A DNA stretch of 38,321 nucleotides from Planctomycetota bacterium (GTDB lineage Bacteria > Planctomycetota > Phycisphaerae > WQYP01), in NCBI GenBank assembly GCA_021805985.1, contig JAJZDN010000038.1:1-38321 (forward strand), given 5' to 3'. Shown one piece after another: positions 1 through 38,321 of this stretch. The stretch's first letter is position 1. Each line of letters opens with the position of its first letter. The notes beneath the pieces were generated by a model that was not told the DNA's origin, searched no databases, and saw only the letters and a program-made list of their open reading frames with translations. A program made the position numbers and the translations under genes.

Positions 1-30
1 TTTCATCGTTTCTGTCATACTGTTACCCAT
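1..30 (-). CDS. 5' end of an unidentified leftward gene (partial)
   Basis: Reading leftward from position 30 there is an ATG followed by nine more sense codons (MGNSMTETMK) before the window ends. An AGGAG ribosome binding site lies at 40-44, nine bases before this ATG. A second in-frame ATG at 18 is possible. Only ten codons are visible, so no product can be named. The evidence is the start-site architecture alone. If real, the gene is divergent from the prepilin fragment to its right, and its leader overlaps that decayed sequence. Confidence 0.35.
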   Translation of the reverse strand, partial: MGNSMTETMK

Positions 31-72
31 GGTGGCGTACTCCTAAAAAAGAACATTGAAAACACCCTTTAG

Positions 73-333
73 GTTACGCCGCCTCTTTTCTCCCGTCCAC
101 AACTTTTAATAGTAGCCCAAACCGTCGGGGGCAACGTAGCGGCAATTCGGCACATGGGTAAAGCGAATTATGCGTTCCTCGACGGCCACGCCGAAACACT
201 GGCCTACGCGCAGACCTGGCTGCCGATTGGATCGCCCGTGAGCGTTGGCGGGTACAAGGTCTACGAGGCACCGACCATGTGGCGACAAATTTTCGGCCCC
301 GGATACTTCCCGAATTATCCGGGTACGCCGTAA
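73..333 (+). pseudogene. C-terminal fragment of a prepilin-like (H-X9-DG type) protein
   Basis: The frame 73-333 is open for 86 codons and ends with TAA, but an in-frame TAG at 70-72 and the lack of a start codon with a ribosome binding site show that it is a headless fragment. The text RHMGKANYAFLDGHAETL near residues 27-44 is the C-terminal signature of the large planctomycete family of single-gene type II secretion/prepilin-like proteins, also seen intact at 7111-8016. The N-terminal cleavage site and hydrophobic helix are missing. The only internal ATG, at 154, would give a stub of about 59 residues. It most probably is a remnant after truncation. A sequencing frameshift near position 70 is the alternative, since the first 69 bases also read as plausible protein in this frame. 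Confidence 0.6.
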
Positions 334-584
334 TGTTCGTTGAGTGGGTGCGAAGGTTCCGCTCTCGCAGCAGCCTGCCAACCGTCTTTGGGGAAGGCTT
401 GGGGAGATTATTAAGATGCTTTAAGTATTTCGGGGCGGTTGGAGGCCCATTGCAACTTTAGAAGTATCCGGCTGTTATGGGGGAGTTCCGGGCCGGATCA
501 GCTTGATAGAAATGTTTGACGGTTAGCTCCGGAGGGATGTTACCTTTGAGAAGTTGGCCGGAGGTTTCTTCATGGGAGGTCTTT

Positions 585-1592
585 ATGACCACGCATTTCA
601 AGTTTCTCACAGTGTTGGCGGCAGGATCGCTTATCGCAGCCGGTGCGGCTGGTGCGGCTCCGTTCCTGACCGAGTCGTTCAACTACGGTAATTTGACGCC
701 CTCGGGCGGGGGTTACCAGGACATGGCAGGCCAGACTGGTGGAACCGGTTTTCAAGGCGGGTGGGTAACCAGCTATACCAATACGGTCGCACCTAACTCC
801 ACCTATACCAATACCGGCTTGACCTTCGGAAACGAAGGCGTGGGCGGTGCCGCCTATTCCGGTATGAACGATCTGGGCAATGGCAATGGAGAATGGTCCA
901 TGTTCAGTCGGCAACTCAACGTCACTGCCACCGGCACCGTTTATGGCAGTTATATTTTTAATTTCAGCAGTGCTCCCTTTAGCGGGGTCGCGGATATGGT
1001 GATCGGGAACAAGAATTCCAACGACGGCGGACCGTTTGCGATGGGAGCCCAGGAATATGGAAGCGGCACAGCGGGAGTTGCAAATGCATGGAAGGCGGGC
1101 AGCAGAATCTCCGGGCATACAGCAACGGTCACCGGGCCAACGCTTACCACCAACACAACTTACAAATATCTTTTTCAACTTGGTAACGTTGGCGGAACAT
1201 CCGGGCCTCAGACCATTAATTCCTGGATACTCACTGCCGCGCAGTACAACACGTTTGCAACGGCCGGCCAGCTTAATGAAACCGCGCTGAACGCAGCGAC
1301 GACAGGTACAGGAGCAGGCGACGTCACCGAAATTCTTTCAAATTCCTCGACGCCTGCTACCGAGGGAAGCATCACGCCAAACTCGTGGCTGACGTTTTTT
1401 GTATTCAACGCCAGTAAAACTGCCGGCACCAATGTGGCGTTTGATGAGGTGGCGCTGTCCCAGGTAAGTCTCGCTGATGCGACGACCGCCGGCGCAGTTC
1501 CTGAGCCTGCACCGGTTGCCGTCATGGGCATAGGGCTGCTGGCGGTTGGGTTGCTGCTGCGACGGCGTACTATCCATCGCTCTGTCGCATAA
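585..1592 (+). CDS. PEP-CTERM sorting domain protein, secreted
   Basis: A 335-residue exported protein of unknown function. Residues 1-24 form a signal peptide (short basic start, hydrophobic stretch, Ala-rich cleavage region ending AAGAAGAA). The body is rich in Gly, Asn, Thr and Ser, as in extracellular beta-rich proteins. The C-terminus has the tripartite PEP-CTERM signal: VPEPAP, a hydrophobic helix (VMGIGLLAVGLLL) and a basic RRR tail. In other bacteria this signal directs processing by an exosortase and export to the surface or matrix; no exosortase gene is in the window. The start at 585 is chosen because GGGAGG (574-579) sits five bases upstream; an in-frame ATG at 516 would put 23 non-signal-like residues in front. 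It is transcribed alone, with a strong terminator 75 bases after the stop. Confidence 0.85.
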   Translation: MTTHFKFLTVLAAGSLIAAGAAGAAPFLTESFNYGNLTPSGGGYQDMAGQTGGTGFQGGWVTSYTNTVAPNSTYTNTGLTFGNEGVGGAAYSGMNDLGNGNGEWSMFSRQLNVTATGTVYGSYIFNFSSAPFSGVADMVIGNKNSNDGGPFAMGAQEYGSGTAGVANAWKAGSRISGHTATVTGPTLTTNTTYKYLFQLGNVGGTSGPQTINSWILTAAQYNTFATAGQLNETALNAATTGTGAGDVTEILSNSSTPATEGSITPNSWLTFFVFNASKTAGTNVAFDEVALSQVSLADATTAGAVPEPAPVAVMGIGLLAVGLLLRRRTIHRSVA

Positions 1593-1667
1593 GCCGGGAA
1601 TTCCAGATCCTACCAGAGATCGGCTCGCCGAAGGGCTTTAATCAGGACTGACTTTGGCGACTCAACG

Positions 1668-1706
1668 GGTTGGGATGAAGGCGTACCGCCTTCGTCCCAA
1701 CCTTTT
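1668..1706 (+). terminator. Rho-independent terminator after the PEP-CTERM gene
   Basis: A 16-bp stem (1668-1683 with 1687-1702, one G-T pair) closes on the three-base loop TAC and is followed by TTTT (1703-1706). It lies 75 bases after the PEP-CTERM stop codon and separates that gene from the LacI-led carbohydrate locus. Confidence 0.85.
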
Positions 1707-1845
1707 CATGAGGGGCTTTATTTCCGCGGCCGGAATGCGGGTCCCGCGGGGACCTTAAGTTGTTAGCACAGACATCAATAAACGCGCCGTTGCTGCTTGA
1801 CGTGGCGAAGTGGCTAAAATAATGTTGGTCCATCTGGTGAGTTGG

Positions 1846-1853
1846 TTGCGCAA
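1846..1853. promoter_or_regulatory. Possible LacI-type operator half-palindrome
   Basis: TTGCGCAA is a perfect 8-bp palindrome with the central CG step typical of LacI-family operators, 45 bases upstream of the LacI-type gene. It would suit autoregulation of the locus. The site is short and occurs only once, so this is weak inference. The rest of the gap between the terminator and the gene (1707-1898) shows nothing else I can name. Confidence 0.22.
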
Positions 1854-1898
1854 AAATAAGCGTGCTGCACCGAAGCGATAAGCGAACAGGAATGTGTA

Positions 1899-2972
1899 AT
1901 GAATCCACGGAATCCGAAAAAACGCAGTGTCCCCCCTAAGGAACGGGATAATAGCCGGCGTCCCACAATTTACGATGTCAGCAGATGTTCCGGGTTTTCA
2001 ACCGCTACTGTTTCAAGAGTCTTTGCGAACTATCCGGGGGTTTCTCGATCCACGCGTGACCGCGTACTGGAGGTCAGTCGCGATCTGGGTTTTTCCCCCA
2101 GTCACATCGGTCGCTGCCTGGCGCACGGAAGCACCGGGAATGTGGCCGTGATGTTTCCTGATATGGCCAGTGGGTTTTACGCTGAAGTGCTGGCCGGGAT
2201 TGATGAAGTTCTGGCGGAGCACGGCTTTAATACATTGACCGCATTTTACGGACGCGGGCGGGATGCTAAATCAGTGTTCACGCGATTAAATTCCGGTTTT
2301 TTGGCCGATGCGCTGATTATCGCCAGTTCATACGACATTGGTGATGTATCACAATGGTCTGGATCGTGTGATACGCCGATGGTTCTATTGGATCGTCCGC
2401 TGGCGAAAGCTGGGATAAGCACCGTGTGCATTGATAACGCCTCCGGGGTTGCGGCCATGGTGCGACATCTGCACACGAACGGCCATCGCCGCATCGCAGT
2501 AATATCTGGCCCCGAAGGGACGTGGGACGCTGAACAGAGGATGGCCAGCTACCGCGTAGCGATGCAAGAAATCAAGCTCGAAGTTAATCCATTGCTGATC
2601 TGGGCCGGCAACTTCACATTTGAAAGCGGACGTCATGCCATGCGGACGGCCCTGGCGGGGCGGTTACCGGTGGACGCGGTTTTTTGTTTTAATGACGAGA
2701 TGGCGCTGGGGGCGATTGCTGCCATCAATGAAGCGGGCCTGAAAGTGCCGGATGATATTGCGGTCGCGGGGTTTGATGGAATTTCCGCCGCTGAGGGTGT
2801 GCAACTCACGACTGTCGCCTGTCCGATGCGTACGGTAGGGCGCAGCGCCGGAACTATGGCAGTTTCGCTGATTAAAGGTACCGAGCGGCCAAGAGACCAG
2901 GTAATTCCGGTGCGCCTGGTTATTCGCTCTTCATCTGGAAAGAGAGCGGCACATTGGACTAAGGCGATGTAG
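1899..2972 (+). CDS. LacI-family transcriptional regulator
   Basis: A 357-residue DNA-binding repressor or activator. After a basic N-terminal extension of about 20 residues, the LacI helix-turn-helix is clear (TIYDVSRCSGFSTATVSRVF, then GVSRSTRDRVLEVSRDLGF, residues about 24-66). The rest is the periplasmic-binding-protein-like sensor domain with the usual landmarks: MFPDMASGFYAEVLAGIDEVL, HLHTNGHRRIAVISGP, DAVFCFNDEMALGAI and DDIAVAGFDGI. The effector is probably a sugar or oligosaccharide. The gene lies 34 bases upstream of a GH144-like gene and a GH3 gene on the same strand, so it most likely controls them. The N-terminus is longer than in LacI, with only a weak AGGA at 1888-1891 before the start. 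Confidence 0.9.
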   Translation: MNPRNPKKRSVPPKERDNSRRPTIYDVSRCSGFSTATVSRVFANYPGVSRSTRDRVLEVSRDLGFSPSHIGRCLAHGSTGNVAVMFPDMASGFYAEVLAGIDEVLAEHGFNTLTAFYGRGRDAKSVFTRLNSGFLADALIIASSYDIGDVSQWSGSCDTPMVLLDRPLAKAGISTVCIDNASGVAAMVRHLHTNGHRRIAVISGPEGTWDAEQRMASYRVAMQEIKLEVNPLLIWAGNFTFESGRHAMRTALAGRLPVDAVFCFNDEMALGAIAAINEAGLKVPDDIAVAGFDGISAAEGVQLTTVACPMRTVGRSAGTMAVSLIKGTERPRDQVIPVRLVIRSSSGKRAAHWTKAM

Positions 2973-3006
2973 AGAACCATGTTGGTTACGAAAGCATGAG
3001 CCTTGA

Positions 3007-4404
3007 ATGTTTGAAAAAAAGACTAAAGCTAGATACTGGCGGCGAGCGTGGGCGGCCATTTTAACCGGCTGGATACTTTTATCCGCGGGTTGCAAGGCCC
3101 AGGGGCCGTCTGTGGCCGGGGCCGACCGCAGAGTTCAAGCTCAAACGCATTCCACCCGCCGCCCGAGCCGCCAAATTGTGCGTAATCGGGATCAATTTCT
3201 GGCCAGTATTGAGCACCGGAGTTTTGCCTATTTTTGGGACGAAATGGATCCGCACAATGGCCTGATACCCGACCGCGCGCGGGCGGCGGGTGGCGGTGCA
3301 CACGTTGCAAGTATCGCTGCGGAGGGTTTTGGCTTAACGGCTCTCTGTATCGCCGACGAGCATCATTGGAAACCACATGCGGAGATTTATGCGCGGGTAC
3401 TTCGGGCGCTGGATTTTTTCCGTTACCGCGCCCAATGCGTGCATGGCTTTTATTACCATTTCCTGGCGTTAGACAGTGGTCGGCGGCAATGGAAGTGTGA
3501 GGTTTCATCCATTGACACCGCTCTGCTGATGGCGGGGATCATAACGGTTCGCGAGCATTTTTCAGGGACCCCTGCGTCTCGTATCGCGACCTATCTGTAT
3601 CGCCGTGTGGATTGGCCATGGATGCTTAACGGCAAAAATACACTTTCAATGGGGTGGAAACCCGGCAGCGGATTTTTGCCGTATCGATGGAAACAATTTA
3701 ATGAAGGACCCCTGATTTACCTGCTGGGTATGGGATCGCCAAGCCATCCGCTGCCAGCGGCGAGCTGGGCGGCATGGCAGCGTGGCCCGCTATGCACGTA
3801 CGCCGGCTATACATTTATGTCCTGTCCGCCCTTGTTCACGCATCAATATATGCAGGCGTGGTTTAACCTGCGTGGACTTCGCGATCATTTTGCCGATTAT
3901 TTCAGAGATTCGCGGTACGCAACGCTGGCTAATCGTAAGCTGTGCATCAATCTGAGCAAACGCTTTCCCGATTACGGACCTACGGCCTGGGGAATTTCCG
4001 CCTCCGACTCAGCGTCGGGCTACAGGGCATGGGGAGGTCCGCCCGCGACGCCCGGTATTAACGGCACATTAGTGCCATGTGCCGCGGGAGGCAGTATCCC
4101 GTTTGCGCCCCGGCAATGTATAAACGATTTAATGTTCATGCAGCAAAAATATTCTTATATGCATATCTATGGACGATACGGGTTTGTGGATGCTTTCAAT
4201 CCGCTGACGGGCTGGGTGGATAAGGACGTTCTGGGAATTGATCAGGGGATCACCTTGATTATGGTGGAAAATTATCGCACAGGGTTTGTCTGGAAAACCT
4301 TTATGGCTGATCCGGTAGCGCAACGGGCGCTGCGCCGCGCCGGATTTTGCAAAATGACGGCGGCAGACAAGCTTCCGGAAAAAACGTCTGTTTTCAGACG
4401 CTAA
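3007..4404 (+). CDS. GH144-like (glycoamylase-like domain) lipoprotein, probable endo-beta-1,2-glucanase
   Basis: A 465-residue predicted lipoprotein. The first 29 residues are a lipoprotein signal with lipobox LSAGC. The mature part matches the pattern of the glycoamylase-like domain family (Pfam PF10091, which includes CAZy GH144): FLASIEHRSFAYFWDEMDP near its start, IAAEGFGLTALCIADEHHW, GFYYHFLALDSGRRQWKCEV, SSIDTALLMAGI, WGISASDS and the late DQGITLIMVENYRTGFVW. Characterised GH144 enzymes cut beta-1,2-glucan internally to sophoro-oligosaccharides. The neighbouring GH3 enzyme and LacI regulator fit that job, because GH144 and GH3 genes are paired in known beta-1,2-glucan loci such as that of Bacteroides thetaiotaomicron. 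Family membership is fairly sure; the substrate is inference from family and context. Confidence 0.8.
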   Translation: MFEKKTKARYWRRAWAAILTGWILLSAGCKAQGPSVAGADRRVQAQTHSTRRPSRQIVRNRDQFLASIEHRSFAYFWDEMDPHNGLIPDRARAAGGGAHVASIAAEGFGLTALCIADEHHWKPHAEIYARVLRALDFFRYRAQCVHGFYYHFLALDSGRRQWKCEVSSIDTALLMAGIITVREHFSGTPASRIATYLYRRVDWPWMLNGKNTLSMGWKPGSGFLPYRWKQFNEGPLIYLLGMGSPSHPLPAASWAAWQRGPLCTYAGYTFMSCPPLFTHQYMQAWFNLRGLRDHFADYFRDSRYATLANRKLCINLSKRFPDYGPTAWGISASDSASGYRAWGGPPATPGINGTLVPCAAGGSIPFAPRQCINDLMFMQQKYSYMHIYGRYGFVDAFNPLTGWVDKDVLGIDQGITLIMVENYRTGFVWKTFMADPVAQRALRRAGFCKMTAADKLPEKTSVFRR

Positions 4405-4490
4405 GGCAACCGGTGCGATTATGGCGAAGTGTAAATGCCCGAATGTCCGCATACCAATGCGTAGAGAATGGCAACTGCCTTGGAGTGTTT

Positions 4491-6923
4491 ATGAATAATT
4501 GGATCTCATCGCGTATCCTCCCGTTTAGGGGCAGCATCTGTGCAGGGTTTTTCCGCCACGGAAAATATGAAGTTGCCAGGCGGCTGAAAAAAAGGGTGGA
4601 CTTCAAGCAACCTGTCAACGTCACATCCAGAGTATGGATGGCCGGCCTTGTGATAATGGTTTGGGTCTTCGGGATTGCAGCGCAGTTGCATGCCGCGGCT
4701 ATCACACGGGAAAAATCACCTGTGCCAGACAATGGTAGAGCTTGGATGAATCCGCGGTTGTCCGTAGACCAACGCGTATCGGAATTGCTGTCGCGCATGA
4801 CTCTGCGGGAAAAGATTGGCCAGTTACTGCAGATTGACTGGAATAAGAAATTGACGGTGATCGCTCCGGCGATCAAGGCAGGGCAAGTCAGTTCGCTGCT
4901 GGGGTTTAATCCGCCGCACGGCAAATTATCGGGTAACAAGTATTGGGCTTATCGGATTTCACAGTATAACACCGTGCAGAAGCTGGCGGTTGAAGATACT
5001 CGTTTGGGCATTCCAATTCTCTTTGGCAGCAATGTGTTGCATGGATTCCGGACAACTTTTCCCATTCCCCTGGCGATGTCGTGCTCCTGGGATGCGCAAC
5101 TGGTGAAGCGTTGCGAGCGTGTGTCCGCGCGTGAAGCTTCGGCGGCGGGGGTGGACTGGACCTTTGCGCCGATGATTAATATTTCGCATGATCCACGCTG
5201 GGGCCGGGTAGCAGAAAGTTTTGGGGAAGATCCCTGTTTGAATTCCATTTTGACAGTCGCAGCGGTACGAGGCTTTCAGGGTAGAAATCCAGCCGTGCCG
5301 GGGCATCTGATTGCCTGCCTGAAACATTATGTTGGATATGGCGCTGTGGAAGGAGGGCGGGATTATAATGAGGCGGAAATTACCCGCTTTACGCTCTGGA
5401 ATTATTATTTGCCTGCGTATCGTGCGGGCGTCAAGGCGGGAGCCTTAACGGTGATGAGCTCCTTCAATTCAATCGGGGGCACACCGTGTACCGCGGATCG
5501 CTATACACTGCATGATATTTTGAGAAGCGATTGGGGATTTCACGGTTTTGTCGTCAGTGACTGGCAGTCGGTGAAACAGCTCATTGACTGGGGTTACGCC
5601 TATGATAATTCCGATGCCGCCCGCCGGGCCTTGTATGCCGGTGTGGATATGGAAATGGCCAGTGACACGTACAAGACGCTGATCCGACAGGTAGGTGAAG
5701 GAAAGGTTTCATTGGCCCATGTTAATGCCGCGGTGCGGCGGGTACTGCGCGTGAAGTTTGAAAGTGGGTTATTTGAACATCCCTACGCCAGCACAACCCG
5801 ATGGCATCATGCTTTTCTGAAGCCTGCTTACAAAACGTATGCGTTGCAGGCGGCCCAGCGGTCGTGCGTACTGCTTAAAAACATGGGCGACGTTTTGCCG
5901 CTGGTCAAAATTCCACACCATATTGCCATCCTCGGGCCGCTGGCTGACAGCCGGGCAGAATTTCTAGGCTGCTGGCACAGCCAGGGCATCGCGAAAGGTA
6001 TGCAGTCTTTGCCGCAATGTCTGCGCCAGGCTCTGCCGGCTAATGTTATTATTTCAGTTGTGCGTACGGGGATGAGTCATACGCATTATTTTCACCGCGC
6101 CGTTGCCGCAGCGAAGCAATCCGATCTTATCATCATGATGGTGGGTGAGAAATCTTCAATGAGCGGGGAGAATACCAGTCGGGTTCGCATTGGATTGCCG
6201 GGGCAGCAGCAGCGTCTGTTCGATGCCGTGGCGGCTACCGGAAAACCCATTATTACACTGCTATTTAACGGCCGGCCGCTGGCCATTCCCGATGTGGTCA
6301 GGAAATCCCAGGCGGTTCTGGAGTGCTGGCAACTGGGCACCGAAACGGCCCCGGCGATATCGAATATCCTGCTGGGAAAATATAATCCATCGGGCAAACT
6401 CACCATGGATTTTCCAAGATCGATCGGGCAGATACCGGTCTATTACGATCACCTGAATACGGGGCGGCCGAAACTCGGTAAGTTTATTGATGGATCGCGT
6501 CAGCCGGAGTTTTGCTTTGGCTATGGGCTGTCGTACACACGATTTCATATTGGTGCGGTACGATTGACCGCCCAAAGGCTGCGAATCGGCGGAATTATTC
6601 GTGCGCGTGCGGTGGTCGCAAATGCCGGCCACCGCGCGGGCACCGAGATCGTACAACTTTATATCAGAGGTCTGTATTTCAAGGATGGCGGTCGACCGGT
6701 TCGGCAATTGGTGGGCTTTCAAAGAATCCATCTTCTCCCGGGTCAGCGCAAGACACTCACATTCACGTTGGGAGATCGGCAGTTGGGGTATTATAGTTCC
6801 GCCGGGAAATGGCTTGTCGATCCCAGCCGTTTTGATGTTTGGATTTCATCAGATTCCCAGGCGGGTAAGCCGGCGTCTTTTGATCTTCTGGCTGCTAAAC
6901 GCCGCACCGCGCGGAAGAAATAA
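4491..6923 (+). CDS. GH3 beta-glucosidase, BglX-like, exported
   Basis: An 810-residue family 3 glycoside hydrolase. The N-terminal (beta/alpha)8 domain contains LSRMTLREKIGQLLQ, FAPMINISHDPRWGR, KHYVGYGAVEGGRDYNEAEI and GFVVSDW, whose Asp (residue 357) is the expected nucleophile. The second domain carries MMVGEKSSMSGEN, with the likely acid/base Glu. A C-terminal fibronectin III-like domain follows (FCFGYGLSYTRF, RQLVGFQRIHLLPGQRKTLTF). The start at 4491 has GGAG five bases upstream, but it precedes a long basic segment before the hydrophobic signal (MAGLVIMVWVFGIAAQLHA); an ATG at 4638 would begin right at that signal. The frame is open from 4347 inside the GH144 gene. It probably removes glucose from oligosaccharides released by the GH144 enzyme; a beta-1,2 preference is inference. 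Confidence 0.92.
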   Translation: MNNWISSRILPFRGSICAGFFRHGKYEVARRLKKRVDFKQPVNVTSRVWMAGLVIMVWVFGIAAQLHAAAITREKSPVPDNGRAWMNPRLSVDQRVSELLSRMTLREKIGQLLQIDWNKKLTVIAPAIKAGQVSSLLGFNPPHGKLSGNKYWAYRISQYNTVQKLAVEDTRLGIPILFGSNVLHGFRTTFPIPLAMSCSWDAQLVKRCERVSAREASAAGVDWTFAPMINISHDPRWGRVAESFGEDPCLNSILTVAAVRGFQGRNPAVPGHLIACLKHYVGYGAVEGGRDYNEAEITRFTLWNYYLPAYRAGVKAGALTVMSSFNSIGGTPCTADRYTLHDILRSDWGFHGFVVSDWQSVKQLIDWGYAYDNSDAARRALYAGVDMEMASDTYKTLIRQVGEGKVSLAHVNAAVRRVLRVKFESGLFEHPYASTTRWHHAFLKPAYKTYALQAAQRSCVLLKNMGDVLPLVKIPHHIAILGPLADSRAEFLGCWHSQGIAKGMQSLPQCLRQALPANVIISVVRTGMSHTHYFHRAVAAAKQSDLIIMMVGEKSSMSGENTSRVRIGLPGQQQRLFDAVAATGKPIITLLFNGRPLAIPDVVRKSQAVLECWQLGTETAPAISNILLGKYNPSGKLTMDFPRSIGQIPVYYDHLNTGRPKLGKFIDGSRQPEFCFGYGLSYTRFHIGAVRLTAQRLRIGGIIRARAVVANAGHRAGTEIVQLYIRGLYFKDGGRPVRQLVGFQRIHLLPGQRKTLTFTLGDRQLGYYSSAGKWLVDPSRFDVWISSDSQAGKPASFDLLAAKRRTARKK

Positions 6924-7110
6924 GATATTCTCGCGTCGGATAATGTCGGCCAAATTTGAGTTGTAATCCGGTTGGTCGTGCGCGTATTTCTGCCAACGTC
7001 CCAAAACAAATATCGCCTTAATATTTTTGTCGACCCAGCCGATATGACATGTCTATTGCTGCGCTGACGGCCAGTGTTATTGGCCGCGCGCTAGCGGCTC
7101 GCGAGGTTTC

Positions 7111-8016
7111 ATGATGTCGAATAAGAAGCAACTTGGCGGTGACTCTGATGTCAGGAATGTAACCCGCGCCAGGACCGATGGCGTATGTGCATATCAAAGT
7201 GTCCGTGGCTTTTCGCTCATAGAAATGCTCGTGGTGGTGTTGATTATTGTGATTCTGATTTCCATATTGCTCCCGGCGATTTCCCGTGCACGGGAATTGG
7301 CGAGTGCTGCCGCCTGTGAAGCGAGCCTGCGCAGTTTGGGTCAGGTTACGTTGCTGTATGTCAATCAGTCGCAGGGGGTGTTGCCTTACGGAACTTATGG
7401 TAACCCCCAGTTTCCGGTAAACGGATATAACTCCTATTTTGGCGAGTGGGCGAATCTGGATTTTTATTTTTTAGTTGGACCGCCGGTTCCTATGACTAAC
7501 AACGGCGTCATTGGGGAAAATATTCCTGCTGGTTTAGCGGATAAATGGGACTCCATATTCTGGTGCCCGGATCGACAGGAACCCATGACCGCGAAATGGG
7601 GCCTTAATTACGCGGCGAATCCCAATGTGTTTTTGATTCCCATTACCAATCCGATTACTGGCGATGCGCTAAATCAAAGCCTCCATTACAGTGCCATACC
7701 TGACCCGGCACAGATTATTGAGATCGGCGATACCAATCAGAGTTTTCCCGGCGGCAACTGTGCCTCATTTTTATTTACCTGGACGCCTGGGCAATTATCC
7801 TGGCAGTACGGCAGCTATTCCAGTTCAACCGTTATTCCGGCCAATCCGGGAAATACGGACGCCACGACATCTATTATCAATCATCAGGGCCTGCGCTATC
7901 GTCATAATTCGTATTCTCCCACGACCGGGGAAGCCAATGCCGCATTTTGTGATGGACACGTTGCATCCATCCCGCAAAATGGCTTACATGTGTCGAATAT
8001 CATTCCCGCAAACTGA
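7111..8016 (+). CDS. Prepilin-type N-terminal cleavage/methylation and H-X9-DG domain protein
   Basis: A 301-residue pseudopilin-like protein. The basic leader ends in the prepilin peptidase site G-FSLIEM, followed by the hydrophobic helix LVVVLIIVILISILLPAIS and the start of the long alpha-helix (RARELASAAACEASLRSLGQ). The C-terminus shows RHNSYSPTTGEANAAFCDGH, the His-X9-Asp-Gly-like motif typical of this family, which is expanded in planctomycetes and related bacteria. The proteins are thought to use the type II secretion/type IV pilus maturation route; their individual roles are unknown. Two adjacent ATGs (7111, 7114) follow GAGG at 7102-7105. The gene stands alone between the GH3 and DUF192 genes, and a headless relative lies at 73-333. 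Sugar-locus proximity may be incidental. Confidence 0.85.
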   Translation: MMSNKKQLGGDSDVRNVTRARTDGVCAYQSVRGFSLIEMLVVVLIIVILISILLPAISRARELASAAACEASLRSLGQVTLLYVNQSQGVLPYGTYGNPQFPVNGYNSYFGEWANLDFYFLVGPPVPMTNNGVIGENIPAGLADKWDSIFWCPDRQEPMTAKWGLNYAANPNVFLIPITNPITGDALNQSLHYSAIPDPAQIIEIGDTNQSFPGGNCASFLFTWTPGQLSWQYGSYSSSTVIPANPGNTDATTSIINHQGLRYRHNSYSPTTGEANAAFCDGHVASIPQNGLHVSNIIPAN

Positions 8017-8107
8017 TTAACCGGATTGCTGCCTGTTTCATCTGCCACAAAACGTCTACTTCACGCTACAATAGCTTGGATGGGCAGTGGTTATCAGGAT
8101 GCAGGTA

Positions 8108-8659
8108 ATGAAACCCAATGAAACGCTTAACGGATGTTCGAACACTCGACGACTGGTGCGCTACGGTGCCATTTCCCTGCTATTGGCGGTCGTGCTCGTG
8201 GCGGCGTTGTTTGCATGCCACGATCACGCGGAGCGAGCCAAGATAGCGCGGAATCCCAAGCTTCCGCGTGTCAGCGTGGTGCTGGGAAATAAAACCGTCA
8301 AACTCTGGGTGGCGGCGTCACCGCGGACGCGCGATCGCGGCTTAATGTATATTCGTAAAATGCCTGACACCTGCGGCATGTTGTTCGTGTTTCAGCACAA
8401 CGGACCGCAAACTTTCTGGATGAAACATACCTTGATTCCGCTTGATTTGATATTTCTTAATCAACAGGGTGTCATCGTGCGACACTACATGATGCCGCCG
8501 GATCATGGCAAAAAAACTTATCCCAGTGGTTCGCCGATCCGCTACGCTATCGAACTGAACGCCGGTGCATTTCAACGCCTGCATTTGCATGATGCTATGC
8601 ACATAAACCTTCCAAAACGGTATTTAATTCCAGCGCGGAAAGCAGTTGGAGCGTCATGA
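8108..8659 (+). CDS. DUF192 family protein, membrane-anchored or lipoprotein
   Basis: A 183-residue protein. After about 17 residues comes a hydrophobic segment (YGAISLLLAVVLVAALFAC) ending in a Cys that could be a lipobox, though Phe at -2 is unusual. The rest is a complete DUF192 domain: RDRGLMYIRKMPDTCGMLFV, FWMKHTLIPLDLIFLN and YAIELNAG. DUF192 proteins are small secreted or periplasmic beta-rich proteins of unknown function. The start at 8108 is preferred because AGGAT (8096-8100) precedes it; GTG at 8087 and ATG at 8099 are in frame. A TACAAT at 8067-8072 could be a -10 box for the gene cluster that follows, but no convincing -35 box is seen. It is 13 bases upstream of the next gene. 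Confidence 0.85.
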   Translation: MKPNETLNGCSNTRRLVRYGAISLLLAVVLVAALFACHDHAERAKIARNPKLPRVSVVLGNKTVKLWVAASPRTRDRGLMYIRKMPDTCGMLFVFQHNGPQTFWMKHTLIPLDLIFLNQQGVIVRHYMMPPDHGKKTYPSGSPIRYAIELNAGAFQRLHLHDAMHINLPKRYLIPARKAVGAS

Positions 8660-8672
8660 CTTGGAGACTACT

Positions 8673-9506
8673 ATGACCCCCACACCTGCGTCCGGACGAG
8701 GCCGCCAAGGCTCTTTGTTTTCAGGCAGGCGCTACCGGCCTAAGTCTAGCACAAGCTGGATATTGGCCGTGCTGATTCTGATCGTCTTGATTTGCGCAGC
8801 CGTCGTAGCACTGATAATCCTTCCGCCGTCCTGGTATCGTCCGATTCATACCATGAAGGATGCGGTTTATAATCAGGCTGACCACGCTCAGGCGTCCCTG
8901 ATGGCCTTGAGAAACAAACTGCGAAAACCTGATCCGGGCACTATTACCTGGACCATCACCCAGCGCGAAATTAACAGCCTGCTGGCGGTAGCCTATGGCG
9001 TGGACAAAAAATCGAAAACGCCGCACAACCCCGGCGGCCTAACAGATCCGTTTGTCCGGTTTACCGATAATCAAATTACCTTTGCCGCACGCGATAGCCA
9101 GCTACCGGGTGATCCCGTAGCCAGTGCCGGTGTGAATGTGCGATTAATTTCCACGGCAGGTGCCCCGCCCCAGGCGCATATAACCATTAATTCTTTGCAT
9201 GCCGGCGATTTGCCATTACCTCCTTCACTGCTGATGGATCGTTTAAAAACGTTCTTGCCGCGCCTGGCACCGGTGGTGGAAAAAATTATTGATGTGTATG
9301 CCGGCCCGCAGTATGCCCGGCTCGCTACGCCGCAAATTGTTCAGTCAGTTGCGGCCATATTTTCAGGCAAGCCATTCTCGACAGAACTGCGGCTCAATCA
9401 TCGCAAACTGGTGATCGACAAGCTGCTCATTCGTGGGCCGTCCGTGGATGCTTCGGGTCACGCACAGCCGGCATCGCTGACTTTTGAGCTGGTGCCCGAG
9501 CCGTAA
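8673..9506 (+). CDS. Single-pass membrane protein of unknown function
   Basis: A 277-residue protein that I do not recognise with certainty. About 24 residues of basic, Ser/Gly-rich cytoplasmic tail precede a strong transmembrane helix (WILAVLILIVLICAAVVALIIL). The remainder is predicted extracytoplasmic: WTITQREINSLLAVAYGV, then alternating hydrophobic beta-strand-like text (FVRFTDNQITFAARDSQLPG) and a closing KLVIDKLLIRG. The N-anchor, a T-x-x-E/Q-x-N-x-L-L segment and successive strands resemble the layout of YpmS/DUF2140 or LmeA-like lipid-binding proteins; this is a layout analogy only. The start at 8673 has GGAG six bases upstream; the frame is open from a TTG at 8646. It lies between the DUF192 gene and rsmA, probably in the same transcript. 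Confidence 0.75.
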   Translation: MTPTPASGRGRQGSLFSGRRYRPKSSTSWILAVLILIVLICAAVVALIILPPSWYRPIHTMKDAVYNQADHAQASLMALRNKLRKPDPGTITWTITQREINSLLAVAYGVDKKSKTPHNPGGLTDPFVRFTDNQITFAARDSQLPGDPVASAGVNVRLISTAGAPPQAHITINSLHAGDLPLPPSLLMDRLKTFLPRLAPVVEKIIDVYAGPQYARLATPQIVQSVAAIFSGKPFSTELRLNHRKLVIDKLLIRGPSVDASGHAQPASLTFELVPEP

Positions 9507-9566
9507 CACGCCGGGCAATGTCCTGGCCGTTCGATACCTGTCGGCCCAACGATCTGGAATCTACTG

Positions 9567-10475
9567 ATGCAACGAAAAGAAATTGAAGACATCCTCACCG
9601 CGGCCGGCAAACGTCCCACGCGTCGCCTTGGTCAGCACTTTATGATGGATCAGCGGATATTAGACCAGATCATTGCGGCAGCCGCACTTGATTGCCACGA
9701 TATTATTCTGGAGGTAGGCCCCGGGCCGGGGAACCTGACATCGCGAATCTCGCCCCTTGTGAGAGCAGTTTTGGCGGTGGACATTGATATGCCGTTATTG
9801 GCGGCGGCCAGCCAATATTGGGAGAAATTATCTAATGTGCAATGGATGACCGGCGATGTCCTGGCTGGCAAACATTGTCTCAATAATTTGGTAATTCAGG
9901 CATTGCTGGCCTTAAAGCCAGGGGGATCTACCGGTTCTGTAAAGCTTGTGTCCAATCTACCTTATAACGTCGCCAGTCCGCTGATTATTGACATTCTCGC
10001 GGCCCAGTGTGCATCAATCGCGGATAATTGCGCGGTCCAGGCCGTGTGTTTTGAACGCCTGGTGTTCACCGTGCAATGGGAAGTCGGGCAGCGTATGCGA
10101 GCGCTTCCGGGGACGGAACATTACGGATCGTTATCTGTATTAATTGCATTAATGGCGGATGTGGAAGTGCTGGCGAATATTGCGCCGGGAGCATTTTGGC
10201 CGCCGCCAAAAGTAAGATCGGCATTGGTGCGGATTATTCCCAGCACTGAAAAACTCCGACGTATCGGAGATGTGCAGCGCTTACAGTCCACGGTATCCAA
10301 TTTATTTTCGCATCGGCGGCAAAATATCAGCAATGCCATTCGCCATTCCTTTGATGCGCCCGGGGCCGCACAGGTGGTGGAAAAGCTACGGGCTATAAAA
10401 TTTGATCCAACACGCCGATCTGAGACGCTTGCACCGGAGGAGTTCCTGCGGCTTTCGGAATGCTGGCCAAAGTGA
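9567..10475 (+). CDS. rsmA: 16S rRNA (adenine1518/1519-N6) dimethyltransferase RsmA
   Basis: A 302-residue enzyme that transfers four methyl groups from S-adenosylmethionine to two adjacent adenines in the 3' hairpin of 16S rRNA during small-subunit maturation. KRPTRRLGQHFMMD (15-28) is the N-terminal KsgA motif, EVGPGPGNLT (49-58) the SAM-binding loop, VDID (71-74) the acidic strand end, and NLPYN (130-134) the catalytic N-L-P-Y motif that orients the target adenine. WPPPKVRSALVRI and LFSHRRQNI mark the C-terminal domain. The length is slightly above the usual 270-290. It sits in a same-strand run with the genes on both sides (60 and 30 bases apart). The assignment is secure. Confidence 0.95.
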   Translation: MQRKEIEDILTAAGKRPTRRLGQHFMMDQRILDQIIAAAALDCHDIILEVGPGPGNLTSRISPLVRAVLAVDIDMPLLAAASQYWEKLSNVQWMTGDVLAGKHCLNNLVIQALLALKPGGSTGSVKLVSNLPYNVASPLIIDILAAQCASIADNCAVQAVCFERLVFTVQWEVGQRMRALPGTEHYGSLSVLIALMADVEVLANIAPGAFWPPPKVRSALVRIIPSTEKLRRIGDVQRLQSTVSNLFSHRRQNISNAIRHSFDAPGAAQVVEKLRAIKFDPTRRSETLAPEEFLRLSECWPK

Positions 10476-10505
10476 TATTGTAAATAAAGACAAGCGAGCG
10501 AATCT

Positions 10506-11429
10506 ATGACGGATTATATTGTACTTAACGGACACATTACACCGGTGGAAGATGCCAATATTTCTTCCTTCGATGCCGGATTACTTCATGGGGCGGGACT
10601 TTTTGAAACCCTTAGAGTGCTCAACGGCACAGCATTAAATCTTGAAGATCATCTGCAACGGCTTACCGAAAGTGGCCAGTGCCTTGGCCTAGATATTGAA
10701 CTTGATCCGATTATCGTCACCGGCTGGATAGCGGATTTGCTGGAATTGCATAACATCCGTGACGCGCGCGTGCGCATCACGGTTACCCGTGGAGACACTC
10801 GACAAAGCGCCGACCCGCAATTAACCACCGTGTTAACGGCAATTCCCTTTGAGCCTTATCCGGCAGCGTTGTATGAAAATGGCATGGCCGTGATTATCTC
10901 CCAATATGCACAAAATCCCTTGGGGCCGCTTACCGGGCATAAAACCACCAGCTACATGGATCGACTTTTGGCGTTGCGGGAAGCCCGCATGGTTCATGCC
11001 GGCGAGGCGCTTTGGTTTACCAGCGCTGATAAAATGTTAGCCGAAGCGTGCGTCAGTAATATTTTTATCGGTTTTGCGGATGGTACTTTTGCCACACCGC
11101 CGAGCCGATTTCCCGTACCGGTGGTTCCGCCGGTGGAGGCTAATGCGGGGAGTTTTGCACCGCGCTTGGCGCTGCCGGGAATAACCCGCAAGCATATTTT
11201 ACGATTGTGCGCAGCAAATGGTATTTCCGCTGCGGAAAAAATGATGACCATCCATGATGTGCTTTCCGCCAAGGAGATATTTCTAACCAATGCTATCATG
11301 GGTGTGATGCCTGTAACACATATTGAGGGGCACACCGTAGCCGATGGAAAACCGGGGGTGCTGACCCAGCGTCTGGCCGGCTTGTATAATGCGTTTATTC
11401 AGGAGCAGAGCCATGGCGCAGCGCATTAA
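10506..11429 (+). CDS. Class-IV PLP-dependent aminotransferase/lyase (IlvE/PabC/Dat family)
   Basis: A 307-residue fold-type IV PLP enzyme. SSFDAGLLHGAGLFETLRV (20-38) is the N-terminal signature. Lys146 in GHKTTSYMDRLLALREA should be the Schiff-base lysine, and Glu180 in LAEACVSNIFIG matches the conserved Glu near the cofactor nitrogen. PGITRKHILRL and EIFLTNAIMGVMPV are the usual later motifs. The family includes branched-chain aminotransferase, D-amino-acid aminotransferase and aminodeoxychorismate lyase (PabC). The F-E-T-L-R and K-T-x-S-Y texts lean towards PabC-like members, and the folate gene folK is in the window, but at a distant locus, so the substrate stays open. A Pro-rich insertion lies before PGITRKH. 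The stop overlaps the next start by 17 bases. Confidence 0.85.
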   Translation: MTDYIVLNGHITPVEDANISSFDAGLLHGAGLFETLRVLNGTALNLEDHLQRLTESGQCLGLDIELDPIIVTGWIADLLELHNIRDARVRITVTRGDTRQSADPQLTTVLTAIPFEPYPAALYENGMAVIISQYAQNPLGPLTGHKTTSYMDRLLALREARMVHAGEALWFTSADKMLAEACVSNIFIGFADGTFATPPSRFPVPVVPPVEANAGSFAPRLALPGITRKHILRLCAANGISAAEKMMTIHDVLSAKEIFLTNAIMGVMPVTHIEGHTVADGKPGVLTQRLAGLYNAFIQEQSHGAAH

Positions 11430-12618
11430 ATCCCGGAAGGTCGGAAAAAAAGAGTCGCTTGAGCGAACTTCCTTGCGTTCGACGTCAGCCGCTGCAGGCG
11501 CTTTCAAAGGCATTCCCACGTTACAAACTATTCTGGATTATCTCAATGCCACTATTCCTCTGCATTTTGCGGAACCGTGGGACAAAGTTGGATTGCTGGT
11601 CGGTCCCCGCAGAGAGATAAGTGAACGTCAGAAGATTCGGCAGATTCTCATCACACTGGATTTAATCCCTGCGGTGCGCGATCAATGCCTGCATCAGAAA
11701 ATTGATCTGCTGATCTGCTATCATCCCCCCATCTTCAAGCCGCTTGATCGGTTATGTGTCCAAGGAGATATGCCGGCTGATCTGGCGGTGGAATTAGCAC
11801 AAAATAAAATCTGGATTTACAGCCCGCACACGGCGTTGGACGTGGCGGATGGCGGTACCAATGATGTTCTGGCGCAGGCGTTAGGTTTATCGCCGCGTGG
11901 ATCGCTCAAATTGCGATCACCCGCAGAGAAACACCTGAAGCTTGTGGTATTTGTGCCGGAGAATCATGTGGAGGAAGTGGCATCGGCGGTGTTTGAAGCG
12001 GGCGCAGGGAAAATTGGTAAATTCAGCTCCTATACGCAATGCAGTTTTCGTACGCCGGGCACCGGCACATTCTTCGGGGACACGTCCACATCGCCGGCGG
12101 TTGGCGTCCGTGGTCGCCTGGAATCCGTGCGGGAAATTCGCTTTGAAACAATCGTTCCGGAATCCTGCGTTCCGGAGGTAATCGCGGCTTTGCGCCGTGC
12201 GCACCCGTATGAGGAACCTGCCTTTGACCTGCTGGTCATGGAGGGGGAAAAAACGGAACCCGGAATGGGGCGCATCGCGGATGCTAATAGTGAGGAAACG
12301 CTGGGAACACTGGCCCGCCGTTGTAGAAAGGTGTTGGCACTGAAAACCATGCGCGTCAGTGGTGCAGAAAACCGGCGTATTAAAACCGTTGGCATCATGG
12401 CTGGTAGTTGCGGCACGCTGCCGCTGCAAGGCGATACGAAGCTTGATTGTATTATCACCGGTGAATTAACACATCATGATTTACTGGCATTTCAAGCCGC
12501 AGGGACAGCGGTCATTATGTTGGGCCACGCCGAAAGTGAAAATCCGGTGCTTGCTAATCTGGTAACGCGTTTGACCGCAGCATTTCCCGCCTGCCACACG
12601 GAGTTGGACAAAACATAG
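11413..12618 (+). CDS. Nif3-like dinuclear metal centre protein with inserted CutA/PII-like domain
   Basis: A 401-residue member of the NIF3/YqfO family, conserved metal-binding proteins that form hexameric rings and whose cellular role is poorly defined. It is often annotated as GTP cyclohydrolase 1 type 2. The metal-site motifs are CYHPPIF, SPHTALDVADGGTNDVLA, GELTHHD and GHAESE. The middle (KLVVFVPENHVEEVASAVFE to AHPYEEPAFDL) is the extra domain present in the long Bacillus-type proteins. The first metal motif has Tyr-His where many bacterial members have His-His; Y-H-P-P-I-F is the form I recall from eukaryotic NIF3L1. The start at 11413 has AGGAG (11401-11405) seven bases upstream and lies inside the preceding gene, so the two are probably translationally coupled. 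Confidence 0.9.
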   Translation: MAQRIKSRKVGKKESLERTSLRSTSAAAGAFKGIPTLQTILDYLNATIPLHFAEPWDKVGLLVGPRREISERQKIRQILITLDLIPAVRDQCLHQKIDLLICYHPPIFKPLDRLCVQGDMPADLAVELAQNKIWIYSPHTALDVADGGTNDVLAQALGLSPRGSLKLRSPAEKHLKLVVFVPENHVEEVASAVFEAGAGKIGKFSSYTQCSFRTPGTGTFFGDTSTSPAVGVRGRLESVREIRFETIVPESCVPEVIAALRRAHPYEEPAFDLLVMEGEKTEPGMGRIADANSEETLGTLARRCRKVLALKTMRVSGAENRRIKTVGIMAGSCGTLPLQGDTKLDCIITGELTHHDLLAFQAAGTAVIMLGHAESENPVLANLVTRLTAAFPACHTELDKT

Positions 12619-12642
12619 GCAGCGCATGGGGTGCTGTAAAAA

Positions 12643-14298
12643 TTAGCTTCTTGGGCCCATAGTGCCGTCGGAGTCAGCAAGTTTTTGGTTATTCAGCGGC
12701 AAGGTTATGCGGAACGTAGTGCCGCCGCCGACGCGCGAGGTGGCCTCAATTTTTCCGCCATGCTCATCGACGATTTTTTTGGTTACCGCCAATCCCAGCC
12801 CTGTGCCTTTTTGTCCTTTGGTGGAATAGAACGGCTGGAAAATCTGCTTGAGATTTTTCGGCGAAATACCCACGCCATTATCCTGCACTTCAATAATGGC
12901 GTTCTGGCCCGCCGCATCAACATCGCTGGTAAGTGTAATCACGCCGCGACCAGATTCGACCGCGTCCAGAGCGTTGGTTAAAAGATTCAATACGGCCTGA
13001 TGGATACCGTCGGCATCGGCCGGAACTGGCGGTTGATCTTTATTTATTTCGGTCAGCAGCGTGACTTTTTTATCATGGGCCTGCGTGGTCATCAGTTCCA
13101 GACATTCACCCAGCACATACGCCAGATTGGTCAATTCAAAGCTTGGCGTGCGCGGCTTGCTGTACGCCAGCATATTCATTGTCAGAGCCTGCACTTTGTC
13201 TAAATTGCGCTGCAGAATTCCCCAGCCCATACGGATTTGGGCAATATCGCTGCTTTTCAGGCCCATATCCACGACATCGGCACCACCACGCATGCCCTGA
13301 AGAATGTTTTTAATGGAATGCGACAAGGAAGCTACGGTCTGTCCCGTGGCGGCCAAGCGTTCCTGCTGCACGTTGTCATGGTAAAGTTGGGCAATTTCAA
13401 TCGCCAGACCTGTTTGCAAACCAATGGCCGTTAAAAGCCGCAATTGGTCCGGCGTATAGGAATAATTGGCCACGCTGGAGTCGATATGCAAAACGCCCAG
13501 TTGTTTTTCCCGGCCCTTAATGGGCACACAAATGGCCGAGCGGATGGCCATATTATGAACCGACTTGCCTTTGAGAAATCGCTGATCGGTCATAGCGTTA
13601 CTGGAAAGCACACCCTCATTTTTTGCCAGTACGTGGCGAATAATGGTTTGACTGACCGCAATTTTTCCAACTTGTTCTTCATCACGATAGCGCACGACCA
13701 CGGGAACAACCTGTCCGGATTCCTGATCCAGCAGACCAATAAATCCACGATCGGCCCGCAGTTGTTCAAATACCAGATCCATCACTTTATTAAGGAGCTG
13801 CTGTTGATCAAAGACACTGGCGATAGCGCTGGAAATTTGTAAAAGCACGCGGAAGTGGGCCATAGCCACCTGAGAGGGTTCCGGTGCCGCGAGAATAACC
13901 GAATCATCGCTGCTGGGAACTGTGCTGATAATAGAGGAATCGCCTGGATTGCCTTCAGGGGCAGCACCCACTTCATCGCTGGACGCCAGATTCACACTAT
14001 GGACCGGTGCTCCAAAGACCATCAGGGTGGATCCCAGGCGAATCTGATCGCCCACTTTAAGTTTTGAGGATTTATTGATTCGCACGCCGTTGACAAATAC
14101 GCCGTTGGCCCCGCCCTCATCAAAAAGCACCCAGGAATTATCACTCCATTCCAACCGCGCATGGCGGCGGGATACGGTCAGATCCGCCAGGGGAACCTGT
14201 TCGCTGGCCCGGCCCAATAACACAGGCTCATTGGCACTGAAGTCAAATTGCCGGCCCTTATCTGGGCCTTGCAACACGTATAAGAAAAGCTCTGCCAC
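12643..14298 (-). CDS. Soluble sensor histidine kinase: FHA-GAF-HisKA-HATPase
   Basis: A cytoplasmic histidine kinase without transmembrane segments, 551 residues from the chosen GTG. An FHA phosphothreonine-binding domain comes first (GRASEQVPLADLTVSRRHARL, then GGANGVFVNGVRI), next a GAF sensor domain (AIRSAICVPIKGREKQLGVLHIDS), then an H-box SLSHSIKNILQGM with the phospho-accepting His. The ATPase domain has N-box HQAVLNLLTNALDAV, G1 VQDNGVGISPKN and G2 GTGLGLAVTKKIVDEHGG. FHA suggests input from Ser/Thr kinases, and GAF a small ligand or redox signal. No partner response regulator is adjacent. The GTG at 14298 is chosen because FHA proteins of this type begin with AELFLYVLQGP; the frame also reaches a TTG at 14328, and neither has a clear ribosome binding site. 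It follows the ferritin-like gene on the same strand. Confidence 0.92.
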   Translation of the reverse strand: MAELFLYVLQGPDKGRQFDFSANEPVLLGRASEQVPLADLTVSRRHARLEWSDNSWVLFDEGGANGVFVNGVRINKSSKLKVGDQIRLGSTLMVFGAPVHSVNLASSDEVGAAPEGNPGDSSIISTVPSSDDSVILAAPEPSQVAMAHFRVLLQISSAIASVFDQQQLLNKVMDLVFEQLRADRGFIGLLDQESGQVVPVVVRYRDEEQVGKIAVSQTIIRHVLAKNEGVLSSNAMTDQRFLKGKSVHNMAIRSAICVPIKGREKQLGVLHIDSSVANYSYTPDQLRLLTAIGLQTGLAIEIAQLYHDNVQQERLAATGQTVASLSHSIKNILQGMRGGADVVDMGLKSSDIAQIRMGWGILQRNLDKVQALTMNMLAYSKPRTPSFELTNLAYVLGECLELMTTQAHDKKVTLLTEINKDQPPVPADADGIHQAVLNLLTNALDAVESGRGVITLTSDVDAAGQNAIIEVQDNGVGISPKNLKQIFQPFYSTKGQKGTGLGLAVTKKIVDEHGGKIEATSRVGGGTTFRITLPLNNQKLADSDGTMGPRS

Positions 14299-14397
14299 GG
14301 ACAGAAAACCCAATGGACAACAAAACAACGCAACGCTGCAAAAACATTTTACGGTGTTTATGATTTTTTTGATAGCCAGATTAATCCGATTCTGTTT

Positions 14398-14901
14398 TTA
14401 TTGAATCGGGCACGCTTCGGCGATTGGCTTACCGGCGGTGGAAAACAACTCCCGCAGTATCTTAACGCGTTGAAGCCCTTCACGATAAAGCTGTTCAAAG
14501 AGTGTTTTTACCTGCCCGCTGACTGCTACGGTGGCATAGCGGCTGTAGAAACTAATGGAGCGTTTTTCGCTGGCCACAATTAATCGCATCGCTTCATCAA
14601 AGCGGGCGTCATCGCGTGCGTCAACAAGTCGCGGACCCACGCAGACCAGGCTTTTGTCCTCGGCTGTAAGAAAAAAGCACGCCGCGGGGAAAAGCTGGGT
14701 TAAAAGCGCCTGGACGGCCTCCCGCTGGGCATTTTCCTGCCGGACCATTTCCTGAAACGCTTCACGCAGGGAAACTGTGGTAGATTTTTCCGTCAGGACG
14801 ATATAACGATAGGCCGAGACCGATTCACCGTATGCGGCAATGGCCAGGGCTTTATCATCGCCAATTCGCGCGGCATCCAGATGTGGCAAGCGTTTAACCA
14901 T
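14398..14901 (-). CDS. Ferritin-like (rubrerythrin-type) four-helix protein
   Basis: A protein of 167 residues whose helical pattern resembles the ferritin/rubrerythrin family: ALAIAAYGESVSAYRYIVLT, then REAFQEMVRQENAQREAVQA, then a second Glu-bearing helix pair (ASEKRSISFYSRYA, LFEQLYREGLQRV). In diiron members each helix pair supplies Glu and Glu-x-x-His ligands; here the His expected after the second Glu is replaced (QENAQ), so a standard diiron site may be absent. This assignment rests on pattern reading, not on a strong motif. A start at 14946 would add 15 residues (MLYMRIRDNSGIIGF); 14901 has AGG a few bases upstream. It precedes the FHA kinase gene by about 100 bases on the same strand, so the two may be one operon. 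Confidence 0.6.
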   Translation of the reverse strand: MVKRLPHLDAARIGDDKALAIAAYGESVSAYRYIVLTEKSTTVSLREAFQEMVRQENAQREAVQALLTQLFPAACFFLTAEDKSLVCVGPRLVDARDDARFDEAMRLIVASEKRSISFYSRYATVAVSGQVKTLFEQLYREGLQRVKILRELFSTAGKPIAEACPIQ

Positions 14902-14952
14902 AAAACCTATGATACCAGAATTATCCCGGATTCTCATGTACAGCATCGGTTT

Positions 14953-14991
14953 CCCGCCGCCGCTGCAAGCGGCGGCGGGGCGGGTTATAAT
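14953..14991 (+). promoter_or_regulatory. GC-only hairpin followed by a -10 box ahead of xseB
   Basis: A perfect 12-bp stem of C and G (14953-14964 with 14968-14979, loop GCA) is followed six bases later by TATAAT (14986-14991), 32 bases upstream of the xseB start. The palindrome fills the place where a -35 element would be. It could be a protein-binding site, or the 5' leader hairpin of the divergent ferritin-like gene. Confidence 0.4.
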
Positions 14992-15023
14992 GTTTTGATG
15001 TAAATGATTAGCGGAGCTGTCGA

Positions 15024-15266
15024 ATGATTAAAAAAGATGAAAAATTTCCGACCTTTGAGGAATCTATTGCCCGGCTGGAAGGCATTGTCGAACAGATTGC
15101 CTCCGGGAAGGTGGGGTTGGAAGAGAGTTTGGTCATGTATGAACAAGGCATGGAACTGGTGCAACGGTGCCGCGCTATTCTGGATAGCGCGGAAAAGCGC
15201 ATTGAAGTTTTATCTCAATCCGGCGGCACGCTTAAGGCCACACCACTGGAATCTGAAAGCCAATAA
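15024..15266 (+). CDS. xseB: Exodeoxyribonuclease VII small subunit
   Basis: An 80-residue protein of normal length for the small subunit of exonuclease VII, which degrades single-stranded DNA to oligonucleotides together with XseA. The body FPTFEESIARLEGIVEQIAS, then GLEESLVMYEQGMEL and AEKRIEVL, is the characteristic helical hairpin that coats the long coiled coil of the large subunit. GGAG lies at 15012-15015 before the start. xseA is not in the window; the gene stands alone between a divergent gene and a terminator, so the two subunits are not encoded together here. Identification is confident despite the short length. Confidence 0.92.
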   Translation: MIKKDEKFPTFEESIARLEGIVEQIASGKVGLEESLVMYEQGMELVQRCRAILDSAEKRIEVLSQSGGTLKATPLESESQ

Positions 15267-15305
15267 AAAAAGCGATCCGCAGCCGTTGGCAACTGCGGAT
15301 CGCTT
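15265..15305. terminator. Bidirectional terminator between xseB and glnB
   Basis: A 12-bp stem (15271-15282 with 15293-15304) with a ten-base loop stands between two converging genes. On the - strand it is followed by a run of six or seven U, making it a good terminator for the amt-glnB transcript. On the + strand the tail TTGTGTTAATTTT is weaker. The xseB stop codon overlaps the A-run. Confidence 0.75.
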
Positions 15306-15387
15306 GTGTTAATTTTAGAACCCATTCATCAGCGACAATAAGCCCCGGCTCGGTACGGGGTGCTAAGTGGCAAAATGGCAGCTTGTA

Positions 15388-15741
15388 TTAGATGGCGTCG
15401 CTGCCGGCGGTGCCATCGCTGACACGGATGACGTTGTCCAGGGGAATAATAAACATCTTGCCATCGCCGATCTGGCCTTTTCCACCGGGTCCGCTGCGTG
15501 CCGCTTTGACGATGGCATCGACCGTAGGCTGGACAAAGTTCTCATTGACAGCAATTTCAAGACGTACTTTGCGAATTAAATTTACCTGCATGGCCTGGCC
15601 GCGGAAATATTCCGTGTGGCCTTTTTGCCGGCCATAGCCTTGCACATCGCTGACGGTGAGGCGAAATACTTCGACATCCGTCAGGGCCTGTTTCACTGCT
15701 TCCAGGCGATGGGGTTGGATAATGGCGATAATTAATTTCAT
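15388..15741 (-). CDS. glnB: PII nitrogen regulatory protein lacking the uridylylation tyrosine
   Basis: A 117-residue PII signal protein, next to an ammonium transporter as GlnK-type proteins usually are. PII trimers bind ATP/ADP and 2-oxoglutarate and plug the Amt channel with their T-loop. The start MKLIIAIIQPHRLEAVKQAL, the T-loop base GYGRQKGHTE (Arg38, Gln39, Lys40) and the B-loop GQIGDGKMF are intact. At the T-loop tip the Escherichia coli residues Tyr46 and Tyr51 are replaced by Phe46 and Met51 (text EYFRGQAMQV), so UTP-dependent modification at Tyr51 cannot occur. The B-loop region has a short GPGGKG insertion, and the C-terminal RIRTGE is replaced by RVSDGT. The gene follows amt by 89 bases, the reverse of the usual glnK-amtB order. 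GGAG precedes its start. Confidence 0.92.
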   Translation of the reverse strand: MKLIIAIIQPHRLEAVKQALTDVEVFRLTVSDVQGYGRQKGHTEYFRGQAMQVNLIRKVRLEIAVNENFVQPTVDAIVKAARSGPGGKGQIGDGKMFIIPLDNVIRVSDGTAGSDAI

Positions 15742-15767
15742 TGAGGTTTCTCCGTTTTAAGGTTCAT

Positions 15768-15804
15768 AAAAGCCCCCGCTTCGAGACCCGCTCGAAGCGG
15801 GGGC
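15768..15804 (-). terminator. Intercistronic hairpin/terminator between amt and glnB
   Basis: A perfect 14-bp stem (15791-15804 with 15772-15785), loop of five bases, followed on the - strand by TTTTAT. It stands 27 bases after the amt stop and 31 bases before the glnB start. It has the form of a Rho-independent terminator, so it probably lowers glnB readthrough relative to amt, or protects the 3' end of the amt message. Confidence 0.7.
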
Positions 15805-15830
15805 ATGATTAACAACACGGTTTGCGACGC

Positions 15831-17342
15831 TTAGGTGCCACCGAACGGCATTGCCACGGACTGCTCGGGGAAGGTGTTGGTATCCAGGCCGACCTCGCCG
15901 TGAATTCCCAGATCCAATCCTTCGATTTCCACCTGTTCGGAGACACGTATCTCCATGAACAGTCGCATGACAAAGATGATAATCGCAGTTACGACACCCG
16001 CATAGACCACAGCATCGCTGGCGGCGAGAATCTGCAACAACACCTGATGGAAGTTGCCGTCGATCCAGCCGGCAACGCCGTTGATGGCGGTGCTGGCGAA
16101 TACGCCGGTCAACACGGCACCAAGGAACCCACCGATGGCATGCACGCCAAAGGCATCCAGTGCGTCATCATAACCGAAGATGGTCTTGATCTGAGCACCC
16201 CAGTAGCAGACGATGCCGGCAGCCAAGCCGATAATCGGCGATGACCAGAGAGCCACATAACCGCAAGCCGGAGTAATGGCGACCAACCCAGCAACAAATC
16301 CTGAGGCCATGCCCAAGCTGGTAGCGCGGCGATGGTGCATCCATTCCGCAAAGTTCCAGGCCAGACCGGCCATGGCGGTAGCTACGGTGGTGTTAAGGAA
16401 CGCGGCGCAAGCCAGGCCGTTGGCGGCATTGGCCGAACCGGCATTAAATCCGTACCAGCCAAACCAGAGCAAGCCAGCACCCGTAAGCGTGTTAAATAGT
16501 GAATTGGGCTGTATCACATTCGGGAAACCTTTTCGTTTGCCGATCATAATCGCGGCAACCAAACCTGATACACCGGATGAAATGTGTACCACGGTACCGC
16601 CGGCAAAGTCTACAGCACCAAGCTGGGCCAACCAGCCGTTGCCCCAGATAAAGTGGGCGAGGGGGTCATACACCAGTGTGCCCCAGAGGAGAATAAATAG
16701 GCACCATGCGCCATATTTCATACGTTCGGCAATTGAACCGGCGATAAGAGCGGGGGTAATAACTGCGAACATAGCCTGAAACATGTTGAAAATGGTTTCG
16801 GGAACCGGAAACTGTCCGCCGGCCGGAGCACCCGCAACGCCCGTGATGGCGTTGATGGGGTCCAGTCCCAGCATCAGTAGTCGGCTGGGATCCCAGCCGA
16901 TAAATTTCTGCACCATGGGATTACTTGATGTCCCGAAAGAGAGCATATATCCAAACAGGAACCACTGAACGATAATGACCCCTAGCGCTGAATAGGAAGT
17001 CATCATGGTGGCCAGGAAGTTTTTCTTCCGGACAATGCCACCGTAATACAGGGCCAGGCCGGGCATCATGACCATCACCAGTGCGGTGGATGCTAACATC
17101 CAGGCGGTGCTGCCTGTGTCATAGGTCTGCTGTGCCCATGCTCCGGTTACCGGGGCCGGGGCGGTCGTGGTGGCTGCCGGAGCAGTGGCTGCGACCGCAG
17201 CTGTTGCTGCCGCAGTGGTAGCTGGTGCCGTCTGAGCGAATAACTGTCCGGCCATAGTCATTACGAGCACAACCGCGGCCAAGCCGAACATCCACCGGAT
17301 TGTACTTGCTCTTACGAGTCTGGTGAGTTTTGAAAAACCCAT
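15831..17342 (-). CDS. amt: Ammonium transporter, Amt family
   Basis: A 503-residue ammonium channel. A signal-like segment (WMFGLAAVVLVMTMAGQLFA) and an Ala/Thr/Pro-rich linker precede the usual eleven-helix core: GLALYYGGIVRKKN, DFAGGTVVHISSGVSGLVAA (with the structural Asp and the first pore His) and DAFGVHAIGGFLGAVLTGVFA (second pore His). The tail GLDLGIHGEVGLDT resembles the conserved cytoplasmic C-terminus that couples subunits. The start at 17342 has GGAGG eight bases upstream. A second ATG at 17432 also has a good site (AAGGAG) and would add 30 residues in front of the signal; which is used cannot be decided here. A sigma-54 type promoter lies at 17489-17504, and the PII gene follows, fitting expression under nitrogen limitation. 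Confidence 0.95.
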   Translation of the reverse strand: MGFSKLTRLVRASTIRWMFGLAAVVLVMTMAGQLFAQTAPATTAAATAAVAATAPAATTTAPAPVTGAWAQQTYDTGSTAWMLASTALVMVMMPGLALYYGGIVRKKNFLATMMTSYSALGVIIVQWFLFGYMLSFGTSSNPMVQKFIGWDPSRLLMLGLDPINAITGVAGAPAGGQFPVPETIFNMFQAMFAVITPALIAGSIAERMKYGAWCLFILLWGTLVYDPLAHFIWGNGWLAQLGAVDFAGGTVVHISSGVSGLVAAIMIGKRKGFPNVIQPNSLFNTLTGAGLLWFGWYGFNAGSANAANGLACAAFLNTTVATAMAGLAWNFAEWMHHRRATSLGMASGFVAGLVAITPACGYVALWSSPIIGLAAGIVCYWGAQIKTIFGYDDALDAFGVHAIGGFLGAVLTGVFASTAINGVAGWIDGNFHQVLLQILAASDAVVYAGVVTAIIIFVMRLFMEIRVSEQVEIEGLDLGIHGEVGLDTNTFPEQSVAMPFGGT

Positions 17343-17488
17343 CAATAGTTCCTCCAAAGAACCTTTCCCAAAAAATCTGGACGGCTCTATCGCACCGCAC
17401 GACAGAGCGTTTTGTCTGATGAGGGGCTCCATGCAATCTCCTTACAAGCTGGGCCAACGTACCGGACCTATTCCGGTGATGTTCCTAA

Positions 17489-17504
17489 AGCAATTTCTAT
17501 GCCA
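17489..17504 (-). promoter_or_regulatory. Sigma-54 (RpoN) promoter of amt-glnB
   Basis: On the - strand the sequence TGGCATAGAAATTGCT matches the -24/-12 consensus TGGCAC-N5-TTGCW with the required ten bases between GG and GC. Transcription would begin near 17478, giving a leader of about 135 bases to the amt start at 17342. A small inverted repeat, ACCGGA-N5-TCCGGT (17461-17477), lies at the start of that leader. RpoN control is normal for amt genes under NtrC in other bacteria; no clear NtrC sites were recognised upstream. Confidence 0.75.
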
Positions 17505-17685
17505 GAATATTGACGGGCTACCTAAAATTTAGGCAAAAGGCCGGAAAACAACGGATTTGCGGGTCAATTGGGCTGCGGCAGCTTGCGGCGAGATCAAACA
17601 TGAAGCCTAATAAACAGTCAGGAGTTGCTCCGAAAGGCAAGAAAGCGGATCGGCGTGCATCAAAATAAGGCACGGGGTTGGTTCA

Positions 17686-17826
17686 AGGAGTGAAAGGAGT
17701 TAGGAGCGGTTCCAATGAATAATGGATAATGAATAATGAATAGATTTAAGGAAGCGCTGCGCTGCTGCGAGATGCGAGGTTCCAGATTCCAGATTCCAGG
17801 TTCCAGGTTCCAGGTTCCAGATTCCC
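17686..17826 (+). repeat. Heptad-modular intergenic element, copy A
   Basis: First of four related elements. Reading rightward: a short GGAGTTAGGAG block, then AATGAAT words (four, from 17714), the mini-hairpin AAGCG-CTG-CGCTG (17752-17764), two GCGAGAT-like words, then seven TTCCAGG/TTCCAGA words (17780-17826). Every block repeats with a period of seven bases. It lies just beyond the stop codon of panC and upstream of the amt promoter. No reading frame crosses it. The rest of the gap 17505-17685 shows no other feature I can support. Confidence 0.85.
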
Positions 17827-17853
17827 GCGATGGTTCATCCAGTTCTCGGACCT

Positions 17854-18696
17854 TCAGGAATTGACTACATTATCAATCAGACGGGTTGTTCCCAATTTGG
17901 CGGCGATTAGAAATACGCAGGGGGCACCGACAGCCTTGGGATATACTTCGAGCGTTTCGGCGTGACATGGCAAAGCGTATTGCACCTCAAGTCCGGCCTG
18001 CCGGAGGTGTTCACTCATACCGGCTACCAATGCCGCTGCATCCCGCATACCGCTTTTGTATTGGTCCGTCGCCCAACTGAGGGCTTGGTAAATGCTGGCG
18101 GCGCGCGATCGCTGATCAGGGGATAAATATCGATTGCGACTGCTCATGGCCAGTCCATCAGGCTCGCGCAGGGTGGGGGCGGTGATAATTTCTACCGGGA
18201 TATTCAAATCGCGAACCATGTGCTTGAGGATCAATTGCTGCTGGAAATCCTTCTGGCCCAGAATCATGGCCGCTGGCTCAACAATACCCAAAAGTTTTGC
18301 TACAACTGTACACACGCCCCGAAAATGGCCGGGTCGAATGGCTCCGTCCAGCACGGTCCCCAACTCTCCGGGGTCAATGCTTATCGCATTGCCGGGACCA
18401 TACATTTCCTCCGGTGATGGGGAAAATACCACGTCCGCGCCCCAAGCGGTGAGATTGGCCAAATCCTGTTCAAAAGGGCGGGGATACTTATGGAAATCTT
18501 CATGAGGGCCGAATTGTGTGGGATTAACAAAAATGGATGCCGCAACAATTCCATCCGGCCCTGCTAACCTCCGTGCCATGCGCACCAGGCTTCCATGGCC
18601 TTCATGCAAGGCACCCATGGTGGGCACAAAGATCACTTTGCCGGCCGCCGAATGGCGGTACTGGCGAAATTCGGAAATGGTTTTACAAATGTTCAT
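17854..18696 (-). CDS. panC: Pantoate-beta-alanine ligase
   Basis: A 280-residue pantothenate synthetase, which joins pantoate and beta-alanine with ATP in the last step of vitamin B5 synthesis. The nucleotidyltransferase motif is in VPTMGALHEGHGSLV (H-x-G-H), with IFVNPTQFGPHEDFHKYPR, RPGHFRGVCTVVAKLL, GQKDFQQ and the second ATP motif MSSRNRYLS. The start at 18696 (MNICKTISEF) gives the standard length; the frame is open to 18747, overlapping the folK stop region. It is the last gene of the leftward run dapL, GT87-like, folK, panC, 26 bases after folK. panB and panD are not in the window. Confidence 0.95.
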   Translation of the reverse strand: MNICKTISEFRQYRHSAAGKVIFVPTMGALHEGHGSLVRMARRLAGPDGIVAASIFVNPTQFGPHEDFHKYPRPFEQDLANLTAWGADVVFSPSPEEMYGPGNAISIDPGELGTVLDGAIRPGHFRGVCTVVAKLLGIVEPAAMILGQKDFQQQLILKHMVRDLNIPVEIITAPTLREPDGLAMSSRNRYLSPDQRSRAASIYQALSWATDQYKSGMRDAAALVAGMSEHLRQAGLEVQYALPCHAETLEVYPKAVGAPCVFLIAAKLGTTRLIDNVVNS

Positions 18697-18722
18697 CCGG
18701 TTAATCTCTTGTGAATCCGTTT

Positions 18723-19208
18723 TTAAGGACACGAACCCATGGGGCATGTCCGCAGCAGCTCCATGACTGATTTTCCCATCTGCGGATGGATCAGGTTTGG
18801 TGCAATTTCCGCCATGGGCCGCAACACAAATAATCGCTCATGCAGACGCGGATGCGGAATGGTTAAGTCCGGCTTCTCCAGAATCAGATCATTATAAAAG
18901 AGAATGTCCAAGTCTATCAGGCGCGGCCCGTGGCGTATTTCACCGGTTCGAAAACGCCCCAACTTCTGTTCAACGCCGGCCAAAGCCGTCAAAAGTTCTT
19001 CGGGCGAGAGTTCCGTTGCCAGGCGTGCAGCGGCGTTGCAGTAATCTTCCTGCCCCGGCGGCCCGCCCACCGGGGCGGTGATAATAAACTGCGACACCAT
19101 TTCAACCTGTGTGCCCGGCAATGCTGCAATTGCGGCTAGCGCCGCCCGCAGATTTTCCTCCCGCTTTCCCAGGTTGCTTCCAAGTGCGATGTAGCAAATT
19201 GCGGTCAT
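18723..19208 (-). CDS. folK: 2-amino-4-hydroxy-6-hydroxymethyldihydropteridine pyrophosphokinase
   Basis: A 161-residue HPPK of typical length. It transfers pyrophosphate from ATP to the pterin intermediate of folate synthesis. ALGSNLGKREENL at the start, VGGPPGQEDYCNA in the middle and the signature RHGPRLIDLDILFYND with its metal-binding Asp-x-Asp, followed by IPHPRLHERLFVLRPMAEI, are all intact. Its ATG overlaps the TGA of the GT87-like gene in an ATGA junction, so translation is probably coupled. The membrane protein in front and panC behind share no pathway with it. Confidence 0.95.
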   Translation of the reverse strand: MTAICYIALGSNLGKREENLRAALAAIAALPGTQVEMVSQFIITAPVGGPPGQEDYCNAAARLATELSPEELLTALAGVEQKLGRFRTGEIRHGPRLIDLDILFYNDLILEKPDLTIPHPRLHERLFVLRPMAEIAPNLIHPQMGKSVMELLRTCPMGSCP

Positions 19209-20605
19209 GTAATGGGGTGTCCTGTTGAGAAAGTTCCAGCGGTTGGGTTTGCTGCATCAGGTGCTGCGGAAGGCAATGGCTGATCGTTGAAGCGTGTCGT
19301 GAAAATTATCAGCATCAGCAGCACTGAGGCCCAAAACGATACACCGATAGTGAGCATCCAGCGATGGCCGTCGGGGCCGAAAACTTTTGCGACATCCGTC
19401 GTTAAAAACATCAGAAAAGCTGCGGCGGATAAGGCGGTTAACGCGCGACGCCGTGTGATGTAAGCGATCCGCGGGTCCGACAAAATCATTCCAACGGCCG
19501 CCAGTGTCAGAATCAGTGTGACGAAATGCGGCACCCAGGTTCGTGGTGAAGCCCAGAGCATAAAAGCCGCGACCGCTCCGATTTCCAGCACATATCGGCG
19601 ATCGCGAAGTGTCGGTAAAACTTTCCGCGACCACCATAAACCGATCAGCCCGATGGTGATAAGAACCATACGAATAATCATATCGGAGGTCGGCCCCGAC
19701 ACGTTGATGACGTTTACATAATGCGCCGGATGTAATTTATCCGGGTGCATGGGAAATGCCGGCACATGGCGAATCAGCCGGGCGATGAAGACCGGTATGG
19801 ATTGCCCGACAAAATAGGTCAGATGGCCGCCCTTCAGGTAGGGCACAATCATGATTCGTGTCCACTGCCGCAACCATGCCAGGTTCTGGCTCCAGCCAAA
19901 TATGGCCGCCGGAATTAATAGCAAGCCCAGAATCAGGCCCGCCAGAATACCGCCGGCGACATGCCATTGGCGTTTCCACAAAAAATAAATGAAAAACACC
20001 AGCGGCGTAACCTTAATGCACACGGCAAACGCGATGAGAATGCCTCCCAGCCATTTCCATCCCGGGGCATCAAGCTGGGCGGCGCATAACCCCAGCGTCA
20101 GAGGAAGCAGCATAAATAAATTGGTCTGCCCTTCCTGAATATCCTGTAATGCCGGCCAGAACCAGACGGCCAAAATTAACAGAATCGCGGTAACGGACAA
20201 TTTCACGCTGGTCTGCCGGGCCATGCGATAGACCGCCCAGAATATGCCGATGGAAAAAAAATATTTGCACATCGCCCAGATGAATTCCGCATTCGGTGGA
20301 GAAAACCAGGTCAATGGCCCGAAAACAGCCAGCGTTACCGGTGGGGTCGGAAAGGTATCGCTGGTGTAGGGTACGTGGTGCTGAATAAATGGCGGCACCA
20401 CGACCATCCAGCGGTCAAAGTCGTTGACGTAACGTGTGGAACCGGTTTTTTCCCGATGGATTACCCGCGCACGCGCCTGAAAAGCCGCGACAATGGTGAC
20501 GATCAGCCCGACCGCCAGAATAATGCTGACGGCAAGTTGATGAGGGGATATTGTATTGCTTTTGGCATTCACAGTTGCAATCGATTCTTTCCTGCCGCCG
20601 CACAT
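19205..20605 (-). CDS. GT87-like (DUF2029) polytopic membrane glycosyltransferase
   Basis: A 466-residue integral membrane protein with about ten hydrophobic segments. The extracytoplasmic region after the first helix contains the acidic pair expected of polyprenyl-phosphate-dependent GT-C enzymes (YVNDFDRW), and DIQEGQTNLFMLLPL and IAFAVCIKVTPLVFFIYFLWKR are typical of the DUF2029/GT87 family. Known members are mannosyl- or arabinosyltransferases of cell-envelope glycolipids; the substrate here is unknown. Two starts are possible, ATG at 20605 and GTG at 20572, the latter with AGGAAAG upstream. It begins 12 bases after the dapL stop and overlaps folK at ATGA, so it is clearly inside an operon of otherwise metabolic genes. 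Confidence 0.8.
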   Translation of the reverse strand: MCGGRKESIATVNAKSNTISPHQLAVSIILAVGLIVTIVAAFQARARVIHREKTGSTRYVNDFDRWMVVVPPFIQHHVPYTSDTFPTPPVTLAVFGPLTWFSPPNAEFIWAMCKYFFSIGIFWAVYRMARQTSVKLSVTAILLILAVWFWPALQDIQEGQTNLFMLLPLTLGLCAAQLDAPGWKWLGGILIAFAVCIKVTPLVFFIYFLWKRQWHVAGGILAGLILGLLLIPAAIFGWSQNLAWLRQWTRIMIVPYLKGGHLTYFVGQSIPVFIARLIRHVPAFPMHPDKLHPAHYVNVINVSGPTSDMIIRMVLITIGLIGLWWSRKVLPTLRDRRYVLEIGAVAAFMLWASPRTWVPHFVTLILTLAAVGMILSDPRIAYITRRRALTALSAAAFLMFLTTDVAKVFGPDGHRWMLTIGVSFWASVLLMLIIFTTRFNDQPLPSAAPDAANPTAGTFSTGHPIT

Positions 20606-20617
20606 GTCGCGTTTACG

Positions 20618-21784
20618 CTAAAGTTTCAGCGATCCAATACGTGCAACCGCTTCGCGCAAACGGGATTCATCCACGGTCAGCGCCATGCGCAAATATCCTT
20701 CTGCCGCCGGACCAAAGCCCGCACCCGGCACGGTTACCACGTGGACCTCTTCCAGCAGGCGGTTGCACAAATCCATGGAACTTACTCCTTGAGGAGTATT
20801 TACCCAGCAGAAAAACCCGGCTGTGGGTTTGCGAAACTTCCAGCCCAGGGCCGACAAACCGCCATGGAGCGTATCGCGCCGCCGGCGGTAAATATCCATC
20901 TGCTGTTTCACATCCGGATGATCGTAATGTTCTAATGCCGCGGCTCCGGCAACCTGAACGGCATTGAATTGTCCGGAATCCACATTGCCTTTCACCTGCC
21001 CCAGGGCCGCCACCACCGCCGGGTTCCCCACCGCCCAGCCGATGCGCCAGCCGGTCATATTGAAACTCTTGGATAACGAATGAAATTCAATGGCGACATC
21101 CATCGCACCGGGCACCTGCAAAATGCTGCACGGCGGCTGCTCAAAATAAACCTCTCCATACGCCAGATCATTGGCGATGATCCAGTTGTATTGTTTGGCC
21201 ATGGCCACCGCTTTTTCATAAAAGCTTAGTGGGGCGGTTGCGGCTGTTGGGTTGTTGGGATAATTCAACCACAGCAGCCGGGCCTGCTGCCGAACATCTT
21301 CGGGGATGGCGTCTAAATCCGGGAGAAAATCGTTCTTTTCCAGCAGGGGCAGATGAAACACGCGGCCGCCGGAGAAGATGGTTCCGCTGGCATATACGGG
21401 GTAACCGGGCTGGGGCACCAGGACCACATCGCCGGGATTAATAACCGCCAGGGGTAAATGGGCGATGCCGTCCTTGGAGCCGATGGTGGTGATGATGTTT
21501 TTATCAGCATCCACGGTGGCGCCAAAACGTTTCTGCATGAATCGTGCCGCCGCCTGCCGAAATGCCGGCACGCCCTCATCAAAGGGGTAGCGGTGATTTT
21601 TTGGATCGTAAATGGCTTTGGCCATTTCATCAATAATAAATTTGTGCGTGGGCAAGTCCGGATCACCCACACCGAGGTTAATAACATCTTTGCCCGCGGC
21701 CAGGAGTGCGCGCTTTTTACGGTCAATTTCAATAAACAAATAAGGGGGCAAAGCCTGCAGGCGTTGGGACTTGGTAAACGACAT
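20618..21784 (-). CDS. dapL: LL-diaminopimelate aminotransferase
   Basis: A 388-residue fold-type I PLP aminotransferase. The start RLQALPPYLFIEIDRKKRAL, then VINLGVGDPDLPTHKFI, is the text usual in LL-diaminopimelate aminotransferases of the DapL class, which make LL-diaminopimelate directly from tetrahydrodipicolinate and bypass the DapC/DapD/DapE steps. NYPNNPTAA, NDLAYGEV and the Schiff-base motif SLSKSFNMTGWRIGWAVG (Lys) are present, with the late substrate-binding Arg in YLRMALTVDESRL. A more general aspartate or tyrosine aminotransferase role cannot be fully excluded, because motifs are shared across the class. It is the first gene of the leftward operon. Repeat element copy B stands about 130 bases upstream of its start. 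Confidence 0.85.
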   Translation of the reverse strand: MSFTKSQRLQALPPYLFIEIDRKKRALLAAGKDVINLGVGDPDLPTHKFIIDEMAKAIYDPKNHRYPFDEGVPAFRQAAARFMQKRFGATVDADKNIITTIGSKDGIAHLPLAVINPGDVVLVPQPGYPVYASGTIFSGGRVFHLPLLEKNDFLPDLDAIPEDVRQQARLLWLNYPNNPTAATAPLSFYEKAVAMAKQYNWIIANDLAYGEVYFEQPPCSILQVPGAMDVAIEFHSLSKSFNMTGWRIGWAVGNPAVVAALGQVKGNVDSGQFNAVQVAGAAALEHYDHPDVKQQMDIYRRRRDTLHGGLSALGWKFRKPTAGFFCWVNTPQGVSSMDLCNRLLEEVHVVTVPGAGFGPAAEGYLRMALTVDESRLREAVARIGSLKL

Positions 21785-21910
21785 TCAGATTTTCCTTCCA
21801 TTGCCGGGAAAAAACAAATCAGCGCTGCCGCGGTGAATATCCGCGGCACCGGGCAGATACGCCAGTGTAAGAAAGATTCAACTTCCGGTAAAGTACGCGG
21901 GTGGGGGGAG

Positions 21911-22033
21911 GAGTTAGGAGTTAGGAGTTAGGAGTTAGAAGTTAGAAGTTAGAAGTTAGAAGGCTTTTGAAGCGCTTCGCTTTTGCTAGAGGCTAGATGC
22001 GAAATGCTAAATTCCAGGTTCCAGGTTCCAGGT
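21911..22033 (+). repeat. Heptad-modular intergenic element, copy B
   Basis: The most regular copy. Four GAGTTAG words are followed by AAGTTAG words (21911-21960), a short spacer, the mini-hairpin AAGCG-CTT-CGCTT (21970-21982), then GCTAGAG, GCTAGAT, GCGAAAT, GCTAAAT (21985-22012) and three TCCAGGT words (22013-22033), all in one seven-base register. It sits in the divergent gap between dapL (-) and lgt (+), so it lies in both upstream regions. No promoter is clear in the remaining parts of that gap. Confidence 0.9.
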
Positions 22034-22100
22034 TTTTGTAACCACGGCGGGGAGGCGGGAACTGGGCGGTAATTAACTTGAACGGAGACACAATAATTTG

Positions 22101-23372
22101 ATGCTGGCTTATTACATTCAGACGCTTAATCCATTTATATGGCAATGGGGAAATTCAGGATTTGGTATCCGCTGGTATGGAACGGCCTATCTGCTGGGCT
22201 TTATCATCGCGTACCTGTTGATGAAACGCTTTATCCGCACGGGCCGTATGCTGCTGCCCATCGAGCAACTGCCGGATTTTGTGCTTTTTGTAGCGATATT
22301 CGGCGTGTTAATTGGCGGACGCCTCGGTGAGGCACTGCTGTATCGCCCCAGCATGTTTACCAATTTCTCTCCGCCGTTTCCGTACTGGGGATTATTGAAA
22401 ATTCAGGACGGCGGCATGGCCGCCCATGGCGGAATTGTCGGCGTATTTGTCGCCACGTATGTATTCGCCCGACGCCGCGGCTACCGCTTCCTGAACTTGG
22501 TGGATTGCGGTGCCATTGTGGCGCCCATTGGGATATTTTTCGGTCGCATCGCCAATTTTATTAACGGCGAAGTGTACGGCCATATTTCGCACGCGAAATG
22601 GGCGGTGCAGTTTCCCACTGAATTGATTTATCAATCGCAACCGCTGGATGCACGGATTCGCCATCTGGCGGGAAAGATTGCCGCCAAACATCCAGCCAGT
22701 GCCCATTTAATGAATCAAAATCCGGTCGCCGGAATGGTGCGCTATATCAGCCATCACCTGCAATGGCATCATCCCAGCCTGGTGCCGGCGCTGGCCCTGC
22801 ATCCAAAAGAGGAAATTATCAAGCTGGGGCTAAACGGCAAATCCGCCTTTCTCAACGCGCAACTTCAACAGATTCCGGATTTTCTCCGTAAAATTAAACT
22901 GGACGTTCAGGCCCGCCATTTGGCTGAGCAGGTGATGGTTCGCTATCCGGATCTTGCCGGCACCATACGCCGCAATCCCAACATGGAGTTAATTAATCTG
23001 GCTCGGCAAGGCAACGCTTTTGTTATTACCCACCTGCGTGAAATTCTCAACCCCCGAATTCCCTCGCAACTTATTGAAGCGTCACTGGAAGGGCTGCTGC
23101 TGTTTCTGCTTTGCTTTTTTATCGGGTCCCGATGGAAAAAGGAAGGCATTACCGCCGCCTGTTTTGCCACGTTCTACCCCCTGATGCGAATGACCGGTGA
23201 GCAGTTCCGCGCCGGCGATCAGCCCAAGCTGATTTTCGGCCATTGGATATCATTAGGCGACTTATACAGTTGGCCCATGTTCATTCTGGGCCTGATTTTC
23301 CTGATCTGGGCCATCCGCCGCCCGGCGATGGCCGCACCGGCGGGGCCGGCGGGGGAAGGAGTTAGGAGTTAG
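22101..23372 (+). CDS. lgt: Prolipoprotein diacylglyceryl transferase with a large internal insertion
   Basis: A 423-residue membrane enzyme that attaches diacylglycerol to the lipobox Cys of prolipoproteins; typical Lgt is 260-300 residues. Core motifs are intact: IRWYGTAYLLGF near the start, GGMAAHGGI (His109), GRIANFINGE (Arg149, Asn152) and GEQFRAGD (Arg370). The usual H-P-S-Q-L-Y-E is here IPSQLIEA. Between residues about 173 and 318, in what is the periplasmic head region of the Escherichia coli enzyme, there is an insertion with three imperfect repeats of roughly 35 residues (for example HPKEEIIKLGLNGKSAFL and NPNMELINLARQGNAFVI). A TTG at 22098 is an alternative start. The last six codons, GEGVRS, and the stop come from repeat element C. 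Confidence 0.92.
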   Translation: MLAYYIQTLNPFIWQWGNSGFGIRWYGTAYLLGFIIAYLLMKRFIRTGRMLLPIEQLPDFVLFVAIFGVLIGGRLGEALLYRPSMFTNFSPPFPYWGLLKIQDGGMAAHGGIVGVFVATYVFARRRGYRFLNLVDCGAIVAPIGIFFGRIANFINGEVYGHISHAKWAVQFPTELIYQSQPLDARIRHLAGKIAAKHPASAHLMNQNPVAGMVRYISHHLQWHHPSLVPALALHPKEEIIKLGLNGKSAFLNAQLQQIPDFLRKIKLDVQARHLAEQVMVRYPDLAGTIRRNPNMELINLARQGNAFVITHLREILNPRIPSQLIEASLEGLLLFLLCFFIGSRWKKEGITAACFATFYPLMRMTGEQFRAGDQPKLIFGHWISLGDLYSWPMFILGLIFLIWAIRRPAMAAPAGPAGEGVRS

Positions 23373-23473
23373 GAGCTAGGAGTTAGGAGTTAGCATGATG
23401 AAGCGCTTCGCTTTCAATGAGTAGTGAGTAATGAATAATGACTAGAAATAAGGAGTTGGAAGTTAGGTTTCAG
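23358..23473 (+). repeat. Heptad-modular intergenic element, copy C
   Basis: Five GGAGTTA/GGAGCTA words (23358-23392) and GCATGAT lead into the mini-hairpin AAGCG-CTT-CGCTT (23401-23413), then AATGAGT, AGTGAGT, AATGAAT, AATGACT, AGAAATA and two more GGAGTT-like words. The TTCCAGG block is missing here. A detached piece with the third word type (GCCAGAT GCCCGAT GCCCG) lies at 23579-23598. The first two words encode the C-terminus and stop codon of lgt. Confidence 0.85.
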
Positions 23474-23526
23474 TACTGGCGGCATTAGCACTGGTTGCAG
23501 TAAATGCAGTAACAATTAGATGTTAG

Positions 23527-23547
23527 CCGGCAGGTTTAACCTGCCGG
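23527..23547. repeat. Short perfect inverted repeat downstream of lgt
   Basis: CCGGCAGG (23527-23534) and CCTGCCGG (23540-23547) form an 8-bp stem around TTTAA. There is no T-run after it, so it is a weak terminator candidate for lgt at most. It lies between repeat element C and the tRNA-Val promoter region. Confidence 0.4.
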
Positions 23548-23610
23548 GCAAAATAGAAGCGGCAGGGCTTCCGAAGAATGCCAGATGCCCGATGCCCGTC
23601 CCGCATGTTC

Positions 23611-23639
23611 TGGACACATCCGCCGATGCTTTGTAGGAT
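23611..23639 (+). promoter_or_regulatory. Probable promoter of tRNA-Val
   Basis: TGGACA (23611-23616) and TAGGAT (23634-23639) are separated by 17 bases and lie 15 bases before the tRNA 5' end, the layout expected of a sigma-70 type promoter for a stable RNA. Confidence 0.45.
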
Positions 23640-23654
23640 AATAACCTAGTAGCC

Positions 23655-23728
23655 GGGCGATTAGCTCAGTTGGTTAGAGCGCATGCATGACACGCATGAG
23701 GTCACAGGTTCGAATCCTGTATCGCCCA
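23655..23728 (+). tRNA. tRNA-Val (anticodon GAC)
   Basis: A full cloverleaf can be drawn: acceptor GGGCGAT/ATCGCCC, D-arm with GCTCAGTTGGTTAGAGC, anticodon stem CATGC/GCATG with loop ATGACAC giving anticodon GAC, variable loop AGGTC and T-arm ACAGG-TTCGAAT-CCTGT. The discriminator base is A and no CCA is encoded. The 3' half is read antisense as the end of an integrase-like frame, which marks it as a former integration site. Confidence 0.95.
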
Positions 23729-23888
23729 TATTCTCATTTGCATATGTTTGCACACTAGTGAAAACCTCTGAATTATCACATGTTTCACCTCGGGGCTTCA
23801 TGCCATTACCCACCATTTTATGCACCTGCTGCGCCGCTTTTTGCACCGCTTTTGTACCGGGGGTATCGGCCCAAGTAACTCGGTCCAT
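23661..23888 (-). pseudogene. Relic of a tyrosine integrase C-terminus at tRNA-Val
   Basis: A 75-codon frame on the opposite strand to the tRNA. Its text KAAQQVHKMVGNGMKPRGE and the ending MGDTGFEPVTSCV is the kind of variable tail seen on planctomycete integrases; GFEPVTS is the antisense translation of a tRNA T-arm. The stop lies inside tRNA-Val. No catalytic Arg, His or Tyr motifs are found upstream, so the gene has lost its body. The frame stays open without a start to about 23955, indicating that the relic is a little longer. It lies 3' of the tRNA, the standard position of an integrase next to its attachment site. Confidence 0.6.
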
Positions 23889-24034
23889 TTGCTCATGTGA
23901 GTTCCGCGGGCTGTGGTGACTTTGATACTCATAACACTGTAATCTTGAGTATAGAACGGATTAAACTGGAGATCAAACATCCCGTAATCGACCGCTTGTT
24001 CGCCGCTCGTCAGCAAGAAGGGATCGCGGAAAAC
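23798..24034 (-). pseudogene. Decayed coding remnant between tRNA-Val and the dehydrogenase
   Basis: In another - strand frame, overlapping the integrase relic, the text EVTVFRDPFLLTSGEQAVDY and then GMFDLQFNPFYTQDYSVMSI looks protein-like but has no start with a ribosome binding site, and it changes to low-complexity basic residues before the stop. I cannot name a family. It is best read as part of the degenerate integrated segment. The remaining part of the gene-free stretch up to 24244 shows only the GGAG site of the next gene. Confidence 0.3.
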
Positions 24035-24244
24035 GGTGACTTCGCGGATGGAGGCTCATACAATGTATTCGGTTTGGCCGTTGACGCGGCCTGACCGGCC
24101 GGGTGGGGGTCTCGGTAACGCGGGCGTCCCGCCTGCTTTTGGGTTTTGGATGGAGGCAAGAGGCTTGGGTTGCAGATGGGTTCATCGCCGCTTTGTCCTG
24201 TTGGGCCGCGCTATGGCCGTGGCGGATAATCTGGAGAATAAATT

Positions 24245-25222
24245 ATGCCTTATACGTTTCTGGTCACACGCCGAATTCCGCAGGCGGGGATGGACATCCT
24301 GAGGACGGCGGGGGAGGTTGTTGTTAATGAACAGGATCGGAAGCTTGCCAGCGCCGAACTGCTGGAGATGGGAAAAAGCTGTGACGGCTGGCTTACCATG
24401 CTCACGGATATTATTGACGGTGCCCTGATCCGCCAATGCTCGAAGCTGCGCGGTATTGCCAATTATGCGGTGGGGCATAATAATATTGATATATCTACGT
24501 GTACGCAAATGCATATTGGCGTTTCCAATACACCGGACGTGCTTACCGACGCCACTGCGGAAATTGCGTTTGCTCTGATGCTGTGCACCGCCCGGCGGAT
24601 TGTGGAGGCAGATAAATTCCTGCGGTCCGGTCAATGGACCGGATGGGCACCGCTGCAATTTCTGGGTACGGATATCTGCAATCAGACTCTGGGTATTGTC
24701 GGAGCCGGACGGATTGGTTCACGGGTGGCGGAAATGGCTGCGGGATTCAATATGCGAATACTTTATGCCGGCCGCAGCCCCAAGCCGGAGTTGGAGCGCC
24801 GCACTAAGGCGATCTTCACTTCGCTGCCGCAGCTATTGCGGGAGTCGGATTTTATATCACTGCATGCACCATTGACGGCGGAAACGCGGCATTTGATCGG
24901 CGCTGCACAACTGCGGATGGTCAAGCCAGGTGCAATTCTCATTAACACGGCGCGCGGAGCGTTAATTGATGAAGCGGCTCTGGTGGAAGCGTTGCGGGAA
25001 AAGCGCATCAGGGGTGCCGGGCTGGACGTATTTGAACATGAGCCGCAGGTAACACCTGGCCTGCGTGAACTGGATAACGTAGTGTTACTGCCGCATATTG
25101 GCAGCGCCACGGAAACTACACGTGCACGCATGGCGGTTATGGCGGCGGAGAATCTTATCGCCATGGCCGCGGGCCGCCGGGCCGCCAATGCGGTCAACCC
25201 GGAAGTCTGGGATTCCAAATGA
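24245..25222 (+). CDS. D-isomer-specific 2-hydroxyacid dehydrogenase
   Basis: A 325-residue NAD(P)-dependent oxidoreductase of the D-2-hydroxyacid dehydrogenase family. The Rossmann motif is LGIVGAGRIGSRVAEMA (G-x-G-x-x-G), followed by the NAD signature and INTARGALIDEAALVEAL with the catalytic Arg, GAGLDVFEHEP with the Glu and LPHIGSATETTR with the His of the catalytic triad. Length and motifs fit glyoxylate/hydroxypyruvate reductase-like members, but the substrate cannot be fixed from sequence. GGAG lies eight bases before the start. The gene is followed after 93 bases by the GH116-like gene, possibly co-transcribed, with no evident metabolic link. Confidence 0.9.
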   Translation: MPYTFLVTRRIPQAGMDILRTAGEVVVNEQDRKLASAELLEMGKSCDGWLTMLTDIIDGALIRQCSKLRGIANYAVGHNNIDISTCTQMHIGVSNTPDVLTDATAEIAFALMLCTARRIVEADKFLRSGQWTGWAPLQFLGTDICNQTLGIVGAGRIGSRVAEMAAGFNMRILYAGRSPKPELERRTKAIFTSLPQLLRESDFISLHAPLTAETRHLIGAAQLRMVKPGAILINTARGALIDEAALVEALREKRIRGAGLDVFEHEPQVTPGLRELDNVVLLPHIGSATETTRARMAVMAAENLIAMAAGRRAANAVNPEVWDSK

Positions 25223-25315
25223 CACGTTGCTTCAATCGGATATACTGCCGATGTTCGGGGCCGGCTGGTGCTCTGAATTTACGGATATGCTCGTTGACTT
25301 TTGCAAAGGAAAGCT

Positions 25316-28144
25316 ATGGCATCTGTCTCACGTCGGCGTTTTGTTCAGGCAGTTTCGGCGGCTGGTGCGGCTTTGGCGTTGCCAAGCGTATCTTCCGCAG
25401 TGGTCCGTGCTCCGCACCGTGTCGTGGTGCACGGGCGCGATGGGGCGCTAGATGCTAAAGTGCTGGGCGACCCGGGCGATCCGGCACGTGAGGGTTTGGA
25501 AATTTCATCTCATATCGCGATGGCATCAGGTGCGCCGTTGGGCGGTATTGGCACGGGCTTTATAGAACTGCGGCCCGACGGGTGTTTTTATAAATGGTTG
25601 ATTTTCAACGCGGGATTGTGGGGCGGGAATCTGCCGGCGGGCCAGCAGGGTAACAATCCGGATATGGGGCCTCAGAGTTTGCAATTTATGGTTCGCACGC
25701 AGGAGCAGGGGGCGGATGGGCCGGCATTGCGGCGGCTCTATTTGCGGCCGCATGAAAATAATTTGTATTCTCTGGCGTATGTGCAGGATGTTGAATCGAT
25801 TCAGTATGATGCGTGGTTTCCCATGACCAGTCTGCAATACAAAGATTCCACGCTGCCTATTCGCATCAGCGCCGCAGCTTTTTCCCCGTTCTTTCCCGGA
25901 AATGCCCGCCAATCTGGTACGCCGGGTTTCAACATGGTCTTTACGCTGGAAAATACCAGCACCAAGCCGGTTGAAGTGTCTTTGTTGTCATTGTTGGATA
26001 ATCCGCTGGCCACCGGACACAAACAACGCCAGCTTATCAATACGATCCGGCAAACCGGCGGCACAACGATCCTGGATATGAATACCAAGGTGAATGCGGA
26101 AAATAAAACTGCGCTGGGCAGTATGTGTATGTCCGTGACCGGGGGGAAGCACTCGTGGATTTCGGGAACGTTCGGCCAGTACGCCGGTACCACAGGCTTA
26201 TGCAATTGGCAGACGCCGCGCCTGAATTACATGCTGGTGGATGTTTTGCAGAAATTTTTTGCCTTGGGCAAACTGCCCGACACGTCCGGAGCCACCGATC
26301 CCGCGCAGGAGTTTAAACTTACCCCACAGCAAATTGACGCTTTGACAGCGGCGGAAGCCCAGCATTGGCTGCAACGACTTTCCGGGGATGCGTTGCTGGA
26401 GCGGGTGATTACTGGTGCGCGCGCCGCTTCGCCCCATGGGCTTGAATCGGACGCGGGGCGTAAAGAAATTTTGAAGGAAATCAGCAATAATCTTTCCGGC
26501 GATCTGGCTGGGCAGCATCGGGATCGTTCCACATGGGGCACGGGTGCATTGGCCTCCAGCATTACCCTGGCCCCGGGGCAAAAAGAGGAAATCCGCTTCA
26601 CGTTAAGCTGGTACTTTCCGCACCATTTCAGTAAATGGGGCCAGGACATGGGCCACAATTACGCGAACTGGTTTTCCGATGCTGGGGAAGTTAACGCGCA
26701 CCTGGTGAAAGAATATCCCACGCATCGCAAACAAACGGAATTATTCGCCCGTACGCTGGCGGATACATCCCTGGGCAGTCCGATGGCGTTTGGCTGGTCG
26801 GGCCAGTTGAGCACGGCGGTAACCAATACATGGTGGGTTAAAGATGGCAATTATTCAATATGGGAAGGGCTGGGGTGTTGCGGTCTAAGTACGATGGATG
26901 TGGAATTTGACGCCAGCTTTTCAGTGGTGGCGCTATTCCCGGAATTAAAGCTCGCTCAGATGCGGAACATGCTCAAGTATCAGAACGCCCAAGGGCAAGT
27001 GCCGCACACCTACGACGGCGACTTTACGCATTTTGATCAGAGCGGCTGGGGGCGCGTGGATCTGAATCCGGAATTTGTCATGATGGTGCATCGTGATTAT
27101 CTCTGGACTGGGGATAAGCAATATCTTATGTACATGTGGCCCCATGTGGTCAAAGCGATGCAGTACACCGGATCGCTGGATACGAATGGGGACGGCCTGC
27201 CGGATAAAAATACGGGCTATCAAACGTTTGACCAGTGGGGCCTGCGTGGATCCCCCTCGTACATCTGTTCTTTGTGGATTGGGGCGGTGCAGGGGGCCGT
27301 GGAAATTGCTCTCGCCCTGGACCATCGGCAGGAAGCGGCCCTATGGAAACAGACGCTGGCAAAAGCCGCGGAAAGTTTTGATCACATGCTATTTAACGGC
27401 CAATATTACAGCCTGTGGGTGGATGGCGGCCAACGCGACGAGGTTTGCATGGCGTATCAGATTGCCGGGCAATGGTTCAACCATCTGATCGGCCTGCCTG
27501 CGGTTACTTCCCGTGCGCAACTGGAAACTGCTATGGGCAGTATCTTTAAATATAACTTTAGTGCGGAGACAGGCTTGCGCAATGCGTCGGTGCCGCATGG
27601 TAAACGCAATTTTCTGATTCTCGATAATCTGCAGGCGGGGGGTGTATGGTCGGGCATTGAATATGCGTTTGCGGCTTTTATGATGGACCATGGTCATTAT
27701 GCGGACGGTGTAAAACTGGTCGAGGCGGTTAATCGACGGTATTTGCGTGCTGGTCTACCTTGGAATCATGTGGAGTGCGGTGACCATTATACCCGCCCGA
27801 TGAGCAGTTGGGCCACGTTGTTGGCGGCCACGGGTTTTAAGCCGGACGTTCCCAGACAATTGCTGACCCTTACTCCCGGTGCGTCTGGAGATTTCCGTGC
27901 ACCATGGGCCACGCGGGACGGTTTCGGCCACATTAGCCGCACCGGCGGCACGTTGGCCATAACCAGTGTTTCCGGCCACATACGGTTCAAAATTCTACGT
28001 GTGAATCTGCCGGTGGTGAAGAAGGGTGCCATGATCCATGGTAAAAAGCTAGCGCAGCGTGTCACGCGTGAAGGGGAATACAGCCTCATCACATTTGATC
28101 AGCCTGTTTCGTTGTCCGCCGGAGAAACCCTGGCTATTTCATGA
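25316..28144 (+). CDS. GH116-like glycosidase (GBA2-type), Tat-exported
   Basis: A 942-residue protein resembling the bile-acid beta-glucosidase/glucosylceramidase GBA2 family (GH116). The N-terminus has a twin-arginine signal, VSRRRFVQAVSAAGAALALP, so the enzyme is probably exported folded. GGIGTGFIELRPDGCFYKWLIF begins the N-terminal beta-domain. The catalytic (alpha/alpha)6 domain has NTWWVKDGNYSIWEG, CGLSTMDVEFDASFSVVALF and TFDQWGLRGSPSYICSLWIGA; Asp639 in that last text aligns by pattern with the acid/base Asp of characterised GH116 enzymes. The C-terminus WNHVECGDHYTRPMSSWATL is also family-like. The substrate may be a beta-glucoside or beta-xyloside. The start at 25316 follows AAAGGAAAG. 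Confidence 0.82.
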   Translation: MASVSRRRFVQAVSAAGAALALPSVSSAVVRAPHRVVVHGRDGALDAKVLGDPGDPAREGLEISSHIAMASGAPLGGIGTGFIELRPDGCFYKWLIFNAGLWGGNLPAGQQGNNPDMGPQSLQFMVRTQEQGADGPALRRLYLRPHENNLYSLAYVQDVESIQYDAWFPMTSLQYKDSTLPIRISAAAFSPFFPGNARQSGTPGFNMVFTLENTSTKPVEVSLLSLLDNPLATGHKQRQLINTIRQTGGTTILDMNTKVNAENKTALGSMCMSVTGGKHSWISGTFGQYAGTTGLCNWQTPRLNYMLVDVLQKFFALGKLPDTSGATDPAQEFKLTPQQIDALTAAEAQHWLQRLSGDALLERVITGARAASPHGLESDAGRKEILKEISNNLSGDLAGQHRDRSTWGTGALASSITLAPGQKEEIRFTLSWYFPHHFSKWGQDMGHNYANWFSDAGEVNAHLVKEYPTHRKQTELFARTLADTSLGSPMAFGWSGQLSTAVTNTWWVKDGNYSIWEGLGCCGLSTMDVEFDASFSVVALFPELKLAQMRNMLKYQNAQGQVPHTYDGDFTHFDQSGWGRVDLNPEFVMMVHRDYLWTGDKQYLMYMWPHVVKAMQYTGSLDTNGDGLPDKNTGYQTFDQWGLRGSPSYICSLWIGAVQGAVEIALALDHRQEAALWKQTLAKAAESFDHMLFNGQYYSLWVDGGQRDEVCMAYQIAGQWFNHLIGLPAVTSRAQLETAMGSIFKYNFSAETGLRNASVPHGKRNFLILDNLQAGGVWSGIEYAFAAFMMDHGHYADGVKLVEAVNRRYLRAGLPWNHVECGDHYTRPMSSWATLLAATGFKPDVPRQLLTLTPGASGDFRAPWATRDGFGHISRTGGTLAITSVSGHIRFKILRVNLPVVKKGAMIHGKKLAQRVTREGEYSLITFDQPVSLSAGETLAIS

Positions 28145-28173
28145 GGCTGCGACCGCGCCCGGTGGAGTTTGGG

Positions 28174-28296
28174 ACCTGGAATTTAGAACCTGGAACCTGG
28201 AATCTGGAATTTAGCAGTTAGCATCTGGCATTCGGCATTTTGCAGGAGCGTAGCGCTTCCTTATTCTAACTTCTAGCTCCTAACTTCTAACTCCTC
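28174..28296 (-). repeat. Heptad-modular intergenic element, copy D (inverted)
   Basis: The same element on the - strand. Reading leftward from 28296: GAGTTAG, AAGTTAG, GAGCTAG, AAGTTAG, the mini-hairpin AAGCG-CTA-CGCTC (28258-28246), then GCAAAAT, GCCGAAT, GCCAGAT, GCTAACT, GCTAAAT and four TCCAGGT-like words interrupted by one TCTAAAT. It fills the gap between the GH116-like gene and pyrF. Confidence 0.85.
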
Positions 28297-28369
28297 TCCG
28301 GAATACGGCCGTTTGCAGCGGCAGTGCAAGGTCTTTACAATCCGGCCTTAGCTGTGTCTTGGTAACAAC

Positions 28370-29350
28370 ATGGCAAGTGCAAACATGAACAAGGGATTGG
28401 CTGTGACGGAAAAGAATTTTGCGGATCGGTTGGCAAACGCCATCCGCGAGAAAAAAACACCGCTTATTGTGGGCTTGGATCCGGTGTATGAAAATCTGCC
28501 CCCGGCCATTATCAATCGGCCTGGGTTCAGTGATGTCAGCTCCTGTGCGGCGTGTGTGGATGCGTTGTCGGAATTTGGGCGGAAAATAATTCGCGTGGTG
28601 GCACCGCATGTGCCGGCGATAAAAATTAACATTGCCTATTTTGAGCGGTATCTCTGGGATGGAGTAGAGGCCTACTACAACCTGGTGCAGGAAGCTCATG
28701 GCCATGGCCTGCTGGTGATCGGTGATGCGAAGCGCGGTGATATCGGCCACACTTCAACGCAATATGCTTTGGGAAATTTAGGCGATTGTCATTGGGCAGA
28801 TACGGGCACTACGGTAGGCCCCGACGCCATAACCGTGAACGCTTATTTCGGTATTGATGGCATTGCGCCATTTACGGATGTGGCCAAGGCACAGGGTAAA
28901 GGAGCCTTTGCCCTGCTGCGTACCAGCAATGCCAGCAGTAAGCAAATTCAGGAAATTCCGACTGCCGATGGACGTCCCGTTTTTCTGCACGTCGCGGATT
29001 TAATTGAACAGTGGGGTAGCGAGTTGCGGGGGCAATGTGGGTTCAGCAGCCTGGGTGCGGTGGTGGGTGCCACCAGCGGTGCGGCGATCGCGCAACTGCG
29101 GCAAGCCATGCCCCATACGATTTTTCTTATTCCGGGAATTGGAGCGCAGGGCGGCAGCCTGGCGGATTGCGCCCATGCGTTTAATTCCGATGGTCTTGGG
29201 GCGGTTATTTCTGCCAGCCGATCCATCATTTTTGCGCATCGTGAAAGCCGCTTTGCCGATGTTCCCGCCGCGCAATGGACCAGCGCTGTGGAGCAGGCGA
29301 TTCTGGAAACCAAAGCGCAGATCGGGCAGGCGATTCCGGCTTTTGGATAA
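28370..29350 (+). CDS. pyrF: Orotidine 5'-phosphate decarboxylase (long form)
   Basis: A 326-residue enzyme for the last step of UMP synthesis. It is of the longer form of PyrF (about 280-310 residues) rather than the 230-residue Escherichia coli type. The active-site motif is DAKRGDIGHTSTQY (Asp-x-Lys-x-x-Asp, with the Lys that protonates the product). LIVGLDPVYENLPPAI, HVPAIKINIAYFERY and FLIPGIGAQGGSLADC (phosphate-binding Gly-rich loop) are also typical. ATG at 28370 or 28385 could start the protein; neither has a strong ribosome binding site. murD follows after 33 bases. The gene starts 74 bases beyond the outer edge of repeat copy D. Confidence 0.93.
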   Translation: MASANMNKGLAVTEKNFADRLANAIREKKTPLIVGLDPVYENLPPAIINRPGFSDVSSCAACVDALSEFGRKIIRVVAPHVPAIKINIAYFERYLWDGVEAYYNLVQEAHGHGLLVIGDAKRGDIGHTSTQYALGNLGDCHWADTGTTVGPDAITVNAYFGIDGIAPFTDVAKAQGKGAFALLRTSNASSKQIQEIPTADGRPVFLHVADLIEQWGSELRGQCGFSSLGAVVGATSGAAIAQLRQAMPHTIFLIPGIGAQGGSLADCAHAFNSDGLGAVISASRSIIFAHRESRFADVPAAQWTSAVEQAILETKAQIGQAIPAFG

Positions 29351-29383
29351 TATGTTTGTTCGTGGCATGGATGATTCAACCGC

Positions 29384-30757
29384 ATGGATGCACAAGAATT
29401 AAACCGTAATTTTCATAACAAGCGCGTGGTGGTCATGGGCTTGGGCCATTTCGGCGGCGGCGTGGGCGTAGCGCGGTGGCTGGCGCAACAGGGGGCGCTG
29501 GTAACGGTGACGGATCAGGAGCCTGCGGAGAAACTGCAAGCCAGCGTTGCTGAACTGGCAGACTTCCCTATAACGTTTCAGCTCGGCGGGCATAATCCTG
29601 ACATACTTAATACATGTGATCTGCTGGTGGTAAATCCGGCGGTGGACAAATCCCGATCGGAATTTTTTCAAGCCGCGCTGCGCCGACAAATCCCCATGAC
29701 TACAGAGATCAACATTTTCCTCCGGCATTGCCCGGCGAGAATTATTGGCATTACCGGCAGCGTGGGCAAATCCACCACTACAGCGATGATTCATCTGGTG
29801 CTAAGCGCAGCGTTAAAACAGATGGGCAGTATGCAAACCTGCTTTCTGGGCGGAAATATAGGTCATAGTCTCCTGGGGGACTTGGGCGGTATTACCTCCG
29901 AGGATTATGTGGTACTGGAGCTTTCCAGCTTTATGCTGGAAGACTTGCCATGGATAGGCGTTTCGCCGCATGTTGCGGTGGTGACCAATCTGGTGGGGAA
30001 CCATCTGGATCGACACGGAACCCTGGAAAACTACGCTGCCGCCAAACAGAATCTGTTGCGATTTCAAAATGCCGGCGATATAGCCATCTTAAACGCGGAT
30101 GATGCCGCCGTTAGCTCCTGGACGGGGATCTCGGCGGGGCGGGTTATGAATTTCACTATCGCAAATCAGGCAGAAATAAAGCTCAGTGTGCCGGGGCGGC
30201 ATAATCAGTCCAATGCCCGTGCGGCACTGGCCGTGCTGGAGGCCGTGGGCTTAGCGGCGCAGAGGCCCGCAGCGTTGGCCGCATTGGAACAATTTGCCGG
30301 CTTGCCGCACCGCCTGCAACTGGTGTACACGGACGATTCCGGGGTGCAATGGTTTAACGATTCAAAAGCCACCACACCGGAGGCGGCGATTACTGCGCTG
30401 GCGGCGATGGAACGGGGAAAATTTATCTGCATCGTCGGCGGATCAGATAAACATGCCGACATGCGCGAATTTTGCAGGCAGTTAAGCATTCAGTGTGGCT
30501 GCATCGTGGGCATCGGGGCAACGGGCCAATCCTTGGTCGCGGGAGCCATCGCGGCAGGTTTTGCTTCAGCTCACGCCTGTTATGCGCAAACCCTGGAAGC
30601 CGCGGTCACTCAGGCAAAAACCTGGCTGGCCGAAGCGACGCCCGATTCCCCGGCTCTAAAAGCCGTACTCTTATCCCCCGGTTGCGCCTCGTATGACCAG
30701 TTCACCAACTATCAGCATCGCGGCGAACGCTTTGCCGCCTTAGCACAGCATGGTTAG
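29384..30757 (+). CDS. murD: UDP-N-acetylmuramoylalanine-D-glutamate ligase
   Basis: A 457-residue Mur ligase that adds D-glutamate to UDP-MurNAc-L-Ala in peptidoglycan synthesis. The N-terminal Rossmann-like domain starts VVVMGLGHFGGGVGVARWLA. The ATP loop is ITGSVGKSTTTAMIH, followed by LELSSFMLEDL, NHLDRHGTLENYAAAKQNLL and GRHNQSNARAALAVLEAVG, with WFNDSKATTPEAAITAL and LLSPGCASYDQFTNYQHRG in the C-terminal domain. All match MurD. It is separated from other mur genes, unlike the dcw cluster of many bacteria. Its presence, with dapL, supports a peptidoglycan wall, as now accepted for planctomycetes. Confidence 0.95.
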   Translation: MDAQELNRNFHNKRVVVMGLGHFGGGVGVARWLAQQGALVTVTDQEPAEKLQASVAELADFPITFQLGGHNPDILNTCDLLVVNPAVDKSRSEFFQAALRRQIPMTTEINIFLRHCPARIIGITGSVGKSTTTAMIHLVLSAALKQMGSMQTCFLGGNIGHSLLGDLGGITSEDYVVLELSSFMLEDLPWIGVSPHVAVVTNLVGNHLDRHGTLENYAAAKQNLLRFQNAGDIAILNADDAAVSSWTGISAGRVMNFTIANQAEIKLSVPGRHNQSNARAALAVLEAVGLAAQRPAALAALEQFAGLPHRLQLVYTDDSGVQWFNDSKATTPEAAITALAAMERGKFICIVGGSDKHADMREFCRQLSIQCGCIVGIGATGQSLVAGAIAAGFASAHACYAQTLEAAVTQAKTWLAEATPDSPALKAVLLSPGCASYDQFTNYQHRGERFAALAQHG

Positions 30758-30918
30758 CGATGAGGCCGGAGGGGTGATACCCGGGGGCAGCAGTCTAAGA
30801 CACTCGGTCTAAAATGTCGGTCTAAAATACTTGATCGGCGCGCCGAATTTCATTATTCTTTACTGAGTAGCATTCGCGGCAGATTTTGGGCTAAGTGTAT
30901 AGCCGAGGAGTGTCGATC

Positions 30919-31299
30919 ATGGTCAAATGCGTAGTGTGCCAACAACCTGTCCCGGCCGGAACAGTCCCGGTTTACAAATATGGGCAAACTTATTGTCCAA
31001 GTTGCTCGGCGAAAGTTGAACGCATTTCCTCTGATCTTTTGGATCGCCGGAATAATGCCGGTAGCATGCCTTCTGTTGCAGTAAATCTAAGCTTCCCGGA
31101 TATCCTGGGCTTCACCTCGTTTATTCTTGCGATGGTGGGGCTGGTTACCGGCGGCCTTCTATGTATCGTCGCTTTCATAATGTCGTTGTTTGCCATTGAC
31201 AAAGAGCGATGGCCTTTCGGTGCGATCGTATTTTATGCGGGTTTTTTCCTGCTGTTTGCTTTGGCCGTGCTGGCCATCGTTCTAGCGCTTCACGCCTAG
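30919..31299 (+). CDS. Small zinc-ribbon protein with two transmembrane helices
   Basis: A 126-residue protein that I cannot assign to a named family. The N-terminus is a zinc-ribbon type Cys4 site (CVVCQQPVPAGTVPVYKYGQ, then YCPSC). A 30-residue linker leads to two hydrophobic helices (FTSFILAMVGLVTGGLLCIVAF and AIVFYAGFFLLFALAVLAIV), as in DUF4190-like membrane proteins. The start at 30919 is set by GAGGAG eight bases upstream; 30895 is also in frame. The stop codon TAG (31297-31299) lies within the left inverted repeat of a mobile element, but the rejoined sequence without the element would keep the same stop. The 137 bases between murD and this frame contain only a short direct repeat, CGGTCTAAAAT. 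Confidence 0.75.
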   Translation: MVKCVVCQQPVPAGTVPVYKYGQTYCPSCSAKVERISSDLLDRRNNAGSMPSVAVNLSFPDILGFTSFILAMVGLVTGGLLCIVAFIMSLFAIDKERWPFGAIVFYAGFFLLFALAVLAIVLALHA

Positions 31300-31670
31300 G
31301 AGCCTGTCCGAGTAATCGCCGGGTTGCGACGGTGTGATTTTTGGCTTGTCGGGACATCGTCGCGTCAGAGCACCGTGGTGATAACCCGGTGGTTGGTTGG
31401 CGACACTGGATCAACCACCGGATTAACCATCCGGTGCTCTACAAGAAACGTCGACGATGGCGCACCTGACACGGATGGTACTCCGAGGAGCCGCGCCGCA
31501 GAAGGGGGCCAAAAAGCACACCGCCCTGCGGGTGGGCCTGAAATGCCCCGCCTGCTTTGTTGTCGGATCTCGCAGACTCATTATTAAGAGTCGGCTCGAT
31601 CCTCCGCCGCGCATACGGGACATTCCAGACCCATCGCAATCCCGGCCATTACTCGGACAGGCTCCTAGGC
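31294..31670. mobile_element. MITE-like non-autonomous element with 23-bp terminal inverted repeats
   Basis: A 377-bp segment bounded by perfect 23-bp inverted repeats (31294-31316 and 31648-31670), which continue inward imperfectly for about 17 more bases. The outermost bases include CTAG on both sides, which could be a duplicated palindromic target (GCCTAGGC before insertion). No transposase-like frame is found inside; the frames that cross it read out through the repeats. It has the form of a miniature inverted-repeat element mobilised in trans, or an internally deleted insertion sequence. It sits exactly at the stop codon of the preceding gene and downstream of the LptC-like gene that converges on it. 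Confidence 0.75.
31355..31459. repeat. Nested palindrome inside the MITE-like element
   Basis: Arms 31367-31395 and 31412-31440 are imperfect inverted repeats (AGAGCACCG...CGGTGGTTG against CAACCACCG...CGGTGCTCT), with a second pairing outside them (CATCGTCG 31355-31362 with CGACGATG 31452-31459). Folded RNA or cruciform DNA would give a long interrupted hairpin within the element. Confidence 0.65.
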
Positions 31671-31747
31671 CTGAGGCGACAAGAACGGTTGGCTGGATTC
31701 ACGTAATGGGTGTGACACAGGGGTTAATTTCAAATCCCGGTCGGGCG

Positions 31748-34700
31748 TTACGGCAGGCTGGCGGTACCGGTGGGTTGAATCAGCGTTACGCCGCCTCGGG
31801 CTTTGGAAAGATTCCAGATAATATGCCGCGCTTGGCCATGCAGGCTGCCGCTGACATCGGAGAACATCGCATTTTGGCCATTAAGGCCGTAGGCTTGTGC
31901 AATTTCATCGGCGGCATCAAATTTTAGCATACCGGCATCCAGATTCATTCCGTTAACCTCCAGGGCGGCATTGTTGGCGGTGACGCTCTGCAGCCGTGTC
32001 GGCCCGCCCATGCCCAGATCCACGCCGTTTTTCACCGGCGAGGGGGTGTGATTTAAATTCGCCAGCACTTCATCCGCATCCAGCAGCACCATGCCGGAAT
32101 TCGGATTTTTCGGGGTGTTGCCTGCGGCAGTCGTTGGAACAGGTAGCGGTTTGGTGGGCCGGAACCGCAGGTGAACTTTTCCCCGCAGCGTTACCACGCC
32201 GGTTTTCCCGTGATAAGCCAGCGAGCGCGCCCATGAAAAGGCGCTTTGCCCACGTTGTTGCGCCGTATTGGCGGTCGTGGCGGGGCGGTAGTCCAAGAGG
32301 ACCATTTCCCCCGCGGTGGGTATTTTCAGCAGACTTTCAATGGCGTTATAGGCTAATTTTCGGCAATTCAGCCGCATGGCTGTCAGCAGCACCCCGGTTT
32401 TGCTGTAGCTGGAATCTCGGGCCACTACCATGTTGCCGCCCGCCGGTGCGGAAGCGACCAGTTGCGCCAGTTTCATGGCATTGCGATTTCTCATGCGGTG
32501 CGCGAAGTGTATGAGCATGGCGGGGGCGGTCAGACTGCTATGCTGATCGGCTTGGCCCACCAAAGCCGCTACGACGTGACCCGCCAGATTGGCCTGCCGT
32601 GTTTTGGCGGAATATTGCATCTGATGTTGCCACGTAACATCCACGCGCGGCTTGGCGGCTTGGCGAGATTCGGGAAGACTCAATTCGCCGGCACCCGGAA
32701 CGGTTACCTGCTGGAGTGCCCGCTGTAATTTTATCGTCCGGCCTTTAAGCCAATCGGCTCCCTGATAAATGGCCGAGGGAATTTTCCCCGAGTTATCTGA
32801 TTGCAGCGTGACCGTGCCCTGGGTGCGATCTCCGGATAATTCATACGCGGTGGCCCTGATTGGCCGTCCAATATTATAGATATGAACAATCGTATTATTC
32901 CATATCCTGAATCGGCCTATCGTTAATTGACTCCCCGGATTGCCCGTCAGGGAGGTTGCCGCCGGGGTGCGGGAACTGGTACGGCGGATCAGATGCGCGT
33001 GAAGCATGCCGGCGCTGACGGTGAATTTCTCCGGTATCCCCGCAGCCTTGGCGGCTTTTTGGTAGAACGTCAAGGCGATGCGGCCGTGGGCCTTTAACTC
33101 ATCAGGCACGGGGTTGCCATGGTCTTTAGGCCGCCGGGTCAACATAATCAGATGCGAACACTGCATACTATTGGTATCCGCCACCGGTAAACCTGGATTG
33201 GCCGAGGCAATGGTTACATCGCCATCAGCAACAAATTGACGCAAAGCGCTGCCGCTGTGCTTGCCGGAGGTTTGAACGAAGCTGGCGGCCAATGTTTCGG
33301 CGTGCAGGGAAGTTTGGCCATTGGCTAACTTCGCGGCACCGGTAAGTGTTATATCTTTTACCGCCAGTTTCCCCTGGCCGATCGCGGGAGCCGTGGCAGC
33401 CGCGGTAGGCGTTTTCGAACCGGGCGCAAGATGCACGGTCAATGTTTTCAGCCATGATCCGCGCCACGGATTTTTCCCTGCGGCCGCACCGGTCATCGCA
33501 AAAGATCCCGGCCCGATAAGCCTGGCATGGTGCGTCAAATTGCTGTAAACAAGTGTTTCACAGGTAATGGATCCCATGGACGTATCGGCGAGGCGTACCG
33601 GTTGTTTGGCCGCGGCCAGCATCGTGACGTTCTGCCGGGCTGAATCGTAGGTGACTTTCGGTGCGTAGCCCGTGCGGGTAAGGCCATCACGCATGACCAC
33701 AGGCTTGCCCGGTGTGCCCGTAGCTTGAAGAAATACATCTCGGCTTCCTGCCAACGTCACTGGGGAATGGCGCGTCGGGCGTAACACCAGTGGGCCGGTC
33801 CAGTGGATCACCAAGGGGGGATTACTGGCTTTATTTGTGGCCGCCGGTTGCGTTTGAGCGGCGGTTGCTACCGGGGCCGGGCCTGCGTCGGTCGGCGGGG
33901 GGGCGGCTGAGGCATTAGCATCGGCGGCCTCAGAGGTTTTCGCCGCCGTCTGAAAATAGAGCCGCAACGTATTGGCCAGCATGGTTTGTTTGCCCAGTGC
34001 CACATGAACGTGGCGGCCAAAACTCAGGGCGTACGTGGTCAGCACCGGGGTGACCACTTTGGCGGGAGTGCCAACCTTTGCACCAGGTGCGATTGCCGGC
34101 GTCGGTTTCGTTGCGGGGGCCGTTTGCGAACTTTTTGCCGGAGAGGTTGTTGCGGAATGATTAAATAACCCGCTGATAACCAGCGTGCGGCCATGGGTAA
34201 TTTGTAAATCTTCCAGAGTTTTGTTGGCGGTATTGATTTCCACGGTCAGATCTGAACCGTCAAATCTCAATTGATCGCCACGGACCGCTACCGTGCCCCG
34301 GCTGGTCAACAGGCCCTGCTGGTAATCAAAATGCAAAGGCTTGCCCAGCGTCATTTGAATTTGCCCGGGTTGCCGTACGATCACGCCGCGCTTAAACGAA
34401 TTCAGCGGGCCGGCGGTAATGGTGACATGCCCGGTCAATGTCCCTTTGCGCAAATAGGGATTGCCAAAACTATCAAACTGCCCCGCCCCGGCCGCGCCTC
34501 CTCCGGTAGCACCAATCAACACATCCCCTGTCTGGGAGTCCACTAAAATGGATTGTCCCTTGGAGGTGTAAAACTGTAACTCCGGTTTAATGAGCTGATA
34601 TTCTCCGCCGCCGACTGGCTTAGCGAGCTTGGCCCGCATGACATATTGCAGCACACCCTGCGCATCGCGATTGTCAATGGAAATATGGGTGGCACCCTTG

Positions 34701-34864
34701 CCGTGCGCAATGGCCAGGGGTTTGATTTTCTGCCCTGTGCCACTGCCGCTGGATGAAAAGAAACTTCCCTTCAGAGCCAGAAATAGTGCCAGCGCCAGCA
34801 CCAGGCCGCCAACGTAAATAAACAATTTTCGCGTTACTGGACTCAAAGAGAAAAAACTCCGCAT
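31748..34864 (-). CDS. Giant LptC/OstA-like envelope protein downstream of kdsDC
   Basis: A 1038-residue protein with one N-terminal membrane helix (LFIYVGGLVLALALFLALKG, residues about 14-33) and a very long extracytoplasmic part rich in short beta-strands. The first part (HISIDNRDAQGVLQYVMRAKLA, YQLIKPELQFYTSKGQ) resembles LptC; repeated strand texts such as RKGTLTGHVTITA, LLTSRGTVAVRGDQLRFDGS and VTLRGKVHLRF resemble the LptA/OstA beta-jellyroll. Ala/Pro/Thr-rich linkers occur near residues 250-275 and 310-345. In Escherichia coli kdsD-kdsC-lptC-lptA are adjacent in this order, and this gene takes the lptC place, but it is about five times longer. ATG at 34864 is preferred; the frame extends to a GTG at 34907-34909. 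The function, bridging lipopolysaccharide to the outer membrane, is inference. Confidence 0.7.
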   Translation of the reverse strand: MRSFFSLSPVTRKLFIYVGGLVLALALFLALKGSFFSSSGSGTGQKIKPLAIAHGKGATHISIDNRDAQGVLQYVMRAKLAKPVGGGEYQLIKPELQFYTSKGQSILVDSQTGDVLIGATGGGAAGAGQFDSFGNPYLRKGTLTGHVTITAGPLNSFKRGVIVRQPGQIQMTLGKPLHFDYQQGLLTSRGTVAVRGDQLRFDGSDLTVEINTANKTLEDLQITHGRTLVISGLFNHSATTSPAKSSQTAPATKPTPAIAPGAKVGTPAKVVTPVLTTYALSFGRHVHVALGKQTMLANTLRLYFQTAAKTSEAADANASAAPPPTDAGPAPVATAAQTQPAATNKASNPPLVIHWTGPLVLRPTRHSPVTLAGSRDVFLQATGTPGKPVVMRDGLTRTGYAPKVTYDSARQNVTMLAAAKQPVRLADTSMGSITCETLVYSNLTHHARLIGPGSFAMTGAAAGKNPWRGSWLKTLTVHLAPGSKTPTAAATAPAIGQGKLAVKDITLTGAAKLANGQTSLHAETLAASFVQTSGKHSGSALRQFVADGDVTIASANPGLPVADTNSMQCSHLIMLTRRPKDHGNPVPDELKAHGRIALTFYQKAAKAAGIPEKFTVSAGMLHAHLIRRTSSRTPAATSLTGNPGSQLTIGRFRIWNNTIVHIYNIGRPIRATAYELSGDRTQGTVTLQSDNSGKIPSAIYQGADWLKGRTIKLQRALQQVTVPGAGELSLPESRQAAKPRVDVTWQHQMQYSAKTRQANLAGHVVAALVGQADQHSSLTAPAMLIHFAHRMRNRNAMKLAQLVASAPAGGNMVVARDSSYSKTGVLLTAMRLNCRKLAYNAIESLLKIPTAGEMVLLDYRPATTANTAQQRGQSAFSWARSLAYHGKTGVVTLRGKVHLRFRPTKPLPVPTTAAGNTPKNPNSGMVLLDADEVLANLNHTPSPVKNGVDLGMGGPTRLQSVTANNAALEVNGMNLDAGMLKFDAADEIAQAYGLNGQNAMFSDVSGSLHGQARHIIWNLSKARGGVTLIQPTGTASLP

Positions 34865-34991
34865 ACACGGGTATCGGGACTTTCGCCGTCCACGGCCAGC
34901 GACAAACACCTGAAAAACATTGCCGCCGTTCTTCAGCCTCAGCCATCCGGCCTCAACTTTCAGCCAACTTCGGCATCTGCATTATTAAAGT

Positions 34992-35528
34992 TTACTGGTA
35001 CCGCGCCAGTACCTGATCCCATAAATTCATTCCCCGGCACATCCATTCCACTGCATCACGCACGGCTCCGTAGCCCCCGGGAAACTTCGTCACGTACCGC
35101 GCCGCAGCCCGTACTTCTTCGACTGCATCCGCCACGGCGATGGGGCAACCGCATTTGCGCATGACCGGCAAATCGGGCAGATCATCGCCAATATATGCGC
35201 ACTGCGCATCGGTGTAACCAAGTTGCTGCAGCAGGTCATTATAAATATCAAGTTTATTGCTGACATTCTGATACACGTACTGGATGCCCAGTTCTTCCGC
35301 CCGATGCTGTACGACCATGCTTTCCTTGCCGGTAATTAACGCCACGTGCCGATTGAGTTTTCGCCAGCAGACAATGCCGGTGCCGTCACGCACGTGGAAA
35401 CGTTTAATCTGCTGGCCGCTGTCATCCCGGATGATCCCGCCGTCGGTTAATACACCATCCACATCCATAATTAAGAGCTGAACTTCCGGCGTAAAGCCGC
35501 GCGGTGCTGATTTTTCCAAATCGTTCAT
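34992..35528 (-). CDS. kdsC: 3-deoxy-D-manno-octulosonate 8-phosphate phosphatase
   Basis: A 178-residue HAD-superfamily phosphatase of the KdsC type, removing phosphate from KDO 8-phosphate in lipopolysaccharide inner-core synthesis. It has the HAD nucleophile motif LLIMDVDGVLTDGGI, RFHVRDGTGIVCW, LITGKESMVVQHRAEELGI, the Lys in VSNKLDIYNDLL and the metal motif YIGDDLPDLPVM. The short C-terminal PGGYGAVRDAVEWM is also typical of the family, which acts as a tetramer without a separate cap domain. An AGGAG lies ten bases upstream. kdsD precedes it by 57 bases, so the two act in succession around KdsA, which is not in the window. Confidence 0.93.
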   Translation of the reverse strand: MNDLEKSAPRGFTPEVQLLIMDVDGVLTDGGIIRDDSGQQIKRFHVRDGTGIVCWRKLNRHVALITGKESMVVQHRAEELGIQYVYQNVSNKLDIYNDLLQQLGYTDAQCAYIGDDLPDLPVMRKCGCPIAVADAVEEVRAAARYVTKFPGGYGAVRDAVEWMCRGMNLWDQVLARYQ

Positions 35529-35585
35529 TTCTGTTTCACTCCTGATTCAAATACGGTCACAATCACGGTCGGCACGGCCGGGCGA

Positions 35586-36620
35586 CTATTCCACAATTCG
35601 CAGGCTTACGACATCCTGCACATCAATTAAACCCACGGGTTGGTTCCGCGAATCAACCACCGGCAATTCATCAATTCGATCTTTGTTCATCAAGGCCAGA
35701 GCTTCGCTGGCCAGCGCTTCGGCATTCACATGTTTGGGATTGGCGGTCATGACTTGTGCCATGGGCATATCCAGTACATTGGCTGATTGCCGCAGTTTTC
35801 GCCGCAGATCGCCATCGGTAAATATGCCCGCCAGTAACCCTTGGGCGTTGATCACCATCATGGCACCAGCCCGTCGCCCCGGCAATTCTTCCATTTCCAT
35901 GGCCTGCCTTAACGTCATGGTATCGCGCACTAACGCCAGATTTTCACCAATCTTAAAGCTCATGACTTCCCGCACACGCAACAACTTGCGTCCCAGCGAA
36001 CCCGCCGGGTGAAAAGCCGCAAAATCTTCGGCGGAAAAATTCCGCTTGCTCATGACGCCTAATACCAGCGCATCGCCCACGGCGTTCATACAGATAACGC
36101 TGGTTGTCGGAGCCAGCCGCAACGGACACGCCTCTTCAATGGCCCCCAAGGCAATGCAAATATCTGATAGCCTGCCCAGCGTGCTGTCACTTCGGCTGGT
36201 AATGGCAATGGTCGGAACACTTACGCGCTTCAGGTAATCCATCAATCGCGTAAGTTCATCGGTTTCTCCCCCATAGGACAAAAGCAACGCCACATCCGTT
36301 GCCCGCACGCGCCCCAAATCACCATGCAAGGCTTCCACCGGGTGCAAAAAATGCGATGGCGTGCCCGTGCTGGCGAAACTGGCACTGATACGCTGCCCAG
36401 CCAACCCGGATTTGCCAACGCCGCTGACCACGACCGTGCCAGGCGAACTTGTCCCGGTGCAGCGGTAAATCAATTCGATGGCCTCGGGCATGGCCCGGTC
36501 CAGCCGATCCGCTACCTGCAAAAGTGTATGGCCTTCCGAACGCACGACATGCTGGGCGTCGCTAAGAAGCTGCTGCGGGGAGCTTGAATGTACCGGCTCG
36601 TCGGCCGAAGGCGTTTGCAT
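35586..36620 (-). CDS. kdsD: D-arabinose 5-phosphate isomerase, KpsF/GutQ family
   Basis: A 344-residue sugar isomerase turning ribulose 5-phosphate into arabinose 5-phosphate, the precursor of KDO. The SIS domain shows VVVSGVGKSGLAGQRISASF, the His-containing HPVEALHGDLGRV and LLLSYGGETDELTRL. Two CBS domains follow (EVMSFKIGENLALV to GIFTDGDLRRKLRQ, and AQVMTANPKHVN to VGLIDVQDVVSL), as in Escherichia coli KdsD. Upstream are 125 bases up to tRNA-Glu, with no obvious ribosome binding site. The integrase frame of the adjoining mobile element overlaps its first 109 bases in antisense. It is the first gene of the kdsD-kdsC-LptC-like operon. Confidence 0.94.
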   Translation of the reverse strand: MQTPSADEPVHSSSPQQLLSDAQHVVRSEGHTLLQVADRLDRAMPEAIELIYRCTGTSSPGTVVVSGVGKSGLAGQRISASFASTGTPSHFLHPVEALHGDLGRVRATDVALLLSYGGETDELTRLMDYLKRVSVPTIAITSRSDSTLGRLSDICIALGAIEEACPLRLAPTTSVICMNAVGDALVLGVMSKRNFSAEDFAAFHPAGSLGRKLLRVREVMSFKIGENLALVRDTMTLRQAMEMEELPGRRAGAMMVINAQGLLAGIFTDGDLRRKLRQSANVLDMPMAQVMTANPKHVNAEALASEALALMNKDRIDELPVVDSRNQPVGLIDVQDVVSLRIVE

Positions 36621-38101
36621 AACGTTTTACGATATACGATTCCCCGCATCGCTGCCAGCGCGTGGCACACCCGTGGCACACCCCGGAACCTGATAAGCGG
36701 TTTGACTTCAAGCCGCCGGTAACCTAAATTCATAGTAGAAAATTCGCCCCCATCGTCTAGAGGCCTAGGACGGCAGATTCTCAGTCTGCATACACCGGTT
36801 CGAATCCGGTTGGGGGTAGTCGGGGGGAGGGGCAGGTTGATGCCCCCTTGTGCTTCGTCGCGCGTAGACCCGCTATTTTCAAGGCCTTTCCTGGCATCAT
36901 TCACTTCATTGCGCTTTGATGCCTGCACTTGCCGCTGCGCGTTTTGCTGCACTTCGTGCTGCGGATTTTGCTGCGCCTGTTCACCCGCCCTAATTGCCCT
37001 GGCGAAATGGGCGTCAGTGACTTGCAGATAATGCTCCGTCGCCACGGCTTTGGAATTTCCAATCCATGCGCAGACAACGTGTAGGGGATAGCTTTCGGCC
37101 AACTCTGTCTGTCGACTGGCCCGCATATTGTGGAACGGCTTGGGCCACATCTGAAGTCCGGCGCGGCGGACAATCCGAGTCATGTGCGTTCGCAGATTGC
37201 ACGCGCTGCCGCCATGGTATCGCGTAATAACACGGCTTTCGCCGGATTGGGTTTGTTCGAATACATCCAACAGCGGCCGGCGCAACTCGGGAAACAAGGG
37301 GATGAAGCGACAATCCTTGCCCGGGATATGCGCTGTCTTGGGTGATGGTATGCGAATGCGAGAGTGTTCAAAGTCCACATCGCCCCAAGTTAACGCCAAG
37401 GCTTCGGAAGGCACGCGAATGCCTCCATAACGCGACAAGGCGATCAATAGCCGCCATTCGGCATCCGGTGCCGCATCAATCAGCTTGTCGGCTGTTTCCC
37501 GCGTAATAAAGCGTTGACGTGCCTTGTCGGCCCGTACGGTAACGGACAAATCAGCAAATGGATTTGATCCCTGATACAGACCACGCTTAATGCCCCAACG
37601 GAACAATTCACGGCAGCGACCAAGGTGTCGGCGATACGTCGCTTCAGCCAGGCCTTGCTCGATCATGAAGTTCCGAAATGCCGTGGCATCGGCAGCCGTA
37701 ATCGCGCCAACGTCCCGCTGTTTGTCAAAGTATGTGACCAGCCATCTCCTTAACTGCTCAAAATTCAGCCGGGTATGTGGCTTCACATCCTGTTTGGCAG
37801 CGATAAAGTTATCGATAAACGCGCCGAGGGTGAGAATGGAGGCCGCCTCGCGCGGTTCCACCAGCCCTACGGCAGCCAGGCGTCCATGCAAGGTGTCATC
37901 GATCCCGGCGATCCAAGCCAACATTTCGGGGTCAGGCGTTCCGTTCACGGATTTGGCCGCAATCAGCTTTTCAATTCGAAGCCAGGTTGATTCCGCCGTG
38001 CGTTTGTCCAAGCGTCCAATCCGAATGCTTCGCCGCCGGCTGTTGGTACCGATAGAAAAATCGATCCGCCACGTTCCACCATTTTTGAAAAGACTTGCCA
38101 T
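36512..38101 (-). CDS. Tyrosine site-specific integrase, frame running through tRNA-Glu
   Basis: A 529-residue tyrosine recombinase in the form common to planctomycetes. The N-terminal arm and core-binding domain (FIDNFIAAKQDVKPHTRLNF, HLGRCRELFRWGIKRGL) lead to the catalytic domain: Arg229 in RYGGIRVPSEAL, His324 and Arg327 in HNMRASRQTEL, and Tyr358 in ATEHYLQVTDAHF. From residue about 429 the frame is antisense of tRNA-Glu (PNRIRTGVCRLRICRPRPLD), and then it runs 76 codons into chromosomal DNA and over the kdsD start. Those last residues are host-derived and would change on excision. The start at 38101 has GGAG eight bases upstream; the frame is open to 38179. It lies directly after an excisionase-like gene. 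Confidence 0.9.
   Translation of the reverse strand: MASLFKNGGTWRIDFSIGTNSRRRSIRIGRLDKRTAESTWLRIEKLIAAKSVNGTPDPEMLAWIAGIDDTLHGRLAAVGLVEPREAASILTLGAFIDNFIAAKQDVKPHTRLNFEQLRRWLVTYFDKQRDVGAITAADATAFRNFMIEQGLAEATYRRHLGRCRELFRWGIKRGLYQGSNPFADLSVTVRADKARQRFITRETADKLIDAAPDAEWRLLIALSRYGGIRVPSEALALTWGDVDFEHSRIRIPSPKTAHIPGKDCRFIPLFPELRRPLLDVFEQTQSGESRVITRYHGGSACNLRTHMTRIVRRAGLQMWPKPFHNMRASRQTELAESYPLHVVCAWIGNSKAVATEHYLQVTDAHFARAIRAGEQAQQNPQHEVQQNAQRQVQASKRNEVNDARKGLENSGSTRDEAQGGINLPLPPTTPNRIRTGVCRLRICRPRPLDDGGEFSTMNLGYRRLEVKPLIRFRGVPRVCHALAAMRGIVYRKTLCKRLRPTSRYIQAPRSSFLATPSMSCVRKAIHFCR
36661..36682. repeat. Perfect 11-bp tandem duplication upstream of tRNA-Glu
   Basis: CGTGGCACACC occurs twice in direct succession, 64 bases before the tRNA and just upstream of its promoter. 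It lies within the extended integrase frame and the leader of kdsD. No function is evident. Confidence 0.5.
36702..36730 (+). promoter_or_regulatory. Promoter of tRNA-Glu
   Basis: TTGACT (36702-36707) and TAAATT (36725-36730) are 17 bases apart, close to the sigma-70 consensus, and the -10 box ends 15 bases before the tRNA. The promoter is on the chromosomal side of the integration site, so the tRNA keeps its own promoter. Confidence 0.6.
36746..36818 (+). tRNA. tRNA-Glu (anticodon CTC)
   Basis: Cloverleaf: acceptor GCCCCCA/TGGGGGT with a terminal G-U pair, D-arm TCGTCTAGAGGCCTAGGACG, anticodon stem GCAGA/TCTGC with loop TTCTCAG giving CTC, and T-arm ACCGG-TTCGAAT-CCGGT. The discriminator is A and CCA is not encoded. 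The adjoining integrase ends against its 3' side, making it the attachment site of the element to the right. Confidence 0.95.
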
Positions 38102-38185
38102 GATGGTTACTCCACTTCTATTACAAATATCAAGGATACCCATTTTTAGTTTAATAACCAGATTACGTCTTGGCGACAAGAGAAA

Positions 38186-38321
38186 TCAATTCCGATGATT
38201 GGCTAACTCGCGGAGGTTTTCGATAAACGCCTCCAAGTCCACTTCGGCAATGCGTGTGCTACGCAATCCGATATGCACCGCTTGCAGTTGCCCCTGGGAT
38301 ATCAGTTGCCACGTCTTACGT
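38186..38321 (-). CDS. Excisionase-like helix-turn-helix protein, C-terminal part
   Basis: The last 45 codons of a - strand gene cut by the window end. The text KTWQLISQGQLQAVHIGLRS, then RIAEVDLEAFIENLRELAN, fits the second half of the MerR-like excisionase helix-turn-helix (wing with hydrophobic-x-Ile-Gly, then Val-x-x-x-x-Leu-x-x-Phe-Ile). Such small proteins, next to an integrase, act as directionality factors in excision. Its TGA (38186-38188) precedes the integrase start at 38101 by 84 bases, so the pair is probably co-transcribed. Confidence 0.7.
   Translation of the reverse strand, partial: RKTWQLISQGQLQAVHIGLRSTRIAEVDLEAFIENLRELANHRN

Follow-up and report, generated by a model that had tools for sequence, protein, structure and literature searches.

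What are the short intergenic elements made of seven-base words that recur between the genes of a planctomycete contig, and where could they have come from? The stretch of DNA analysed here (the window, 38,321 nucleotides) forms contig C193 of a planctomycete MAG of 4.68 Mb, and we compared its repeats with those of the remaining genome, of related genomes and of known heptad repeat families.

Architecture of the window copies

The earlier note had described four copies of a modular element, and all of them are present where it placed them (Table 1); their seven-base arrays were recovered by Tandem Repeats Finder. The copies are 116-141 bp long and are located between protein or tRNA genes, not in a 23S rRNA helix. 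At element 3, the reading frame of lgt enters the GGAGTTA array (23358-23372), which supplies the lgt stop codon (23370-23372). Rfam matches in the window were restricted to tRNAs, and no PF05635 ORF was found inside the window copies. RNA folding of the four copies was no better than that of shuffles (z = +0.16, -0.25, -0.20 and -0.89). Their ends are only loosely paired, whereas many copies elsewhere in the genome, as well as the loci of IVP (S23, PF05635) genes described below, have complementary ends able to form a stem.

Table 1 Elements of the window and their parts
Feature	Position	Strand	Location or remark
Element 1	17696-17826	+	amtB-panC gap
Element 1, GGAGTTA words	17696-17706	+	
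Element 1, AATGAAT words	17714-17742	+	
Element 1, hairpin GGAAGCGCTGCGCTGC	~17750-17765	+	
Element 1, TTCCAGG/TTCCAGA words	17780-17825	+	
Element 2	21910-22034	+	dapL-lgt gap
Element 2, (GGAGTTA/GAAGTTA)n	21910-21965	+	
Element 2, hairpin GAAGCGCTTCGCTTT	~21969-21983	+	
Element 2, GCTAGAT-type words	~21985-22011	+	
Element 2, TTCCAGG words	22012-22034	+	
Element 3	23358-23473	+	lgt-tRNA-Val gap
Element 3, (GGAGTTA)n	23358-23393	+	
Element 3, hairpin GAAGCGCTTCGCTTTC	~23400-23415	+	
Element 3, AATGAGT words	23416-23441	+	followed by second GGAGTT words
Palindrome GCCGGCAGGTTTAACCTGCCGGGC	23527-23549	+	associated with element 3; module recurrent in many genome copies
Element 4	28166-28296	-	upstream of pyrF
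Element 4, GGAGTTA-type words	28296-28264	-	
Element 4, hairpin GGAAGCGCTACGCTCC	28260-28245	-	
Element 4, ATGCCAG-type words		-	between hairpin and TTCCAGG words
Element 4, TTCCAGG words	28210-28170	-	

A single shared order of modules, as proposed in the earlier note, was not observed: in element 1 the AATGAAT words stand ahead of the hairpin, and element 3 has no TTCCAGG words. Many copies in the genome have a mirror-like layout, in which (GGAGTTA)n and (TAACTCC)n enclose one or two palindromes (CGGCAGGCAAAGCCTGCCG, for example). The picture of modules in constant order around an invariable hairpin holds only in part, given that order and words differ between copies; the hairpin varies as well.

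Tandem seven-base words that are intergenic, dispersed and of hairpin potential, with unknown function, have been described as STRR in filamentous cyanobacteria (PMC2670836). The window family likewise consists of dispersed, intergenic tandem words of seven bases. Unlike in the original definition, the host is a planctomycete and not a cyanobacterium, and the family is a composite of several words that is linked to IVP genes.

Mirror heptad arms around S23/IVP genes

In two single-contig planctomycete genomes (G112, and G298 by reading frame), GGAGTTA words directly precede a gene for the four-helix-bundle S23/IVP protein, for which the closest solved structure is 2gsc. The genome of the window has six PF05635 genes, and only two of them (L154, L155) are flanked by GGAGTTA/GAAGTTA arms. 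The left end of element 4 can be aligned over 48 columns (score 35, null mean 9.3) with the outer arm found at L154 (AGGAGTTAGGAGTTAGGAGCTAGAAGAATAAGGAAGCGCTTCGC), so that element 4, as is usual for MITEs, has terminal sequence in common with an element of this genome that carries a gene. Among 30 further planctomycete loci, which were ranked by profile score and not by their flanks, most IVP genes with frames read are enclosed by mirror arrays whose word is particular to the locus (GTGTCTG, ACACAAGA, TAGGGGT, TAGGAGT, CTGAGTTG and others). When plasmids were searched at the protein level, the matches were mainly cyanobacterial, and many of these S23 genes have arms of CAGGAGT, GGGAGTA, CAGGTGA, GTAGGGT or GGGAAAA words that are mirrored downstream. 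Altogether, the arms are built from seven- (or eight-) base words that differ between genomes and match within one locus. Some of the cyanobacterial plasmid IVP genes lie inside CRISPR-cas clusters (L194, L197, L198), either between cas10 and a cmr3-family gene or between cas6 and cas4.

The arms were quantified at 49 PF05635 loci (32 planctomycete and 17 mostly from cyanobacterial plasmids) in comparison with 344 control genes. The mean inverted-arm score across the 49 loci was 20.8 within the same locus versus 10.2 (sd 2.8) across loci. Scores above the 99th percentile of the cross-locus values were reached by 24/49 loci, compared with 0.9% of the control genes; the remaining loci, about half, stayed below this strict threshold. 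Runs at lag 7 were present at 43% of the IVP loci versus 6.4% of the controls and runs at lag 8 at 14% versus 0.9%, while no enrichment was seen at lags 4-6 or 9-12 around the IVP genes of the 49 loci. Tracts on both sides were found at 23/49 IVP loci versus 5/344 controls, and 16 of these 23 have the purine-rich tract upstream and the pyrimidine-rich one downstream.

Several word classes of the window are themselves IVP arms in the genus, most clearly GGAGTTA, AATGAAT and GTTACAG; GTGATCC and TTCCAGA words also flank genus IVP genes on both sides. No genus IVP gene was found with TTCCAGG, a main module of the window elements, on each of its two sides; the nearest word was TTCCAGATTCAAG at L244. 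Arms at several genus loci are of another type and not strictly heptad. For example, a further IVP type (L158, L159, L241, L248) has a conserved inner core between mirror arms of the GAGAGTAG type and is repeated in tandem near a tRNA gene at L158. One IVP gene (L249, G007) contains an internal stop codon and represents a decaying copy.

Comparison of filled and empty sites shows that sites of IVP elements are gained and replaced, and that the mirror heptad arms travel with the gene. In related Nostoc plasmids, site A contains a CAGGAGT-armed element at L192 and L193 and is empty at L201; conversely, site B contains a GGGAAAA-armed element at L201 and is empty at L192 and L193. Site B reads GAGGTAATG...ATGGGATTT when filled and GAGGTAATGGGATTT when empty, and an ATG stands on both sides of the insert at this one IVP insertion. 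Both empty sites are free of heptads and have intact neighbour genes; the arms therefore arrive with the gene and are cargo of the IVP element, not its target. Besides that, IVP elements have a hot spot between a PilB-like and a PilC-like gene, where three IVP types (25-35% identical between types) were found in five genomes (L154, L238, L239, L246, L250). Here, the arms consist of GGAGTTA (G000, G002), GTTACAG (G004) or AATGAGT (G003, G007) words, and the flanks are ~98% identical between L246 and L238, in the genome pair G003 and G004. In the window elements and their orthologues, these same three words replace one another as modules.

These observations bear on the explanation that the copies are plain STRR-type repeats spreading by slippage and ectopic gene conversion, with IVP genes merely landing in or near heptads. 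Orthologous copies do vary in seven-base steps, and slippage related to the polymerase footprint has been put forward for heptads (PMC4692102). We nevertheless consider this explanation unlikely, since the empty Nostoc sites show that arms came with the IVP at two sites, mirror arms match each other at their own locus but not those of other loci, and each of the three IVP types at one site brought its own words.

A link to intervening sequences (IVSs) of 23S rRNA is provided by Azospirillum AZO_p2 (L199), where an IVP gene is located inside the 23S rRNA gene and Rfam RF02541 spans the gene. Its inverted heptad arms (GACGGATGACAGAGGACGGAGGACAG and CCGTCCTCTGTCTTCTGTCATCCGTC) were read by eye; the automatic arm score missed them because the start codon had been placed too far upstream. 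IVSs of 23S rRNA have been described as selfish elements with complementary ends and S23p ORFs that are excised by RNase III, S23p being a protein without known function (PMC4990558). Those with an S23p/IVP ORF, as in Leptospira and Coxiella, resemble the present family in having a PF05635 gene between complementary ends and in being selfish insertions. In contrast, the elements described here are intergenic or intercistronic at protein genes, occur in many copies and are mostly without ORF.

Distribution and turnover at orthologous sites

In a 478 kb sample of the genome, runs with ten or more matches at lag 7 had a density of 38 per 100 kb in intergenic DNA, compared with 1.3 per 100 kb in coding DNA and none in dinucleotide shuffles. 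Further intergenic peaks appeared at lags 14, 21 and 28, with only a minor one at lag 9, and the commonest period-7 words of this sample were GAAGTTA, TTCCAGG, GGAGTTA, TTCCAGA and GTTACGG. The family extends far beyond this contig: GGAGTTAGGAGTTA has 195 sites in the genome (97 in forward and 98 in reverse orientation, versus 0 sites of the reversed control) and was found in 8/8 genus genomes. The composite of heptads followed by the GAAGCGCT hairpin was counted 96 times in this genome (control 0) and 35, 14, 7, 6, 5, 2 and 1 times in the other genus genomes. Of 391 other genomes of the phylum, outside the genus, 4 contained GGAGTTAGGAGTTAG, and the composite pattern was nearly confined to planctomycete MAGs, with one Chryseobacterium in addition. 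Carriage by phages was considered and rejected, the composite pattern being absent from viral contigs.

Two contigs of G000 (L009 and L010, on C34 and C87) contain dense clusters of elements in both orientations within 8-17 kb, including further word families of seven to ten bases (ATCTGTG, CACAGAG, CAGTATTGAT). A related design, with (ACACAGAG)n mirror arms and a AGCCCGGTCGC...GCGACCGG palindrome, was observed at L102-L108 of G192.

At orthologous gaps, the elements differ between genomes of the genus. The amtB-panC gap has no element in G002 and G005 and a different repeat in G001. The dapL-lgt site is filled in G001, G002, G003, G005 and G007, with differing word numbers or words, and empty in G006; in G007, GTTACAG words replace the GGAGTTA arm. 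A near-identical subtype of element 1 occurs twice in this gap in G003, a doubling to be read with care because the scaffold is N-joined inside such repeats (L144). The pyrF site contains an AATGAGT subtype in G001 and a GTTACAG version in G007. Base-exact empty sites for window-type copies were sought among the genus genomes, and none was usable (inner indel; N-joined scaffold). Presence and absence at orthologous gaps, spread across genomes and recovery in independent assemblies bear out the suggestion of a dispersed, possibly mobile element. Growth and shrinkage by heptads was likewise supported in that word numbers differ at the same site between genomes, for which slippage would be the underlying process.

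A role as cis-regulatory RNA or DNA element (sites for RNA-binding proteins, ribosome binding, terminator or nucleoid structure) could account for the intergenic location, and heptad arrays upstream of start codons have been proposed as translational regulators in Beggiatoaceae (PMC4679880). This role, which the earlier note had also raised as regulatory or nucleoid-structuring, gained no support: both orientations are equally common, copies occur in spacers of all types, presence is lineage-specific at orthologous genes, and folding revealed no structure beyond composition. We therefore regard it as quite improbable. Even less probable is a REP/REPIN-like nature, in which a Y1-HUH (RAYT) transposase would mobilise the copies through their hairpin. 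The genome does have seven Y1_Tnp matches and the elements do contain short hairpins, but the two intact Y1_Tnp genes whose flanks were inspected (L149 and L151, of the seven loci) are without heptad arrays or GAAGCGC hairpins, and the hairpin is not constant. An artefact of short-read assembly, as might be suspected of a fragmented metagenome bin with one related scaffold (G003) N-joined inside such repeats, is barely credible given that the same sites are filled in independent bins and that heptads are also present in complete plasmids of cyanobacteria and in two genomes that consist of one contig each (G112, G298).

Origin of the elements and implications

Altogether, the window copies are probably composite remnants without IVP, non-autonomous or dead, that derive from small mobile elements of an IVS/S23-type family, whose intact unit would, as part of the same reading, consist of a purine-rich heptad array, an S23/IVP (PF05635) gene and a pyrimidine-rich inverted heptad array. 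The earlier note thus stands in part: its dispersed, mobile element holds, its fixed order does not, and a PF05635 carrier with heptad arms had not been considered. Gene-less copies outnumber gene-bearing ones (~96 arm-plus-hairpin copies versus two GGAGTTA-armed IVP genes); as only 2/6 IVP genes have such arms, we infer the source relation. Short, non-coding, dispersed derivatives that mirror the ends of a gene-bearing element are reminiscent of MITEs and REPINs; unlike in these, the arms are tandem heptads instead of fixed terminal repeats, and no transposase is known.

One possible course of events is that loss of the gene leaves the arms and short inner hairpins, that the word number of the arms changes by seven-base slippage, and that arms of different IVP types nest and recombine, giving the composite word order. 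By analogy with 23S rRNA IVSs, mirror arms transcribed into RNA may form a stem that is cut by RNase III, and such processing could leave an insertion between genes with hardly any harmful effect. Neither a transposase or recombinase nor a rule for the target site was identified for the elements. IVP has no known catalytic activity, and host enzymes are therefore proposed for the joining step: in the least certain part of this model, IVP is predicted to bind the arms while host replication or recombination enzymes join the strands. Reverse transcription in trans, as in diversity-generating retroelements, was discarded since the genome contains no RVT_1. The Avd proteins of these retroelements share a homologous four-helix-bundle fold (PMC10053308), but here the reverse transcriptase is missing.

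Similar repeats have been reported from other bacteria. The TAACTGA repeats of Beggiatoaceae, Cyanobacteria and Bacteroidetes are also dispersed intergenic heptads with indels in seven-base steps, patchy spread and suspected mobility; in contrast to the present family, one word dominates and no carrier gene beyond a hypothetical repeat-binding protein was proposed (PMC4679880). The GGGAATC and GGGGA(T/C)T repeats of Xanthomonas and Nostoc form intergenic, length-variable heptad arrays, some of them inverted, but were studied as G-quadruplexes and reported without a link to mobile elements (PMC4692102). No mention of S23/IVP genes beside heptads was found in the STRR, TAACTGA and GGGAATC papers or in literature searches of journals available without subscription, and a search by repeat sequence gave no relevant match. 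Heptad repeats have so far been described without known function, carrier or exchange mechanism (PMC2670836, PMC4679880, PMC4692102).

Joining heptads and S23p suggests a testable role for both, namely a mobile element ended by heptad arrays. As a more tentative extension, which we hold to be somewhat short of an even chance, heptad repeats in general (STRR, TAACTGA, GGGAATC, GGAGTTA) might be arms or remnants of one ancient selfish class built on the pentameric four-helix-bundle S23/IVP protein, moving without a known transposase and with a period set by the build of the protein or the stem. The proposed link between heptads and S23p would also make 23S rRNA IVSs a single, special landing site within a far broader group of elements that is active between genes and in operons (between cas genes, for instance), and the remnant reading would explain the origin of seven-base repeats in many bacteria.
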